64,000 bases of DNA from Rhodoferax sp. (GTDB lineage: Bacteria; Pseudomonadota; Gammaproteobacteria; Burkholderiales; Burkholderiaceae_C), in the NCBI GenBank assembly GCA_031291305.1, contig JARLJH010000039.1, positions 112,959-176,958 on the forward strand. Direction: 5' to 3'. Position numbers and translations under genes: made by a program. Positions 1 through 64,000 of the stretch are shown here, one piece after another (the first letter of the stretch is position 1; each line of letters opens with the position of its first letter). The notes beneath the pieces are model-generated. The model did not search any database, was not told where the DNA came from, and saw only the letters and a list, made by a program, of their open reading frames with translations.

Positions 1-474
1 CACCTGGGAACGCTGATCGACAGCGAGATCATCTATATACACAAGGTCGACTCCCGCCACACGCTGGGCATGTATTCACGCGTGGGCCGCCGGGCGCCGC
101 TGCACTGCACCGCCATCGGCAAGGTGTTGATGGCCTGGGAGGACCCCGAACGCCGCGAACGTATCTTGAAGGGTGCCGACTTCAAGCGTTATCGGGAAAA
201 CACGATCGTTGACGCCAGCGCGCTTCTCGCCGAACTCGAACAGGTCAAAGCCCAGGGTTATGGTGAAGACCGCGAAGAATTTGACGACCACATCCGCTGC
301 CTGGGTGTCCCCATTTTTGACCGACTCAATCGCCCGATTGCAGGCTTCAGCATTTCCTTCCCAACGTTCCGGTACGACGATTCCAAGAAGGATGAGACCG
401 TCGCCATGCTGCAGACCGCGGCCAAAGACATCTCCACACAGCTAGGTTGCACCAACTTCCCGTTGGACAAATAA
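1..474 (+). CDS. IclR-family transcriptional regulator, C-terminal part (5' end outside window)
   Basis: The frame is open from base 1, so the gene starts upstream of the window and only the C-terminal effector-binding domain is present (about 157 residues). Typical IclR features are the stretch around YIHKVDS and the glycine/cysteine-containing CTAIGKVLMAW segment, followed by YGEDREEFDDHIRCLGVPIFD, which forms the ligand pocket in this family. The helix-turn-helix is not visible. The next gene on the same strand is tagaturonate reductase, and IclR/KdgR-type proteins commonly control hexuronate catabolism, so local regulation of uxaB is a reasonable inference. The family assignment is firm; the ligand is not known from the sequence. 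Confidence 0.88.
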   Translation, partial: HLGTLIDSEIIYIHKVDSRHTLGMYSRVGRRAPLHCTAIGKVLMAWEDPERRERILKGADFKRYRENTIVDASALLAELEQVKAQGYGEDREEFDDHIRCLGVPIFDRLNRPIAGFSISFPTFRYDDSKKDETVAMLQTAAKDISTQLGCTNFPLDK

Positions 475-595
475 ACAGGCTGCCGCGGGCTCGAACGTTC
501 TCACCTGATTGCCGAAGACCCGGTCTTTGCGCAAACCTTGCCACGACTGCACTTGTTGAAGCGCGCCTGAACCACACCCCCGCAAAGGATCAAAA

Positions 596-2092
596 ATGTT
601 TGAACTGAATCGCAAGACGCTTGCCGAGGGCAAGCTGGCCGTGGAAACTTCCGCTGCGTCGACATTGAAGCCCGTGCGCATCCTGCAAATTGGCGACGGC
701 AACTTCCTGCGCGGCTTTGTGGACTGGATGGTGGATGTGGCCAATGGCGCCGGTCTGATGAACGGCGAGGTGATCATGGTGCAACCCATTGAGCGCGGCA
801 TCGCCGGGATGATGAAGTCACAAGACCAGTTGTTCACTGTTTTGCTGCGTGGTGTGCAAAACGGCCAAGCGGTCCAGTCGAAGCGTCTGGTGAGTTGCGT
901 CAAGGACACGCTCAACCCTTATACACAGTGGGAGGCGACGCTGGCCACTATGCTGGACCCGTCGTTGCGCTTTGTCATCTCCAACACCACCGAGGCCGGT
1001 ATTACCTATGTCGACGAGGCTTTGGTCGAGGGCAAGTGCTCAGCCAATTTCCCGGCCAAGGTAACAGCGCTTTTGCTGGCGCGCTTCAAGGCCTTTGGCG
1101 GTTCACCGGAATCGGGCCTGGTGTTCCTGCCAGCCGAGTTGATCGAGTCCAACGGCTCCAAACTCAAAGCCTATGTACTGCAGTTCGCCGAGGCTTGGAA
1201 ACTACCAGCTGAATTCGTTGCCTGGGTCAATACGCACAACGTCTTTTGCAACACCTTGGTGGACCGCATCGTTCCAGGCTTTCCTGCCGCCGAGGCCGAA
1301 GCGCTGTATGCCGATTTCGGTTACAGGGACCCGTTGACGGTAGCCGCCGAACCGTTCTTGCTGTGGGTCATCGAAGGACCGAGCCAGATTGCCGATGAAC
1401 TACCGCTGCACAAGGCTGGTCTGGACGTGGTGTGGACGAATGACCTGCAACCCTACCGCACGCGCAAAGTGCGCATTCTCAACGGCGCACACACCGCTAG
1501 TTCGCTGGCAGCCTACTGTGCCGGGCTGGATACCGTGCGGGAGATGACCGAAGACCCGGTCGTCTCCAAATTCTTGAACCAGGTGATGTTCGAGGAGATC
1601 GTTCCGTTTGTGCCGCTGCCCGATGCCGAGCGCAAGGCCTACGCCGAGACGATCATGGAGCGTTTCGCCAATCCGCATATCCGGCATGAACTGATCTCGA
1701 TCGCCTTGAACTCGGTCTCCAAGTGGCAAGTGCGGGTACTGCCGACGGTCAAGGACTACGCCGCCAAACACGGCCAAGCCCCCGCTGGACTGGCGTTCTC
1801 GCTGGCCGCTCTGCTTCATTTCTACCAAGGCAAGTTCGCCGACAACGGCGACTATCTGGGACAGCGTCAGGAGCAGACGTATCTGATCAAGGACAACGCC
1901 GATATTCTGGCCATCATGAGCGCCGCCTGGACCGGCGCCTCGGACATGTCTCAAGTGACTTCGACCCTGCTTGCTGACAAACGCCTGTGGAGTGAAGACC
2001 TGACACAAGTTCCTGGCCTTGCCCAACAAACGGCCGCATCCCTCACACGAATCAAGGCGGTCGGTGTCAAAGCAGCCATGGGCGAACTGTGA
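596..2092 (+). CDS. uxaB: Tagaturonate reductase (altronate oxidoreductase)
   Basis: 498 residues, close to the E. coli UxaB length of 483. The enzyme reduces D-tagaturonate to D-altronate with NADH in cytoplasmic galacturonate catabolism. The N-terminal nucleotide-binding stretch LQIGDGNFLRGFVDW lies at about residues 30-44; the family signature SNTTEAG is at about 128, and KVRILNGAHT near 290 is in the C-terminal catalytic domain. Mannitol dehydrogenase-type enzymes share the fold, but the overall pattern follows UxaB rather than UxuB. No uxaA or uxaC is in the window; the rest of the pathway may lie upstream with the IclR-type regulator. The 120 bp between the regulator and this gene carry no obvious terminator. 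Confidence 0.92.
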   Translation: MFELNRKTLAEGKLAVETSAASTLKPVRILQIGDGNFLRGFVDWMVDVANGAGLMNGEVIMVQPIERGIAGMMKSQDQLFTVLLRGVQNGQAVQSKRLVSCVKDTLNPYTQWEATLATMLDPSLRFVISNTTEAGITYVDEALVEGKCSANFPAKVTALLLARFKAFGGSPESGLVFLPAELIESNGSKLKAYVLQFAEAWKLPAEFVAWVNTHNVFCNTLVDRIVPGFPAAEAEALYADFGYRDPLTVAAEPFLLWVIEGPSQIADELPLHKAGLDVVWTNDLQPYRTRKVRILNGAHTASSLAAYCAGLDTVREMTEDPVVSKFLNQVMFEEIVPFVPLPDAERKAYAETIMERFANPHIRHELISIALNSVSKWQVRVLPTVKDYAAKHGQAPAGLAFSLAALLHFYQGKFADNGDYLGQRQEQTYLIKDNADILAIMSAAWTGASDMSQVTSTLLADKRLWSEDLTQVPGLAQQTAASLTRIKAVGVKAAMGEL

Positions 2093-2254
2093 TTGGATTC
2101 GGCACAAAGCGCTGAAGTAGCCAGGTATTTCAAGATCTGCGTCGACCTGCCCAACATAGCTCACCCGCCAGATTCTGGGCGCCAGCACCTTTGAATACTG
2201 ACGACCATGCCTCGCACATTCCTCGGAAGAAGATAGGGAAATGTCCAGACGGCT

Positions 2255-2281
2255 CTTGAAAAGCCGCTAAACGCCCTTATC
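2255..2281 (+). promoter_or_regulatory. Heat-shock (sigma-32-like) promoter of groESL
   Basis: CTTGAAA at 2255-2261 equals the sigma-32 -35 consensus. After a 12-base spacer follows CCCTTATC at 2274-2281, a fair match to the GC-led -10 box (CCCCATnT). It lies directly upstream of the CIRCE element, so a transcript would start inside or just after the operator. The spacer is slightly short, so this is probable rather than certain. Confidence 0.6.
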
Positions 2282-2282
2282 A

Positions 2283-2309
2283 TTAGCACTCGATAGGGAT
2301 GAGTGCTAA
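2283..2309 (+). promoter_or_regulatory. CIRCE operator (HrcA binding site)
   Basis: TTAGCACTC, nine bases, then GAGTGCTAA: a perfect match to the CIRCE consensus with the canonical 9-base spacer. HrcA represses groESL through this element in many bacteria. It is placed about 100 bp before groES, next to the heat-shock-like promoter. Confidence 0.97.
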
Positions 2310-2411
2310 CAGTCTGATGCGATTGACACCTGTCTCTTCAAGACAACAACGTCCAACCCAAGTGGTTGGCGTTTTGGTTTTAACCCCTGTTTCAAAACTT
2401 AGGAGATCTCT

Positions 2412-2702
2412 ATGAAACTTCGTCCCCTGCACGACCGCGTGATTGTCAAGCGCGTAGAAAACGAAACCCGTACCGCTTCGGGCATCGTGATTCCTGACAG
2501 CGCTGCTGAAAAGCCTGATCAAGGCGAAGTGCTGGCCGTGGGCCCAGGCAAGAAGAACGACAAGGGCGAACTCGGTGCGATGAGCGTCAAGGTCGGTGAC
2601 CGCGTGTTGTTCGGCAAGTACAGCGGCCAGACCGTCAAGGTCGATGGCGACGAATTGCTGGTGATGAAAGAAGACGATCTGTTTGCTGTCGTTGACAAGT
2701 AA
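2412..2702 (+). CDS. groES: Co-chaperonin GroES
   Basis: 96 residues, the normal GroES length. It starts with the family pattern [13 protein letters not shown], contains the mobile-loop segment [14 protein letters not shown], and ends with the usual beta-barrel segment [10 protein letters not shown]. It forms the seven-membered lid of the GroEL folding chamber in the cytoplasm. A strong ribosome binding site (AGGAG, 2401-2405) precedes the ATG. It is co-transcribed with groEL, which starts 84 bp downstream, and is controlled by the CIRCE and sigma-32-like elements upstream. Confidence 0.98.
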
Positions 2703-2705
2703 ACA

Positions 2706-2772
2706 AATCACTATCAGATAAGTAGCTAGTTGCGCCGAATTCATGCGGGCTAGCAGTCAATTTCATATATAT
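2706..2772. repeat. Degenerate copy of the dispersed palindromic repeat between groES and groEL
   Basis: The spacer contains AGTAGCTAGTTGCGC and GCGGGCTAGCAGTCAATTTC-like halves, resembling the outer TAGCT and GGGCTAG...AATTTC parts of the intergenic repeat seen elsewhere in this window. The central hairpin is poor. It may be a decayed copy that now only spaces the two cistrons. Confidence 0.4.
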
Positions 2773-2777
2773 TTTAG

Positions 2778-4439
<1,662 letters not shown>

Positions 4440-4573
4440 ACTGGCTCCTTGCCTGAGGCTCCATGCCGTCGTTGCAAGGGCTTGCCGTACCGTAGGTACT
4501 GTCTGCTCCCTTACGCCTAGGCCTGAAGCCTCATGCTGCGTCGAGTAGCGTTGTAGTGCTCGACTTAAAGTTC

Positions 4574-4611
4574 AAAAACCCCCGCAAAGCGCGAGCCTTG
4601 CAGGGGTTTTT
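4574..4611 (+). terminator. Rho-independent terminator of groESL
   Basis: An inverted repeat of about 14 bp (AAAAACCCCCGCAA against TTGCAGGGGTTTTT, one mismatch), a 10-base loop, and a T run at 4607-4611. It lies 135 bp after the groEL stop. Its A-rich left arm could also make it work in the reverse direction. Confidence 0.85.
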
Positions 4612-4616
4612 GCTTC

Positions 4617-4672
4617 TGAATATATAGCTACAAGTCCAGTTCTTTATTGGGCTGAAAGCTGTTTTTATTCAC
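4617..4672. repeat. Copy of the dispersed palindromic repeat
   Basis: ATATAGCTACAAGTCC...TTTATTGGGCTGAAAGCTGT matches the TAGCTac...GGGCTgaa layout of the better-preserved copies at 18126 and 43640. The central arms are weakly paired here. It sits between the groESL terminator and the end of the convergent gene at 4685. Confidence 0.6.
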
Positions 4673-4684
4673 AACCTCAAGACC

Positions 4685-5188
4685 TCACTTGAACGGCACA
4701 TTGGCCTGAAACATCAAGGCAGCCGTACCCAACATGTCAACCTGGGCCGACCAGCCGGACTGGAACTTGTATTCAAACGCGATGATGGCGCCGGGCGAAA
4801 AGCCGTTGTGATTCAACGGCACCTTGTTTTCATAGGGGGCGACATAACCATACAGCAGGCCGGCCGTCCACTTGAACGACAACGGCTGGATGCCATAGAA
4901 GTTATGGTAAACCCCACCCCAAGGGTAAACATACACACAATCCTGCCCAAATGAGTTCGTAAAAAAGGTCACACCATCAAGTTGGTCACCCGGCTTCTCG
5001 CGCTCCAGCCCAATCATATGAACGGGCCGGTGTTTCTCGTCATAGCTGTAGTGGTAGGTAAAGGGGCTGAACTGCCAAGTCAGCTTGTTGGGCGATGCAG
5101 GGACTTGCGTACTGTCCTGTTGAGCCAAGGCAGCGCCGGCCAAGGACAGACTCAGTAAGATGGCTGCCAGATGAAATTCTCTCTTCAT
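4685..5188 (-). CDS. Predicted outer-membrane beta-barrel protein, PagP-like
   Basis: 167 residues with a clear signal peptide (basic start, hydrophobic core, cleavage after ALAQ near residue 23). The mature part is rich in aromatic residues and alternating hydrophobic strands (for example VYVYPWGGVYHNFYG and FKWTAGLLYGY), and ends in a strand-like segment, as in small outer-membrane barrels. The spacing of the WGG and W.AG.GY-like segments and the final MFQ segment recall PagP, the lipid A palmitoyltransferase, but catalytic residues cannot be assigned with confidence. Its start codon overlaps the start of the divergent hydrolase gene, so that gene's promoter must lie inside this one or the other start is further downstream. 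Confidence 0.55.
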   Translation of the reverse strand: MKREFHLAAILLSLSLAGAALAQQDSTQVPASPNKLTWQFSPFTYHYSYDEKHRPVHMIGLEREKPGDQLDGVTFFTNSFGQDCVYVYPWGGVYHNFYGIQPLSFKWTAGLLYGYVAPYENKVPLNHNGFSPGAIIAFEYKFQSGWSAQVDMLGTAALMFQANVPFK

Positions 5189-6131
5189 GGGTGATCAGTT
5201 GTTATCGATATGTGGGAAGCTTGACAGTTTTGCGACAACAGCCTCGAAAGTCGCTGCGCTGTGGCTGCTATTGTCGGTCAGCGGCTGTGCTTGGCTGAAT
5301 GACCAGGAGCGGCTGATTATTTACCGACCCACGCCGTCCACAGCAGCAACCTTGCCAACTTTACCCACCGTTACACAACTTTTTTTCCTGGAAGTACCGC
5401 ATGCCAGCGCAGCAGCACGCATCGCCATATGGTGGATGCCGCAACCGGATCCCCAAGCGCCCGCGCTGCTGTATCTGCACGGCACATTTCGCAACTTGCA
5501 AGGCAACCAACACAAGATCGCTTCACTGTACGCGGCCGGATTTTCGGTGCTGGCCGTGGACTACCGCGGCTGGGGTCAAAGCACGATGCTCGTCCCGTCC
5601 GAAAAAACCATCCTGCAGGATGCACGCGTTGCCTGGCGGGAACTGGTTCGGCGCGAACCGGTGCCGGGTAAGCGGGTGATTTATGGCCACTCCATGGGCA
5701 GCGGCGTGGCGGTGGAGCTGGCCAGCCAACTGCCCTACCCGGCCAGCTATGGTGGGCTGATCCTGGAGTCAGCCTTTACCAGCTTTGCTGGCATTGCCCA
5801 TCAAGTTGGCTTTTGGGCCAGTGTTTTGCAGGCATTCAGTACTGAGAAGTTTGACTCCATCGACAAGATCGCCAAAGTGCACGCACCGCTGTTGATGATC
5901 CACGGCGATCTTGATGAGACCATACCGATTCAGCTGGGCGAGCAACTGTATGCTGCGGCCAACCCGCCCAAACAGTGGCTGAGCATTGCAGGCGGACATC
6001 ACAGCGACTTGGATGAGGTGGGCAAAACACCCTATCAACAGGCGCTGCATACGTTCATGAGCAAGGATCTGGGGCAAAGCCAATCATCACCAGCGCCAGC
6101 CACAGGCACCCCAACGTTACAAGCCCAGTAG
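5187..6131 (+). CDS. Alpha/beta hydrolase, probable lipoprotein (BEM46/YfhR-like)
   Basis: Up to 314 residues. The N-terminus has a hydrophobic stretch ending in a lipobox-like VSGC near residue 34, which suggests export and lipid attachment. The hydrolase core follows: LYLHG (oxyanion region), the nucleophile elbow GHSMGS with serine, an acid in HGDLDET and the histidine in GGHHSDL, giving a complete Ser-Asp-His triad. The family includes esterases and peptidases of unknown substrate. ATG at 5187 overlaps the divergent start by two bases; an in-frame TTG at 5199 is an alternative. The 3' end overlaps the convergent HAD gene by 15 bp. Confidence 0.75.
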   Translation: MGDQLLSICGKLDSFATTASKVAALWLLLSVSGCAWLNDQERLIIYRPTPSTAATLPTLPTVTQLFFLEVPHASAAARIAIWWMPQPDPQAPALLYLHGTFRNLQGNQHKIASLYAAGFSVLAVDYRGWGQSTMLVPSEKTILQDARVAWRELVRREPVPGKRVIYGHSMGSGVAVELASQLPYPASYGGLILESAFTSFAGIAHQVGFWASVLQAFSTEKFDSIDKIAKVHAPLLMIHGDLDETIPIQLGEQLYAAANPPKQWLSIAGGHHSDLDEVGKTPYQQALHTFMSKDLGQSQSSPAPATGTPTLQAQ

Positions 6132-6740
6132 CGCCAGATCTGCCTGCAGTTGCTGCGCCGACTCAAAATGAATGCCCTGCCAACCCAGCGACTGAGCCGC
6201 CTTGACGTTGGCTTTCAGATCATCAATAAAAACGGTGCGCTCAGGCACCAGCCCATACCGGCTATGCAGCAGTTGGTAAATGGCCAGGTCAGGCTTGATA
6301 TGCAGCACATCACCCGAAAAGATGCCGCCATCAAACCACTGCAAGAACGGATAACGTTCTTCCAGCAGACGGGCGTAGGGTATAGGCATGTTCGACAGGT
6401 AATACAGGCCTTGGACGCCATCTCCCGCCTGTCGCCGTTGATGCAGTTGCAGGAGCACCGCGACCGTTTCCTCAATGGGGGTCAATCGCTCACCAATGCC
6501 GTGTACCAGATCACCCATGGGCTCCAGCGGCAAATCCAGTCTATGGGCGGTGCGCGCTATCACCACATCCGCGTCCAGCACGCCACGGTCGAAGTCATGC
6601 CAGTCCGGATGGCCAAAAATCTGGTGCACCAGATGTGCGGCCTCTTCATGGGTGTGAACCTGCTGCGGGAAAGTCTGCAGAAGCAAGGCACCGGGCTGCC
6701 AGGAGAACAACACGGCGCCGAAGTCAAAAACGATATTCAT
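6117..6740 (-). CDS. HAD-superfamily hydrolase (YihX-like)
   Basis: 207 residues from the start MNIVFDFGAVLF, chosen because this ATG overlaps the stop of the upstream gene by 4 bp (ATGA at 6737-6740) and begins with HAD motif I. The protein shows motif I (DFGAVL), motif II (LSNMP), a lysine in HIKPDLAIY and motif IV (FIDDLKANV), as in subfamily IA variant-3 phosphatases. The second acidic residue of the usual DxD motif I is replaced by glycine (DFG), which occurs in some HAD members. The substrate is unknown. Translational coupling to the YcaQ-type glycosylase suggests a shared transcript. Confidence 0.8.
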   Translation of the reverse strand: MNIVFDFGAVLFSWQPGALLLQTFPQQVHTHEEAAHLVHQIFGHPDWHDFDRGVLDADVVIARTAHRLDLPLEPMGDLVHGIGERLTPIEETVAVLLQLHQRRQAGDGVQGLYYLSNMPIPYARLLEERYPFLQWFDGGIFSGDVLHIKPDLAIYQLLHSRYGLVPERTVFIDDLKANVKAAQSLGWQGIHFESAQQLQADLALLGL

Positions 6741-7993
6741 GTTTGAATGCTTTCCATCATCACAGTTTTCAATGCACGTCGCATGGGCACCGCCAGCTTG
6801 GTTGAGTGGGTTTGAGACAGTTTGACCTCGGGTGTGCCATGCCACAAGGCGCATTGCCCAATGGCGCGGGACACCGCCTGCACCTGTGCATCGCTCCACA
6901 CCAGGCCGGGCTGGGCAAACAAGGACTTGACCTCAAACACCCCTTGGGCGCGATGCGCCTTGGCATCCAGCCGCCCAATCAATTGTCCGCGGCACAGAAT
7001 GGGCAACACGAAATAGCCATACACCCGCTTGGGCTCGGGCGTATAGCACTCCAGCCGGTAGTCAAAGTCAAACAGGGTGGCGGCGCGCTCGCGGTCCCAC
7101 ACCACCGGGTCAAAGGGCGACAGCACCGTCGTGTAAGTGGGCTCCAACTTGCCCGCCACGGCCATTTTCAGCAAGCCCGCCTGACTGGCGTGCACATAGC
7201 CGGGTGCGGCCCAGCCCTCCACGTCAACGCGCAACAAACAAGCTTGATCCACCAGCGCATCCAGATCGGCATCTTTCAAGCGTGGCTTCATGCGAAAGTA
7301 GTCGTTGATCCAGCGCGCCTGGGTGACGCCCAGCGCGGCAACGGATCTCTCGATAAACTGCTGGCGCACGGTTTCATGCGCCATCTCACCGGCTGGCACG
7401 CTGGCCAGCTGCGGTGCCACGCGTTCAGCCAGGTCATAGACGCGCTGAAACCGTTCGCGCCGGGCCACCATCAATTCGCCATAGGCAAACAGCGCCTCCA
7501 GCCAACGCTTTTCATCCTTCCAGCCCCACCAGGCGCTGGCCCGATCATCCTTGCGCTCAAAATCAGAGGATTTCACCGCGCCGTTTTGGCGGATGTGATC
7601 CAGCAACTTGTCTAGGTGCTCACGCTGCTGGGTGTGCGTCTTGCGGGCACTGGTCAGGCCCCAATGTTGGCGCGCCTGCCGGTTGTAGCTGCGATGCAGC
7701 AGCAAGTCGCCCATGGGGGCAAAGCAGGCTTCGTGCGCCCAGGTTTCAAACAGCTTGCCAGTCGCCAATGCATCGTCCAGCCACGTTGGCGGGTAAGCCC
7801 CCAGCCTGGAAAACAGCACCAGATACGGGCTGCGCGCCACCACATGAATGGTGTCAATCTGCAGCAATGCCATGCGTGAAACGCAGGCCCGCAGACTGGC
7901 CGGGGTGGCTGACTTGACTGGCGGCTGCAACAATCCCTGCGCCGCCAAGTGCAAAGCACGGGCCTGTTCCAGGGTCAGCGCCACCATCGGCAC
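6737..7993 (-). CDS. ycaQ: Crosslink-repair DNA glycosylase, YcaQ family
   Basis: 418 residues, close to E. coli YcaQ (about 410). The pattern runs along the whole length: ARALHLAAQGLL at the start, SRMALLQIDTIHVVARSPYL near residue 40-60, WAHEACF near 90, FQRVYDL in the middle and LSPFDPVVWDRERA plus LECYTPEPKRVYGYFVLP towards the end. The QID triplet corresponds to the QxD catalytic motif described for this family of winged-helix glycosylases that unhook interstrand crosslinks. It starts 32 bp after the pgi stop and is coupled to the HAD gene by a 4-bp overlap, so it may be the third gene of a tal-pgi-ycaQ-HAD transcript. Confidence 0.88.
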   Translation of the reverse strand: MPMVALTLEQARALHLAAQGLLQPPVKSATPASLRACVSRMALLQIDTIHVVARSPYLVLFSRLGAYPPTWLDDALATGKLFETWAHEACFAPMGDLLLHRSYNRQARQHWGLTSARKTHTQQREHLDKLLDHIRQNGAVKSSDFERKDDRASAWWGWKDEKRWLEALFAYGELMVARRERFQRVYDLAERVAPQLASVPAGEMAHETVRQQFIERSVAALGVTQARWINDYFRMKPRLKDADLDALVDQACLLRVDVEGWAAPGYVHASQAGLLKMAVAGKLEPTYTTVLSPFDPVVWDRERAATLFDFDYRLECYTPEPKRVYGYFVLPILCRGQLIGRLDAKAHRAQGVFEVKSLFAQPGLVWSDAQVQAVSRAIGQCALWHGTPEVKLSQTHSTKLAVPMRRALKTVMMESIQT

Positions 7994-8025
7994 CCAGCCT
8001 TAGCGGGACACCAACATATCCGGCA

Positions 8026-9594
8026 TCAGGTGCGCAGTTTGGCCAGCAGACCGGCGGTGGAGCCGTCCAACCCGGTGGCATCACCGCTGCCCAGGCGGGC
8101 TTGCACTTCTTTCGCCAGCACCTTGCCCAGTTCGACGCCCCACTGGTCAAAGCTGTTGATGCCCCAGAGTGAGCCGCTAACAAACACGCGGTGCTCCTGC
8201 AAGGCAATCAGCGCGCCCAGAGTGGTGGGGCTGAGTTCATCCAGCAGCAAGAAGCTGCTAGGCCGGTTGCCGGGGAAATTTTTGTGACCGCCTGCATCGG
8301 CTTTGCCCAGCATCAACGCCTGCGCCTGCGCCAGCACATTGGCCAGCAGCAGCGTGTGGTGGCCGGGCAGGCTGTGTTTGGCCTTTTTGACCGCCACAAA
8401 CTCAACCGGCACCACATCCGTCCCCTGGTGCAACATCTGAAAATAAGCATGCTGGCCATTGGTGCCGGGCTCGCCCCAGATCACCGGCGAGGTGCCATAC
8501 GGCAACGCCTCACCGTGGGCATCTACCTGTTTGCCATTGCTTTCCATCTCCAGCTGTTGCAGGTAGGCCGGATAGCGTTTGAGGGCACAGTGGTAGGGCG
8601 CCACGCTGCGGCTGGTGAACTTGTGAAAGTTGCGGTACCAGACGTCCAGCAACCCCAAACGCACCGGCAGGTTCTGCGCCAGCGGAGCGGTGCGAAAATG
8701 TTCGTCCATGTCATGCGCGCCCGCCAGAAACTCGCGGAAACCTTGCGCGCCAATGGCCATCGCCAACGGCAAGCCAATGGCCGACCACACCGAATAACGC
8801 CCGCCCACCCAGTCCCAAAACCCAAAGGTGGTGCTGATGCCAAAGGCATTGGCCGCCGCCACGTTGGTGGTCAACGCCGCAAAATGCCGCGCCACATTGG
8901 TGCCGCCTTTCGCATCAAACCATGCCTTGGCGGAGTGCGCGTTGGTCATGGTCTCGATGGTGGTGAAGGTTTTGCTGGCAATCAGGAACAGCGTGCTTTC
9001 AACCTTGACCTTTTTGAGCACCGCCGCCAATTCATGGCCGTCCACGTTGGAGACAAAATGAAACCGCTTACCGGGCGTGACATATTCGTCCAGCGCCAGC
9101 ACCGCCATCTGCGGCCCCAGGTCCGATCCACCAATGCCGATGTTGACCACATCGGTGATGGCAGCGTCGGCGCGCACCACTTCGGCGTAGGCCAGCATGG
9201 CGTCCAGCGTGGCGTGGACTTCCGTCAACTCATTTGCTACGTTTTGTATATCTTCTCGCCCCTTATTCATAAGGGCTAGAGGCGGATTTCTTAATAACCA
9301 ATGCATCACCGCACGGTGCTCGGTGTTGTTGATCTTTTCGCCTGCAAACATCGCCTCACGATGTGATTGCAGGCCGCTTTGCTGCGCCAGATCAAGCAAC
9401 AAGGTTTGAGTTGCCTCGTCAATCAGGTTCTTGGACAGGTCAGCAAAGATGTGAGGCGCACTTTGGCTGAAAGCGCCAAAACGTTTCGGGTCGGCGGCAA
9501 AAGCCTCGCGCACATCGAATGCGCGACCTGCGGTGTCAAACAGGGTTTGCAGTGCACGCCAGGCAGGCGTGCGATCACATCTTGTGGTATTCAT
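8026..9594 (-). CDS. pgi: Glucose-6-phosphate isomerase
   Basis: 522 residues from the start MNTTRCDRTP; an upstream in-frame Met would overlap tal. It interconverts glucose-6-phosphate and fructose-6-phosphate in the cytoplasm. Visible family blocks are NIGIGGSDLGPQM, SKTFTTIETMTNA, WDWVGGRYSVWSAIGLP, the conserved GEPGTNGQHAYFQMLHQG and the C-terminal NSFDQWGVELGK. The gene lies 2 bp downstream of the tal stop, so they are surely co-transcribed. Residues about 103-122 are encoded by a copy of the dispersed palindromic repeat, which replaces the usual loop sequence after the conserved TEHRAVMHWLLR block. Confidence 0.97.
   Translation of the reverse strand: MNTTRCDRTPAWRALQTLFDTAGRAFDVREAFAADPKRFGAFSQSAPHIFADLSKNLIDEATQTLLLDLAQQSGLQSHREAMFAGEKINNTEHRAVMHWLLRNPPLALMNKGREDIQNVANELTEVHATLDAMLAYAEVVRADAAITDVVNIGIGGSDLGPQMAVLALDEYVTPGKRFHFVSNVDGHELAAVLKKVKVESTLFLIASKTFTTIETMTNAHSAKAWFDAKGGTNVARHFAALTTNVAAANAFGISTTFGFWDWVGGRYSVWSAIGLPLAMAIGAQGFREFLAGAHDMDEHFRTAPLAQNLPVRLGLLDVWYRNFHKFTSRSVAPYHCALKRYPAYLQQLEMESNGKQVDAHGEALPYGTSPVIWGEPGTNGQHAYFQMLHQGTDVVPVEFVAVKKAKHSLPGHHTLLLANVLAQAQALMLGKADAGGHKNFPGNRPSSFLLLDELSPTTLGALIALQEHRVFVSGSLWGINSFDQWGVELGKVLAKEVQARLGSGDATGLDGSTAGLLAKLRT
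9234..9300 (-). repeat. Dispersed palindromic repeat inside pgi, translated in frame
   Basis: The plus strand carries GCCCCTTATTCATAAGGGC flanked by TTTGCTACG and AGAGGCGGATTTCTTAAT. It matches the free copies at 43640 (GGGCTGAAGGCCAATTTCTTAAAT) and 63754 (AGGCGGCAAGCCCTTATTTCATAAGG). The reading frame of pgi passes through it without a stop. Confidence 0.75.
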
Positions 9595-9596
9595 GG

Positions 9597-10544
9597 CTAA
9601 TGCCCCAGCAAGAGTTGGTCTAATTTGGCGGCATCGGCACAAAACGCACGGATGCCCTCGGCCAGTTTTTCGGTGGCCATGGCGTCCTGGTTCAACGCGA
9701 AGCGGAAGCTGGCTTCGTCATAGTTCACCGGTGCCAAGTCCAGAGCCTGTGCCGCTTGCGCGTCCAATGCACGTGTCAACGGTGCGTTGGTGCCCGCCAG
9801 CGCGGCCAAGAGGTCCGGGCTGATGGTCAGCAGATCGCAACCGGCCAACGCTGTGATCTGACCCACGTTGCGAAAGCTCGCACCCATCACCTCGGTGGCA
9901 ATGCCGAACTTTTTGTAGTAGTTGTAAATCTGCGTCACCGATTTGACACCTGGGTCGTTGGCAAGCGCGTTGTCCGCCTCAACCCAGCCCGCACCGGCAG
10001 ATTTCTTGTACCAGTCGTAAATCCGACCGACAAACGGAGAGATCAATTGCACCTTGGCCTGGCCACATGCCACCGCCTGACAGAACGAAAAAAGCAAGGT
10101 CAGGTTGGTGTGAATGCCGCGGCGCTGCAATTCGGCAGCAGCCTGAATGCCTTCCCAGGTGGAGGCCACTTTGATCAACACGCGGTCGATGTGAATGCCC
10201 TCGGCCTGATACAGCTCAATGATGCGCTCGGCACGGGTGATGGTGGCACTGCTGTCAAAACTCAGGCGGGCATCGACCTCAGTCGACACACGCCCCGGAA
10301 CGATGGACAAAATCTCGCAGCCAAAACGTACCAGCAGACGGTCGGTGATTTCGTCCAACGCACGGCCTTGAAAGCGGGTGGCAGTGTCCGTCAATAGAGA
10401 CCGATATTCGGCCTTTTGCACCGCCTTGAGGATCAAGGACGGATTGGTGGTGGCATCTGTCGGCTGGTAAGCCTCGATCTGCTTGAAGTCGCCAGTGTCG
10501 GCAACCACGGTCGTGAATTGTTTGAGTGCATCAAGTTGGTTCAT
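9597..10544 (-). CDS. tal: Transaldolase
   Basis: 315 residues, normal for transaldolase subfamily 1. The start [20 protein letters not shown], the segment [16 protein letters not shown], the Schiff-base lysine region [12 protein letters not shown], and [14 protein letters not shown] with [14 protein letters not shown] are all characteristic. It moves a dihydroxyacetone unit between sugar phosphates in the non-oxidative pentose phosphate pathway. It is the first gene of the tal-pgi operon and diverges from zwf; the 126 bp between them carry the zwf promoter and a probable HexR operator that could control both directions. Confidence 0.97.
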
Positions 10545-10605
10545 GTCGCCATTATCTAGCTGAGAAGCCCAGAAATTGTGTCAAAGCAACGCCAGTTACA
10601 TGGTT

Positions 10606-10635
10606 TTGACGAAAAACATGAAACTAAGTTACAGT
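10606..10635 (+). promoter_or_regulatory. Probable zwf promoter
   Basis: TTGACG (10606-10611), an 18-base spacer, then TACAGT (10630-10635). Both hexamers are close to the sigma-70 consensus. The HexR-like palindrome overlaps the spacer and -10 box. Confidence 0.5.
10619..10633. promoter_or_regulatory. Probable HexR operator
   Basis: TGAAACTAAGTTACA is an imperfect palindrome (seven-base arms, one mismatch) and agrees at 12 of 15 positions with the HexR consensus TGTAnTnnnAnTACA described in proteobacteria. It sits between the divergent tal and zwf genes, overlaps the zwf -10 region, and the HexR-like gene lies directly downstream of zwf. Confidence 0.6.
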
Positions 10636-10670
10636 CTCTGGCTAGTTTCTGCAACCACCATCACAACACC

Positions 10671-12125
10671 ATGAGCTTTGATTTAGTACTTTTCGGCGGC
10701 ACCGGCGATCTTTGCTGGCGCAAGCTGATGCCTGCGCTGTTCCAGGCTTTCAAGCACGGCACGCTGCCGACGGGGGGGCGCATCATCGGCATTGGCCGAG
10801 ATGATCTGAGTGACGAGCGCTACCGGGCGCAGATTGCCGCCCGATTTGACCAGGTTGAACTGGAAAAGCGCCCCAGCGACGATGAGTTTGAGCGCTTTGC
10901 TGCCTTGCTGGAATTTGTCAGCATGGACTTGTCCAAGCCAGAGCATTACACCTACCTGAAAAACAAACTGGACCAGCGCCAGGCCGACACGGTGGTGATG
11001 TACCTGGCCACCGCGCCCAACCTGTTTGCCACCATTGCCGAACAACTGGGTGCGGCCGGACTCAACACGCCACATACCCGCATCGTGCTTGAAAAGCCGC
11101 TGGGACATGACCTGGCCAGTAACCGCGCCATCAACCACACGGTGGGACAGGTGTTCCCCGAGCAGCAGATCTACCGCATTGACCATTACCTGGGCAAACC
11201 CGCTGTTCAAAACCTGTTTGCCCTGCGTTTTGGCAACGCCCTGTTCGAGCCGTTGTGGCGACGTGAACACATTGCCAACATCCAGATCACCATTGCCGAG
11301 CAACTGGGCGTGGAAAAGCGCGGCGCGTTTTATGAGACCACGGGCGCCCTACGCGACATGGTGCAAAACCACGCGTTGCAACTGCTGTGTGCCATCGGCA
11401 TGGAGCCGCCCATCAACTCGCACGCCGACGCCATTCGTGATGAAAAACTCAAGGTGCTGCGTTCCCTCAAGCCCTGGACGGCCGAGACCCTGGTGCAAGA
11501 CGTGATGCGCGGCCAATACAGTGCTGGTGCCATTGGTGGCATGGCCGTGCCCGGCTACCGCGAAGAGCTGGGCGTCAACCCGGCCAGCCAGACCGAAACC
11601 TTTGTGGCACTGCGCACCGAGATTTCCAACTGGCGCTGGGCGGGTGTGCCGTTTTACATCCGCACCGGCAAGCGTCTGGCCGGACGTGACGCGCGCATTG
11701 TGGTGAACTTCCGCCCCACACCGCACGCCATCTTCAACTCCCAAATCGGCATGGCCAACCGGCTGGTGATCAATCTGCAACCCAAAGACGGACTGGAGCT
11801 GCACCTGCTGGCTCAGGCGCAGGACAAACGCCAGAACTCCAACAACCTGGCACCCGTGCAGCTTGATCTGGACTTTGACAAGCGCTTTGGTGCCGAGCGC
11901 GTCGGTGCTTATGAACGCCTGCTGCTCGACGTGATTGACGGTCGGTTGAACCTGTTCGTGCGCAGTGACGAGCAGGAAGAAGCCTGGCGTTGGGTCGAAC
12001 CCATCTTGGATTACTGGCAGGCCGACACCCAAGGTCCGCGCCCCTACGCCAGCGGCACCTGGGGGCCCAGCGCGACCAGCGCGATGATCGCGCGCGACGG
12101 TTTTTGCTGGAGCGAGGAATGCTGA
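10671..12125 (+). CDS. zwf: Glucose-6-phosphate 1-dehydrogenase
   Basis: 484 residues from MSFDLVLFGGTGDLCWRKL. This start is preferred over an upstream Met at 10578, which would run through the promoter and add an unconserved tail. It oxidises glucose-6-phosphate to 6-phosphogluconolactone, making NADPH. The nucleotide-binding GGTGDLxxRKL is at residues 9-19, the substrate motif RIDHYLGK near residue 170, and the C-terminal domain carries FYIRTGKRLAGR. hexR follows 18 bp downstream. No pgl or edd/eda is present here. Repression by HexR, relieved by KDPG, is the expected control. Confidence 0.97.
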   Translation: MSFDLVLFGGTGDLCWRKLMPALFQAFKHGTLPTGGRIIGIGRDDLSDERYRAQIAARFDQVELEKRPSDDEFERFAALLEFVSMDLSKPEHYTYLKNKLDQRQADTVVMYLATAPNLFATIAEQLGAAGLNTPHTRIVLEKPLGHDLASNRAINHTVGQVFPEQQIYRIDHYLGKPAVQNLFALRFGNALFEPLWRREHIANIQITIAEQLGVEKRGAFYETTGALRDMVQNHALQLLCAIGMEPPINSHADAIRDEKLKVLRSLKPWTAETLVQDVMRGQYSAGAIGGMAVPGYREELGVNPASQTETFVALRTEISNWRWAGVPFYIRTGKRLAGRDARIVVNFRPTPHAIFNSQIGMANRLVINLQPKDGLELHLLAQAQDKRQNSNNLAPVQLDLDFDKRFGAERVGAYERLLLDVIDGRLNLFVRSDEQEEAWRWVEPILDYWQADTQGPRPYASGTWGPSATSAMIARDGFCWSEEC

Positions 12126-12143
12126 TCCCAACCCGCCTGCATC

Positions 12144-12992
12144 ATGCTTGACCGTATCCGCGCCTGCCTACCCTCCCTGGCGCCCGCCGAGCAACGCGTG
12201 GGCAAACTGGTGCTGGCTGACCCACGTAGTTTTGCACTGCTGCCAGTCAGCGAACTGGCTGACCGTGCCCACGTCAGCAAACCCACCGTGGTGCGCTTTT
12301 GCCGCAGCGTCGGCTATGACGGTCTGTCGGACTTCAAGCTCAAGCTGGCGGGCAGTGTGAGCGAAGGCGTGCCCTTCATTCACCGCAGCGTCGATGTGGA
12401 CGACAAAACCAGCGACATCATGGTGAAAGTCATTGACAACACCGTCGCCGCGTTTTTGAAGTACCGCAATGATGCTTCCGTGGGTGCTATTGACAAGGCC
12501 GTAGCCGCCCTGGTGGCTGCATACAGCGCCGGGCGGCGGATCGAGTATTTTGGCGTCGGCAACTCCGGTATCGTGGCGCGCGATGCGCAGCACAAGTTCT
12601 TCAGACTCGGCATCAACGGCGTCGCCCATAGCGACGGCCACATGCAGGTGATGAGCGCCTCGCTGATGCAGCGCGGTGACTGCGTCATTGTGATCAGCAA
12701 CTCCGGGCGCACCCGGGATTTGATGGACTCATGTGACATTGCCCGAAAGAACGGTGCCACCACCATCGTGATCACCGCCAGCGGCTCGCCGCTGGCCAGC
12801 GCCGGGGACATCCATCTGGCGGCCGACCACCCCGAAGGCTATGAACGCTACAGCCCGATGGTGTCACGCCTGCTGCATCTGATGATCATCGACATTCTGG
12901 CCACCTGTGTGGCGCTGCGCATTGGCAGCGACAAACTGCAACCGTTGCTGCGCGAGATGAAGGACAACCTGCGCAGTAAACGCTACGCTTGA
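12144..12992 (+). CDS. hexR: HexR-like RpiR-family transcriptional regulator
   Basis: 282 residues. An N-terminal HTH (LAPAEQRVGKLVLADP, then ELADRAHVSKPTVVRFCRSVGYDG, residues 12-60) is followed by a SIS sugar-phosphate-binding domain (residues about 125-255) with GVGNSGIVARDAQHKF and VIVISNSGRTRDLMD. This is the RpiR architecture, and the linkage to zwf and the putative operator at 10619 point to HexR, the KDPG-responsive repressor of central carbohydrate genes. It is separated from zwf by 18 bp and most likely co-transcribed, giving autoregulation. A repeat hairpin downstream may end the transcript. Confidence 0.88.
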   Translation: MLDRIRACLPSLAPAEQRVGKLVLADPRSFALLPVSELADRAHVSKPTVVRFCRSVGYDGLSDFKLKLAGSVSEGVPFIHRSVDVDDKTSDIMVKVIDNTVAAFLKYRNDASVGAIDKAVAALVAAYSAGRRIEYFGVGNSGIVARDAQHKFFRLGINGVAHSDGHMQVMSASLMQRGDCVIVISNSGRTRDLMDSCDIARKNGATTIVITASGSPLASAGDIHLAADHPEGYERYSPMVSRLLHLMIIDILATCVALRIGSDKLQPLLREMKDNLRSKRYA

Positions 12993-13003
12993 CTTGCAAG
13001 CTT

Positions 13004-13052
13004 TTTTGGCCTCTAGCCCTTATGTCAAAAGGGCTAGTAGCTATCAAATGGA
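13004..13052. repeat. Dispersed palindromic repeat after hexR
   Basis: A hairpin of the CTAGCCCTT...AAGGGCTAG type with flanks TTTGGCCT and AGTAGCTATCAAATGG, one of the clearest copies. It lies between the convergent genes hexR and the amidohydrolase and could act as a bidirectional terminator-like hairpin. Coordinates are approximate by a few bases. Confidence 0.8.
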
Positions 13053-13058
13053 TATTGC

Positions 13059-14273
13059 TTAGACGACGGCCAGCGGCATGCCCTGCTCCACCAGGCTGGC
13101 GTGCAGCGCGGCCCCCAGCGGCAGCACCTCGTCATTGAAGTCATACCGACTGTTGTGCAGGTGGCAACTGCCCAGCCCGTTGTCTGCGCCCTGCCCCAGA
13201 CGCATGTAGGCTCCCGGCTTGACGCGCAGCATGAAAGAAAAATCTTCGGCCCCCATGGTGGGTTCCAGGTCACGCACCACGTTGGCCACCCCCACCAGAC
13301 TCTCGGCCACGTCACCGGCAAAGCGTGCCTCGGGCGCCGTGTTGATGGTGGCCGGGTACATACGCGTGTAAGTGACCTCGGCACGGGCACCAAAACTCTG
13401 TGCAATGCCGCTGCACAGTTCGGTCAGTCGGTGTTCGATGAGCGACTGCACCGCCGCTGAGAAAGTGCGCACGGTGCCCACCAGCCGGGCGCTGCCGGGA
13501 ATCACGCTCATGGCGTTCACATCACCGGCCTGCAGCGCGCACAGGCTGATCACCGCGCTGTCTATGGGCTTGACGTTGCGCGACACGACGCTTTGCACGG
13601 CGGTGATGATGTGGCCCGCCACCAGCACCGGGTCAATGGTTTGATACGCATGGGCGCCGTGGCCACCTTGGCCAGTGATCTCGATGCTGATGTGGTCAGC
13701 CGCAGCCATCATCGGACCCGGATTGAGGCCAATGGTACCGGGGCGCATGGCGGGCCAGTTGTGCATGCCATATACCGACTGCACCGGAAAACGTTCAAAC
13801 AGCCCGTCTTCAATCATCGCCCGGGCACCGGCGTAGCCCTCTTCGCCGGGTTGAAAAATCAGCACCGCCGTGCCGTCGAACTGGCGCGTCTCGCACAGGT
13901 AGCGTGCAGCCGCCACCAGCATGGCGGTGTGGCCGTCGTGACCGCAGCCGTGCATGCGCCCAGGCTGTGCAGACTTCCAGGCAAAGTCGTTGAGTTCGGT
14001 CATGGGCAGCGCGTCCATGTCGGCACGCAGACCCATCATCCTGCCCGAAGTGTGGCGCTGGCCCCGGATGACGGCGACCAGACCAGTTTTGCCAATGCCG
14101 GTGTGAATCTCATCCACGCCGCATACCTGCAAGGCCTGCTTGACACGACTGGCCGTATACACCTCTTCAAACCCCAGTTCGGGGTGGGCATGCAGATCAC
14201 GCCGAAACGCGGTGATTTCGGGGTGAAACGCCGCAATGTGCGCAAACGCACGGCCACCAACGGAAAAAGACAT
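13059..14273 (-). CDS. M20-family amidohydrolase (HipO/aminoacylase type)
   Basis: 404 residues from MSFSVGGRAF, chosen because TTGGAG lies 6-8 bases upstream; longer in-frame starts exist. The metallopeptidase signatures are complete: FRRDLHAHPELGFEE near residue 25, GLRADMDALPMTE, HGCGHDGHTAMLVAAA (metal ligands), FQPGEEGYAGARAMI, the dimerisation-domain GGHGAHAYQTIDPV and the final metal ligand region MGAEDFSFML. Such enzymes cleave N-acyl amino acids such as hippurate or indole conjugates in the cytoplasm. The substrate cannot be deduced. It is a single gene, divergent from galE by 159 bp. Confidence 0.9.
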   Translation of the reverse strand: MSFSVGGRAFAHIAAFHPEITAFRRDLHAHPELGFEEVYTASRVKQALQVCGVDEIHTGIGKTGLVAVIRGQRHTSGRMMGLRADMDALPMTELNDFAWKSAQPGRMHGCGHDGHTAMLVAAARYLCETRQFDGTAVLIFQPGEEGYAGARAMIEDGLFERFPVQSVYGMHNWPAMRPGTIGLNPGPMMAAADHISIEITGQGGHGAHAYQTIDPVLVAGHIITAVQSVVSRNVKPIDSAVISLCALQAGDVNAMSVIPGSARLVGTVRTFSAAVQSLIEHRLTELCSGIAQSFGARAEVTYTRMYPATINTAPEARFAGDVAESLVGVANVVRDLEPTMGAEDFSFMLRVKPGAYMRLGQGADNGLGSCHLHNSRYDFNDEVLPLGAALHASLVEQGMPLAVV

Positions 14274-14432
14274 CACGATCTCCAACATGTTTGTGTCAAT
14301 CGATTGGGTTATAACGCAACGTTGGTCACGCGAACCGTGAAAGGCCACCCGCAGCCCGCTGAGTCGTCTTGATGGACGGGTTGTCAACGGGTCTAAACTC
14401 AAGGCCATTCCCCACTCTTACAGCAGACCATC

Positions 14433-15452
14433 ATGATCTTTATCACAGGCGGTGCCGGGTACATTGGCTCCCACACTTGCGTGGAGTTACTCAACGCCGG
14501 GCACGCGGTCACCGTGTTTGACAATTTCAGCAACAGCCAGCCTGAAGCGCTGGCACGCGTGGAGCGCATCACCGGAAAAAAAGTGCAGCTGATCGAGGGC
14601 GATATCCGCGACCAGGCAGCCCTGCAAGCCGCCTTGAAAGCCAGCCAGGCCGACGCCGTGATCCACTTTGCCGGTCTCAAGGCCGTGGGTGAATCCGTGG
14701 CCCAGCCGCTACGCTACTACGACAACAACGTATTGGGCACGCTGAAATTGCTGCAGGCCATGCAGGCATGCGAGGTGAAAACGCTGGTATTCAGCTCTTC
14801 CGCCACCGTCTATGGTGACCCGCAACGCCTGCCCTTGACGGAAGATCATCCGCTGTCAGCCACCAACCCCTATGGCCAGACCAAGTTGGTGATCGAGAAC
14901 ATGCTGCGCGACCTGTCCACCAGCGACCCGAGCTGGCGCATCGGTATCCTGCGTTACTTCAACCCGGTGGGCGCACACGCCAGCGGTCTGATTGGCGAAG
15001 ACCCGCAGGGCACTCCTAACAATCTGATGCCGTTTGTCGCTCAGGTGGCCATCGGCAAGCGGGCATTTTTAAACGTCTGGGGCAACGACTACGCCACTCC
15101 AGACGGTACCGGCGTGCGTGATTACATCCACGTGGTGGACCTGGCGCTGGGCCATCTGGCCGCGCTGGACAAACTACAAGCTGCCGATGCGCAGAGCTTT
15201 GCCGTCAACCTGGGCACCGGCATCGGTTACAGCGTGTTGGACATGGTGCATGCCTTTGAGGTGGCCAGCGGCAAGCCGGTGGCCTACCAGATTTCACCGC
15301 GCCGCCCGGGTGATGTGGCTGCTTGTTATGCCGACCCGGCTTATGCCCGCGAACTGCTGGGCTGGCAGGCAAAACGCGACTTGCAAGCCATGTGCACAGA
15401 CAGCTGGCGCTGGCAAAGCGCCAACCCCAACGGTTACAGTTCAGCAGCTTAG
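14433..15452 (+). CDS. galE: UDP-glucose 4-epimerase
   Basis: 339 residues, the usual length. The N-terminal Rossmann motif GGAGYIG (6-12), the SSSATVYG segment and the catalytic YGQTK pair (Tyr about 150, Lys four residues later), followed by RYFNPVGAH and the C-terminal [12 protein letters not shown], identify an extended SDR of the GalE type. It interconverts UDP-glucose and UDP-galactose. It begins a same-strand set with an NDP-sugar synthase and manC, which suggests supply of nucleotide sugars for surface polysaccharide or protein glycosylation. Confidence 0.95.
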
Positions 15453-15501
15453 ATTGATTTTTTCGGGAGTATTCAAATGACAAGAAACAAAGGAGTCGAC
15501 T

Positions 15502-16605
15502 GTGGCTAAAGGCATGATTCTGGCCGCCGGGCAAGGCACCCGCGTACGGCCACTCACCAAAGACTTGCCCAAACCGATGATCCCCATCCTGGGCAAGCCG
15601 GTGATGGAATACCTGATCGAACACCTGGCCAGCTACGGCATCAAGGAAATCATGGTCAACGTGGCCTACAACCACCACAAGATCGAGCAGTATTTTGGCG
15701 ACGGCCACCGCTGGGGTGTACAGATCGGCTACGCCTTTGAGGGCGTGCGTGAGCATGGCGAGGTGGTGCCCAAGCCCTTTGGTTCGGCTGGCGGCATGCG
15801 CCGTATTCAGGACTTCAGCGGCTTTTTTGACGAAACCACCCTGGTGCTGTGCGGCGACGCCATCATCGACCTGGACATCGGTGCCGCCCTGCACGAACAC
15901 AAGGCCAAAGGCGCCATTGCCAGTGTGGTGACGCTGGACGTACCGCTGAACGAAGTCCAAAACTATGGCGTGGTGGTCGCTGACGGCAATGGTCAGATCC
16001 AGTCATTCCAGGAAAAACCCAAGCCGTCTGAAGCCAAATCGACAGCAGCCAGCACCGGCATCTATATTTTTGAGCCCGAGGTGATCGATCTGATCCCACC
16101 CGGCGTCGTCTATGACATCGGCTCGCAACTGTTTCCGCAACTGGTGGAAAGCAAGGCGCCATTCTTTGCACAAAAGCGTTTCTTTAACTGGATCGACATC
16201 GGCCGCGTGAGCGACTATTGGACGGTGTTGCAGCGTGTGCTGCGCGGCGAAGTGGCCCAGATGAACATGCCCGGGCGCGAGATCAAACCCGGCATCTGGG
16301 TGGGCCTGAACACGCAGATTCCGTGGGATCAGGTCACCATTGAGGGGCCGGTGTACATCGGCTCCAGCGTGCGCATTGAACCCGGTGCCAGCATCATCGG
16401 CCCGAGCTGGATTGGCCATGGCTGCCACATCCGCTCAGGCGCCAAGGTGGTACGCAGCATCCTGTTTGAATACACACGCATCGCTGCGGACATGACCTTC
16501 AAAGAGATGATTGTTTCGCCCACCTATTGCGTTGACCACGCTGGCGACACACTGTACCGCGGCGACGAAACCGTGCAACTGCGCTGGGGTGACTCGCGCG
16601 CTTGA
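15502..16605 (+). CDS. NDP-sugar synthase (nucleotidyltransferase with left-handed beta-helix)
   Basis: 367 residues beginning with GTG (AAAGGAG ribosome binding site at 15488-15495). The N-terminal nucleotidyltransferase motif is AAGQGTRVRPLTKDLPKP (about 8-25), with LVLCGDAIID for metal binding, EKPKPS, and a C-terminal hexapeptide-repeat region (PVYIGSSVRIEPGASIIGPSWIGHGC). This architecture fits mannose-1-phosphate guanylyltransferase or glucose-1-phosphate uridylyl/thymidylyl transferases; the nucleotide and sugar cannot be fixed from sequence alone. The manC gene 34 bp downstream suggests a mannose-related pathway, possibly with some redundancy. Confidence 0.85.
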   Translation: MAKGMILAAGQGTRVRPLTKDLPKPMIPILGKPVMEYLIEHLASYGIKEIMVNVAYNHHKIEQYFGDGHRWGVQIGYAFEGVREHGEVVPKPFGSAGGMRRIQDFSGFFDETTLVLCGDAIIDLDIGAALHEHKAKGAIASVVTLDVPLNEVQNYGVVVADGNGQIQSFQEKPKPSEAKSTAASTGIYIFEPEVIDLIPPGVVYDIGSQLFPQLVESKAPFFAQKRFFNWIDIGRVSDYWTVLQRVLRGEVAQMNMPGREIKPGIWVGLNTQIPWDQVTIEGPVYIGSSVRIEPGASIIGPSWIGHGCHIRSGAKVVRSILFEYTRIAADMTFKEMIVSPTYCVDHAGDTLYRGDETVQLRWGDSRA

Positions 16606-16639
16606 TCCGACTGACTTCGAATCACTTTTTTATTGCAGC

Positions 16640-18103
16640 ATGAACTCACCCATTCTTGTCCAGCCCGTGGTTTTGTCCGGTGGCTCCGGCACCCGCCTGT
16701 GGCCACTGTCACGCGAAAAATATCCCAAACAACTTCTGAGCCTGGTCGGCCAGGACTCCCTTTTGCAGGCCACCGTGCGCCGCGTGACCGGCACGCCTGG
16801 CGTGACCCTGACCGCACCGATGGTGGTATGCAACGAAGAGTACCGTTTTGTTATCGCCGAACAGCTACGCCTGCTCGGTGACAGTGGCGCCGTGGTGTTG
16901 GAGCCTTGTGGAAGAAATACGGCACCAGCCCTCACCCTGTCTGCACTAGCAGCTACCAAAGAAGGAGCAGACCCGGTGTTGCTCGTGATGCCAGCGGACC
17001 ATGTCATCACCGATGTGGCGGCGTTCCAGAAGGTGGTCAGCCAGGGTGCGGCGTTGGCCGCAGCGGGCGTGGTGGTCACCTTTGGCATCACCCCGGACGC
17101 ACCGGAAACCGGTTACGGCTACATCCAGACCGGCGACCTGTTTGGCAGCTCAGCCGACGCGGCTGCGCGCACCATCGCCCGGTTTGTCGAGAAACCTGAC
17201 TTGGCCACCGCCCAGTCCTACCTGGACGCTGGCAATTACCTGTGGAACAGTGGCCTGTTCATGATGCGCGCCTCGGTCTGGCTGTCAGCCTTGGGTGTGT
17301 GCCGTGCCGACATTCTGGCGGCGTGCCAGCTCGCCTGGGAGGCGGGCCAGACTGACGGTGAATTTATGCGCGTCGGCAAAGACCTGTTCGCCGCCTGCCC
17401 GAGCGACTCCATCGACTACGCGGTGATGGAGCGCCTGGCAACCGCCGGCCCCAGCAGCACACTGCCAGCCGGGGTGGTGCTGCCGCTGAACGCGGGCTGG
17501 TCCGATGTGGGTGCCTGGGACGCGCTGTGGCAGGTGCTGCCCAAGGACGCCTCTGGCAACGTGGCGCAGGGTGATGTGATGCTGCAGGACTGCGAGAACA
17601 CGCTGGCGCTGTCCGAGGGCCGTCTGGTGGCCTGTGTCGGCGTGAGTGACCTGGTGGTGGTGGAAACCGCCGACGCCATTCTGGTGTCCCACAAAGACAA
17701 GACCCAGGACGTGAAAAAGATTGTCGACCGTCTGAAAGCGCAAAAACGCACTGAGGGCAGCATCCACCGCAAGGTGTTTCGCCCCTGGGGCTCTTACGAC
17801 GGCGTGGATGCGGGTGAACGCTTTCAGGTCAAGCGCATCGTGGTCAAACCGGGCGGCACGCTCAGCTTGCAGATGCACCACCACCGTGCAGAGCACTGGA
17901 TTGTGGTCAGCGGCACGGCACGGGTTACCAAAGGTGAGGACAGCTTTTTGCTGTCAGAAAACCAGTCCACCTTCATCCCGCTAGGCACCACCCACCGCTT
18001 GGAAAACCCGGGCCGCGTGCCGCTGGAGATGATCGAGGTGCAGTCCGGCTCTTACCTGGGTGAGGATGATATTGTGCGGTTTGAGGACGTGTACGGTCGC
18101 TAG
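16640..18103 (+). CDS. manC: Mannose-1-phosphate guanylyltransferase / mannose-6-phosphate isomerase
   Basis: 487 residues from MNSPILVQPVVLSGGSG; a longer open frame starting inside the preceding gene is rejected. The pyrophosphorylase signature LSGGSGTRLWPLSREKYPKQLL lies at residues 12-33, FVEKPD in the middle, and the C-terminal cupin-type isomerase domain shows RPWGSYDGVDAGERFQVKR and QMHHHRAEHW, the type II PMI zinc ligands. The bifunctional enzyme makes mannose-1-phosphate precursors and GDP-mannose for exopolysaccharide or O-antigen. It is convergent with icd and followed by a strong repeat hairpin. Confidence 0.95.
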   Translation: MNSPILVQPVVLSGGSGTRLWPLSREKYPKQLLSLVGQDSLLQATVRRVTGTPGVTLTAPMVVCNEEYRFVIAEQLRLLGDSGAVVLEPCGRNTAPALTLSALAATKEGADPVLLVMPADHVITDVAAFQKVVSQGAALAAAGVVVTFGITPDAPETGYGYIQTGDLFGSSADAAARTIARFVEKPDLATAQSYLDAGNYLWNSGLFMMRASVWLSALGVCRADILAACQLAWEAGQTDGEFMRVGKDLFAACPSDSIDYAVMERLATAGPSSTLPAGVVLPLNAGWSDVGAWDALWQVLPKDASGNVAQGDVMLQDCENTLALSEGRLVACVGVSDLVVVETADAILVSHKDKTQDVKKIVDRLKAQKRTEGSIHRKVFRPWGSYDGVDAGERFQVKRIVVKPGGTLSLQMHHHRAEHWIVVSGTARVTKGEDSFLLSENQSTFIPLGTTHRLENPGRVPLEMIEVQSGSYLGEDDIVRFEDVYGR

Positions 18104-18125
18104 AGGCCTGCCTCGTCAATCCCAA

Positions 18126-18200
18126 ATAGCTACATAATATGTAGCAATATATGTATAAACCATAAGGGCTACAGGCATAAAATGCTTGTAGCCCTTATCT
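18126..18200. repeat. Dispersed palindromic repeat with long hairpin between manC and icd
   Basis: ATAAGGGCTACA (18162-18173) pairs perfectly with TGTAGCCCTTAT (18187-18198); an inner GCAT/ATGC stem extends it to about 16 bp with a 3-base loop and one mismatch. An adjoining half ATAGCTACATAATATGTAGC (18126-18145) is itself a small palindrome. It lies between two convergent genes, so it could terminate both transcripts. Confidence 0.8.
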
Positions 18201-18254
18201 ATCGGCGAGCCATGCACGCCCCAGCGCGCGCTGGGGGGCAAATCGCAAACTCTC

Positions 18255-20492
18255 TCAGACGGTGACGCCAGCCATGACCGCATTGAAGGTGGCACTGGGG
18301 CGCATGACGCCGTTGACTTTCTGCTTGTCGGCCAGATAGTAGCCGCCAATATCTGCGGGTTTGCCTTGCACGGCCTTGAACTCTTCCATGATCTGCTGTT
18401 CGTTCTTCGCCAGGGAATCGGCCAACGCGGCAAAACGCTCCTGCAGGCCCTTGTCTTGCGTCTGCGCAGCCAGTTCCTGGGCCCAGTACATGGCCAGATA
18501 AAACTGGCTACCACGGTTGTCCAGTTGGCCGGTTTTCGGCGATGGACCTTTGTTGTTGTCCAGCAGTTTTCCGGTGGCAGCATCCAGCGCCTTGGCCAGG
18601 ATCTTGGCTTTTTCATTGCCGGTTTTCAGGCCCAGGTCTTCCAGACTGACGGCCAGCGCCAGGTATTCACCGAGCGAATCCCAGCGCAAGTGGTTTTCTT
18701 CCACCAGCTGCTGCACGTGCTTGGGCGCTGAGCCGCCCGCGCCAGTTTCGTACATGCCACCACCAGCCATCAACGGCACGATGGACAGCATCTTGGCGCT
18801 GGTACCGAGTTCCATGATCGGGAACAAGTCGGTCAGGTAGTCGCGCAAAATGTTGCCGGTGACCGAGATGGTGTCCAGGCCACGCACCACGCGCTCCATG
18901 GAATAACGAATGGCACGCACCTGCGACATGATCTGGATGTCCAGGCCCGTCGTGTCGTGGTCCAGCAGGTAGGTCTTGACCTTCTTGATCAACTCGTTTT
19001 CGTGCGGACGGTACGGGTCCAGCCAGAACACGGCCGGCATGCCGGAGTTGCGTGCGCGCGTCACGGCCAGCTTGACCCAGTCGCGAATGGCGGCGTCTTT
19101 GGCCTGGCACATGCGCCAGATGTCGCCCTCTTCCACGTTTTGCGTCAACAGCACTTCGCCGGTTGCGATGTCGGTGATGTTGGCCACGCCGTCTTCAGGA
19201 ATCTCAAAGGTCTTGTCATGTGAGCCGTACTCTTCGGCCTGCTGGGCCATGAGACCCACATTGGGCACGGTCCCCATGGTTTTGGGGTCAAAGTTGCCAT
19301 TCCATTTGCAGAAGTTGATCATCTCCTGGTAGATGCGGGCAAAGGTGCTCTCGGGCATAACCGCCTTGACATCCTTCAAACGACCATCGGCGCCCCACAT
19401 CTTGCCGCCATTGCGAATCATGGCTGGCATGGACGCATCGACGATGATGTCGTTGGGCGAGTGGAAGTTGGTGATGCCCTTGGCCGAATCCACCATCGCC
19501 AGTTCGGGGCGATGCTCGTGACAAGCGTGCAAGTCAGCGATGACCTCTTCACGCAAGGATTGCGGCAGAGTTTCCAACTTCTCGTAGAGGTTGGACATCC
19601 CGTTGTTGACGTTCACGCCCAGCTCATCGAACAATTTAGCATGTTTTTCGAAGGCATCCTTGTAGAAGATGCGCACGCAGTGGCCGAACACGATCGGGTG
19701 GGACACCTTCATCATCGTCGCTTTGACGTGCAGCGAGAACATCACGCCGGTCTTGTGGGCATCTTCGATTTCTTTCTCGTAGAACGCCAGCAAGGCCTTC
19801 TTGCTCATGAACATGCTGTCGATCACCTCACCCGCCAGGAGCTTGGTCAGCGGCTTGAGAACGATGCTCTTGCCGCTCTTGGTAATCAATTCCATCTTCA
19901 CGTCGCGGGCCTTGTCCAGCGTCATGGACTTTTCGCCATGGTAGAAGTCGCCATGGTGCATGTGCGACACGTGGGTGCGTGATGCCTGGCTCCACTCGGC
20001 CATGGAATGCGGGTGCTTGCGCGCATAGTTTTTGACGGCCAAGGGGGCTCGACGGTCAGAGTTGCCTTCCCGCAGAACGGGGTTGACGGCGCTGCCGATG
20101 CACCGGGAATAGCGGGCGCGAATGGCCTTGTCCGCGTCGGACTTGGGGTCCTCAGGGTAGTCTGGCACGGCATAGCCTTTGGACTGAAGCTCTTTGATGC
20201 AGGCCACCAACTGCCCAACCGATGCGCTGATGTTGGGCAACTTGATGATGTTGGTATCAGGCAACAGCGTCAGGCGACCGAGTTCTTTCAGGTTGTCGGG
20301 CATCTTTTGCGCTTCGGTCAGGAAGTCAGGAAACTCTCCCAGCACCCGGGCCGCCACCGAGATATCGCACTCGTCCACCTCAACGCCTGCGGGCGTCGTG
20401 AATGTGCGGATCACTGGCAAGAAGGCACACGTGGCCAGAAACGGTGCTTCGTCGGTCAGGGTGTAAATAATTTTGGATGAATCAGCAGCCAT
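18255..20492 (-). CDS. icd: NADP-dependent isocitrate dehydrogenase, monomeric type
   Basis: 745 residues, the size of the monomeric NADP-isocitrate dehydrogenase (about 740), unrelated in length to the dimeric 416-residue enzyme. Family blocks include [19 protein letters not shown] at the start, [26 protein letters not shown] (substrate serine region, about 130-160), [17 protein letters not shown], and [34 protein letters not shown]. It decarboxylates isocitrate to 2-oxoglutarate in the TCA cycle, producing NADPH. A good ribosome binding site (AGAGGAATGCC) precedes ATG. It appears monocistronic. Confidence 0.97.
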
Positions 20493-20827
20493 GGCATTCC
20501 TCTTTCAAATTTGATTGTTTAGGCACCGAGGACTGTATTCGATAGAGGCGGGGGTCTATGGGTTTTGGTACGCAAAAAAACTGATTTAAATCAATCAACA
20601 GCCAAAGCGACCTCATCGGCCATTCAAGATGGATAGGTCACCTGCTGGCCAGCTACAAGAAACCCGAAGACCTCATCGGTGAGAATGAGCTGCTCAAGAC
20701 ACTCACGAAAAAACATCCCTTGCGTGCGCCCACGGTGCCGCCCGCTGAAAAATATTGTTACATGCTGATGCGATACTCCAAAGCTGGGCAAAGGGCGCTT
20801 TAGCTTCCAATCTTTTTAGGAGTTGGC
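20493..20827. other. Intergenic region between icd and the chemoreceptor gene
   Basis: 335 bp between divergent genes. It contains the icd leader, an IS256-type transposase remnant (20639-20711) and the AGGAG ribosome binding site of the chemoreceptor gene just before 20828. No clear sigma-28 promoter was recognised. Confidence 0.6.
20639..20711 (+). pseudogene. IS256-family transposase remnant (N-terminal part)
   Basis: The plus frame starting at 20639 reads HLLASYKKPEDLIGENELL then KTLTKK, which corresponds to the well-conserved N-terminal segment of IS256-family transposases (YKKPEDLIGENGLLKQLTK). Nothing transposase-like continues beyond about 20711, and no terminal inverted repeats are visible, so this is a short decayed scrap. 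A second candidate scrap lies beyond the chemoreceptor gene at 22571. Confidence 0.6.
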
Positions 20828-22375
20828 ATGAACATGATGGCTTCATTGAAAATTGGCGTGCGCTTGGCGCTGGGCTTTGCGCTGGTGTTGGCCTTGGCGG
20901 TGGTGATCACCGCCGTCAGTGTTGTGCAACTCAGCACCCTGGCCCGGGCAACCAAAGACATGATGCAGGAACCGCTAGCCAAAGAGCGCTACATCGCCGA
21001 CTGGAACCGCAACATCAACGTGGCGGTGATTCGCACCACCGCGGTGGCCAAGAGCACCGATGCGAGCCTGGTGCCGTTTTTTGCGGCCAATGCATCTGAA
21101 ATTACCAAAAGCACCAGTGAGTTGCTGAAAAAAATTGAACCGCTGATTGCCACCGAGGAAGAAAAAGCGCTGTTTTCAAAAATATCCGAGGTGCGCAAAG
21201 CCTATTTGGCAAGCCGCGACCAGGTTACCAAACTCAAAGCCGATGGCCAAGTCGACGAGGCCAACAGCATTCTTGAAAAAGACTACCTGCCCGCTGCCGA
21301 CGGCTACATGAAGCTGGTGGGTGAATTTCTGACTATGCAGCGCAAAAACCTGGACACCCGGGCCCTTGAAATCGCCGACATCAAACAAACCAGTCGAAGC
21401 CTCCTGATCGCACTCGCCGTGAGTGTCCTGGCTTTGGGCGCGGTGTGTGCGTGGCTGCTCACGGTGGGCATCACCAAACCGCTGAAAAATTCGGTGGCGA
21501 TCGCCACTCGGGTGGCCGAAGGCGACCTGAGCGCCGACATCCAGGTCGTTGGTCAGGACGAGACGGCGCAATTGTTGCAAGCCTTGTCCACCATGAAAAA
21601 CCAGTTGGCGGGCATTGTGAGCCATGTGCGGCAAGGTTCTGAAGCGGTATCGGTGGCCAGCACCGAAATTGCCCAGGGCAACAACAACCTGAGTGAGCGC
21701 ACCGAACAACAGGCCAGCGCGCTGGAAGAAACCGCTGCCTCCATGGAGGAACTCAGTGCCACAGTGCGGCAAAACGCCGACAACGCCCGGCAGGCCAACC
21801 AGTTGGCGCAAAGTGCCAGCACGGTAGCGATCCAGGGGGGTGAGGTGGTCAACCAGGTGGTGGCCACCATGAAGGGGATTAATGACAGCTCACGCAAGAT
21901 TGCCGACATCATCGGCGTGATCGACGGCATTGCCTTCCAGACCAATATCCTGGCGTTGAACGCAGCCGTGGAAGCGGCGCGTGCCGGCGAACAGGGCCGC
22001 GGTTTTGCCGTGGTGGCCTCTGAAGTGCGTAGCCTGGCTGGCCGCTCTGCCGACGCCGCCAAGGAAATCAAGAGTCTGATCACCGACAGTGTGCAGCGTG
22101 TCGAGCAGGGTTCCACACTGGTGGATCAGGCCGGTGTCACCATGACCGAGGTGGTTAGTTCGATCCGGCGGGTGAACGACATCATGGGCGAGATCAGCGC
22201 CGCCAGCACCGAACAAAGCCAGGGCGTGGCCCAAGTCAGCGAAGCCGTGACCCAGATGGACCAAGCCACCCAACAAAATGCCGCGCTGGTGGAAGAAATG
22301 GCCGCGGCCGCCAGCAGCCTGAGATCTCAGGCGCAGGATCTGGTCGCTGTGGTGTCGGTTTTTAAGTTGTCGTGA
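20828..22375 (+). CDS. Methyl-accepting chemotaxis protein
   Basis: 515 residues. The first membrane helix (about 12-32) is followed by a periplasmic four-helix-bundle sensor domain (about 33-185), a second membrane helix ([20 protein letters not shown], about 190-210), a HAMP domain (about 211-265) and a long signalling coiled coil whose tip reads [20 protein letters not shown] near residues 364-385. No C-terminal CheR-tethering pentapeptide is present. It senses an unknown ligand and signals to CheA/CheW. Ribosome binding site TTAGGAG lies at the proper distance. The gene is flanked by IS256-type scraps, suggesting past rearrangement. Confidence 0.95.
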
Positions 22376-22428
22376 AACTCGCAGATGTCCTGATCTGGGT
22401 GGCAGTGGCTTTGCCACGCTATGCTATT

Positions 22429-22470
22429 CGCAGCTATCTATCCTTGTTTCACGAGGGCTAGAGCACAAAA
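22429..22470. repeat. Dispersed palindromic repeat, degenerate copy
   Basis: CAGCTATCTATCCTTGTTTC followed by ACGAGGGCTAGAGCACAAAATAA keeps the AGCTAT...GGGCTAGAG..AAAAT layout, with the central palindrome eroded. It is between the chemoreceptor gene and the end of metF. Confidence 0.6.
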
Positions 22471-22570
22471 TAACTGAGTGTGCGCATGATGGGAGTGTCC
22501 CCCATCGTCTAGCTGAACGGCACTCACGGCAATACCCGCGATACCTGAGTGGGGCGTGTCAAGGCGGTGC

Positions 22571-22636
22571 CCGGGCCTGTGGATCGCCTGGAACGAAACA
22601 GCCGAGTTCTGGCTACAGCGGGTCACCAACCTCGCC
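22571..22636 (+). pseudogene. Possible IS256-family transposase remnant (middle part)
   Basis: One plus frame reads PGLWIAWNETAEFWLQRVTN, resembling the IS256 transposase core segment GLWxxENEGAKFWLxVLTEL. Only about 22 residues are recognisable. Together with the scrap at 20639 (same strand, correct order) it suggests an old element around the chemoreceptor gene. Chance resemblance cannot be excluded. Confidence 0.4.
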
Positions 22637-22639
22637 GAT

Positions 22640-23485
22640 TCAACGACCAATGTCAAGCCGCTGGCAAATTTCCAGCGTCGCCGCGCTCTGGTTCATGGTG
22701 TAGAAGTGCAGGCCCGGTGCGCCACCGGCGCGCAGTTGTTCGCACAGGTCGGTCACCACGTCCAGGCCAAAGGCTTTGATGGATGCGGTGTCGTCGCCAA
22801 AGCCTTGCAGCCGCAGCCGAATCCAGCGTGGAATCTCGGCGCCACAGGCATCGCTGAAACGCATCAGCTGGGTGGAACTGGTGATGGGCATGATGCCGGG
22901 CACCACCGGAATCTGCACACCCAGCGCGTCGGCATCTTCGACAAAGCGGAAGTAGGCATCCGAGTTGTAAAAGTACTGCGTGATGGCGGAGTTGGCACCG
23001 GCATGCACCTTGGCGGCAAAGGCTTTCAGATCACTCTCGGGAGACTTGGCCTGGGGGTGGATTTCAGGGTAAGCGGCCACTTCGATGTAAAAGTCGTCTC
23101 CGGTCTCAGCACGGATGAAGGCCACCAAATCGCTGGCGTATTGAAACTCGCCGCCCATGCCATAGCCACTGGGCAAATCACCCCGCAGCGCCACCAGTCG
23201 TTTGACACCCATGGCTTGGAGGGTGGCCAGTTGCGCACGCACTCCGGCGCGGGTGGCGCCGATGCAGGAAAAGTGCGAGGCAGCGTTCTGGCCCTCGGCC
23301 AGGATGTCGCGCACGGCGTTGAACGTGCCCTCCTGGGTGGAGCCACCCGCGCCAAAGGTCACGGAACAGAACTCGGGTTTCAGCGCATAGAGCTGCTGGC
23401 GCACCAAGCGCAGTTTTTCAACGCCTTCTGGTGTCTTGGGTGGAAAAAACTCGACGCTGACCGGAATACGGGTTGCTTCAGTCAT
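22640..23485 (-). CDS. metF: Methylenetetrahydrofolate reductase
   Basis: 281 residues, normal for bacterial MetF. It begins with the typical SVEFFPPKTPEG, then FCSVTFGAGGSTQEGT, VKRLVALRGDLPSG (substrate/FAD), and later ITQYFYNSDAYFRFVEDADALGVQIPVVPGIMPI. The flavoenzyme makes 5-methyl-THF for methionine synthesis. It is the third gene of ahcY-tlyA-metF; the whole set is downstream of the SAH riboswitch, which couples methyl-THF supply to homocysteine recycling. Confidence 0.97.
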   Translation of the reverse strand: MTEATRIPVSVEFFPPKTPEGVEKLRLVRQQLYALKPEFCSVTFGAGGSTQEGTFNAVRDILAEGQNAASHFSCIGATRAGVRAQLATLQAMGVKRLVALRGDLPSGYGMGGEFQYASDLVAFIRAETGDDFYIEVAAYPEIHPQAKSPESDLKAFAAKVHAGANSAITQYFYNSDAYFRFVEDADALGVQIPVVPGIMPITSSTQLMRFSDACGAEIPRWIRLRLQGFGDDTASIKAFGLDVVTDLCEQLRAGGAPGLHFYTMNQSAATLEICQRLDIGR

Positions 23486-23557
23486 GACAGGCCTTTACAA
23501 GGTTGGGGGGCAGCGCTTGGCAGCAGCCATGGGCCAGCCCGCCCTCAGGATTTCAGT

Positions 23558-24439
23558 TCAGTCTGCGCTGCCACTTTGGCGCGCGCAGATAAAAAATTCG
23601 CGGTTACCGTCGCCACCAGCTATCGGCGAGTCAAACCAGTCGGTCACCGTCAGCCCCAGAGCGGCGCAGGCATCACGCACGCGCTGCTCCACAAAGGCGT
23701 ACAGCGCGGCATCTTTGACGATGCCACCTTTGCCCACCTGGCCGGGTTGCAGTTCAAACTGCGGCTTGACCAGGGTCAACAGCACACCACCGGGTTTCAG
23801 CAGCGGCACCACGGCGGGCAGCACCAGGGTTTGCGAGATGAAGGACAGGTCGGCCACGATCAGGTCAAACTCAGGTATGAAATCACCGTCAGCGATCTGA
23901 GGGGCATCGGCATCTTCATCATGACCAGATTGATCGTCGTCGGCTGGATGCTCTTCATCTTCAAGATAAAAATGACCATCAGCCCCCGTGCTGTCTTCGT
24001 AAGCAGCTATTAAATCTAAAGCATCGAGTGCACGGGCATTGACCCCTTCCACACACAGCACACGTGGATCGGCGCGCAGCTTGGGGTGCAACTGGGCGCT
24101 GCCCACATCCACCCCGACCACCATGGCCGCACCCTGCTGGAGCAGGCAGTCGGTAAAACCGCCGGTGGACTGACCAACATCCAGGCATTGCAAGCCTTGT
24201 ACGTTCAGGCCCACCTGTTTCAAAGCCGCTTCCAGCTTCAAGCCACCCCGCGAGACATAGCGCGCCTCAGACTCGTCAAGCAGACGAATCTGGGCGTCTT
24301 CTGGCACATCGTCGCCGTTTTTGGCGACCTTGCGCCAAGCATCCGTCTGCAGCCATTCCACGCCCCCGGCAATCAGACGCTGTGCCTGGGAGCGGGTGCT
24401 GGCCAAGCCACGTTGCACCAGCAGTTGGTCAATTCGCAT
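23558..24439 (-). CDS. tlyA: TlyA-type rRNA 2'-O-methyltransferase (S4 + FtsJ domains)
   Basis: 293 residues. An S4 RNA-binding domain (MRIDQLLVQRGLASTRSQAQ, residues 1-60) precedes an FtsJ-type methyltransferase with SAM motif LDVGQSTGGFTDCLLQQG (86-103), VVGVDVGSAQLHPKLR, and FDLIVADLSFISQTLVLPA (191-209). TlyA proteins 2'-O-methylate rRNA cytidines or act as haemolysin-like proteins. An unusual acidic insertion (about residues 145-189, rich in Asp, Glu and His) separates the canonical EGVNAR and FDLIVADLSF blocks. Its DNA begins with TTTAATAGCTGCTTACG, resembling one end of the dispersed repeat. Its location in the methyl cycle operon fits SAM use. Confidence 0.9.
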   Translation of the reverse strand: MRIDQLLVQRGLASTRSQAQRLIAGGVEWLQTDAWRKVAKNGDDVPEDAQIRLLDESEARYVSRGGLKLEAALKQVGLNVQGLQCLDVGQSTGGFTDCLLQQGAAMVVGVDVGSAQLHPKLRADPRVLCVEGVNARALDALDLIAAYEDSTGADGHFYLEDEEHPADDDQSGHDEDADAPQIADGDFIPEFDLIVADLSFISQTLVLPAVVPLLKPGGVLLTLVKPQFELQPGQVGKGGIVKDAALYAFVEQRVRDACAALGLTVTDWFDSPIAGGDGNREFFICARQSGSAD

Positions 24440-24518
24440 AGGTGTCCAAGTTATTCCAAGCAGCCCGTCTGCGTGCCAGAGATACCGCCGATCCGGCTTC
24501 GCCGGGCGGCTGGTATCG

Positions 24519-24556
24519 CCCCATTGAGGGGGAGGCGCCGCAGGCGCTTCGGGGGT
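24519..24556. repeat. GC-rich palindromic element between ahcY and tlyA
   Basis: The sequence CCCCATTGAGGGGGAGGCGC continues as CGCAGGCGCTTCGGGGGTGG and can form nested stems (GGCGCC / GCGCTT region and CCCC / GGGG). A neighbouring inverted repeat GCCGATCCGGCTTCGCCGGGCGGC lies at 24486-24509. I recall similar GC-rich intergenic elements in Comamonadaceae, but the copy number here is one. Confidence 0.4.
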
Positions 24557-24559
24557 GGT

Positions 24560-26011
24560 TCAATATCTGTAAGTGTCGGCTTTGTACGGACCGGCCTTGC
24601 TCACGCCGATGTAGGCGGCTTGCTCGTCGGTCAGCACAGACAACTGGGCACCGACCTTCTTCAGATGCAGGCGCGCCACTTTTTCGTCCAGGTGCTTGGG
24701 CAACACATAGACCTGGCCGACCTTGTAGCTCTTGGGTTTGGTGAACAGTTCGATCTGCGCAATGGTCTGGTTGGCAAAGCTGGAACTCATGACAAAGCTG
24801 GGGTGGCCGGTGCCGCAGCCCAGGTTCACCAAGCGGCCTTTTGCCAACAGGATGATGCGTTTGGCAGGCTTCTTACCCTTGGCGGGGAAGATCACATGGT
24901 CCACCTGCGGCTTGATCTCTTCCCACTTGCATTTGGACAGCGATGCCACGTCGATTTCATTGTCAAAGTGGCCAATGTTGCAAACGATGGCCTGGTCTTT
25001 CATGGCCGCCATGTGCTGGTAGGTGATGACGTTCAGGTTGCCGGTGCAGGTGACAAAAATATCGCACTTGTCAGCGGCGTATTCCATGGTCACCACCTTG
25101 AAGCCTTCCATGGCCGCTTGCAGGGCGTTGATGGGGTCAATCTCGGTTACCCACACTTGGGCAGACAGGGCGCGCAGCGCCTGGGCGCAGCCCTTGCCCA
25201 CGTCGCCGTAACCGGCCACCAGAGCCACCTTGCCAGCAATCATCACATCGGTGGCGCGCTTGATGCCGTCCACCAGGGATTCGCGGCAGCCGTAGAGGTT
25301 GTCAAACTTGCTCTTGGTCACCGAGTCGTTGACGTTGATGGCGCGCAGTTTCAGGTCGCCCTTGGCCGACATGTCGATCAGGCGGTGCACGCCGGTGGTG
25401 GTTTCTTCGGTCACGCCAATGATGTTCTTCAGGCGGCGGCTGTACCAGGTGGGGTCAACCTTGAGCTTGGCCTTGATGGCGGCGTAGAGGCAGGTTTCTT
25501 CTTCGCTGCTGGGCTTGTCGAGCAAGCTGCTGTCTTTTTCGGCGCGGGCACCCAGGTGCATCAGCAGCGTGGCGTCACCACCGTCGTCCAAAATCATGTT
25601 GGGGCCTTCGGCGGCCGTGCCCTTTTTGCCACCAAATTCAAAAATACGGTGGGTGTAGTCCCAGTAGTCAGCCAGCGACTCACCTTTGATCGCGAACACG
25701 GGAATGCCGTCGGCAGCGATGGCGGCGGCGGCGTGATCCTGTGTGGAAAATATGTTGCACGAAGCCCAACGCACGGTCGCGCCCAGAGCGGTGAGTGTTT
25801 CGATCAACACGGCGGTCTGGATCGTCATGTGCAAGCTGCCCGCAATGCGTGCGCCCTTGAGCGGCTGGTCTTTAGCAAACTCTTCGCGGATGGCCATCAA
25901 ACCGGGCATTTCGGTTTCGGCAATGTTGAGTTCTTTGCGGCCCCAGGCGGCCAGGCCGATGTCAGCGATGACGTGGTCTTGTTTCAATGTGGTTGGCTTT
26001 GCTGCGCTCAT
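24560..26011 (-). CDS. ahcY: Adenosylhomocysteinase
   Basis: 483 residues, typical of proteobacterial SAH hydrolase. Seen are [22 protein letters not shown] at the start, [16 protein letters not shown]-like [12 protein letters not shown], the NAD-binding [23 protein letters not shown] and the C-terminal segment [11 protein letters not shown]. It hydrolyses S-adenosylhomocysteine to adenosine and homocysteine, removing the product inhibitor of methyltransferases. It is the first gene of ahcY-tlyA-metF and is preceded by an SAH riboswitch. Confidence 0.98.
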
Positions 26012-26062
26012 GATTCACTCCAGAAGTTATGGTGACAACCACAGCCATGTGCGCGAATCAGG

Positions 26063-26096
26063 AAAAAAGACTCACCGCACAGGCACTGTGGGTGAG
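26063..26096 (-). terminator. Riboswitch-controlled terminator in the ahcY leader
   Basis: On the minus strand CTCACC (26091-26096 read in reverse) and CACAG pair with CTGTG and GGTGAG (26071-26082), giving an 11-bp stem with one bulge and a 3-base loop, followed by TCTTTTTT. Part of the left arm is also the 3' end of the SAH riboswitch pseudoknot sequence, so folding of the two is mutually exclusive. Confidence 0.75.
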
Positions 26097-26194
26097 CGCC
26101 GTTGTGAAACGCTGCGCAAAAAAACAACAGCGTGGTCCGAGCCTCACTCAGCACGATGATTCAGTCATCAGTGTGAGCTGCAACGCTCCTCGGG
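26091..26194 (-). promoter_or_regulatory. SAH riboswitch upstream of ahcY
   Basis: The leader reads CCCGAGGAGCGTTGCAGC, a variable stem, then GAGGCTCGG and, after a variable linker, ACGGCGCTCACC. These are the invariant segments of the SAH riboswitch (CGAGGAGCG-TGCAA, AGGCTCGG, pseudoknot GGCGCTCA). It binds S-adenosylhomocysteine and switches ahcY on. An overlapping terminator stem lies just downstream. Confidence 0.93.
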
Positions 26195-26201
26195 ATGGCG
26201 G

Positions 26202-26207
26202 ATTATA
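26202..26207 (-). promoter_or_regulatory. -10 box of the ahcY operon promoter
   Basis: A perfect TATAAT on the minus strand, 8 bases upstream of the riboswitch core; the -35 region about 17-18 bases further upstream (near TCGTAA) is weak. Transcription would start at about the first riboswitch base. Confidence 0.55.
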
Positions 26208-26370
26208 AGTAGCCTACGGTCCCATTACGACCCTTGCCGCTATGCCTGCGCGAACTGGCCGGCAAATTGCTTTGTAACTTATCCGTAATTTTCGCGCGTG
26301 ATTTGGCATCCCAAGCGTGCAAAATATCCCCTAAACGAGTTGCCTCGTTCAACCATCCAAAGGAACGTCC

Positions 26371-28803
26371 TTGAACAACACTGCCAAAACCCAAATAACG
26401 GATATCGGCAAAGACATCAACGCCAACTTGCTGCATACGGTAGGTGCTGACCCAGCACACGCCACACGCAATGAAATGATGCAAGCGGTTTCTCAGGTCG
26501 CACGTGCGCAGCTGTCTGAACGTTGGGTACATACCCAACGAGAAGAGCGCAGCAGCAAAGCACGGCGTGTGGTTTACCTGTCAATGGAATTTCTGATGGG
26601 TCGAACCCTGTCAAATGCCCTGGCAGCCCTCCATCTCACTGACGCCGCCACACAGGGCGCAGCACAGCACGCCTGCGTATTGGAAGACTTGATCGACTGC
26701 GAACCCGACGCGGCACTGGGCAACGGTGGCCTGGGGCGGCTGGCGGCCTGCTTTCTGGACTCCATGGCCACCTTGGGGCTGCCTTCCATCGGCTATGGTA
26801 TTCGCTATGAATATGGCATGTTCGCCCAGGAAATTCAGGATGGACGCCAGGTTGAATATCCCGACTCCTGGCTAAAAGACGGAACGCCGTGGGAGTTTCC
26901 CCGGGCCGAGCTCACTTTTCCAGTCCGTTTTGGAGGCTGGGTGACTCACGAAGACGGCAAAGTCATCTGGAAAAATGCCGGTGAAGTTGCTGCCAAGGCT
27001 TATGACATGGTGATCCCAGGTCATGGCACGCACAAGGTCAGCACCTTGCGCTTATGGAAGGCTGTTGCACCAGACCATATCGACTTGGGTGTTTTCAATG
27101 CTGGCGATTACGCCCGCGCAGCCAGCGCCAAGAACGAATATGAAAACATTTCCTGGGTGCTCTACCCCAACGACAGCACCCCTGCCGGACGTGAATTGCG
27201 CCTCAAGCAAGAGTATTTCTTTGTTGCTGCATCCATGCAGGACCTGATCCAGAGGCATCTGGAGGAGCATCACATTCTCGACAATCTGGCCGAACACGTT
27301 GCCATTCACCTCAACGACACCCACCCTGCCATCGGTGTCGCGGAGCTGATGCGCATCCTTTGTGACGAGCATGGCATGCACTGGGACAAGGCTTGGGCCA
27401 TTTGCGGCAAAACCTTTTCGTATACCAACCACACCTTGATGCCAGAGGCCCTGGAAACCTGGCCGGTGTCGCTTATGCAGCATGTATTGCCACGCCACCT
27501 GGAAATCATCTTTCGCATCAACAAAGAGTTTCTGGATCAGGCAGCACGCTTTCGCCCGGGTGACCAGGAGTTCCTCAAGCGCTTGTCATTGATTGACGAG
27601 GAAGGTGATCGACGGGTCCGAATGGCACATTTGTCCGTGGTGGGAAGTCATATGGTCAATGGTGTCTCGGCACTGCATTCCGAATTGCTGGTGCACACCA
27701 TTTTTTCCGACTTTGCGAGTCTGTGGCCGCACCGCTTTACCAACATGACGAATGGCGTGACGCCCCGGCGTTGGCTGGCACAGGCCAATCCAGGTCTCTC
27801 CAAACTGCTTGATGCCAGCCTGGGTCCAGTCTGGCGGCTTGACCTGACTCAATTGAACCGCCTGGTGGAGCGGCAAAATGATGCCACTTTCAGAAGTCAG
27901 TTCAGAGCCATCAAACGTGAGAATAAGGAACGTTTAGCCAAACTCATCGAGCAAACGACTGGCGTTGTCGTCAGCCCGGATAGCTTGTTTGACGTGCAGG
28001 TCAAACGGATTCACGAATACAAGCGCCAGTTGCTCAACGTTCTTCATGTGGTCACCCGTTATCAGGCGATTCTGGCAAATCCGGATGCCCCCTGGGTACC
28101 GCGGACCGTGATTTTCGCGGGCAAAGCAGCGTCGAGCTACGCAGCAGCCAAGTCCATCATCCATCTGATTCACGATGTCGGATTGACCGTCAACAATGAC
28201 CCACGCATTGGCGACAAGCTGAAGGTCGTTTTCATTCCCAACTACGGCGTGTCTGTGGCTGAAATCATCATGCCGGGGGCAGATTTATCCGAACAAATTT
28301 CAACTGCGGGTACCGAAGCCTCTGGCACTGGCAACATGAAACTGGCGCTCAACGGCGCGCTGACCATCGGCACAGACGACGGCGCCAACATCGAAATTCG
28401 CCAGAACGTCGGCGATGACAATATTTTCATCTTTGGCCTCAAAACACCGGAGGTGCGCAGCCTGCGCGTCGAGGGTTACCACCCCCTGAACTATTACGAA
28501 AACAATCCTGAACTCAAGGCCGTGCTAAACGCCATTGGCGTAGGCGTTTTCTCTCCCAGCGAACCCGGACGTTACAGCGCTCTGGTCAATTCACTGGTTT
28601 GGGGTGGCGATCATTACATGTTGCTTGCCGACTACGCTTCTTACATTGCCACCCAACAGAAAGTCGATGACCTGTACCGTCAACCAGAACTTTGGAGCCA
28701 GAGGGCGATCGCCAATGTTGCGGGTATGGGCGTTTTCTCATCAGACCGCACCATTGGGGAGTATGCTCGCCAAATATGGAATGTCACACCTATCCACTAT
28801 TGA
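26371..28803 (+). CDS. glgP: Glycogen phosphorylase
   Basis: 810 residues with a TTG start preceded by AAAGGA at 26359-26364. The start is favoured because the N-terminal helix region aligns with the family. Blocks seen are RVVYLSMEFLMGRTLSNAL (substrate entry), GNGGLGRLAACFLDSMATLG, HLNDTHPAIGVAELMRI, TNGVTPRRWL and the PLP-binding EASGTGNMKLALNGAL then TIGTDDGANIEI. It releases glucose-1-phosphate from glycogen ends in the cytoplasm. It opens the plus-strand arm glgP-glgB-glgX of the glycogen locus. Confidence 0.97.
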   Translation: MNNTAKTQITDIGKDINANLLHTVGADPAHATRNEMMQAVSQVARAQLSERWVHTQREERSSKARRVVYLSMEFLMGRTLSNALAALHLTDAATQGAAQHACVLEDLIDCEPDAALGNGGLGRLAACFLDSMATLGLPSIGYGIRYEYGMFAQEIQDGRQVEYPDSWLKDGTPWEFPRAELTFPVRFGGWVTHEDGKVIWKNAGEVAAKAYDMVIPGHGTHKVSTLRLWKAVAPDHIDLGVFNAGDYARAASAKNEYENISWVLYPNDSTPAGRELRLKQEYFFVAASMQDLIQRHLEEHHILDNLAEHVAIHLNDTHPAIGVAELMRILCDEHGMHWDKAWAICGKTFSYTNHTLMPEALETWPVSLMQHVLPRHLEIIFRINKEFLDQAARFRPGDQEFLKRLSLIDEEGDRRVRMAHLSVVGSHMVNGVSALHSELLVHTIFSDFASLWPHRFTNMTNGVTPRRWLAQANPGLSKLLDASLGPVWRLDLTQLNRLVERQNDATFRSQFRAIKRENKERLAKLIEQTTGVVVSPDSLFDVQVKRIHEYKRQLLNVLHVVTRYQAILANPDAPWVPRTVIFAGKAASSYAAAKSIIHLIHDVGLTVNNDPRIGDKLKVVFIPNYGVSVAEIIMPGADLSEQISTAGTEASGTGNMKLALNGALTIGTDDGANIEIRQNVGDDNIFIFGLKTPEVRSLRVEGYHPLNYYENNPELKAVLNAIGVGVFSPSEPGRYSALVNSLVWGGDHYMLLADYASYIATQQKVDDLYRQPELWSQRAIANVAGMGVFSSDRTIGEYARQIWNVTPIHY

Positions 28804-28857
28804 TCGGACCCGGTGTGGCAAATTGCCCGGGTGGCTCCTGCCTCAAGAAAGATTTCT

Positions 28858-31038
28858 ATGTTGTCCTCTCAAGATATCGACCGGGTTTGTCGAGCCAGCC
28901 ACAGCGACCCTTTCGCCATTCTGGGGCCACATAAAACCAAAGGTGGAAAGACCTCTGTACGTTGCTTCCTGCCGACAGCCAGCACCGTCACGGTGGTCAG
29001 TCTGGATGGCCAAACGCTGGGTGAGTTGACACAGCGTCATCCGGATGGTTTTTTTGAAGGCGTGGTCAGCGCCAAGCCCGATTCGCCCTACCAGCTCCGG
29101 GTGCTATGGGCCAGTGGCTTCACCAGCTTGCTGGACGACCCTTACCGCTTTCCACCGGTGCTGGGTGAGATGGATGTCTGGTTGTTGGGCGAAGGCACGC
29201 ATCTGCGACCCTTTGAAGTACTGGGGGCGCAGCTTTGCACCATGGAAGGTGTCGCAGGCACCCGCTTTGCCGTGTGGGCACCCAATGCGTCACGCGTCAG
29301 CGTCGTGGGCGACTTCAATTTTTGGGATGGCCGACGCCACCCCATGCGACTGCGCCGGGAGTGCGGTGTCTGGGAAATATTCCTGCCTGGCGTTCAGGCG
29401 GGCGCACTCTACAAATATGAAATTCGCAGTCGATACGGTGATGTGCTGCCCGACCGGGCGGACCCCTATGCACTGCAAGCCGAACTGCGCCCGGCGACAG
29501 CCAGTGTGGTCGGTGCGTTGCCCAGCAAAATCCTCCCCAGCAATGAACGCAAGCGTGCCAATGCACTGGATGCGCCGATCAGTATCTACGAGGTACACCT
29601 GGGTTCCTGGCGACGCGTGACCGAAGACGGCAACCGCTGGTTGACCTGGGATGAGTTGGCTGACACACTGGTGCCCTACGCGAAAGACATGGGCTTCACC
29701 CATCTGGAGCTTCTGCCCATCAGTGAGCATCCTTTTGATGGTTCCTGGGGCTACCAGCCCATTGGTCTGTACGCTCCGACTTCGCGGTTTGGCGACGCTG
29801 CTGGCTTTGGCCGACTGGTAGCGCGCTGCCACGAGGCCGATATCGGTCTGATCCTGGACTGGGTTCCAGCCCACTTCCCCACCGATGCCCATGGTTTGGC
29901 CAACTTTGACGGCACTCATCTGTACGAGTACGCTGATCCGCGCGAGGGTTTTCACAACGACTGGAACACGCTGATCTACAACCTGGGACGCACCGAAGTT
30001 CGCAACTTTTTGGTCGGCAACGCGCTGTATTGGCTGGAGCGTTTTGGAGTGGACGGACTGCGCGTGGATGCGGTGGCGTCCATGCTGTACCGCGACTACA
30101 GCCGCAACGAGGGCGAGTGGATTCCCAATATCTACGGCGGACGTGAGAACCTGGAAGCGATTTCCTTTCTCAAGCGCATGAATGAGGTGGTGGGGGTGGA
30201 GCGCGAGCAAGCCATCACGCTCGCCGAGGAGTCCACCGCCTACCCAGCCGTATCGCGCCCCACCTTCGCAGGTGGCTTGGGTTTCCATTACAAATGGAAC
30301 ATGGGGTGGATGCATGACACCCTGACTTATGTGGCGCGCGACCCGATTTACCGGCAACACCATCAAGGCGAGATGACCTTCAGCATGGTCTATGCGTTCA
30401 ACGAAAATTTCGTTCTACCCGTCTCACACGACGAAGTGGTACACGGCAAGGGTTCACTGCTCAACAAGATGCCCGGAGATCGCTGGCAACAATTCGCCAA
30501 CCTGCGAACTTTCCTAGGCTATATGTTCGGCCACCCTGGCAAAAAGCTCCTGTTTATGGGCTGCGAATTTGCTCAGGATCGCGAGTGGAACCACGACCAC
30601 AGCCTGGATTGGCATCTGCTGGACAACCCCCAACACGCGGGTGTGCAATGTCTGGTGCGCGACCTCAACCACCTTTACCGCGCCACCCCTGCGCTATACA
30701 GCCAGGACTTTGTTCCTGCTGGCTTTGAGTGGATCGAGCACAGCGACAACCAGCGCTCAGTGCTGAGTTTTATCCGTTGGGCCACCGATCAAAGCAGCTT
30801 TGTGGTGGTGCTGTGTAACTTCACACCCTCTGTTTGGACCGATTACCGCCTGGGCGTGCCGCGCCCAGGCACCTACCAGGAGTTGCTCAACACAGACTGG
30901 AGCGCTTATGGCGGCAGTAACGTCTGTTCGCTGGCCACCGGAAATCAGGCTACCAGCACCCCCTGGCATGGCAAATTGAACTCCATCCTAGTCACCGTGC
31001 CTCCATTGGCCACAGTCTTCCTGAAATGGACCGTCTGA
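28858..31038 (+). CDS. glgB: 1,4-alpha-glucan branching enzyme
   Basis: 726 residues from [23 protein letters not shown]; an upstream in-frame GTG at 28813 is less likely. Two N-terminal carbohydrate/CBM48 modules (about 5-110 and 120-215; [23 protein letters not shown]) precede the GH13 barrel. Visible catalytic region blocks are [40 protein letters not shown] (nucleophile Asp), ITLAEEST (acid Glu) and [14 protein letters not shown]. It makes alpha-1,6 branches in glycogen. It lies 54 bp after glgP and overlaps glgX by 13 bp. Confidence 0.97.
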
Positions 31039-33137
31039 ACATTGCCACCACACAGTTGGGGCAGCCCTGGCCATTGGGCGCCCATTTCGATGGAAAGGGT
31101 ATTAACTTTGCCGTCTTTTCTGCCCACGCTCAGGCCGTTGACCTGTGCCTTTTTGACAACATCGGGACTCAGGAACTGGCTCGACTGCGCCTGAAAGGCC
31201 ACTCCGGTGACATTTGGCACGGTTACCTGCCCAATGCCCAGCCTGGCTTGGTCTATGGCCTGCGCGCCTCGGGCCCCTGGCGGCCCGACCGTGGCCATCG
31301 TTTTGACGCGTCCAAACTCCTGCTGGACCCCTATGCCCGCGACATTGTTGGCGAGTTCATCTGGCGCGACGAACACTTTGCGCCAGACCGCACACATCCG
31401 CGTCACCTCGAGACACGAGACAACGCCGCTGTGGCACTCAAGGCACGCGTTATCCACGACAACTTCGACTGGAAAGACGACCGCCCCCCTGCCATACCCA
31501 TGGCGAATTCCATCCTCTACGAGTGCCACGTCAGGGGCTTTAGTAAGACACACCCAGACATCCCCGAAAAGCTGCGAGGAACCTTTGCTGGCCTGGGGCA
31601 CCCTGCCTCCATCGGCTACCTGAAGGCGCTGGGCGTCACGGCGGTGAGCCTGCTTCCGGTGCACTACCACCTCAGCGAAGAACGCCTCGTGGAAATGGGC
31701 CTGAGCAATTACTGGGGCTACAACACCCTGGGGTTCTTTTGTCCGAACCCCCGACTGGCCAGCGGGGAAAATGGACTCTCATCGCGAGATGAATTTCGCC
31801 AAATGGTGCGCACACTGCATGCGGCGGGACTGGAAGTCATCCTCGACGTGGTGTACAACCACACCGCTGAAGCTGGCCACAACGGCCCCACTCTGAGTTT
31901 TCGCGGACTCGACAATGCCAATTACTACCGTCTGGTTCCCAACGACCTGAACCACTACGAAAACTTCAGTGGATGCGGCAACACCCTGGACATTCGGCAA
32001 CCCCGTGTATTGCAGTTGGTCATGGACAGCTTGCGCTACTGGGTCAGCGACATGCATGTGGATGGCTTTCGATTTGACCTGGCCACGGTGCTGGGCCGCA
32101 CAGACAGCGGCTTTTCTCCTCAAGCTGCTTTTTTTGCAGCAGTGGCTCAGGACCCGGTGCTATGCCGCGTCAAAATGATCGCCGAACCTTGGGACATCGG
32201 CCCAGGAGGTTATCAGGTAGGACAGTTTCCGCGCGGCTGGCTGGAGTGGAATGACCATTTCCGCGACAGCATGCGCCGTTTCTGGGTGCAAAGTGTCGCC
32301 TCTCCCCATGCTACCGGCAGCGGTGGTACGCTGGGCGAGTTCGCCATGCGCTTGTGCGGGTCGTCCGACCTGTATCAGGCCCGTCGCCGCGAGCCCTCGG
32401 AGTCGGTGAATTATGTTATCTCGCACGACGGCTATACCCTACTGGACCTGCTGAGCTACAACCACCGGCATAACCTAGCCAATGGTGAAGACAACCGTGA
32501 CGGCCAGGGAAACAACCTCAATTTCAACTGCGGAATGGAAGGCCCCAGCGCTGATGCGCAAGTCAATCAGCTTCGCCATCTGTTGCAGCGGGCTTTACTT
32601 GCCACCAATCTGCTGGCCCAGGGCACACCCATGCTGTGTGCAGGGGATGAGTTGGGGCACACTCAGGGCGGCAACAACAACCCCTATTGCCAGGACAATG
32701 AAAACACCTGGCTCGACTGGTCACATATGGACACCGAGTTGCTGGCGTTCACTCGACATGTGATCGGCCTGCGGCAACGCCTGCAACCGTTTGCCAATGT
32801 CTGGTACAGCGGCATTGCGGATGCCGATGGCATTTACGACTTATCCTGGTGGAATGCCGACGGCAGCGTCTTGCAGGGCTCTGCATGGCAATTACCTCAG
32901 CGCCGCGCTCTGGGGTGTCTGATCGGCAAACCCGGACAATCGGGCTCACCTCTGCTGCTGCTGGTCAACAACTCTGCGCACCCAGAACACTTTGTGTTGC
33001 CGCGCGGCCATTGGCAGGGCCTGCTCGACACCAGCCACCCGCTGGGATTAGCCGACTGGCAAGGTGCAGGCACCAGCGAACTGCCTGTGGCGGCGCACAG
33101 CCTGCTACTGCTGCAGCAGATTGTTACCCGCAAATAG
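31026..33137 (+). CDS. glgX: Glycogen debranching enzyme (isoamylase type)
   Basis: 703 residues. N-terminal CBM48 segment ([23 protein letters not shown]) then a GH13 domain with [41 protein letters not shown] (nucleophile Asp), [17 protein letters not shown] (acid Glu) and [15 protein letters not shown]. GlgX cleaves alpha-1,6 branches of the limit dextrin left by GlgP. It starts 13 bp before the glgB stop (translational coupling) and converges with malQ, leaving only 18 bp between the stops and no obvious terminator. Confidence 0.95.
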
Positions 33138-33155
33138 GCCCCCGCGCTAAGCTGG

Positions 33156-34682
33156 TCAGACCGTCAAATCGAGACGCTCAAAACCAACACGAGCACTCGC
33201 CGCCGCAATGTGTGCAAGCCGCACTGACGTCTCTGGCGCCACCCAGTCCCAACTGAAGCGCCAGGTCCAGCAATCGACCATGGTGCCCGGCACGTTCATG
33301 CGGTGCTCCGATCCGAGCTCCAATACATCCTGAAACTGGCACAAAGACAGCCGCGCCACCGACATGGCAGCAGCCCGCAGCAAAGCCCAGGTGAAATCGG
33401 CACCATCCACCACGTCAAGATAGGCTTGCGCAAAAGCCCGCTCATGCGGGCTGCAACCTACCCACCAGCCCAGCAGGGTATCGTTGTCATGGGTGCCGGT
33501 GTAAACCACCGTATTGGGTTCATAGTTATGCGGCAGAAACGGATGATGAGCATCGCCCGAAAAAGCAAATTGCAGCACCCGCATGCCTGGAAAACCAGTT
33601 CTCTGACGCATCCGAACAACTTCTTCGGTGATGATGCCCAAGTCTTCGGCAATGATGGGCAACGGTCCCAACGACTGCGTCAGAGCTTCAAACAAGGCGT
33701 CGCCCGGTCCATTTCGCCAGCACCCCTGAATGGCGGTCGGCTCATTGGCCGGAATTTCCCAATAGTCGACAAAACCCCGAAAGTGATCAATGCGAATCAC
33801 GTCGGACAGGGTCAACTGACGCTTGACTCGCTCCACCCACCATCGGTAACCATCTGCCTGCATGGCTTCCCAGTTATAGAGAGGGTTTCCCCAACGCTGG
33901 CCTGTCGCCGAGAAAAAATCCGGTGGTACACCAGCCACCACGCGTGGCTGACCGCTGGTATCGAGCAGGTATAAATCGGGGCGCGACCAACAGTCAGCTC
34001 CGTGATGAGCAACAAAGATCGGCAAATCCCCCACCATCAAAACACCTTTGCTGTGCGCGTAAGCTCTAAGCGCCTGCCACTGGATGTCAAACTGCCATTG
34101 CACAAAACGCCAAAAAGCCAGTTCATCTGCATACGCCAGGCGAGCGATGGCCAATGCCGCATCATCCCGTTGCGCCAGCGGAGTTGGCCACTGAGGCCAT
34201 AACAAAGGCGCATGGACCCTATCCAGCGCCATGAACAGGGCGTAGTCTTCCAGCCAAACCTGGTGGGAGGCTGCCCACTGTGCCTGCTCCTGCAAGTCCT
34301 GTGGGGTTGCTAGCGCGACAAACCCAGCAAACGCCTCACGTAGCCGCCTCATACGCCAGGGCATGACCTCCGGGTAATTCACCTTCAAGGCATCAAAGTC
34401 TTTCTGCAAGCTGGCTGCAGCAATCCAGCCACGCTCCATCAAAGGCTCAAAAGCCACCAGCATCGGGTTGCCAGCAAACACAGAGCCCCCCATGTACGGC
34501 GAATACCCCGGACCAACAGGCCCCAGTGGCAAAGTTTGCCAGAGAGTCTGTCCGGCTTTATGCAGCCAGTCCACAAAGTAGTAGGCATTTGGCCCCAGGT
34601 CTCCCGACCCATGAGGGCCTGGCAAGGAGGTGGGGTGCAACACCACACCAGCGCGACGCAGATCCATCAAAGAACTTGGCAT
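33156..34682 (-). CDS. malQ: 4-alpha-glucanotransferase
   Basis: 508 residues (503 if translation starts at the in-frame ATG at 34667, MDLRRAGVVLHPTSLPG). GH77 blocks are AGVVLHPTSLPGPHGSGDLG, GPVGPGYSPYMGGSVFAGNP, VMVGDLPIFVAHHGADCWS, GQRWGNPLYNWEAMQ, IRIDHFRGFVDYWEIPA (nucleophile region), IIAEDLGIITEEV and YTGTHDNDTLLGWW. It disproportionates maltodextrins, recycling the short chains made by GlgP and GlgX. It is the last gene of the minus-strand arm, 69 bp after glgA. Confidence 0.96.
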   Translation of the reverse strand: MPSSLMDLRRAGVVLHPTSLPGPHGSGDLGPNAYYFVDWLHKAGQTLWQTLPLGPVGPGYSPYMGGSVFAGNPMLVAFEPLMERGWIAAASLQKDFDALKVNYPEVMPWRMRRLREAFAGFVALATPQDLQEQAQWAASHQVWLEDYALFMALDRVHAPLLWPQWPTPLAQRDDAALAIARLAYADELAFWRFVQWQFDIQWQALRAYAHSKGVLMVGDLPIFVAHHGADCWSRPDLYLLDTSGQPRVVAGVPPDFFSATGQRWGNPLYNWEAMQADGYRWWVERVKRQLTLSDVIRIDHFRGFVDYWEIPANEPTAIQGCWRNGPGDALFEALTQSLGPLPIIAEDLGIITEEVVRMRQRTGFPGMRVLQFAFSGDAHHPFLPHNYEPNTVVYTGTHDNDTLLGWWVGCSPHERAFAQAYLDVVDGADFTWALLRAAAMSVARLSLCQFQDVLELGSEHRMNVPGTMVDCWTWRFSWDWVAPETSVRLAHIAAASARVGFERLDLTV

Positions 34683-34751
34683 TCAGTTGTCCCAAACTAG
34701 TAAAAAAGTGCATCGATTCCCAGTCGACACCGCGTGAACATAGGCACAAAC

Positions 34752-36200
34752 CTATGCGCACAAATGCCGATAAAGCGCAGCGTACTGCCGGGCGGCGCTT
34801 TGCCAGCCAAGATCCTGACGCATACCGCAGGCGCGCACCCTCTTCCATTCCGGCTTGCGTGCATATAACGCAAAAGCGCGGGCCACGGCCCTCTCCAGCG
34901 CCTGTTGGTTGAAATCATCAAACACGAAGCCGTTGGCTCGGCCTTCCGCCATGTTTTCCAGCGAACAATCCACCACGGTGTCGGCCAGACCGCCGACGCT
35001 GTGAACCAGTGGCAGGCTGCCATATTTCAGACCGTACATCTGCGTCAAGCCGCAGGGTTCAAACTGCGAAGGCACCAGCGTGACATCGGTCGCAGAAAAA
35101 ATGCGATGCGCGTAGGCCTCGTCATAGCCAATACGTACCGACACAGTCTGGGGGTGTTGTGCTGCCCGCGCCTTGAACAGTGACTCAAGATATGCATCAC
35201 CCGTCCCCAGCACCACCAACTGCCCACCACGCGACAAAATAGCATCGATCGCCCCCATCACCAGATGCAAGCCCTTTTGGTCTGTCAGGCGACTAACCAC
35301 GCCAAACAGGGGCGCATCTGCCTGTATCGTCAAACCCAGCTCTTCCTGCAAAGCCGCTTTGCAATTCGACTTGCCTATCATGTCGCTCACGTTGTACCGG
35401 TTTGACAGGTGATGATCGATCGCAGGGTTCCAGACTGCATCATCTACTGCGTTCAAAATGCCAGAGAGTGACCCCGAGCGTGTACGCAACAAGCCGTCAA
35501 AGCCACAGCCCTGCTGCGGCGTCTGTATTTCTCTGGCGTAGGTGGGGCTGACAGTGGTGATGTAGTCTGAGTAATACAACCCAGCTTTCATGAAGGACAA
35601 CTGACCATAAAACTCCACGCCGTTTACACCAAACGCCTCATGTGGTAGACCCAGTTCGTAAAAACACGCAGGCGAAAACACGCCTTGATAAGCCAAGTTA
35701 TGGATGGTGAATACCGTAGCCACGCGCAAAGAGCTGTGTGACATGAAAGCCATGTAGGCCGACGTCAGGCCAGCATGCCAGTCGTGGCTATGCACCACTT
35801 GTGGTTGCCAATGTGTGTCCAACCCATGTGCCAACTGCGCCGCCACCCAACTCAACAAAGCAAAGCGCCTGTGGTTGTCCGCATAGGGCTGTCGCCAGGC
35901 GTCTTCGTAGGGGCTGCCCGGACGGGCATAGAGATGCGGCAAGTCAATGACATAAGCATCCAGTGCCAGCGTGCGCAGCCTGCCTTGACGCAGTTGAAGG
36001 CGCTCACCCCAAGGCGCTGTCAACTCCGCCATCACCCAGGAATCACCCAGATCGTCCAGGATGGCCGGAAAGCCAGGCAACACCACGCGCACTTGGCAAC
36101 CCACCGTCTGCAACGCGGCAGGCAAAGCCCCAGCAATGTCGGCAAGCCCTCCCGTCTTGAGCAAGGGAAAAATCTCGGCACTGACTTGCAATACATTCAT
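34752..36200 (-). CDS. glgA: Glycogen synthase
   Basis: 482 residues from MNVLQVSAEIFPLLKTGGLADIAGALP; a GTG three codons upstream is an alternative. The KTGGL motif binds ADP-glucose. Further blocks are HSHDWHAGLTSAYM, the C-terminal GVVSRLTDQKGLHLVMGAID, and PSQFEPCGLTQMYGLKYGSLPLVHSVGGL of the GT5 family. It extends alpha-1,4 glucan chains from ADP-glucose. It starts 16 bp downstream of the glgC stop, so the two are co-transcribed. Confidence 0.97.
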   Translation of the reverse strand: MNVLQVSAEIFPLLKTGGLADIAGALPAALQTVGCQVRVVLPGFPAILDDLGDSWVMAELTAPWGERLQLRQGRLRTLALDAYVIDLPHLYARPGSPYEDAWRQPYADNHRRFALLSWVAAQLAHGLDTHWQPQVVHSHDWHAGLTSAYMAFMSHSSLRVATVFTIHNLAYQGVFSPACFYELGLPHEAFGVNGVEFYGQLSFMKAGLYYSDYITTVSPTYAREIQTPQQGCGFDGLLRTRSGSLSGILNAVDDAVWNPAIDHHLSNRYNVSDMIGKSNCKAALQEELGLTIQADAPLFGVVSRLTDQKGLHLVMGAIDAILSRGGQLVVLGTGDAYLESLFKARAAQHPQTVSVRIGYDEAYAHRIFSATDVTLVPSQFEPCGLTQMYGLKYGSLPLVHSVGGLADTVVDCSLENMAEGRANGFVFDDFNQQALERAVARAFALYARKPEWKRVRACGMRQDLGWQSAARQYAALYRHLCA

Positions 36201-36216
36201 CGAAAACACTTTCTAA

Positions 36217-37488
36217 TCAAAGCTTGGCTAACATTTCGCTGGTGATCAACACCACGCCACCTTCGGTGCGCTCAAATCGTTGCGCATCCAAGGCTGGATC
36301 CTCCCCCACCACTAGACCTTCGGGAATCAGACATCCCCGGTCAATCACCACCTTACGCAGGCGGCAATTGCGCTGGATGGTCACATCGGGCAACACCACG
36401 GCCTCTTCGACGCGGCAGAACGAGTGCACCCGCACCTCGGAAAACAGCACAGAATGCGCCACATACGAGCCCGACACAATGCACCCACCAGAGACCAGCG
36501 TATTCACAGCCACACCATTCTGACCCAGTGTGTCGGGCACAAACTTGGCTGGAGGCAACTGACGCTGGTAGGTCCAGATGGGCCAATCGGTATCGTAAAT
36601 GTCAAGTTCAGGGACCGTGGATGCCAGATCCAGATTGGCCGACCAGAAGGCATCGATCGTGCCGACATCGCGCCAATAAGGCTCCACGCCCTTGACCCGC
36701 GACACACATGACATGCCAAATGGGTGCGCCACGGCGCGCCCCTGGCCCACTGCAGCTGGGATCACGTTCTTGCCAAAATCATGTTCCGAATCCGGATTGG
36801 TCACATCATCTTCAAGCAGCCGGTAAAGATAATCGGCGTCGAAGATGTAGATGCCCATACTGGCCAGTGACATCGCATCGTTGCCCGGCATGGAAGGTGG
36901 ATTGACCGGCTTTTCAACAAACGCCGTGATCTTGCGTGTGGCATCGACCGCCATCACACCAAATGCCGTCGCCTCAGCGCGCGGCACCTCAATACAGCCC
37001 ACGGTGCAACCAGCGCCACTCACAACGTGATCCTTGAGCATGATGGAATAGTCCATCTTATAGACGTGATCACCTGCCAGAATGACGATGTACTTCGGAT
37101 TGCTGGAACGGATGATGTCCAGATTCTGAAAAATGGCGTCCGCTGTTCCGCGGTACCAGTGTTCTTCTCCAGTCCGCTGAGACGCCGGCAGCAAATCCAC
37201 CATTTCATTGAGTTCAGCACGCAGAAAACTCCAGCCGCGCTGCATATGCCGCATGAGCGAGTGCGACTTGTATTGTGTGACCACCGCCATGCGCCGAATA
37301 CCCGAGTTCACGCAATTTGACAGAGGGAAATCAATGATGCGGAATTTGCCGCCAAAATACACCGCCGGCTTGGCCCGGCTATCCGTCAACTGTTTCAGGC
37401 GTGACCCGCGCCCGCCCGCCAGCACCAAAGCCACTGTGTGACGCACCAGTTGGTGGGTTCCCTGGGTCGTACTTTCAAACGTATGCAT
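36217..37488 (-). CDS. glgC: Glucose-1-phosphate adenylyltransferase
   Basis: 423 residues, the usual length. The N-terminal [35 protein letters not shown] carries the pyrophosphorylase signature and allosteric site residues; [27 protein letters not shown] and the C-terminal beta-helix follow. It forms ADP-glucose, the committed and usually allosterically controlled step of glycogen synthesis. A good ribosome binding site (GGAGTG) precedes ATG. It lies 35 bp downstream of pgm in the order pgm-glgC-glgA-malQ. Confidence 0.97.
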
Positions 37489-37523
37489 CTTGAATCACTC
37501 CTTGTGTTGATGGGGTTTGCGGC

Positions 37524-39221
<1,698 letters not shown>

Positions 39222-39441
39222 CTACAAAAATAAGTGCACGGACGATGGCTTCGGATTGCGCTACAACATTTGTTGCAGCGCTTCGAATTTAGCACCAATA
39301 CCAGCCCGGGAACAATAGCTGACAACCTTTAAAATAGGCGTATAAGCCGCTCGGAATTGACTTGGCTCAATGAAATCACCTTTAGCGCGAGCCGCCTGTT
39401 TAACCCCCCATCACGCCCAGCGCCAGACCTGAGAAACCCCT

Positions 39442-41073
39442 GTGACCTACGCTTTTGAAACCCGGCGCCGCCGCACCTTTGCCATCATTTCCCACCCCGA
39501 TGCGGGTAAAACCACGCTGACCGAAAAACTGCTGCTGTTCTCGGGTGCCATCCAGATCGCCGGATCGGTCAAGGCACGCAAGGCCACACGCCACGCCACC
39601 AGCGACTGGATGGAAATCGAAAAGCAGCGCGGCATTTCGGTGGCCTCCAGCGTGATGCAGATGGTGTACCGCGACCACGTGGTCAACCTGCTTGACACCC
39701 CCGGCCACAAAGACTTTTCTGAAGACACCTACCGCGTGCTGACCGCTGTGGACTCCGCCCTGATGGTGATCGACGCGGCCAACGGTGTCGAGTCACAGAC
39801 CCGCCGCCTGATTGAAGTCTGCCGCCAGCGCGACACGCCCATCATCACCTTCGTCAACAAGATGGACCGCGAGGTGCGTGACCCGCTGGACATTCTGGAC
39901 GAAGTTGAGCGCGAACTCGGCATGCCCTGCGTGCCCATGACCTGGCCGGTCGGACAAGGCAAAACCTTTGGCGGCATCATTAACCTGCGCACCGAAGCCA
40001 TGACGGTGTTCGAGCCCGGCAGCGACCGTGGCCCGAAGGACTTCACCACTATTCCGATGAACGATCAGGCCACCCTGTTAAAGCGCTTTGGCCACGAGTT
40101 TGAAACCGCCGTGGACAGCATGGAACTGGCCACCGGCGCCTCACCGGCCTTTGACCGCGCAGCCTTTCTGGCTGGCAAACAAACGCCGGTGTTCTTCGGC
40201 TCTGGCGTGAACAACTTCGGCGTGATGGAAGTGCTCGACGCGCTGGTGGACCTGGCGCCCTCACCGGGCCCGCGCACCAGCAGCTTTGTCGTCAACAAGC
40301 AGCCCGTCATCAAAGAAGTGCACCCCGAAGACGACGCGTTTTCAGGCGTGGTGTTCAAGGTGCAGGCCAACATGGACGCCAACCACCGTGACCGCATCGC
40401 CTTTGTGCGCATGGCCAGTGGCAAGTACACGCCGGGCATGAAACTCAAGGTGATGCGCACCGGCAAAGAGCTGCGCCCGACCAGCGTGGTGACCTTCATG
40501 AGCCAGCGCCGCGAAGCTGTGGAAGAAGCCTATGCGGGTGACATCGTCGGCTTTACCACCCACGGCGGCGTGCAGCTGGGCGACACCATCACCGACGGCT
40601 CGGTGAATCTGCTGTTCACCGGCCTGCCCTTCTTTGCGCCGGAAATGTTCAACACCGTGATTTTGCGAAACCCGCTGCGCACCAAACAACTCCAGCAGGG
40701 TCTGGCGCAACTGGGTGAAGAAGGCGCGATTCAGGTCTTCCGGCCCGAGATGGGCGGCAACATGCTGCTCGGTGCCGTGGGCCAACTGCAGTTTGAAGTG
40801 GTGCAGCACCGCCTCAAGAGTGAATACGATGCCGACATCCGCCTGGAAAGCAGCCAATACACCGGCGCACGCTGGATCACCGCCGATACGCCGCAAGAGC
40901 TGAAAGACTTTGTCAACGCCTACCCGCAGCGCATGGCGCGCGATGCGGCAGACACCTTGGCTTACCTGTGCACCAGCCCGTACGACGTACGCCTGGCGCA
41001 AGAGCGTTTCCCCAAAATCCACTTCCACCCGCTGCGCGAGCACGCCGGGCTGGCTTTGCAAAGCGCGGGTTGA
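39442..41073 (+). CDS. prfC: Peptide chain release factor 3
   Basis: 543 residues with a GTG start. A translational GTPase with G1 SHPDAGKTTLTEKLLL (residues 16-31), switch region QRGISVASSVMQM, DTPGHKDFSEDTYR, and NKMDRE; the HATSDWMEIEKQRG segment and the domain order are those of RF3 rather than EF-G. It recycles RF1/RF2 from the ribosome. The HAD-IIB gene begins one base after its stop. Confidence 0.97.
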   Translation: MTYAFETRRRRTFAIISHPDAGKTTLTEKLLLFSGAIQIAGSVKARKATRHATSDWMEIEKQRGISVASSVMQMVYRDHVVNLLDTPGHKDFSEDTYRVLTAVDSALMVIDAANGVESQTRRLIEVCRQRDTPIITFVNKMDREVRDPLDILDEVERELGMPCVPMTWPVGQGKTFGGIINLRTEAMTVFEPGSDRGPKDFTTIPMNDQATLLKRFGHEFETAVDSMELATGASPAFDRAAFLAGKQTPVFFGSGVNNFGVMEVLDALVDLAPSPGPRTSSFVVNKQPVIKEVHPEDDAFSGVVFKVQANMDANHRDRIAFVRMASGKYTPGMKLKVMRTGKELRPTSVVTFMSQRREAVEEAYAGDIVGFTTHGGVQLGDTITDGSVNLLFTGLPFFAPEMFNTVILRNPLRTKQLQQGLAQLGEEGAIQVFRPEMGGNMLLGAVGQLQFEVVQHRLKSEYDADIRLESSQYTGARWITADTPQELKDFVNAYPQRMARDAADTLAYLCTSPYDVRLAQERFPKIHFHPLREHAGLALQSAG

Positions 41074-41074
41074 C

Positions 41075-41941
41075 ATGCCCCAGCCGATGTTGCCGCTGTC
41101 CAGCTGGCCACTGGCAGAGCGCCAGCGCATCATCGGCGTGTTCACCGACATTGACGACACGCTGACCACGCATCAGGCCATCACGCCCGACGCCTTGCAG
41201 GCGTTGGCCGACCTGAAAGCGGCCGGACTGGCGGTGATTCCGATCACCGGGCGGCCGGTCGGCTGGTGCGAGCCGCATGCGCTGGGCGATGCCGCGCGTG
41301 GCGTTCCAAGATGGTCAGTAGACGCCATGGTGGCAGAAAACGGTGGCGTCGCCTTTGTGCCAGATTCTTTAAAACAAATTGACCTCCAGCCCGGATATCA
41401 ACTGGGCAAGCAGCTATCAAAAGCATATTACGCAGATGCCGCTAGCCGCAGCGTCAATTGGCTCAAAATGCAGCAGGTGGCGCAGCGCGTGCTGCGTGAA
41501 GTGCCGGGTGCTGCCATCTCCCGTGACGCAGCGGGCCGCGAAACCGACATCGCCATCGACTACGCCGAGCATGTTTTGCTGCCACCCGACAAGGTGGCGC
41601 AGGTGGTGGCGTTGATGCAATCCGAGGGCATGCAGGCCACCGTCAGCAGCATCCACATCAACGGCTGGTACGGCACGCACAACAAGCTCGAAGCCGCCCG
41701 CTGGATGGTGCGCCTGCTGTTTGACTGCACCCTGGACAATGAGCTTGACCACTGGGTGTATGTGGGCGACTCCACCAACGACCAACTGATGTTTGAACAC
41801 TTCCCGCACAGCATCGGCGTGGCCAACATCCACCGCTTTGACGCCCAACTGCTGCATTGGCCGCGTTACGAAGCACCGAGTGAGCGAGGTGCCGGTTTTG
41901 CCGAGGTGGCACGTGCCATTCTGGAGGCTCGCGATGCATGA
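41075..41941 (+). CDS. HAD-IIB family phosphatase
   Basis: 288 residues from MPQPMLPLSS; a longer frame starting inside prfC is rejected. Motif I FTDIDDTLTT near residue 23, motif II PITGRP, the type IIB cap, a lysine in HNKLEAARW and motif IV YVGDSTNDQLMF identify a sugar- or glycerate-phosphate phosphatase of the Cof/mannosyl-phosphoglycerate phosphatase type. Residues about 98-121 are encoded by a copy of the dispersed palindromic repeat (DNA 41368-41432), in the cap region. It starts 1 base after prfC and overlaps the MFS gene by 8 bp. Confidence 0.85.
   Translation: MPQPMLPLSSWPLAERQRIIGVFTDIDDTLTTHQAITPDALQALADLKAAGLAVIPITGRPVGWCEPHALGDAARGVPRWSVDAMVAENGGVAFVPDSLKQIDLQPGYQLGKQLSKAYYADAASRSVNWLKMQQVAQRVLREVPGAAISRDAAGRETDIAIDYAEHVLLPPDKVAQVVALMQSEGMQATVSSIHINGWYGTHNKLEAARWMVRLLFDCTLDNELDHWVYVGDSTNDQLMFEHFPHSIGVANIHRFDAQLLHWPRYEAPSERGAGFAEVARAILEARDA
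41368..41432 (+). repeat. Dispersed palindromic repeat inside the HAD phosphatase gene
   Basis: AAATTGACCTCCAGCCCGGA, then TATCAACTGGGCAAGCAGCT and ATCAAAAGCATATT, keep both flanks of the family (..AATTGgCCTCCAGCCC.. and ..GGGCtAGCAGCTATCAAAA..) while the centre has diverged. It is read through in frame. Confidence 0.7.
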
Positions 41942-43190
41942 TGCCCGCCAGCCGATGACCGCCGACCCAAGCCCTACCGCCGATCTTGCCCCCATAGCAT
42001 CCGGGGGCCAAGCCACCGCGCCTGGACAGAGCAAGGGCTCGGGCGTCGGTCTGCTGGCGGTGTTTGGATCGACCTTCTTCCAGCTCTGTGGCATCTTCAT
42101 GCTATCGCCGCTGCTGCTGTTGATGCTCAAAGGGGCACAGGTCTCGACCACCGTGGCCGGGCTGTTTGCGGCTACCACCTGGCTGGGCGTGTTCATCATC
42201 ACGCCGTTTGCATCGCAGCTCACCCGCAGAATCGGCCGCCGCCAAGCCATGTGGCTGGCCTCCACCGCACCACTGCTGTCCGCCATCGGCTTCATGGCCA
42301 CCGATGTGCTGTGGCTCTGGTTTGCGCTGGAGCTGATGGCCGGTGTGGCCGGTGGCCTGCGCTGGGTGCTGGCCGAGGCCTTCATCGCCGAATTCGCCCC
42401 ACCCGAGCAGATTGGCCGCACCATTGGCAGCTACGCCACCATGGTCGGATTGACCTTTGTCGTTGGCCCCGCCTTGCTGGCCTGGGTGGGTATCGGCAGC
42501 GCCCACGCCATGTGGGTGATCATCGTCATGCTGGGCGTGGGCCTGGCTTGGACGGCGCTGATCCCCCGACTGCCGCCCGACCATGACAGCCATAGCGCCA
42601 GCGTCGGCCCGCAAGGACTGTGGCAGGCGGTACTGGCGCACCCGGTGATCATGTTGGCGGGGTTTCTGGGCGGCTTTTATGAGCTGGGGCTAGCCTCCAT
42701 CCTGCCGCTGTATGGACTGGCGCTGGGCTTGGGTGCCAGCGCGGCAACGCTGCTGGTGTCTGTCAGCGGTGCGGGTGGCACGCTGATGGCGCTGCCCTCA
42801 GGCATGCTGGCTGACCGCTTTGCCTCACCCGAGCGAGGGCGGCGTAGCATGATGGCCGTATTTGCCGGGCTGATCCTGCTCAGCACCCTGACCAGCCCGT
42901 GGGTGGCCCAGGCCCCCAGCCTGATTTGGCCGGTGGTGGCGATCTGGGGCGCGGCGGGTGGCGCGCTCTACACGCTGGCCATGATCGACATCGGCGCGCG
43001 CGAAAAAGGCATCACCCTGGTCAACAGCACCGCCGTGCTGGTGTTGACCTACACCTTGGGTGGGCTGGTGGCCTCGGCGGCCTCGGGGGCGCTGATCGAA
43101 TCTTCACCTACGCTCGGGTTTCCGCTGCTGCTTACCGCCCTAGCGCTGGCGGGTTGCGTGGCGCTGGTACGCCATTCCAAGCGGTTTTAG
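41934..43190 (+). CDS. MFS transporter
   Basis: 418 residues from MHDARQPMTAD; twelve hydrophobic segments in two groups of six. Typical MFS motif A-like loop after the second helix (RRIGRRQAMWLAST) and the second-half counterpart (GMLADRFASPERGRRSMM). The layout resembles the YcaD/drug-efflux branch. The substrate is not inferable. The start overlaps the stop of the HAD gene by 8 bp, so prfC, HAD and this gene probably form one transcript. Confidence 0.9.
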   Translation: MHDARQPMTADPSPTADLAPIASGGQATAPGQSKGSGVGLLAVFGSTFFQLCGIFMLSPLLLLMLKGAQVSTTVAGLFAATTWLGVFIITPFASQLTRRIGRRQAMWLASTAPLLSAIGFMATDVLWLWFALELMAGVAGGLRWVLAEAFIAEFAPPEQIGRTIGSYATMVGLTFVVGPALLAWVGIGSAHAMWVIIVMLGVGLAWTALIPRLPPDHDSHSASVGPQGLWQAVLAHPVIMLAGFLGGFYELGLASILPLYGLALGLGASAATLLVSVSGAGGTLMALPSGMLADRFASPERGRRSMMAVFAGLILLSTLTSPWVAQAPSLIWPVVAIWGAAGGALYTLAMIDIGAREKGITLVNSTAVLVLTYTLGGLVASAASGALIESSPTLGFPLLLTALALAGCVALVRHSKRF

Positions 43191-43191
43191 A

Positions 43192-43587
43192 GTCAGCGCC
43201 AACAGTACTGGCCACATCGTCACCGCCATCACCGATGCACGCACCATTTGCCTGATCCTGGACAACGCCTTTGACAAAGCCAGCCACGGCCACTACTTCC
43301 GGCTGCGCAAAGTCTGGGCCGAGTATTTCCGCATATGGATCGCGCAGCCCAACACCATCGACTTCAAGCACATCAGCATCATGCTCATCGTGGATCTGGC
43401 GCGCATCTACACCTTGGTCGCCGGGGTACCGGTGGCCAACACGCACTACCGGCTGGATATCTCGGCCAACGCTGGCGAGGTCAGCGAGCAAAATGCGCGC
43501 GACCTGCGCGACGCTCCGAAGTCTTGGGCACTGGATGATTGTCCAACTTTGGACGCAGTCACCTCAAAAATGTTGTGGGGGTGATAC
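43192..43587 (+). pseudogene. Possible 5'-truncated gene of unknown function
   Basis: An open frame continues from within the MFS gene through 43584 with protein-like content (VTAITDARTICLILDNAF, then HGHYFRLRKVWAEYFRIW, HISIMLIVDLARIYTLVAG). The first in-frame ATG is only at 43381, in the middle of this protein-like stretch, so the N-terminus seems lost or fused. No family recognised. It could be a decayed gene; codon use is like that of the neighbours. Confidence 0.35.
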
Positions 43588-43639
43588 GAACCCTGCAGGA
43601 TCCTGAGCAACCGCCACAGAGTGGCCATTTTTGTATCAA

Positions 43640-43695
43640 ATCAATAGCTACCAGCCCTTACCAAATAAGGGCTGAAGGCCAATTTCTTAAATATT
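43640..43695. repeat. Dispersed palindromic repeat, well-preserved copy
   Basis: ATCAATAGCTACCAGCCCTT, then ACCAAATAAGGGCTGAAGGC and CAATTTCTTAAAT. Central arms AGCCCTTA/TAAGGGCT pair around a short loop. This is the best reference copy in the window. Confidence 0.85.
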
Positions 43696-43774
43696 GAGGT
43701 GATCCGATGAAGCATCAAGTCCTGGGCGCGCCAGGTTTCAACCAGTCTCGACAGGGCATGGATGGCCACCACCT

Positions 43775-46021
43775 TCACCTTCTTGCGGTCGCCGATGCCA
43801 CTTCGTTCTGGCTCATGAATGCCTCGAACTCCTTCAGCGGCAGAGGTCGGCTAAACAAATAGCCTTGATAGGCATGGCAACCTAGGCCAGCCAGGAAATC
43901 ACGCTGCGCCTCAATTTCAACCCCCTCGGCAATAACGGTAAGCACCAGACTGTCGGCCAGAGCGATGATCATCTTGGCAATAGAGGCATCGTTAGGATCG
44001 GTCAGAATGTCCCTGACAAAACCCTGGTCAATCTTGAGTTGATCCAACGGCAGTCGTTTCAGATATGACAGCGACGAATAGCCGGTACCAAAATCATCCA
44101 GCGAGAACCCCACACCGTGTGCCTTCAGTTCTAGCATCTTGGCAATGGTGTTTTCCAAATCGGATACCAGCAAGCTCTCCGTCAGTTCCAACTTGAGCCT
44201 CTTCGGATTTGCCCCCGTTTTGCGGAGTACCTCCAGCACTTGATCCACAAAGTCGGCTTGGCGCAGTTGGTTGGCGCTGACATTAACCGCCAAATAGAGT
44301 TCGGCTGTTGTCGGTTGCATAGCCCATGTCGCCAATTGGGCACAAGCCGTTTCCAGCACCCAGAGTCCCAGCGGCAAAATCAGGCCGGTTTCCTCGGCAA
44401 GCGGGATGAATTCGACCGGTGATACCAGGCCGCGCTGCGGGTGCCGCCAGCGCACCAAGACTTCCGCGCCGGTCAGGTGGCCGCCACCGATGATCTGCGG
44501 CTGGTAGTGCAGGAGGAACTGTTTGTCCTGCACCGCTGCTCGCAGGTCAATCTCCAAGGCAGCACGGTCATCCACTATGGCCTGCATCGCTGGATCAAAG
44601 AAAGACAATGTGTTGCGACCAGCTGTCTTGGATTGGTACATGGCTAGATCGGCCTGTTTCAGCAATTCATCGATCGAGGTCTGGTGGCCGAAAAACAGGG
44701 CAATGCCGATGCTCGGGGTACTACGGTTCTGGTACTCTGCGAGCTGGTAAGGTTGATTCAACGTTGCCAGAATTTTCTTACCCACGGTTTCGGCTTGCGC
44801 CGCCGCTCCAGTGGCTTGTAAGCTCAGGCCTTCGAGCATCACCACAAACTCGTCACCGCCCAAACGCGCCACAGTATCACTCTCGCGCACGCTGGCAACC
44901 AGCCGTTGCGCGACTTGTTGCAGTAGCAGGTCGCCTTTGTCGTGCCCAAGCGTGTCGTTTAACGTCTTGAAGTTGTCCAAATCGATGAGCAGCAGGGCCC
45001 CGCGATAACCGCGTCTCGCCCCGATGGTGAGCGCCCGCTGCAGCCGGTCAGTGAATAAACGCCGGTTGGGCAACATGGTAAGAGCGTCATGAAAGGCCAG
45101 ACGGCGAATTTCCGCATCGGCCCGCTCTCGCTCGGTAATGTCACGAAAAGTCCAGACACGGCCCACGACTTGTCCGTCCAGACGCTGAGGTTGGGAATAT
45201 CGCTCTACAAGCAGGCCGTCCTTGAAACGCAGAGTGTCAAAGCTAGGCAAATCGGGATGCGCATACATCTCCTGCACTTTTTGCAGAAAAGACGCTGGAT
45301 CAATCAGGCGCAGTGAGACATGATCCAGCAAGTCGCCGTAACTGTGAGCGTTTAAATACTCCGTCGTAAGGTGCCAGAAGTCCATGAAACGTTGGTTATA
45401 GATCACTGCCTTGCGGTCGTTACTCACCACCAGAACGCCATCGGTGGCGGCTTCAATCACGGCGCGCTGCAGTGATGCCGCTTTGCGCAGATTGAGAACC
45501 AACTCGGGAATCGGCAACAACACCAGCCCGATAGCGACCGCGGCAACAAACCATGCCGATATCATGGGAGCTGGAAAATAAGGTGCGGGTATCAGATCGG
45601 CGGTACGCAACACGAGGTAGAGCAGCCAGGCGAGCATATAGGTGACCCCGAAAACAGCCGCTGCACCCACGTGAACCACAATGGCCAGCATCGTCACCAT
45701 GACCACGACACCCGCGGTCGTCGGGGTCAAGCCTGCATAAATCAAGGCCACCATAATCAGCCACATCACCACTGCAAAGAATATGAGTGACTTCCGGGGC
45801 TGTCCACGGTGATTCATGCGCCACGCGATCAATACCGCAACGATCATGGCCAATATGGCAACGGTGCTGGCCGCCTTGCGGTAGAAGACAAACGGAACGC
45901 CGATCACAAGCAGGACCGAACCCACGAAAAGAAAAATGCTGTAGAAGCGGTGCAGTAATCGAACATGCGCCGTTTGCATGTCCATAGACCAATGTGGCGC
46001 TGCATCCGGTGAATGAGACAT
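43775..46021 (-). CDS. Membrane-bound GGDEF/EAL protein (diguanylate cyclase / c-di-GMP phosphodiesterase)
   Basis: About 748 residues from MSHSPDAAPHWS; the frame is open to 46171 with another Met. Six or so membrane helices (about residues 25-190) precede a PAS-like domain (VIEAATDGVLVVSNDRKAVI), a GGDEF domain with intact RLGGDEFVVML near residue 385, and an EAL domain whose signature reads EVLVRW instead of EALVRW, while DDFGTGYSSLSYLK and KIDQGFV are intact. The cyclase looks active; the phosphodiesterase may be active, since the Ala-to-Val change is conservative. It would turn over c-di-GMP at the membrane in response to an unknown signal. Confidence 0.9.
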   Translation of the reverse strand: MSHSPDAAPHWSMDMQTAHVRLLHRFYSIFLFVGSVLLVIGVPFVFYRKAASTVAILAMIVAVLIAWRMNHRGQPRKSLIFFAVVMWLIMVALIYAGLTPTTAGVVVMVTMLAIVVHVGAAAVFGVTYMLAWLLYLVLRTADLIPAPYFPAPMISAWFVAAVAIGLVLLPIPELVLNLRKAASLQRAVIEAATDGVLVVSNDRKAVIYNQRFMDFWHLTTEYLNAHSYGDLLDHVSLRLIDPASFLQKVQEMYAHPDLPSFDTLRFKDGLLVERYSQPQRLDGQVVGRVWTFRDITERERADAEIRRLAFHDALTMLPNRRLFTDRLQRALTIGARRGYRGALLLIDLDNFKTLNDTLGHDKGDLLLQQVAQRLVASVRESDTVARLGGDEFVVMLEGLSLQATGAAAQAETVGKKILATLNQPYQLAEYQNRSTPSIGIALFFGHQTSIDELLKQADLAMYQSKTAGRNTLSFFDPAMQAIVDDRAALEIDLRAAVQDKQFLLHYQPQIIGGGHLTGAEVLVRWRHPQRGLVSPVEFIPLAEETGLILPLGLWVLETACAQLATWAMQPTTAELYLAVNVSANQLRQADFVDQVLEVLRKTGANPKRLKLELTESLLVSDLENTIAKMLELKAHGVGFSLDDFGTGYSSLSYLKRLPLDQLKIDQGFVRDILTDPNDASIAKMIIALADSLVLTVIAEGVEIEAQRDFLAGLGCHAYQGYLFSRPLPLKEFEAFMSQNEVASATARR

Positions 46022-46416
46022 CACCCCAGCCTTAATTTCGCCACGGACAAACACGCTTGATTTAGATACTATTTTGGAACGCAACTTATGCAAAATCCCG
46101 CACGCGGCGATGACAGTTGGAAATTTGGACATGAGGTCAAACATGGGTTGTACAAAATTGCGCCGGGTCAACTACGTAGAACCAGTTAATGTCTGACGTC
46201 CCTATACACTGACGTTGAGGATAGCACTCGGCCAATTCTCACCACCTCGAGCGCAAAGAAAAACCCCTGACTTCATCACCGCCACCAGTGCTGCCATTGA
46301 AATACTGCCGACCCACTGGCTTGCAAACACTATGCCAGCAGCAACACCTCGCCAGCGGTCAGTGTGGACAGGCCCCCGCACCCGAACTGCCGAATCCGCT
46401 TACGGATGCGTGTCGA

Positions 46417-47398
46417 TTACGCCTTGAGCGCGTCCCGGCATACGGTCATCAATGTTTCGCGCAACCAGCGATGTGCAGGGTCCGCATCTAGCCGTGGGTG
46501 CCACATCGCCGAGATCACAATCTCTGGCGCAATGACGGGAAGTTCGAAAATGGCAAGCCCCTCCGCGAGCGCCACTGCGCTGGCTAACCCGGCTCGCATC
46601 AGGCTTCCCGGCACCTGCGCGATCACGTCCGACTCGCGAGCAATGCGCACCGCATCCGGAAAACCGGGGACAACGGCAATGATCTTGCGCCGCAGACCGA
46701 GCTCTGCCAATGCTCGGTCGATGGGCCCCTCGAAAACCGCCTTGCGAGAAGCCACGACATGTTGGCAGGCCGCATAACTAGTCGGCGTCACTGGACTCGC
46801 CAATAAAGGATGCCCTGCGCGAGCTACGCCGACGATGCGGTCACGAAAAATGGACCGAGTCCGTATCTCACGGCGCGGAATTTCCCAAAACGCCGATCTC
46901 GAGGTCAACCCGTCCTTCGCGCAGGAAAACCGCATCCTTGACCAGTCTCGGCTCAAATCGAAGTTGAACGCAGGGTGCGGCCTTCGCGACAGCGGCAACC
47001 AATGATGCGGCGAACAGAGCAATGAATCCTTCGTTCGCTCGTACGACAAAAGTGCGCTCCAGTGCGGCGAGATTGACCTCGGTGACTTGAGGGCTGAGAA
47101 GCGTGCGTGCGTCACGAGCAACGTCACGCACTTGGTCTCGGATCATGATGGCCCGTGGCGTGGGTACCAACCTGCTGCCGGCTCGAACCAGGAGCGGATC
47201 GCCTGTCACTGATCGGAGTCGCGCCAGGGTACGGCTCATGGCGGAGGTGCTTAGCCCGAGGCGGCGCGCTGCACCCGTCACGCTGCCTTCAGTGAGCAAG
47301 GCATCCAGGGCCGGGAGAAGGTTCAGATCCATGTCGTTCATGCCGGTATCCATGTCGATTGACGCCAGCATGGCGTCGGATGCAACTATATTGTGCAA
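46417..47398 (-). pseudogene. LysR-family regulator interrupted by a frameshift
   Basis: The N-terminal part (47398 to 46868) has the LysR HTH (ALDALLTEGSVTGAARRLGL, STSAMSRTLARLRSVTGDPLL) and ends at TGA right after VDLEIGVLGNSAP. The C-terminal part continues in the next frame with EIRTRSIFRDRIVGVARAGHPLL to 46417. Skipping one base at about 46870 restores a protein of 304 residues from MDLNLLP, the normal length. It is divergent from the SDR gene at 47467, its probable target. It may be a real pseudogene or a sequencing error. Confidence 0.8.
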
Positions 47399-47466
47399 CC
47401 TGTGCGTCTGGCGTCAAAGAGGGACGCCATACATACTTCGTTCACCCCCCATATTGAAAGACACCC

Positions 47467-48177
47467 ATGAGTGAATCAACATCGTTCAATCCATCGATTC
47501 TCCTTGTTGGCGCATCGCGCGGCCTTGGCCATGCGATGGCCGAAGAGTTCGTGAAGCGGGGATGGAACGTCGTCGGCACGGTCCGCGGCAAGACCCAAAC
47601 CGAACTGCACAAACTTGCAGACAGATACCCTGACCAAGTCACGGTCGAATTCGCCGACATCACGGACACGAATCAACTCGTCGCCCTGCGTGATCGCCTT
47701 GCCCAACGTCGTTTCGACGTGCTATTCGTCAACGCGGGTACCGCGAATCAAAACCAGGAAGCCACGATCACCGAAGTCTCGACCGAAGAGTTTGTCCGCG
47801 TCATGGTGACCAATGCACTCAGTCCCATGCGAACCATTGAGACCCTCGAAGGCCTTGTCAAAGAAAAAGGACTGATTGGCATCATGTCCTCGGGTCAAGG
47901 GAGCGTGGCCAACAACGAAAAGGGCGGACACGAAGTCTATCGTGGCACAAAGGCCGCGCTGAACATGTACATGCGCAGCTACGCCGCCCGCCATGCCGAC
48001 GGTGCGCGTTCGCTCCTGCTGATGGCACCTGGCTGGATTCGCACTGCCTTGGGAGGGGAGAACGCGCCCTTCACGATGGAGGAAGCCATTCCGGACATTG
48101 TGAACGTGGTCATCGGGAAGCAGGGCAAGCCGGGTCTGCAATATCTCGACCGCAAGGGCAAGACGGTTCCGTGGTGA
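47467..48177 (+). CDS. SDR-family NAD(P)-dependent oxidoreductase
   Basis: 236 residues. A classical SDR with the nucleotide motif VGASRGLGHAMAE (residues 14-26), FVNAGTA, SSGQGS and the catalytic YRGTK pair. The substrate is unknown. It is divergent from the frameshifted LysR gene, a common pairing for regulator and target. The 68 bp between the two starts would carry both promoters. Confidence 0.88.
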   Translation: MSESTSFNPSILLVGASRGLGHAMAEEFVKRGWNVVGTVRGKTQTELHKLADRYPDQVTVEFADITDTNQLVALRDRLAQRRFDVLFVNAGTANQNQEATITEVSTEEFVRVMVTNALSPMRTIETLEGLVKEKGLIGIMSSGQGSVANNEKGGHEVYRGTKAALNMYMRSYAARHADGARSLLLMAPGWIRTALGGENAPFTMEEAIPDIVNVVIGKQGKPGLQYLDRKGKTVPW

Positions 48178-48222
48178 GGTTACCCAAGTTGCAGACTTCC
48201 ATCCACACCTTGAAACCACCAA

Positions 48223-49446
48223 CTAGCGCCTCTCAAACGTTGGCAAGAAGGCGGTCAGCAGACCGATCAAAGGCAGAAAGGCACAAACCTGATACACCGT
48301 TTCGATGCTGGTTGCATCAGCCAACTGACCAAGCAGCGCCGCACCAATGCCGCCCATGCCGAAGGCGAAACCAAAAAACAGCCCGGAGATCGCCCCAACC
48401 TTGCCAGGAACAAGTTCCTGAGCGTAGACGAGAATGGCCGAGAACGCAGACGCGAGGATCATCCCTATGACCACAGAAAGCACGCCCGTCCAGAACAGGT
48501 TGACATGTGGCAACAGCAAGGTGAAGGGCGCCACACCAAGGATCGATACCCATATCACCCACTTGCGTCCTACCCGGTCACCAATCGGCCCACCGAGCAC
48601 GGTGCCAACTGCGACGGCAAAGAGAAAGGCAAACAGGTAAAACTGCGCGGTGTCGATAGGCAGACCAAATTTGTCCATCAGGTAGAAGGTGTAGTAGCTG
48701 CTCAAGCTGGCCATGTAGAAGAACTTTGAGAAGATCAGCAGGCCAAGGATGGCCAGCGACCAGCCGACCTGGCGGCGACTCAGGCCATGGCCAGTTTGCG
48801 CCTTCATGCGCTTCCTGAAATTGGCCACATGATGGCTCGACCAGCGCCCTACGAAACTGAGAACAACAATTCCCACCAGCGCGAACAACGAGAACCAGGC
48901 CGCACTACCTTGTCCTCGCGGCACGATGATCAATGCTGCGAGCAGCGGTCCGATGGACGACCCCAGGTTGCCGCCAATCTGAAACAGCGATTGCGCCAGG
49001 CCAGGCTGACTGCCGGCTGCCATGCGGGCAACACGCGAGGATTCAGGATGAAACACCGAGGAGCCCATGCCAATCAACATGGCTGACATCAAGACAGAGC
49101 TGAAGCTGCTCGCATGCGCCAGGGACAGCAGGCCAAACAGGGTGAAGCCCATACCCACGGGTAGCGAATAGGGCATGGGACGACGGTCGGTATAGAGGCC
49201 AATCAGCGGCTGGAGCAGTGACGCGGTGAGTTGATAGACCAGCGTGATCAGGCCAATCTGACCAAAACTCAGGTGTAGACCCGCCTTCAACATCGGATAG
49301 ATGGCCAGCAGCACCGACTGCATCATGTCGTTCAACATGTGTGAGAAGCTGATGGCCGCAATCACCGGGTAGGTGGTCCGGCTCAGCGCATCGGGTGTGG
49401 GCGGTATGGCCAAGCCGGTATTCGCCGTCGCAAGCTTTATTTCCAT
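48223..49446 (-). CDS. fsr: MFS efflux transporter, fosmidomycin-resistance type
   Basis: 407 residues, close to E. coli Fsr (406). Characteristic are the early SHMLNDMMQSVLLAIYPMLK segment in helix 1, GLYTDRRPMPYSLPVGMGFT after helix 2, HPESSRVARMAAG, and QIGGNLGSSIGPLLAALI in the central region. Twelve membrane segments. It exports drugs or related small molecules; the natural substrate is unsettled. The divergent AraC-type gene (starts 74 bp apart) is its probable regulator. Confidence 0.88.
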   Translation of the reverse strand: MEIKLATANTGLAIPPTPDALSRTTYPVIAAISFSHMLNDMMQSVLLAIYPMLKAGLHLSFGQIGLITLVYQLTASLLQPLIGLYTDRRPMPYSLPVGMGFTLFGLLSLAHASSFSSVLMSAMLIGMGSSVFHPESSRVARMAAGSQPGLAQSLFQIGGNLGSSIGPLLAALIIVPRGQGSAAWFSLFALVGIVVLSFVGRWSSHHVANFRKRMKAQTGHGLSRRQVGWSLAILGLLIFSKFFYMASLSSYYTFYLMDKFGLPIDTAQFYLFAFLFAVAVGTVLGGPIGDRVGRKWVIWVSILGVAPFTLLLPHVNLFWTGVLSVVIGMILASAFSAILVYAQELVPGKVGAISGLFFGFAFGMGGIGAALLGQLADATSIETVYQVCAFLPLIGLLTAFLPTFERR

Positions 49447-49520
49447 AGAGATGTGCTCAATTCAGGGAGGAGGCGAGAGTCTAGAATGACTGATTCAATA
49501 CTGTCCTGACAAAATATATC

Positions 49521-50327
49521 GTGAATTGGACATCTTCCAGCCATGCCGCTAATTGTGCCCATGACGATGAGCACCAGACACTGCCGCACCCTGTCACCGC
49601 CAAGGCACGCAATTACCGCGGTGGCGAGACACCAGCGCACAGTCATCCGCGTGCCCAGTTGATTTATGCGGGCAGTGGCGTCATGCGGGTTGAGACCGAG
49701 GTCGGCTGCTGGGTCGTGCCACCGGTGCGTGGCGTCTGGATTCCGGCCAATACAACGCACCGCGTGATCATGCTCGGCAGCGTTGAAATGCGCACGCTCT
49801 ACATCCGCCACGATGCCGCACCCAACTTGCCTGATACCTGCTGTTTGCTGGAGGTCAGCCCGCTGCTGAGGGCCTTGATCTTGGCCTTGCTTGACGAGCC
49901 CTTGGCGTATGACCAATCTGGACGGGCGGGGCGCATCGCCGAATTGGCATTGCTTGAGCTGCACTTCCTGAAAATCCCGGCGCTGTACCTGCCCATGCCG
50001 GGCGAGGCGCGCATGCACAGCCTGTGCCAAGAGCTGGTTGCCAACCCGGACAGCCGCGAAACGCTGGAAACGCTGGCCGCGCAACAAGCCGTCAGCAGTC
50101 GCACCTTGGCCCGGCAATTCCAGAGTGAAACCGGCATGAGTTTTCGGCAATGGCGACAGCAGGCGCGCCTGGTCGAAGCACTTGGCCACCTGGCCAACGG
50201 CGTGCCAATTGCACGGGTCGCCGAAAAGCTCGGCTACCACAGTGCCAGCGCTTTCACCGCTATGTTCAAGCGTGCACTGGGCATGGAACCGCGTCGATAC
50301 TTTGCCGTGGAAGGGGGCGAGAACTGA
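49521..50327 (+). CDS. AraC-family transcriptional regulator with cupin sensor domain
   Basis: 268 residues with a GTG start. An N-terminal cupin-type domain (HSHPRAQLIYAGSGVMRVET, residues 40-60) and a C-terminal AraC double HTH (ETLAAQQAVSSRTLARQFQS, then VAEKLGYHSASAFTAMFKRA and GMEPRRYF). The conserved second-helix pattern GYHSASAFTAMFKR is complete. It most likely controls the divergent exporter gene. The ligand is unknown. Confidence 0.88.
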   Translation: MNWTSSSHAANCAHDDEHQTLPHPVTAKARNYRGGETPAHSHPRAQLIYAGSGVMRVETEVGCWVVPPVRGVWIPANTTHRVIMLGSVEMRTLYIRHDAAPNLPDTCCLLEVSPLLRALILALLDEPLAYDQSGRAGRIAELALLELHFLKIPALYLPMPGEARMHSLCQELVANPDSRETLETLAAQQAVSSRTLARQFQSETGMSFRQWRQQARLVEALGHLANGVPIARVAEKLGYHSASAFTAMFKRALGMEPRRYFAVEGGEN

Positions 50328-50477
50328 CCTTCACGACGCTGCGTTTAGCGTAGCTAACTGGATGACCTTCTGGCCGGCGGCGGGGCTGGAAGGGGGCAAC
50401 TCATCTGCTGGCAGAATCGCCCGTCCTGTAGCCCCGCCATCGGGCGGGCCGGTTTGCTTCCAACCCTCTATATTTCC

Positions 50478-51728
50478 ATGACTTCTTCCCCCCAAGGCAC
50501 GCTGGGCATCGACTTCGGCACCTCCAATTCCGCCATTGCCTGGGCTGACAAACAGGGTGTTGCCCGGCTTCTGCCGCTGGAGGGGCAGGCCAGCGCCATG
50601 CCCACGGCGGTGTTCTACAACGCGGAGGACCTGAGCACGCACTTCGGGCGCGACGCGGTGGCGCAGTACCTGGGTGGCACGACAGGGCGGCTGATGCGCT
50701 CGCTCAAGAGCTTGCTGGGCAGCCCGCTGCTGCAAGAGACGACGCTGATCAACCACCGGCAGATCAGCTTTCAGGACATCATCGCCATCTTTCTGGCGAC
50801 CTTGCGCGAGCGTGCCACGGCGTCGCTCGGGGCGCCGCCCAAGCGGGTGGTGATGGGTCGCCCGGTGCACTTTGTCGATGACGACCCTGAGCGCGATGCG
50901 CTGGCCCAGCGCTCACTGCTACAGGCCGCGCAGTCCGTCGGGTTTGAAGATGTGACGTTTCAGCTGGAGCCGATTGCCGCCGCGCTGGACTATGAGCGCC
51001 GCCTGCAGACTGAGACCATTGTGCTGGTGGTGGACATTGGTGGCGGCACCTCGGACTTCACCGTGGTGCGATTGGGGCCGCAGCGCATGGCACGGGCTGA
51101 TCGTGCCGCTGACATCTTGGCCACCACGGGGGTGCACATTGGCGGCACGGACTTTGACCAGAAGCTGAGTCTGGAGCAGGTGATGCCGATGCTGGGTTAC
51201 CGGCATCTTGGGCCGCAGCAGCGCGAGGTACCGAGCCGCGTGTTCTTCGACCTGTCCACCTGGCATTTGATCAACTGGCTGTACCAGTCGCGCGCCCTGA
51301 GCCAGGCCCGTGACCTGCGCAGCAATTATTCAGACCCGCATCTGCATCAGCGGCTGATGAAGGTGCTCAACCACCGTCTGGGGCATCACATGGCGCATGA
51401 GCTGGAGCAGGCCAAAATCCGCTGCTCGAACCTCAACGACAGCACGACGCTGGATCTGTCTTTTGTTGAAAAGGGCTTTGCCGTTGAGCTGGCGCCCAGC
51501 GACATGCGGGCGCATCTGGACGCCTTGCTCAAGCGGGTGGTGGCCTGTGCGCGTGACTGTGTGCAGCACGCGGGCGTGGGTGACGCGGCGCTGGGCGCCA
51601 TTTACCTGACGGGTGGTTCGTCGGCACTGAGGCCTTTTCAGGCCGCGTTGCAGGCGGAGTTTGCGGGCGTTGCCTTGGTGGAGGGCGACCTGTTTGGCGG
51701 CGTGGCGGCAGGCTTGGCCTACTCGTAG
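50478..51728 (+). CDS. yegD: Hsp70-family chaperone-like protein (YegD type)
   Basis: 416 residues from MTSSPQGTLGIDFGTSNSA. It has actin-like ATPase signatures: IDFGTSNSAIAW (phosphate 1), LVVDIGGGTSDFTV (phosphate 2) and a C-terminal LTGGSSALRPFQ (adenosine). The substrate-binding domain of DnaK is missing, as in YegD proteins of about 450 residues. Function unknown; it may be an atypical chaperone. It stands alone after the AraC gene with a 150-bp gap containing a GC-rich stretch. Confidence 0.88.
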   Translation: MTSSPQGTLGIDFGTSNSAIAWADKQGVARLLPLEGQASAMPTAVFYNAEDLSTHFGRDAVAQYLGGTTGRLMRSLKSLLGSPLLQETTLINHRQISFQDIIAIFLATLRERATASLGAPPKRVVMGRPVHFVDDDPERDALAQRSLLQAAQSVGFEDVTFQLEPIAAALDYERRLQTETIVLVVDIGGGTSDFTVVRLGPQRMARADRAADILATTGVHIGGTDFDQKLSLEQVMPMLGYRHLGPQQREVPSRVFFDLSTWHLINWLYQSRALSQARDLRSNYSDPHLHQRLMKVLNHRLGHHMAHELEQAKIRCSNLNDSTTLDLSFVEKGFAVELAPSDMRAHLDALLKRVVACARDCVQHAGVGDAALGAIYLTGGSSALRPFQAALQAEFAGVALVEGDLFGGVAAGLAYS

Positions 51729-51748
51729 GTCAGGGCTATAGACCACCC

Positions 51749-51807
51749 ATCGACGGTGCCGCCCTGCAGCTGAGGATGTTCACCTGGGCGGCATGGCAGC
51801 CGTCGAT
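51749..51807. other. Long inverted repeat after yegD
   Basis: ATCGACGG+TGCCGCCC (51749-51764) pairs with GGGCGGCA (51786-51793) and, after a 6-base bulge, CCGTCGAT (51800-51807), sixteen paired bases in all. No T run follows, so it is not a canonical terminator. It may be the end structure of the yegD transcript. Confidence 0.5.
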
Positions 51808-51896
51808 ACGAATCAAACAACTTTCTTGAATCGGTTCAGCTTGCGTTCATACATGGCCGCGCAAGATACGCCCCATACCCACTCAAGGAGTTTTTC

Positions 51897-52334
51897 ATGA
51901 AACATCTCACTTCCGGCCAATGGCTTGCTGCAACTGCTGTCGCATTGGCTGCTTTCACTGCTGCGTCATCGGCGCAGGCCCGTAGCGATGTGAGCTTTTC
52001 TGTCGGTGTTCAGGTACCCGGTGTCTACGTGCAGTCAGCACCTGTGTACGTGCTACCCCGGCCGGTCTACACGCCCGCGCCCCTCTACGAGCGACGCTAC
52101 GACGATGGCCGACGCAATGAGGGAGAACGGTGGCAACATCGTGGCCCGCATGACTTCCGCGAAGGCTACGTCGACAACTTTGATCCGCGCGGCCCGTGGC
52201 ACCCAGTACGCCTTTATGGTCCGAACGGCGATCTTGACCGCGATGGCATTGTGAACCGGCGGGACCATGATCGTGATGGCGACGGTGTTCGTAATCGCTA
52301 TGACCGCTTCCCAGACAATCCGTACCGCAGGTGA
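51897..52334 (+). CDS. Small periplasmic protein with Asp-rich calcium-binding-like repeat
   Basis: 145 residues, with a signal peptide cleaved after SSAQA at about residue 28. The middle is rich in Pro, Tyr, Val (VYVQSAPVYVLPRP). The C-terminus has an Asp-rich, thrombospondin-type-3-like pattern (NGDLDRDGIVNRRDHDRDGD, then GVRNRYDRFPDNP), which binds calcium in other proteins. AAGGAG ribosome binding site precedes ATG. No homologous family is recognised with confidence. Confidence 0.75.
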   Translation: MKHLTSGQWLAATAVALAAFTAASSAQARSDVSFSVGVQVPGVYVQSAPVYVLPRPVYTPAPLYERRYDDGRRNEGERWQHRGPHDFREGYVDNFDPRGPWHPVRLYGPNGDLDRDGIVNRRDHDRDGDGVRNRYDRFPDNPYRR

Positions 52335-52408
52335 CGGGTGTGGTGACAGCCAGTTTCGGCAAAAGGGTGACCTCGGCTGTGGGGGGGGTCGGCACAGCGA
52401 CCGCATCC

Positions 52409-54583
52409 TCAATACTTCAGCCGGGCGTAGTAAGTCTTTTGAGCCGCTTCGCGCGCTTCGCGCAAGGTGTGGATGCCCATGGCTTGCAGCAGCGGAATCA
52501 GGCGCAGCCAGACCTCAGCGGTCACCAACGCATCGCCCAGCGCTGTATGACGACCCAGAATGGTGATGCCAAAGCGCTCGGCTATTGCCTCCAGCCGATG
52601 CTCTTCGTGGTTCGGGTGCACCACAGCTGACAGAAGCAAGGTGTCGAGCACCGGGTGGTTAAACACCAGCCCGGTGTGTTTTTCCTGCATTTGCAAAAAC
52701 TTCATGTCAAACGCCGCGTTGTGCGCTACCAGCACCGTGTCTTGCGCAAAACGGTGAAACGCTGGCAGCACATCGGTGATGAGTGGCATGCCCATCACCA
52801 TGTCCTGCGTGATACCGTGGATCGGGATGGTGACCACCGGGATCAGCCGCCCAGGGTTGACCAGCTGTTCAAAACTTTCGTGGCGCAGCAATTTGCCGTT
52901 AACACAACGCGTGGCTCCAATCTGTATGATCTCATCGCCATCGGACGGGTTCAGCCCTGTGGTCTCGGTGTCAAACACGGTGTAGGCCAGTTCGCTCAGA
53001 GGCCGGTCGTCCAGCGCACTGGTCTGGTCAGTGGTCTGAAACAGATCAAAGTCGTAATACTCGGGGCGGCTATCGTTTTGCAGCAGGGCTGCCGCCTCCA
53101 CCTGCTCTTGAGCACTCACCTGTGGCAAGGCAAAGCGGAAAAACGCCTCATGGCGCACGCGTTCACGGGCAAAGCTGAGTTCGCCACCATGGCGCTCCAC
53201 CACATCGCGCACGCTCAAAGGCGTGCTCTCGGCGCCAAACTGCATGCCGTCCATCTCCCAGCTCATTACGGTTTCGGTGCTCATCACCTGGCCGGTCCAG
53301 ATCAGGTCAAGCTTGACCATGCCTTGCTCGGCAAACAGGCGCAAGCGCAGGAAACGTACCTCGAACTCGTCCACCAGCCGTGCCGACAAATACACCAGCG
53401 CCTGGACCAGGCTGTAGCTGTCCACGCGCAGCCAGACGCTGTCGTCCACGTTTTCCAGGGCCACGTCGCGCTGGCAGTGTTTTTGAATGCGCTGCTGAGC
53501 CACCAGCAAGACGTCCGAGCCCAGCATGTCTTCCATCGGCCAGCGTGTCTTGAGGCCGTGGGTGGCCTGCTTGTCCAGATCGGTGATGCGCTGCCCCATG
53601 TTGTTGATCTCATTGCGCAGAACCACGCGCTGGCGCTCTCGTGCCTCACCGGTTAACTCCGAGGCTTCCAGAGTACGCAATGCGGTGGTCATGCCCGCCA
53701 GCGAGGCACGGCAGCCCTGGGTCACCGCGTGCACCATCTGGTCACGGCGATTTTCTTCGTCAAAGGTACGGGTCACGTTGTCCAGCATCAGCACAAAGCC
53801 GCTGAGCACATGGTCGGCATCACCCGTGTTGCTGGTGCGCACAGGTGCCATTTGCACACGCAGCAACTGCCCGCCTTGCGTGGTGGTGACGAACTGCGTC
53901 GACGGGCTGGCTGCGCCGCGCAGCAGGCGCTGTTGAATACTGTCAATAGCGTGGGCCACCAGCGCGCGGTCAAACACCGCGTAAATCGAGCGGCCAATGC
54001 CTACCAGCTCTGCGCCACCCGCCAAGCCAGGCGCTTTGGACATCGCCTTGAACTGTAGTCTGGCGCGGTTGTTGTAAAGCAGGATGCGCCCGTCCAGATT
54101 GCACACCACCACGCTCTGGGTGAGCTCGGCCATCAGCGCGGCCAGGCGGTCTTTTTCCTGCTGCACACTCTGGCTGGCCAGAGCCACCTGGGTGCTGACC
54201 TCTGTACGCAACTGATCTCGCTGGCAGGCTAGTTGGTAGATCACCTCTCCCAGAGCCTTGGTCTCTTTGGTACCACGGTGATTCATCGGGGTGGCGTGCT
54301 GTGCGGCCAACAGTACCCGCGTTTGCTCCAGCAAGCGCCCTGGTGCACTGACATAGCGACGGAACAACCAGCGTACCGTCACGCCAATGGTGGCCAACCC
54401 GGCCACCCAAGTCAAGCCGATCAGCCACAACTGCGGCACCAACCGTTCCAGAACCAGTGCCCGCTGGTCAGCCGCCAGGGCCGCCACGATCAGCCCCATC
54501 GTCACCATCAACCAAACGAGCGTGGCCAAACCAATCACACTCATAGCCCCAACCAGGCGACGGTCAAATCTCATGTCACACAA
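52409..54583 (-). CDS. Membrane sensor with degenerate kinase core fused to DnaQ-type exonuclease
   Basis: 724 residues. Two membrane helices (about 12-40 and 52-72) are followed by a coiled coil and a PAS-like region (VVVCNLDGRILLYNNRARLQ, about 170). The kinase-like part has no proper H box (QMVHAVTQGCRASLAGMTTA) and no N box (QALVYLSARL), so it is probably a pseudokinase. The C-terminal exonuclease domain has a complete DEDDh set: FDTETTGLNPSDGDE, AHNAAFDMKFL and GRHTALGDALVTAEVWL. In gammaproteobacteria, exonuclease and DUF294 genes neighbour actP and a CrbS-type kinase, the acetate switch; here sensor and nuclease are fused, and the gene diverges from the DUF485-actP operon. Confidence 0.85.
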   Translation of the reverse strand: MCDMRFDRRLVGAMSVIGLATLVWLMVTMGLIVAALAADQRALVLERLVPQLWLIGLTWVAGLATIGVTVRWLFRRYVSAPGRLLEQTRVLLAAQHATPMNHRGTKETKALGEVIYQLACQRDQLRTEVSTQVALASQSVQQEKDRLAALMAELTQSVVVCNLDGRILLYNNRARLQFKAMSKAPGLAGGAELVGIGRSIYAVFDRALVAHAIDSIQQRLLRGAASPSTQFVTTTQGGQLLRVQMAPVRTSNTGDADHVLSGFVLMLDNVTRTFDEENRRDQMVHAVTQGCRASLAGMTTALRTLEASELTGEARERQRVVLRNEINNMGQRITDLDKQATHGLKTRWPMEDMLGSDVLLVAQQRIQKHCQRDVALENVDDSVWLRVDSYSLVQALVYLSARLVDEFEVRFLRLRLFAEQGMVKLDLIWTGQVMSTETVMSWEMDGMQFGAESTPLSVRDVVERHGGELSFARERVRHEAFFRFALPQVSAQEQVEAAALLQNDSRPEYYDFDLFQTTDQTSALDDRPLSELAYTVFDTETTGLNPSDGDEIIQIGATRCVNGKLLRHESFEQLVNPGRLIPVVTIPIHGITQDMVMGMPLITDVLPAFHRFAQDTVLVAHNAAFDMKFLQMQEKHTGLVFNHPVLDTLLLSAVVHPNHEEHRLEAIAERFGITILGRHTALGDALVTAEVWLRLIPLLQAMGIHTLREAREAAQKTYYARLKY

Positions 54584-55083
54584 CCTGGGTCACGCGCCAC
54601 AGCTGGCGGGCAAGTTCTCACAGCATGCATGGTGGTCTCCGTTTGTCTGATTTTGGGCGCTATTGTGCAGGTGAATCATGTGCCGGAGCAAAGCAAAACT
54701 TGACACGATTGCATCCCAATGGGCACATCAACGATGCCAAATCGGCACTGCGCAAGCCAACCTAGGGAAAACACCGACATCAAAATTTGCGACGCGACTT
54801 TGCAGCACAGTCCTACATCCATCTGCAAATCTAAGAATCTGCACAAAACCCCATACATCCCCCGCATCTTCTAGGTATATAGCTACATTAATAGTAGTTA
54901 ATGGATAACAATCGCCCACAAATATTGCCTATTTTTTTACCGCAACCAGGCCCTGGATGGACCTTACCAAGGCCTGTAGCAGTCCAGAAAGACCAAACGC
55001 AACATCTCCGTAGAAATTGGTCAGCAATTGGTAAGAAGGCTCACTTAGCCTCGCGCCGTCCGCAAACTACAGGAGACAAACAC
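54584..55083. other. Regulatory region between the exonuclease-fusion gene and the DUF485-actP operon
   Basis: 500 bp between divergent genes with no supported ORF. It is AT-richer than the flanks around 54860-54950 (TATATAGCTACATTAATAGT) and ends with a good ribosome binding site (AGGAG at 55071-55075). No promoter or operator is assigned with confidence. Confidence 0.5.
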
Positions 55084-55392
55084 ATGCAAGACGATTTACT
55101 ACAAAGGGTGGTCAGTCACCCCAAATACCAGGAGCTCAAAGCCAAGCGAAGCAGCTTTGGCTGGACCCTGACTTGGGCGATGATGATCGTGTACTACGGC
55201 TTCATCGGACTGATTGCGTTCGACAAGAGTTTTCTCGCGCAAAAAATGGGCGAAGGCCCAATGACCATCGGCATTCCGATCGGCTTTGGAGTCATCGTCT
55301 TCACCGTCGCCATCACAGCGTACTACGTCAATCGCGCCAACAGCACGTATGACGATCTGACCGCCGAAATCACCAAGGCGGTGCTGAAATGA
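55084..55392 (+). CDS. DUF485 membrane protein
   Basis: 102 residues from [22 protein letters not shown], chosen for its ribosome binding site AGGAG 8 bases upstream; the open frame extends further up without conservation. Two membrane helices (about 27-47 and 64-85), and the PKYQEL segment and two-helix hairpin are typical of DUF485. Such proteins are nearly always encoded just before an acetate or solute:sodium symporter, and their function is not well established. It overlaps actP by 4 bp (ATGA). Confidence 0.92.
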
Positions 55393-57110
55393 TGTTTAAA
55401 AACACAACAAAGAGCGCGTTGGCGCTGATCTCACTTTTCGCCGTTTCTGCTGCCTTTGCGGCTGGCCCGGATCTGGGTGAAACCCAGAAGCAGGCCACCA
55501 ACTGGACGGCTATCGGTATGTTTATCGCCTTTGTCGTGATGACGCTGTTCATTACCAAGTGGGCAGCAGCCAAAACCAAGTCGGCAGCCGACTTCTACAC
55601 CGCTGGTGGCGGTATCACCGGCTTCCAGAACGGCCTGGCGATTGCTGGCGACTACATGTCTGCGGCCTCCTTCCTGGGTATTTCTGCCGCAGTGATGGCC
55701 AATGGCTATGACGGCCTGATCTACTCGATCGGCTTCCTGGTTGGCTGGCCTGTCATCACCTTCCTGATGGCCGAGCGTCTGCGCAACCTGGGCAAGTTCA
55801 CCTTTGCCGACGTGGCAGCGTTTCGCTTTGAACAGAAACCTGTGCGCATCTTTGCGGCCTCCGGCACGCTGGTGGTGGTGGCGTTCTACCTGATCGCCCA
55901 GATGGTGGGTGCCGGTCAGCTGATCAAGCTGTTGTTTGGTCTGGACTACTGGATCGCCGTGGTAATCGTTGGCGCGCTGATGATGGTGTATGTGCTGTTC
56001 GGCGGTATGACGGCCACCACCTGGGTGCAGATCATCAAGGCCGGCCTGCTGCTGTGCGGCGCCACCTTCATGGCCGGCGCGGTGATGTGGCACTTCGGGT
56101 TCAGCCCGGAAGCCATGTTCGCGGATGCCATCAAGGTCAGGACCGATCTGGCCCTGAAAAACGGCAAGCTGGCCGAAGAGGCTGCCAAGATCGGTACCGC
56201 CATCATGGGACCCGGCAACTTTGTGAAAGATCCGATCTCGGCCATCAGCTTCGGTATGGCGCTGATGTTTGGTACCGCTGGTCTGCCACACATTCTGATG
56301 CGCTTTTTCACCGTACCTAGCGCCAAAGCAGCACGTTCGTCTGTCATGTGGGCCACTGGCTGGATCGGTTACTTCTACCTGCTGACTTTCATCATCGGTT
56401 TTGGTGCCATTACCTTTGTGCTGACCAACCCATCGTTCCTGGACGCCAAGGGCGCCCTGCTCGGCGGTAGCAACATGGCGGCTATTCACTTGGCCAACGC
56501 CGTGGGCGGCAACGTGTTCCTGGGCTTCATTTCGGCCGTGGCGTTTGCCACCATTCTGGCCGTTGTAGCGGGTCTGACGCTGTCGGGTGCTTCTGCGGTG
56601 TCGCATGACATTTATGCGACGGTCATTAAGGGTGGCAAGGCCAACAGTGCCGACGAACTGCGCATTTCCAGAATCACGACCCTGGGTCTGGGTGTGTTGG
56701 CCGTGGTGCTGGGCATTGCCTTTGAGAAGCAAAACATCGCCTTCATGGTGTCGCTGGCCTTTGCGATTGCAGCATCGGCCAACTTCCCGGTGCTGTTCAT
56801 GAGCGTGCTGTGGAAAGACTGCACCACCAAAGGCGCGGTGATTGGCGGCTTCCTGGGCCTGATCTCTTCCGTGGTGTTGACCATCGTTTCCCCATCGGTA
56901 TGGGAAGCTACTCTGCACAACCCCAAGGGCTCTGCCTTGTTCCCGTACACCTCGCCTGCCTTGTTCTCCATGACGATCGGTTTTGTCGGCATCTGGCTGT
57001 TCTCCATCATGGACAACAGCAAGCGCGCCAAGATCGACCGCGACGGTTTCCTGGCCCAGCAAGTGCGCTCTGAAACTGGTATCGGTGCATCGGGCGCTTC
57101 GGGTCACTGA
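55389..57110 (+). CDS. actP: Cation/acetate symporter ActP
   Basis: 573 residues with an N-terminal hydrophobic leader (about residues 8-24) and around 13 membrane helices of the SSS family. Seen are the [29 protein letters not shown] segment of the acetate branch (about 65-95), the [17 protein letters not shown] region and [21 protein letters not shown] in the sodium-site part. It imports acetate and possibly other short acids. Translationally coupled to the DUF485 gene by 4 bp; two tandem hairpins follow. Confidence 0.95.
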
Positions 57111-57124
57111 TCCGACGCCCTGAC

Positions 57125-57196
57125 GCAACAGCGCCCCGTGGGTGGCTGTTGCGATAATTCAAAGGACTGCTGGCCCACGGGCTTGCAGTCCTTTTT
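57125..57196 (+). terminator. Tandem hairpins, second with T run, after actP
   Basis: First hairpin: GCAACAGC (57125-57132) with GCTGTTGC (57145-57152). Second: AAAGGACTGC (57161-57170) with GCAGTCCTTT (57185-57194), with an inner GCCC/GGGC stem and T5 at 57192-57196. The second is a canonical rho-independent terminator; the DUF294 gene begins only 20 bp further and so may depend on read-through or a promoter within this region. Confidence 0.8.
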
Positions 57197-57215
57197 CAAT
57201 TTCCGAAGGTGACTT

Positions 57216-59036
57216 GTGGCTGACGTCTTTTCATTCGACTTTTCACCATTTGACGCACTGTGCCCCACCGAGCGAACCCTGCTGGCAGACTCCGCCGTAT
57301 GCGTGCACCGATCGGCGGGCCAAGCCCTGGATCTGGCAGAAAGCGCGACCGACCACCTGTGGGTGGTACAGCGTGGCCATGTGCAGCGCGATGAAGACGG
57401 CCATGTCCATGTGCTCGGCGCAGGCGAGTGCACAGGCTGGCGCGCGCTGCTGACTGGCCGCCACCCGGCGACCACCACCGCGCTCGACGAGGTGATGGCT
57501 TGGCAACTACCAAAAGACATCTTGCTGCGCCTGCTGGCTGATAACGCGCGTTTCAGTGCGCTGGTATTTGCTGAGGTAGCTCGCCACTTGATCAGCGACT
57601 CGGATGCCGACCAAAACCGCGAAATGATGTCTCTGATGCTGGTACGCGTGAAAGATGCCTACCTGCAAAAACCGCTGTATGTGGACGGCCAGCAGGATCT
57701 GGTCAGCGTCTGCCGCATCCTGTCCGAGAAGAAAATGACTCAGGCGCTGGTACGCGACATGCTGGAAGGTCACGAGCGCATTGGCATGTTCACCACCACC
57801 GATTTGCGCGATGCCATTCTCAAACCAATAGCGCCAAACGCTTTATTGGCAAGGGATGTAGCCCGTTTTGATCTCATAACTTTGCCACCGGATGCCGAGC
57901 TGTTTGATGCCTTGCTGATCATGCTGCGCCACCGCGTGCACCGCATTCTGATCAAGGACGGTGACACCATCCTGGGTATCCTGAGCCAACTCGACCTGAT
58001 GAGTTTCATGTCCACACACTCACACCTGATCACCCTGCAGGTGGAACATGCACAAACGGTGGACGAATTGCGGACGGCAGCGCTCCAGGTTGACGACGCC
58101 ATCAAACTGCTGCAGCGCGCCGGACTGCGCATCGAGATTATTTCGCGGCTGGTCAGCGAACTCAACAGCCAGATATTTGCCCGTCTTTGGTCTCTGGTGG
58201 CCCCTGCGGAGCTGGTGCACAACAGCTGCCTGCTGGTCTTGGGTAGCGAAGGCCGCAGCGAGCAGATTCTGAAAACCGACCAAGACAACGCCCTGCTGCT
58301 ACGCGATGGATTTGAGCACCCCAGTCTGGGCCAGGCCACGCAGCAGTTCAGCGCCGCTTTGCTCACGTTTGGCTACCCGCCGTGCCCCGGCAACATCATG
58401 ATCACCAACCCGCAGTGGTGCCAGAACCTGGGAGCATTTCGCGAAACCATTGGCCAATGGCTGTTTGCTGGCGAAGCCGAAGGCACCATGAACCTGGCTA
58501 TTTTTTTGGATGCGCGTGCGGTGTGCGGTGACGCCAGCCTGCTGGCCAACGCCCGCGAGCATGCGCTCAACCTGGCCATTGGCAGCAACACCTACGTCGG
58601 TCGCATGGCCAGTGCCATCAATCAATTCTCAGAACCCACCGTCGGCTGGTGGAGTCGCATCACCAAGCTGCAGGCCAACGAGCCCGAGACCTTCGATTTG
58701 AAGAAGATCGGCACCTTTCCCATCGTCCATGGTGCCCGCGCTTTGGCACTGGAGCACCGGCTGGAAGCCCTGAGCACCACAGAGCGGCTGCAAGCCCTGT
58801 CCAGCCTGGAAGCGCTGCCTGCAGCGCTGGCACGCGACCTGATCGAAACCCTGCACCTGCTCATGGGTCTGAAACTACGCAACAACCTACGCCAGCGCTC
58901 GCTGGGAGACCCCATCAGCAACCTGGTGCAGTTGAACAGCTTGGGCACGCTGGACCGCGATCTGCTCAAGGACGCGCTGGCCATCATCCGCCAGTTCAGG
59001 CAGCATCTGCGACTGCATTACCGGTTGGAAGCCTGA
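57216..59036 (+). CDS. cNMP-binding / CBS / DUF294 nucleotidyltransferase-like protein
   Basis: 606 residues with a GTG start (GTGGCTGAC). An N-terminal cyclic-nucleotide-binding-like domain (about 15-120), two CBS motifs (about 150-275), then a DUF294 putative nucleotidyltransferase (GSEGRSEQILKTDQDNALLL, about 347-366) and the DUF294 C-terminal domain. Proteins of this class are linked to acetate transport and exonuclease genes and are related to GlnD-like signal transferases. Residues about 204-224, between the CBS motifs, are encoded by a copy of the dispersed palindromic repeat. Substrate unknown. Confidence 0.9.
   Translation: MADVFSFDFSPFDALCPTERTLLADSAVCVHRSAGQALDLAESATDHLWVVQRGHVQRDEDGHVHVLGAGECTGWRALLTGRHPATTTALDEVMAWQLPKDILLRLLADNARFSALVFAEVARHLISDSDADQNREMMSLMLVRVKDAYLQKPLYVDGQQDLVSVCRILSEKKMTQALVRDMLEGHERIGMFTTTDLRDAILKPIAPNALLARDVARFDLITLPPDAELFDALLIMLRHRVHRILIKDGDTILGILSQLDLMSFMSTHSHLITLQVEHAQTVDELRTAALQVDDAIKLLQRAGLRIEIISRLVSELNSQIFARLWSLVAPAELVHNSCLLVLGSEGRSEQILKTDQDNALLLRDGFEHPSLGQATQQFSAALLTFGYPPCPGNIMITNPQWCQNLGAFRETIGQWLFAGEAEGTMNLAIFLDARAVCGDASLLANAREHALNLAIGSNTYVGRMASAINQFSEPTVGWWSRITKLQANEPETFDLKKIGTFPIVHGARALALEHRLEALSTTERLQALSSLEALPAALARDLIETLHLLMGLKLRNNLRQRSLGDPISNLVQLNSLGTLDRDLLKDALAIIRQFRQHLRLHYRLEA
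57822..57884 (+). repeat. Degenerate palindromic repeat inside the DUF294 gene
   Basis: AACCAATAGCGCCAAACGCT, then TTATTGGCAAGGGATGTAGC and CCGTTTTGATCTCATAA, keep the spacing of the family (ATAGCtgctAACGCTTTATT..AAGCG..agAGCCc.tTTTGA). The centre is altered. It encodes residues of a CBS linker in frame. Confidence 0.5.
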
Positions 59037-59063
59037 ACCGGGTTGATCGGCGGTCGGTCTGGC

Positions 59064-59127
59064 CTCGCCAACAACGTTGATACCCCGCAAACCAGGCTTT
59101 GCCTCCAAGCTCACCGTTGTTGGTGAG
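59064..59127 (+). other. Large hairpin after the DUF294 gene
   Basis: CTCGCCAACAACG (59064-59076) pairs with CGTTGTTGGTGAG (59115-59127), with 12 Watson-Crick pairs and one G-T pair around a 38-base loop. There is no T run, so termination is not supported; it lies 28 bp after the DUF294 stop. Confidence 0.45.
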
Positions 59128-59155
59128 CACTCAACCCGGCGACACCGCTGCACCC

Positions 59156-59179
59156 AATTGTGTCCAAATGGACACAATT
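59156..59179. promoter_or_regulatory. Perfect 24-bp palindrome, candidate operator
   Basis: AATTGTGTCC, AAAT, GGACACAATT: ten-base perfect arms and a 4-base spacer. It lies about 180 bp upstream of the start of the FlgH-like cluster at the border of an AT-rich region. No T run follows. The symmetry and size fit a dimeric repressor or activator site; the protein is unknown. Confidence 0.6.
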
Positions 59180-59361
59180 AGTCCAATATATATCAATCCA
59201 GTTAATGAATTAATTCAAATGCATCGATACCAATAACCATTAGCTAATGAATTATTTCCAGCAGCGAATGTAATTAGTTTTAGTGCTTTTAATGAAAGGC
59301 TTAAAGTAAATCAACCGTCCTAATATTTCATCACCTTTCCACGTAACCCAAGGAGATGATA

Positions 59362-59850
59362 GTGAGTAATTTTAGTTCGGTGACTTCCTATACGCCGTCA
59401 TTGACTTCCTATACGCCGTCATCGACGGCACTCAAATCGGTGCAATCCAACTACGACACCCTTAGCCAAGCTTGTGACTCGGTGGGGGCCTCAATGGCGA
59501 ACGCTGTGGACAACGTTGACAACGGTGCGAGCGCCGTTGTCAGCTTTAGCGAAGAGAGTTTGAACAAGCTCAGCCAGCTCGCTGACGAGGGTTACAACGC
59601 CATCAAAGGCGCTATCAACGATGCCGGAGCCGCCATAGGCGATGCCGTTACCAGCGCGGAGAACAGTCTTACCTCGCTATATACCGATGTCGCGGGCATG
59701 GCCTCCAAGGGCGAGACGGCCATCAGTAACGCCACCTCTTCAGCGGCTGACACCGTCAGTTCCGCAGCCTCTTCGGTGGCGAATAGCATCGGCTCTGCCA
59801 CCAACAGCGTGGTCGGATACGCCACACAAGCAATCAGCGCAGCGGCTTGA
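59362..59850 (+). CDS. Ser/Ala-rich low-complexity protein, unknown function
   Basis: 162 residues beginning with GTG at 59362; the ATG at 59356 directly abuts AGGAG and is too close to it, while the GTG is spaced by 6 bases. No signal peptide. The N-terminus carries two copies of TSYTPS, encoded by a 21-bp tandem repeat; from about residue 50 the protein is predicted to be mostly helical, rich in Ala, Ser, Asn and Asp with quasi-periodic units (AVDNVDNGASAV, GAAIGDAVTSA, SAASSVANSIGSATNSV). This composition resembles fibrous or secreted proteins. No homologue recognised. First gene of the FlgH-like cluster. Confidence 0.8.
   Translation: MSNFSSVTSYTPSLTSYTPSSTALKSVQSNYDTLSQACDSVGASMANAVDNVDNGASAVVSFSEESLNKLSQLADEGYNAIKGAINDAGAAIGDAVTSAENSLTSLYTDVAGMASKGETAISNATSSAADTVSSAASSVANSIGSATNSVVGYATQAISAAA
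59381..59422 (+). repeat. Perfect tandem repeat, two 21-bp units, within the Ser/Ala-rich gene
   Basis: TGACTTCCTATACGCCGTCA plus T occurs twice in a row without a mismatch. It adds seven residues per unit (reading TSYTPSL and TSYTPSS) in frame, so it can expand or contract without breaking the gene. Confidence 0.95.
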
Positions 59851-59851
59851 C

Positions 59852-60433
59852 ATGAAACCCCGCAGACACCTTGTAGCGCTGGCTGTTGCGAGCTTGTCGC
59901 TGTCGGGCTGCTCCATCCTCAGCCCAACACCCCTCTGGGAATTGGCCAAGGCCGCTGGGACGCTGACCAGACGCTCCTTGAACTTGAGTTCTGGTGAGGC
60001 CAGTGACACCGTGTACTACCAACACGCCCCTTTTTCCAGCTTATGTATCGAATTCAATCCGCAAACCCAAACAGCTGACGTGGTACCCGCCTTGCAACTG
60101 GAGCTACAGGCCCACCAGATTGAAAGCCGGGTGTACGAAAGCGCGATCAATACACCAAATTGCCCGGTCTGGCTGCACTACAGCGCGCAGATGGACTGGG
60201 ACATCTCGCCCCACACGGAACGCTACGAGAGCTACATCAGCAAAGCCGCATTGACCCTCCAAAACGACAAAGGCCAAGTGCTGTCAAGCAGCTACTACAT
60301 CTTGGGCGACGGCTTTGGCAACAACAAATGGGCCTCGACCCGGGACAAGTTGGCACCTGTGGTCAGCGCCCTGATCACCAAGACGACCCCGACGAACCGC
60401 CCTCCAGTCCCACCACCCAAGGAGTCCTCATGA
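59852..60433 (+). CDS. Uncharacterised lipoprotein
   Basis: 193 residues from MKPRRHLVALAVASLSLSGC; the signal peptide ends in a lipobox (LSGC, Cys 20). The start follows the preceding stop by one base. The rest shows YYQHAPFSSLCIEFNPQT, VWLHYSAQMDWDISPHT and YISKAALTLQNDKGQVLSSS, with two Cys residues in the mature part that could form a disulphide. No family is recognised. It overlaps the FlgH-like gene by 4 bp (ATGA at 60430-60433), so the two are translationally coupled and probably function together in the envelope. Confidence 0.8.
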   Translation: MKPRRHLVALAVASLSLSGCSILSPTPLWELAKAAGTLTRRSLNLSSGEASDTVYYQHAPFSSLCIEFNPQTQTADVVPALQLELQAHQIESRVYESAINTPNCPVWLHYSAQMDWDISPHTERYESYISKAALTLQNDKGQVLSSSYYILGDGFGNNKWASTRDKLAPVVSALITKTTPTNRPPVPPPKESS

Positions 60434-61122
60434 TCCCCTCCCATATTCGCCCGTTTCTGGGCGCTCTCAGTCTGATCAGCATGCTGATGGGCTGCGCCAG
60501 TGAGCCTGTGGCCCTGGTCCAGGGGCCACTGACGGCGTTGCCCGTGGCTCGCCCAGCGAATATCGAACGCGTCAACACCGGCTCGCTGTTTCAGGCCAAT
60601 TCAGGGTCGCTCTTTACAGGACGGCGCAAACCCCGCGCTATAGGTGACACCGTCAAGGTAAACATTTCGGAGACTCTGAGTGCCAGCAACACGATCAAGG
60701 AAGATGCCAGCCGCGAAAGCTCCCTCTCGTCCAAAGGACCCGGCAACATGCGGACCGATTCAGCGCTGGCCGGCATCTTCAACCAGAGCGCTTCCGCCTC
60801 TGGCAGCAACACGTTCAAGGGCGATGGCACTTCCAAAAATGACAGCAGCTTCACCGGTCAACTTGCCGCCTCGGTGATCAATGTACTGGCTAACGGCAAT
60901 TTGGTGGTAGCTGGCGAGCGCAGTATCGCCCTACACGGCGGTGGCAGCACCTTGCGTTTTTCCGGTGTGGTAGACCCGCGGGACATCAGGGATGGCAACG
61001 TCATCCAGTCCAGCGATGTCGTCAATGCGCGACTCGAAGTCGTCGCGCAGGGTGATGTGTCAGAGATCGCGTCCCGTACCTGGATGCAACGGGTACTCAG
61101 CCGCATCGAGTCGGTTTGGTAG
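60430..61122 (+). CDS. FlgH-family L-ring lipoprotein, isolated from other flagellar genes
   Basis: 230 residues. A signal peptide with lipobox ending MGC (Cys 22) is followed by the FlgH pattern: NTGSLFQANSGSLFTGRRKP, RAIGDTVKVNISETLSASN, SNTFKGDGTSKNDSSFTG, VINVLANGNLVVAGERSIAL, LRFSGVVDPRDIRDGNVIQS and the end WMQRVLSRIESVW. The match extends over the whole length of canonical FlgH, which forms the outer-membrane L-ring with FlgI of the flagellar basal body. Here it is flanked by an unknown lipoprotein and a chalcone-isomerase-like gene rather than flgG/flgI. Either a displaced flgH or a ring-forming paralogue with another role. Confidence 0.88.
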   Translation: MIPSHIRPFLGALSLISMLMGCASEPVALVQGPLTALPVARPANIERVNTGSLFQANSGSLFTGRRKPRAIGDTVKVNISETLSASNTIKEDASRESSLSSKGPGNMRTDSALAGIFNQSASASGSNTFKGDGTSKNDSSFTGQLAASVINVLANGNLVVAGERSIALHGGGSTLRFSGVVDPRDIRDGNVIQSSDVVNARLEVVAQGDVSEIASRTWMQRVLSRIESVW

Positions 61123-61139
61123 CTCACTTGGAGGTAATC

Positions 61140-61790
61140 ATGTTCTCAATACTCAAAACAACGCTGATCGCCGCATCCTGGGTGGCAGCAAGCCTGCCCG
61201 CCACGGCAACCATGCAAATGGATGGCGTCGCCTTGGAAGAGTCTGTGCAGGTTGCTGGCAATGACCTCAAACTCAATGGCGCCGGCATCAGTATGCGCTT
61301 GATTTTCAAGGTGTATGTGATTGGCCTCTATCTGCCAAACCGTGAGCACTCTGCACAGGAAGTTCTGCATGCAGAAGGCCCCAGACGTCTGCGGATCACC
61401 ATGCTACGGGATGTCAGTGGATCAGACTTCTACGACAAGTTACGGCAATATACCGTGGAAGAAGGTGCTTCGATCCCCGCCTTGATCCTGGACAATATGC
61501 AGCGCGTGATTCAAGCCATCGACCGGCAATCGAACGGTTTGCATAAGGGCGACACCCTTACCCTAGACTGGGTACCTGGCACGGGAACCCTCGTCGGACT
61601 CAACAACAAACCACTCACGGCCCCCATGCGTGACATTGCTTTTTACAAGGCTTTGCTCAACATCTGGCTCGGTGACAAGCCGACCGACTCTGACCTCAAA
61701 ATGAAACTTCTGGGCCGCCCCACGGAAGTACGGCGGGATTGTTTGGCTGAGGCGCCCATCAAATGTCAACGCAATATGTCATCTTTGTAA
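61140..61790 (+). CDS. Chalcone-isomerase-like periplasmic protein
   Basis: 216 residues from MFSILKTTLIAASWVAAS with a signal peptide ending near residue 24. The segment LNGAGISMRLIFKVYVIGLYLPN, then RRLRITMLRDVSGSDFYD, is typical of the bacterial chalcone-isomerase-like (Chalcone_3) family, whose biochemical role is unknown. The ribosome binding site GGAGG at 61130-61134 lies close before ATG. It is 17 bp after the FlgH-like gene, thus the fourth gene of the run. Proteins of this family are periplasmic and have been annotated in many proteobacteria without function. Confidence 0.85.
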   Translation: MFSILKTTLIAASWVAASLPATATMQMDGVALEESVQVAGNDLKLNGAGISMRLIFKVYVIGLYLPNREHSAQEVLHAEGPRRLRITMLRDVSGSDFYDKLRQYTVEEGASIPALILDNMQRVIQAIDRQSNGLHKGDTLTLDWVPGTGTLVGLNNKPLTAPMRDIAFYKALLNIWLGDKPTDSDLKMKLLGRPTEVRRDCLAEAPIKCQRNMSSL

Positions 61791-61909
61791 ATTATTTATA
61801 TATTCTTAGATACAAAGAACATTCAATATCCATTGAGCACAAACAAACCAGAATTTTTACGCATACACGAACATAACATACTTACAATCAAATCATTTGT
61901 AATTTCAAG

Positions 61910-62638
61910 ATGAATTCGAATGCTCAGGTACTGATTGTTGACGATGACGAAGACATCAATCGGTTGCTGGCCAATTATCTGGTCCCCTATGGCTTCGTCA
62001 TCCATGTGGCTTGTGATGGTGAAGACATGCACCGCCAGCTTGAGCGTCAAAGCATTGACCTGATCGTGATGGACATCATGTTGCCGGGAACGGACGGTTT
62101 GAGCCTGACGCGCGAAGTCAGGCAACACTCCAAGATTCCGATCATCATGCTGACCGCACGCTCCGACCACTACGACCGGATACTGGGGCTGGAAATCGGC
62201 GCAGACGACTACATCACCAAGCCATTTGAGCCGCGCGAACTGGTGGCACGTATCCAATCGGTGCTGCGCCGCGCCAGACTCCGTGTGAACACCCCATTGC
62301 GTGGTGAGCGAGATGTCATCAGTTTCAATGGCTGGAGGCTCAATGCCGACGACCACAGTTTGCTTGCTCCCAGCGGCGTGAAAGTGGTCTTGTCGAATGC
62401 AGAATTCCAACTGCTGTGCAGTTTTTTGCATACCCCGCGACAGTTGTTAAGGCGGGACCAATTGATCAAGCTCGCACACGGCCACGTGGATGGGGCGGGT
62501 GAGCGCAGCGTTGACCTGCTGGTGTCGCGGCTGCGTCAGAAGCTTGCCGAATCTCCCAACGGGCCGGAAATGATCAAGACCGTTCGGGGCCACGGCTACC
62601 TGTTTACCGCTGCCGTGGAGTTAGGCCAGTCGGTATGA
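61910..62638 (+). CDS. Two-component response regulator, OmpR family
   Basis: 242 residues. The receiver domain has VLIVDDDED (acidic pocket Asp 11-13), the phospho-acceptor Asp 55 in IVMDIMLPG, the Thr of MLTARS and the Lys of YITKPFEPREL. The C-terminal OmpR-type winged helix ends with DLLVSRLRQKL, IKTVRGHGYLF. The gene overlaps the sensor kinase gene by 4 bp. It follows the FlgH-like cluster after a 119-bp AT-rich gap, so it may regulate it. Confidence 0.93.
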   Translation: MNSNAQVLIVDDDEDINRLLANYLVPYGFVIHVACDGEDMHRQLERQSIDLIVMDIMLPGTDGLSLTREVRQHSKIPIIMLTARSDHYDRILGLEIGADDYITKPFEPRELVARIQSVLRRARLRVNTPLRGERDVISFNGWRLNADDHSLLAPSGVKVVLSNAEFQLLCSFLHTPRQLLRRDQLIKLAHGHVDGAGERSVDLLVSRLRQKLAESPNGPEMIKTVRGHGYLFTAAVELGQSV

Positions 62639-63720
62639 AACGTCTGCTGACCTGGCTGCGGTGGCGGCTGCTGCCCAGCACGCTGTTCGGTCGTCTGGCG
62701 CTGCTGCTCGGCGTCGCGGTATTGGTCAGCCACGTCCTGGCACTCAAATTGATGTTTGAAGTTGGCCCAGACCTGTTTGGCCATGCGCCACCCGGCGGCG
62801 GACCGCCATTGCCCCCCCCACGACCCGGTGAGGTACCCGGCCCCATGCTTCTCGGCTTGTTACTCGATATTGGCGTACGGTTATCGGCATTGATGCTGGC
62901 TGCCTGGATTGGTGCGCGCTGGCTGGCACAGCCGGTCCAGCGCCTGGCCGATGCAGCACGCGAGCTGGGGCGCGACATTCACCGCACCCCTCTGGTTGAA
63001 GAAGGCAGCGACGAATGCCGCCAGGCAACCCGCGTTTTCAACCAGATGCAGGCCCAAATTTGCAAGCAACTCAGTGAGCGAGACAGCTTTGTAGCCGCCG
63101 TCTCGCACGATCTACGCACGCCCCTGACACGCATGACGCTCAGGGCCGAGAGCCTGGAAGATACCGAGCAACGCCTTAGCTTCCGGCGCGATATTGCCGA
63201 GATGAACGACATGATCACCGCCACGCTGGACCACCTGCGCGGTGTGGCCTCGGGCGAACCGATGGAGCTGTTGGATGTCAGCTCGCTGCTGAGCAGCCTG
63301 GTGGATGACTGCCTTGCATGGGGTCACCCAGTGACTCTGGTCGAACCTGCCCCTTCCCGTCCAATGGCGCCGCTGCTAACACAAGGCCAGGCCCTGCGGC
63401 GCTGCATCAGCAACCTTGTGGACAACGCAGTGCGTTACGGCGGCTCTGCGCAGCTGCGCTATTTTGACAAGGGCGACCTGCTTTGCATCGAAGTCAGCGA
63501 CCCCGGCCCCGGCATGACGCCTGCAGATCTGGACAAAGCGCTGACGCCGTTTTATCGGGCTGAAGGTTCACGCAACCGCAACAGCGGTGGGGTAGGCCTG
63601 GGGCTATCAATTGCCAACGACATTGCCCGCCGCCTGCACGGCGAGGTGCAGCTCAAAAACGGGAGCGGCGGCGGCCTGATGGCCACCGTAGTTTTGCCGC
63701 GACTGTCTGCGACGCCATGA
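62635..63720 (+). CDS. Sensor histidine kinase, EnvZ-like
   Basis: 361 residues. Two membrane helices (about 19-42 and 76-100) enclose a short periplasmic loop rich in Pro and Gly (APPGGGPPLPPPRPGEVPG), a HAMP domain, then the H box AVSHDLRTPLTRM with His 158, the N box NLVDNAVRYGG, VSDPGPGM and a G box with GVGLGLSIANDIA. It should phosphorylate the adjoining regulator; signal unknown. The 4-bp overlap couples their translation. Confidence 0.93.
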   Translation: MKRLLTWLRWRLLPSTLFGRLALLLGVAVLVSHVLALKLMFEVGPDLFGHAPPGGGPPLPPPRPGEVPGPMLLGLLLDIGVRLSALMLAAWIGARWLAQPVQRLADAARELGRDIHRTPLVEEGSDECRQATRVFNQMQAQICKQLSERDSFVAAVSHDLRTPLTRMTLRAESLEDTEQRLSFRRDIAEMNDMITATLDHLRGVASGEPMELLDVSSLLSSLVDDCLAWGHPVTLVEPAPSRPMAPLLTQGQALRRCISNLVDNAVRYGGSAQLRYFDKGDLLCIEVSDPGPGMTPADLDKALTPFYRAEGSRNRNSGGVGLGLSIANDIARRLHGEVQLKNGSGGGLMATVVLPRLSATP

Positions 63721-63966
63721 CAGGCTACAGACACGAAGGACGCACCTCTACATCAAATAGGCGGCAAGCCCTTATTTCATAAGGATAAACTGCTACTTTT
63801 ATTGATGACATTCCCCTGCTCAAAGCCTTGTAGCACATTCACTGCGTTCACACCCACATCAGCCTTGTCCAATGAGGTATGAGCCTGAACGGTTTGCGTA
63901 TTTCCACCCAGGAGTGAGCCTGAGTCGACGAATTTACGGTTGAACTTGTTGCTTGATCATCCAAGG
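63721..63966. other. Region after the sensor kinase gene
   Basis: No intact gene. It holds a clear dispersed repeat at 63754-63808 and, on the minus strand from about 63945 to 63788, a start-less protein-like frame (SGSLLGGNTQTVQAHTSLDK, then ADVGVNAVNVLQGFEQGN) ending in TGA; the latter may be a decayed gene end. Confidence 0.4.
63754..63808. repeat. Dispersed palindromic repeat
   Basis: AAATAGGCGGCAAGCCCTTA, then TTTCATAAGGATAAACTGCT and ACTTTTATTGATG. Arms CCCTTA(T) / (A)TAAGG pair around a short loop, with TAGGCGGCAAG resembling the reverse complement of the pgi-internal copy's flank. Confidence 0.75.
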
Positions 63967-64000
63967 ATGGTGATCAATATGGACGAGGCCAAACTGCGCA
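63967..64000 (+). CDS. Possible start of a coding region (truncated by window end)
   Basis: A ribosome binding site-like AAGGAT is followed by in-frame starts at 63967 (ATG), 63970 (GTG) and 63979 (ATG; MDEAKLR). Only 11 codons at most are visible, so nothing can be said about function. Confidence 0.3.
   Translation, partial: MVINMDEAKLR

Follow-up and report, generated by a model that had tools for sequence, protein, structure and literature searches.

An FlgH outside the flagellar operon paired with a lipoprotein in Betaproteobacteria, a candidate second L-ring protein

Introduction

The flagellar LP ring is usually taken as a fixed bushing composed of one FlgH and one FlgI. A 64,000-nucleotide stretch of a Rhodoferax sp. 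contig, hereafter the window, encodes an FlgH-like lipoprotein (C) within a compact cluster of envelope genes, and this arrangement raises the question of what an L-ring protein does outside a flagellar operon. An initial annotation of the window grouped C with a low-complexity protein (A), a lipoprotein (B) and a chalcone-isomerase-like protein (D), proposed that the four genes build an outer-membrane ring or channel with A as a possible exported or structural product, and named a displaced flagellar gene as the main alternative. Here, we examine the cluster, the rest of its genome and related genomes, and weigh these readings against a role for C at the flagellum itself.

The FlgH-like gene lies in a compact cluster

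All four open reading frames of the annotated envelope cluster were confirmed in place (Table 1). A single base separates the stop codon of A from the start of B, the B and C genes overlap in ATGA, and 17 bases lie between C and D; by spacing and strand, A-B-C-D reads as one operon. An alternative start for A, the ATG at 59356, gives a protein of 164 aa but touches the AAGGAG. A further 119 bases separate D from the gene of a response regulator.

Table 1. Features of the cluster and its flanks in window coordinates (Rhodoferax sp. contig).
Feature	Coordinates	Strand	Description
Inverted repeat, perfect	59156..59179	.	AATTGTGTCC-AAAT-GGACACAATT, 5' of A; read from sequence
A	59362..59850	+	162 aa from GTG 59362; Ser/Ala-rich; without signal peptide (by eye)
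B	59852..60433	+	outer-membrane-type lipoprotein, lipobox LSGC
C	60430..61122	+	FlgH-like L-ring lipoprotein (FlgH2), lipobox LMGC
D	61140..61790	+	chalcone-isomerase-like (Chalcone_3, PF16036); signal peptide by eye
OmpR-type response regulator	61910..62638	+	domain-family match
EnvZ-type histidine kinase	62635..63720	+	domain-family match; coupled to regulator

C is a second FlgH in a genome that retains its flagellar flgH

C matches PF02107 over nearly the whole domain (profile positions 3-169 of 172, E 3.3e-44, 151 bits against a gathering cut-off of 27), and its best solved-structure match is Salmonella FlgH (7bgl, E 3.2e-35). Thirteen NCBIfam FlgH models also matched C, all of them under their cut-offs (best 152.2 bits versus 280). 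The position between flgG and flgI in this genome is held by another flgH, so that C falls outside the positional definition of the equivalog as well.

The genome encodes two FlgH proteins. The gene of the first stands between flgG and flgI on contig C24, and the second is C itself, on contig C1, which carries the window. The single FlgI match, the single FlhA match and all three flagellin-domain matches reside on C24. C is therefore an orphan homologue distinct from the flagellar FlgH of its own genome, as initially annotated. The initial annotation had asked whether the genome has a flagellar locus with its own flgH; a flgG-flgH-flgI set is present on the other contig, and C is not the only flgH of the genome. 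These observations exclude a displaced flgH in this genome, which keeps the operon copy; a similar event did occur in two relatives, described below.

A midpoint-rooted FlgH tree was built from 57 rows, 15 of them orphan and 42 flagellar (52 rows differ, and some branches are long). A branch supported at 98/92 and recovered in 98% of 200 bootstrap trees sets the orphans apart. They sit among the flagellar FlgH proteins of the same order, which makes duplication of a flagellar FlgH their likely origin.

Orphan FlgH proteins are found across several genera

A search with C of 148 genomes, including its own, returned some FlgH match in 103. Close matches (at least 79% identity) are confined to four of the 89 genomes of the window's genus, again including its own, and one further genome (G145) holds a 50% match. 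The other matches that were opened adjoined flgG or flgI. A single-protein scan of genome contigs with C confirmed no relative. The 15 B proteins tried were too weakly conserved in any stretch to yield a profile, and named genomes were scanned instead with one built from seven orphan C proteins. This pattern-limited scan, from which 80 of 159 loci were kept, gives a lower bound on the range: 34 loci lack flgG and flgI and are termed orphan, 46 contain them and are termed flagellar, and the carriers comprise Aquitalea, Herbaspirillum, Silvimonas, Amantichitinum, Andreprevotia and a record titled Duganella MAG.

Carriers usually encode one FlgH more than FlgI. Among 49 carrier rows, in which at least two pairs of rows represent the same genome, FlgI was found in 47; the exceptions are G853 and G874, both from records with MAG in their titles. 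The number of FlgH equals that of FlgI plus one in 47 of the 49 rows, the exceptions being G865 and G874, and one conforming genome (G868) fits by number only. All 18 genomes of g111, taken as the genus Herbaspirillum because FlgI has the same position in G1111 as in G869 (Herbaspirillum sp. SJZ106), hold two FlgH and one FlgI by a hand count in which not every second gene was opened, and no other listed genome in the Herbaspirillum family sample (245 genomes) has more FlgH than FlgI. Since FlgI occurs in 198 of the 217 good genomes of this family, its co-occurrence with orphan FlgH is in itself weak evidence of a functional link.

Lipoprotein B accompanies orphan FlgH

The most constant companion of C is B: 31 of the 34 orphan loci encode it no farther than about 0.8 kb from C, and the remaining three (L108, L109 and L117) reach the contig edge some 350 bases or less from C. 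B is absent from all 46 flagellar loci. The order of the two genes varies among carriers, with B following C or convergent to it, which makes the pairing more telling. A search with B of 399 genomes of the order matched 20, its own included. At the 20 places outside its own genome (one genome has two), orphan FlgH adjoins B in 14 and is absent in six. Class-wide, five of 369 genomes matched besides its own, and their 3.3-kb loci showed no FlgH. B-like lipoproteins likewise occur with no FlgH match in the fetched stretch at L083, L088, L089 and L090-L092, with a tandem pair in L090; the B domain thus has other uses.

B carries two invariant cysteines in addition to its lipid cysteine. It resembles the NCBIfam Sbal_3080 family (NF040519) over residues 62-175, where it scores 49.9 bits, under the membership cut-off of 80, and differs from that family in an extra N-terminal segment and in adjoining FlgH2. 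A search of solved structures with B gave no match. The Vibrio H-ring proteins FlgO, FlgP and FlgT are outer-membrane-associated additions to the L ring of an ordinary flagellum, and their genes go with one ordinary FlgH. B would be comparable to them as an L-ring addition, but none of 15 B proteins scanned matched a Pfam family of the FlgO/FlgP/FlgT type.

Residues that dock on FlgI are retained

PMC8298488 describes how Ile30/Phe31 and Leu44/Phe45 of Salmonella FlgH occupy two pockets of FlgI. Sought as regular expressions, the first of these pairs is present in all 44 distinct orphans and in 45 of 46 flagellar rows, the second in 43 orphans and 38 flagellar rows. At alignment column 45, Phe or Tyr is present in 39 of the 44 orphans and Thr or Ser in four; we read these four as a one-column alignment shift. 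In the window's group the pair (SLFTG) is displaced by one column.

Other positions distinguish the two classes. Of the 46 flagellar rows, 33 have the basic residue of the rod-facing belt at position 114, while 40 of the 44 orphans have it at 112, a displacement by two residues that would leave the charge on the same face of a beta strand. The near-invariant flagellar residues Phe123, Thr130 and Pro165 differ in most orphans, and many alignment columns are constrained among the orphans themselves. The remaining belt positions named in PMC8298488 vary in both groups alike. The N-terminal lipid-attachment cysteine is present in C and in 49 of 50 orphan rows, with a gap in one. In sum, C is like flagellar FlgH (PF02107; Salmonella 7bgl) in its near full-length domain, its lipid cysteine and its FlgI-docking hydrophobic pairs. 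It differs in its separate branch, its place outside the flg operon, its scores under the NCBIfam cut-offs and its pairing with B, and the orphans as a class in a shifted rod-belt lysine, a typical Gly85-Pro86 and other class-specific residues.

Two carriers have lost the flagellar flgH

In two relatives, an orphan-type FlgH is found in a genome whose flagellar operon has lost flgH; one of the losses is seen in a MAG and the other in a draft assembly. Herbaspirillum sp. Sphag64 (G865, a draft assembly) has one FlgI and a single FlgH, which is of the orphan type. At its flagellar locus (L179), flgG (10150-10932) and flgI (8937-10100) are separated by 49 bases, and no flgH match was found in the locus. 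In the Duganella-titled MAG (G868, L185), 207 bases lie between flgG (9555-10337) and flgI (8184-9347). This gap holds a 24-residue remnant of the flgH C-terminus at 45.8% identity, a weak match (E 1.8e-4 within the gap, 0.011 over the whole locus). Both FlgH proteins of this genome are of the orphan type and are encoded away from the flgG-flgI site. The neighboring reading frames of both genomes, flgB to flgL as named by eye and order, are open, and FlhA and flagellin were found in both. That these two genomes keep a flagellar set but no operon flgH suggests that their L ring is made of FlgH2.

A and D are restricted to fewer lineages

Among 147 genomes, A was found in all five with orphan C, and two others gave weak matches (E 2.6e-4 and 0.009); in one genome (G004) it lies on a different contig, the contig of C ending there. 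Its hydrophobic residues recur with a period of 3.64 residues, an 11-residue amphipathic-helix pattern. Five A-type proteins, two of them short Aquitalea reading frames, have periods of 3.62-3.66, which none of 500 shuffles of each sequence reached, the shuffles being scanned on a coarser grid than the real proteins. Only one of the first 25 residues of A is charged, and this nearly uncharged, Ser/Thr-rich start is the one feature hinting that a flagellar or type III export system might recognize A as a substrate. Matches of A to tape-measure proteins in PHROG (best 7.8e-7) and to phasin-like proteins (0.015) were both taken as shared low-complexity helix, and neither homology was accepted.

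Short Ser/Ala/Gly-rich reading frames divergent from C are present in five plus three loci of the Aquitalea genus (two genomes counted twice). Only one of them is similar to A, at E 3e-4 with composition correction off; with a single similar frame, homology to A is weak. A composition filter applied to loci of Herbaspirillum, Silvimonas, Andreprevotia, G343 and g28 gave no A-like reading frame close to C. D matches Chalcone_3 (PF16036; E 5.4e-39, 134.4 bits against a gathering cut-off of 27) and accompanies the cluster, among the loci examined, only in the window's genus. Co-conservation of all four families, as the initial annotation would have it, is therefore borne out in part: B and C form the core, B-C and A-B-C recur outside the strain with A present in the genus and one other genome, and D joins them in one genus only.

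An OmpR-type regulator neighbors the module in several lineages

The regulator and kinase downstream of D match their domain families and score 227.1 and 185.1 bits against the OmpR and EnvZ equivalogs, under the respective cut-offs of 331 and 415. Of ten lineages, six have a regulator of the OmpR type no more than about 2 kb from C, with no orthology among these regulators implied: the window's genus, G145, G385 with Silvimonas, Andreprevotia, G343 and g28. It is missing at that distance from the other four (Aquitalea, Herbaspirillum, Amantichitinum and the Duganella-titled record). In the 46 flagellar loci, some of them short, no OmpR-type regulator match was found within 2 kb at E 1e-4.

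The perfect inverted repeat upstream of A is a possible regulator or autoregulation site. A related motif, TTTGTGTCCAA, is found with 0-2 mismatches in relatives, where it precedes A and the regulator gene. The TTGTGTCC motif is a perfect inverted repeat in the window and partly imperfect in the D-to-regulator gaps of L033-L035. A promoter and terminator scan gave no more than its shuffles did.

A proposed second L-ring protein and its alternatives

We read C, with a probability of roughly one half, as a second L-ring protein, FlgH2, which would dock on the P ring and have B as its partner, rather than as part of a non-flagellar channel. FlgH2 would derive from flagellar FlgH and form an outer-membrane ring able to dock on FlgI, with B as an outer-membrane lipoprotein dedicated to it. 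Most carriers would use the two together with the ordinary FlgH, as a bushing that offers either an alternative or a reinforcement at the outer membrane, and the neighboring OmpR/EnvZ-type pair would probably turn them on; in at least two relatives FlgH2 appears to replace FlgH. The long amphipathic helix of A and the periplasmic D would represent lineage-specific additions. Against a site of action at the flagellum, the module lies outside the flagellar locus in the carriers examined and is tied to B, sometimes to A and often to a regulator, which is more than an ordinary spare ring protein would need. The docking motif, moreover, could be kept for ring self-assembly instead of for binding FlgI.

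We consider it rather unlikely that C and B form an outer-membrane ring or channel independent of the flagellum and serving to export or anchor A, as first proposed, even with an operon of its own in which A and B are coupled to C, the recurrence of A in five C-bearing genomes of 147 and weakly in two more, a linked two-component pair, no flgG or flgI near the module in the carriers examined, and residues specific to the orphans. Among reading frames judged by eye and a few queries, no recognizable inner-membrane exporter is conserved with the module, and the composition filter gave no A-like frame near C in the loci examined from Herbaspirillum, Silvimonas, Andreprevotia, G343 and g28. The retained FlgI-docking residues, the presence of FlgI in nearly all carrier rows and the two flagellar operons that lost flgH in genomes keeping an orphan FlgH all weaken the channel further. 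A redundant flgH duplicate drifting without distinct function would fit the homology of C to flagellar FlgH along its length and the sparse distribution of close matches in the window's genus, but is made improbable by the two FlgH per FlgI in every Herbaspirillum-genus genome, by the persistence of B beside C over deep divergence and by the many constrained orphan columns. Plugs of relic LP rings are known, and C might form such a ring or plug, capping or reusing an LP ring left after flagella are shed or unbuilt, under two-component control. The P-ring docking residues, the distance from rod and hook genes, the lipoprotein partner and the regulator adjoining the genes in several lineages are all compatible with this idea; according to PMC8298488, LP rings can outlast ejected flagella. 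Replacement, however, accounts better for the disappearance of flgH from two carriers, and we judge the plug very improbable.

Returning to FlgH2, a second class of FlgH in flagellated Betaproteobacteria suggests that the outer-membrane ring may be exchangeable or reusable, and the genomes that lack the ordinary flgH represent natural deletion strains. We entertain, tentatively, the broader notion that a new L-ring class with its lipoprotein and two-component switch provides either two bushings per flagellar system or a P ring combined with a non-flagellar pore through which A acts.

Further observations on the module and its surroundings

The literature searched, seen mostly as listings and the openings of abstracts, described no second-FlgH module and no system of this composition, in agreement with the initial annotation. 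Passages of PMC10965572 report lower flgH expression in one condition and leave unstated which flgH is meant. Forty-six plasmid records matched C; among the 15 listed, nine carry an annotated flgH and six are without annotation.

In the Duganella-titled MAG, the second orphan-type FlgH (L187:8710-9381) has room on both sides and no B, and the reading frames upstream of it are transposase-like by eye. Within the window, positions 57216-59036 encode a DUF294/CBS/cNMP-binding protein following an ActP-like permease (the permease named by eye), and a protein of this kind adjoins the cluster in both same-genus relatives with enough upstream sequence. In many Herbaspirillum loci, B is adjoined by a conserved protein (L106:7543-7983, L074:5819-6262) some 147 residues long, whose signal peptide was judged by eye and which has matches in nine other loci.
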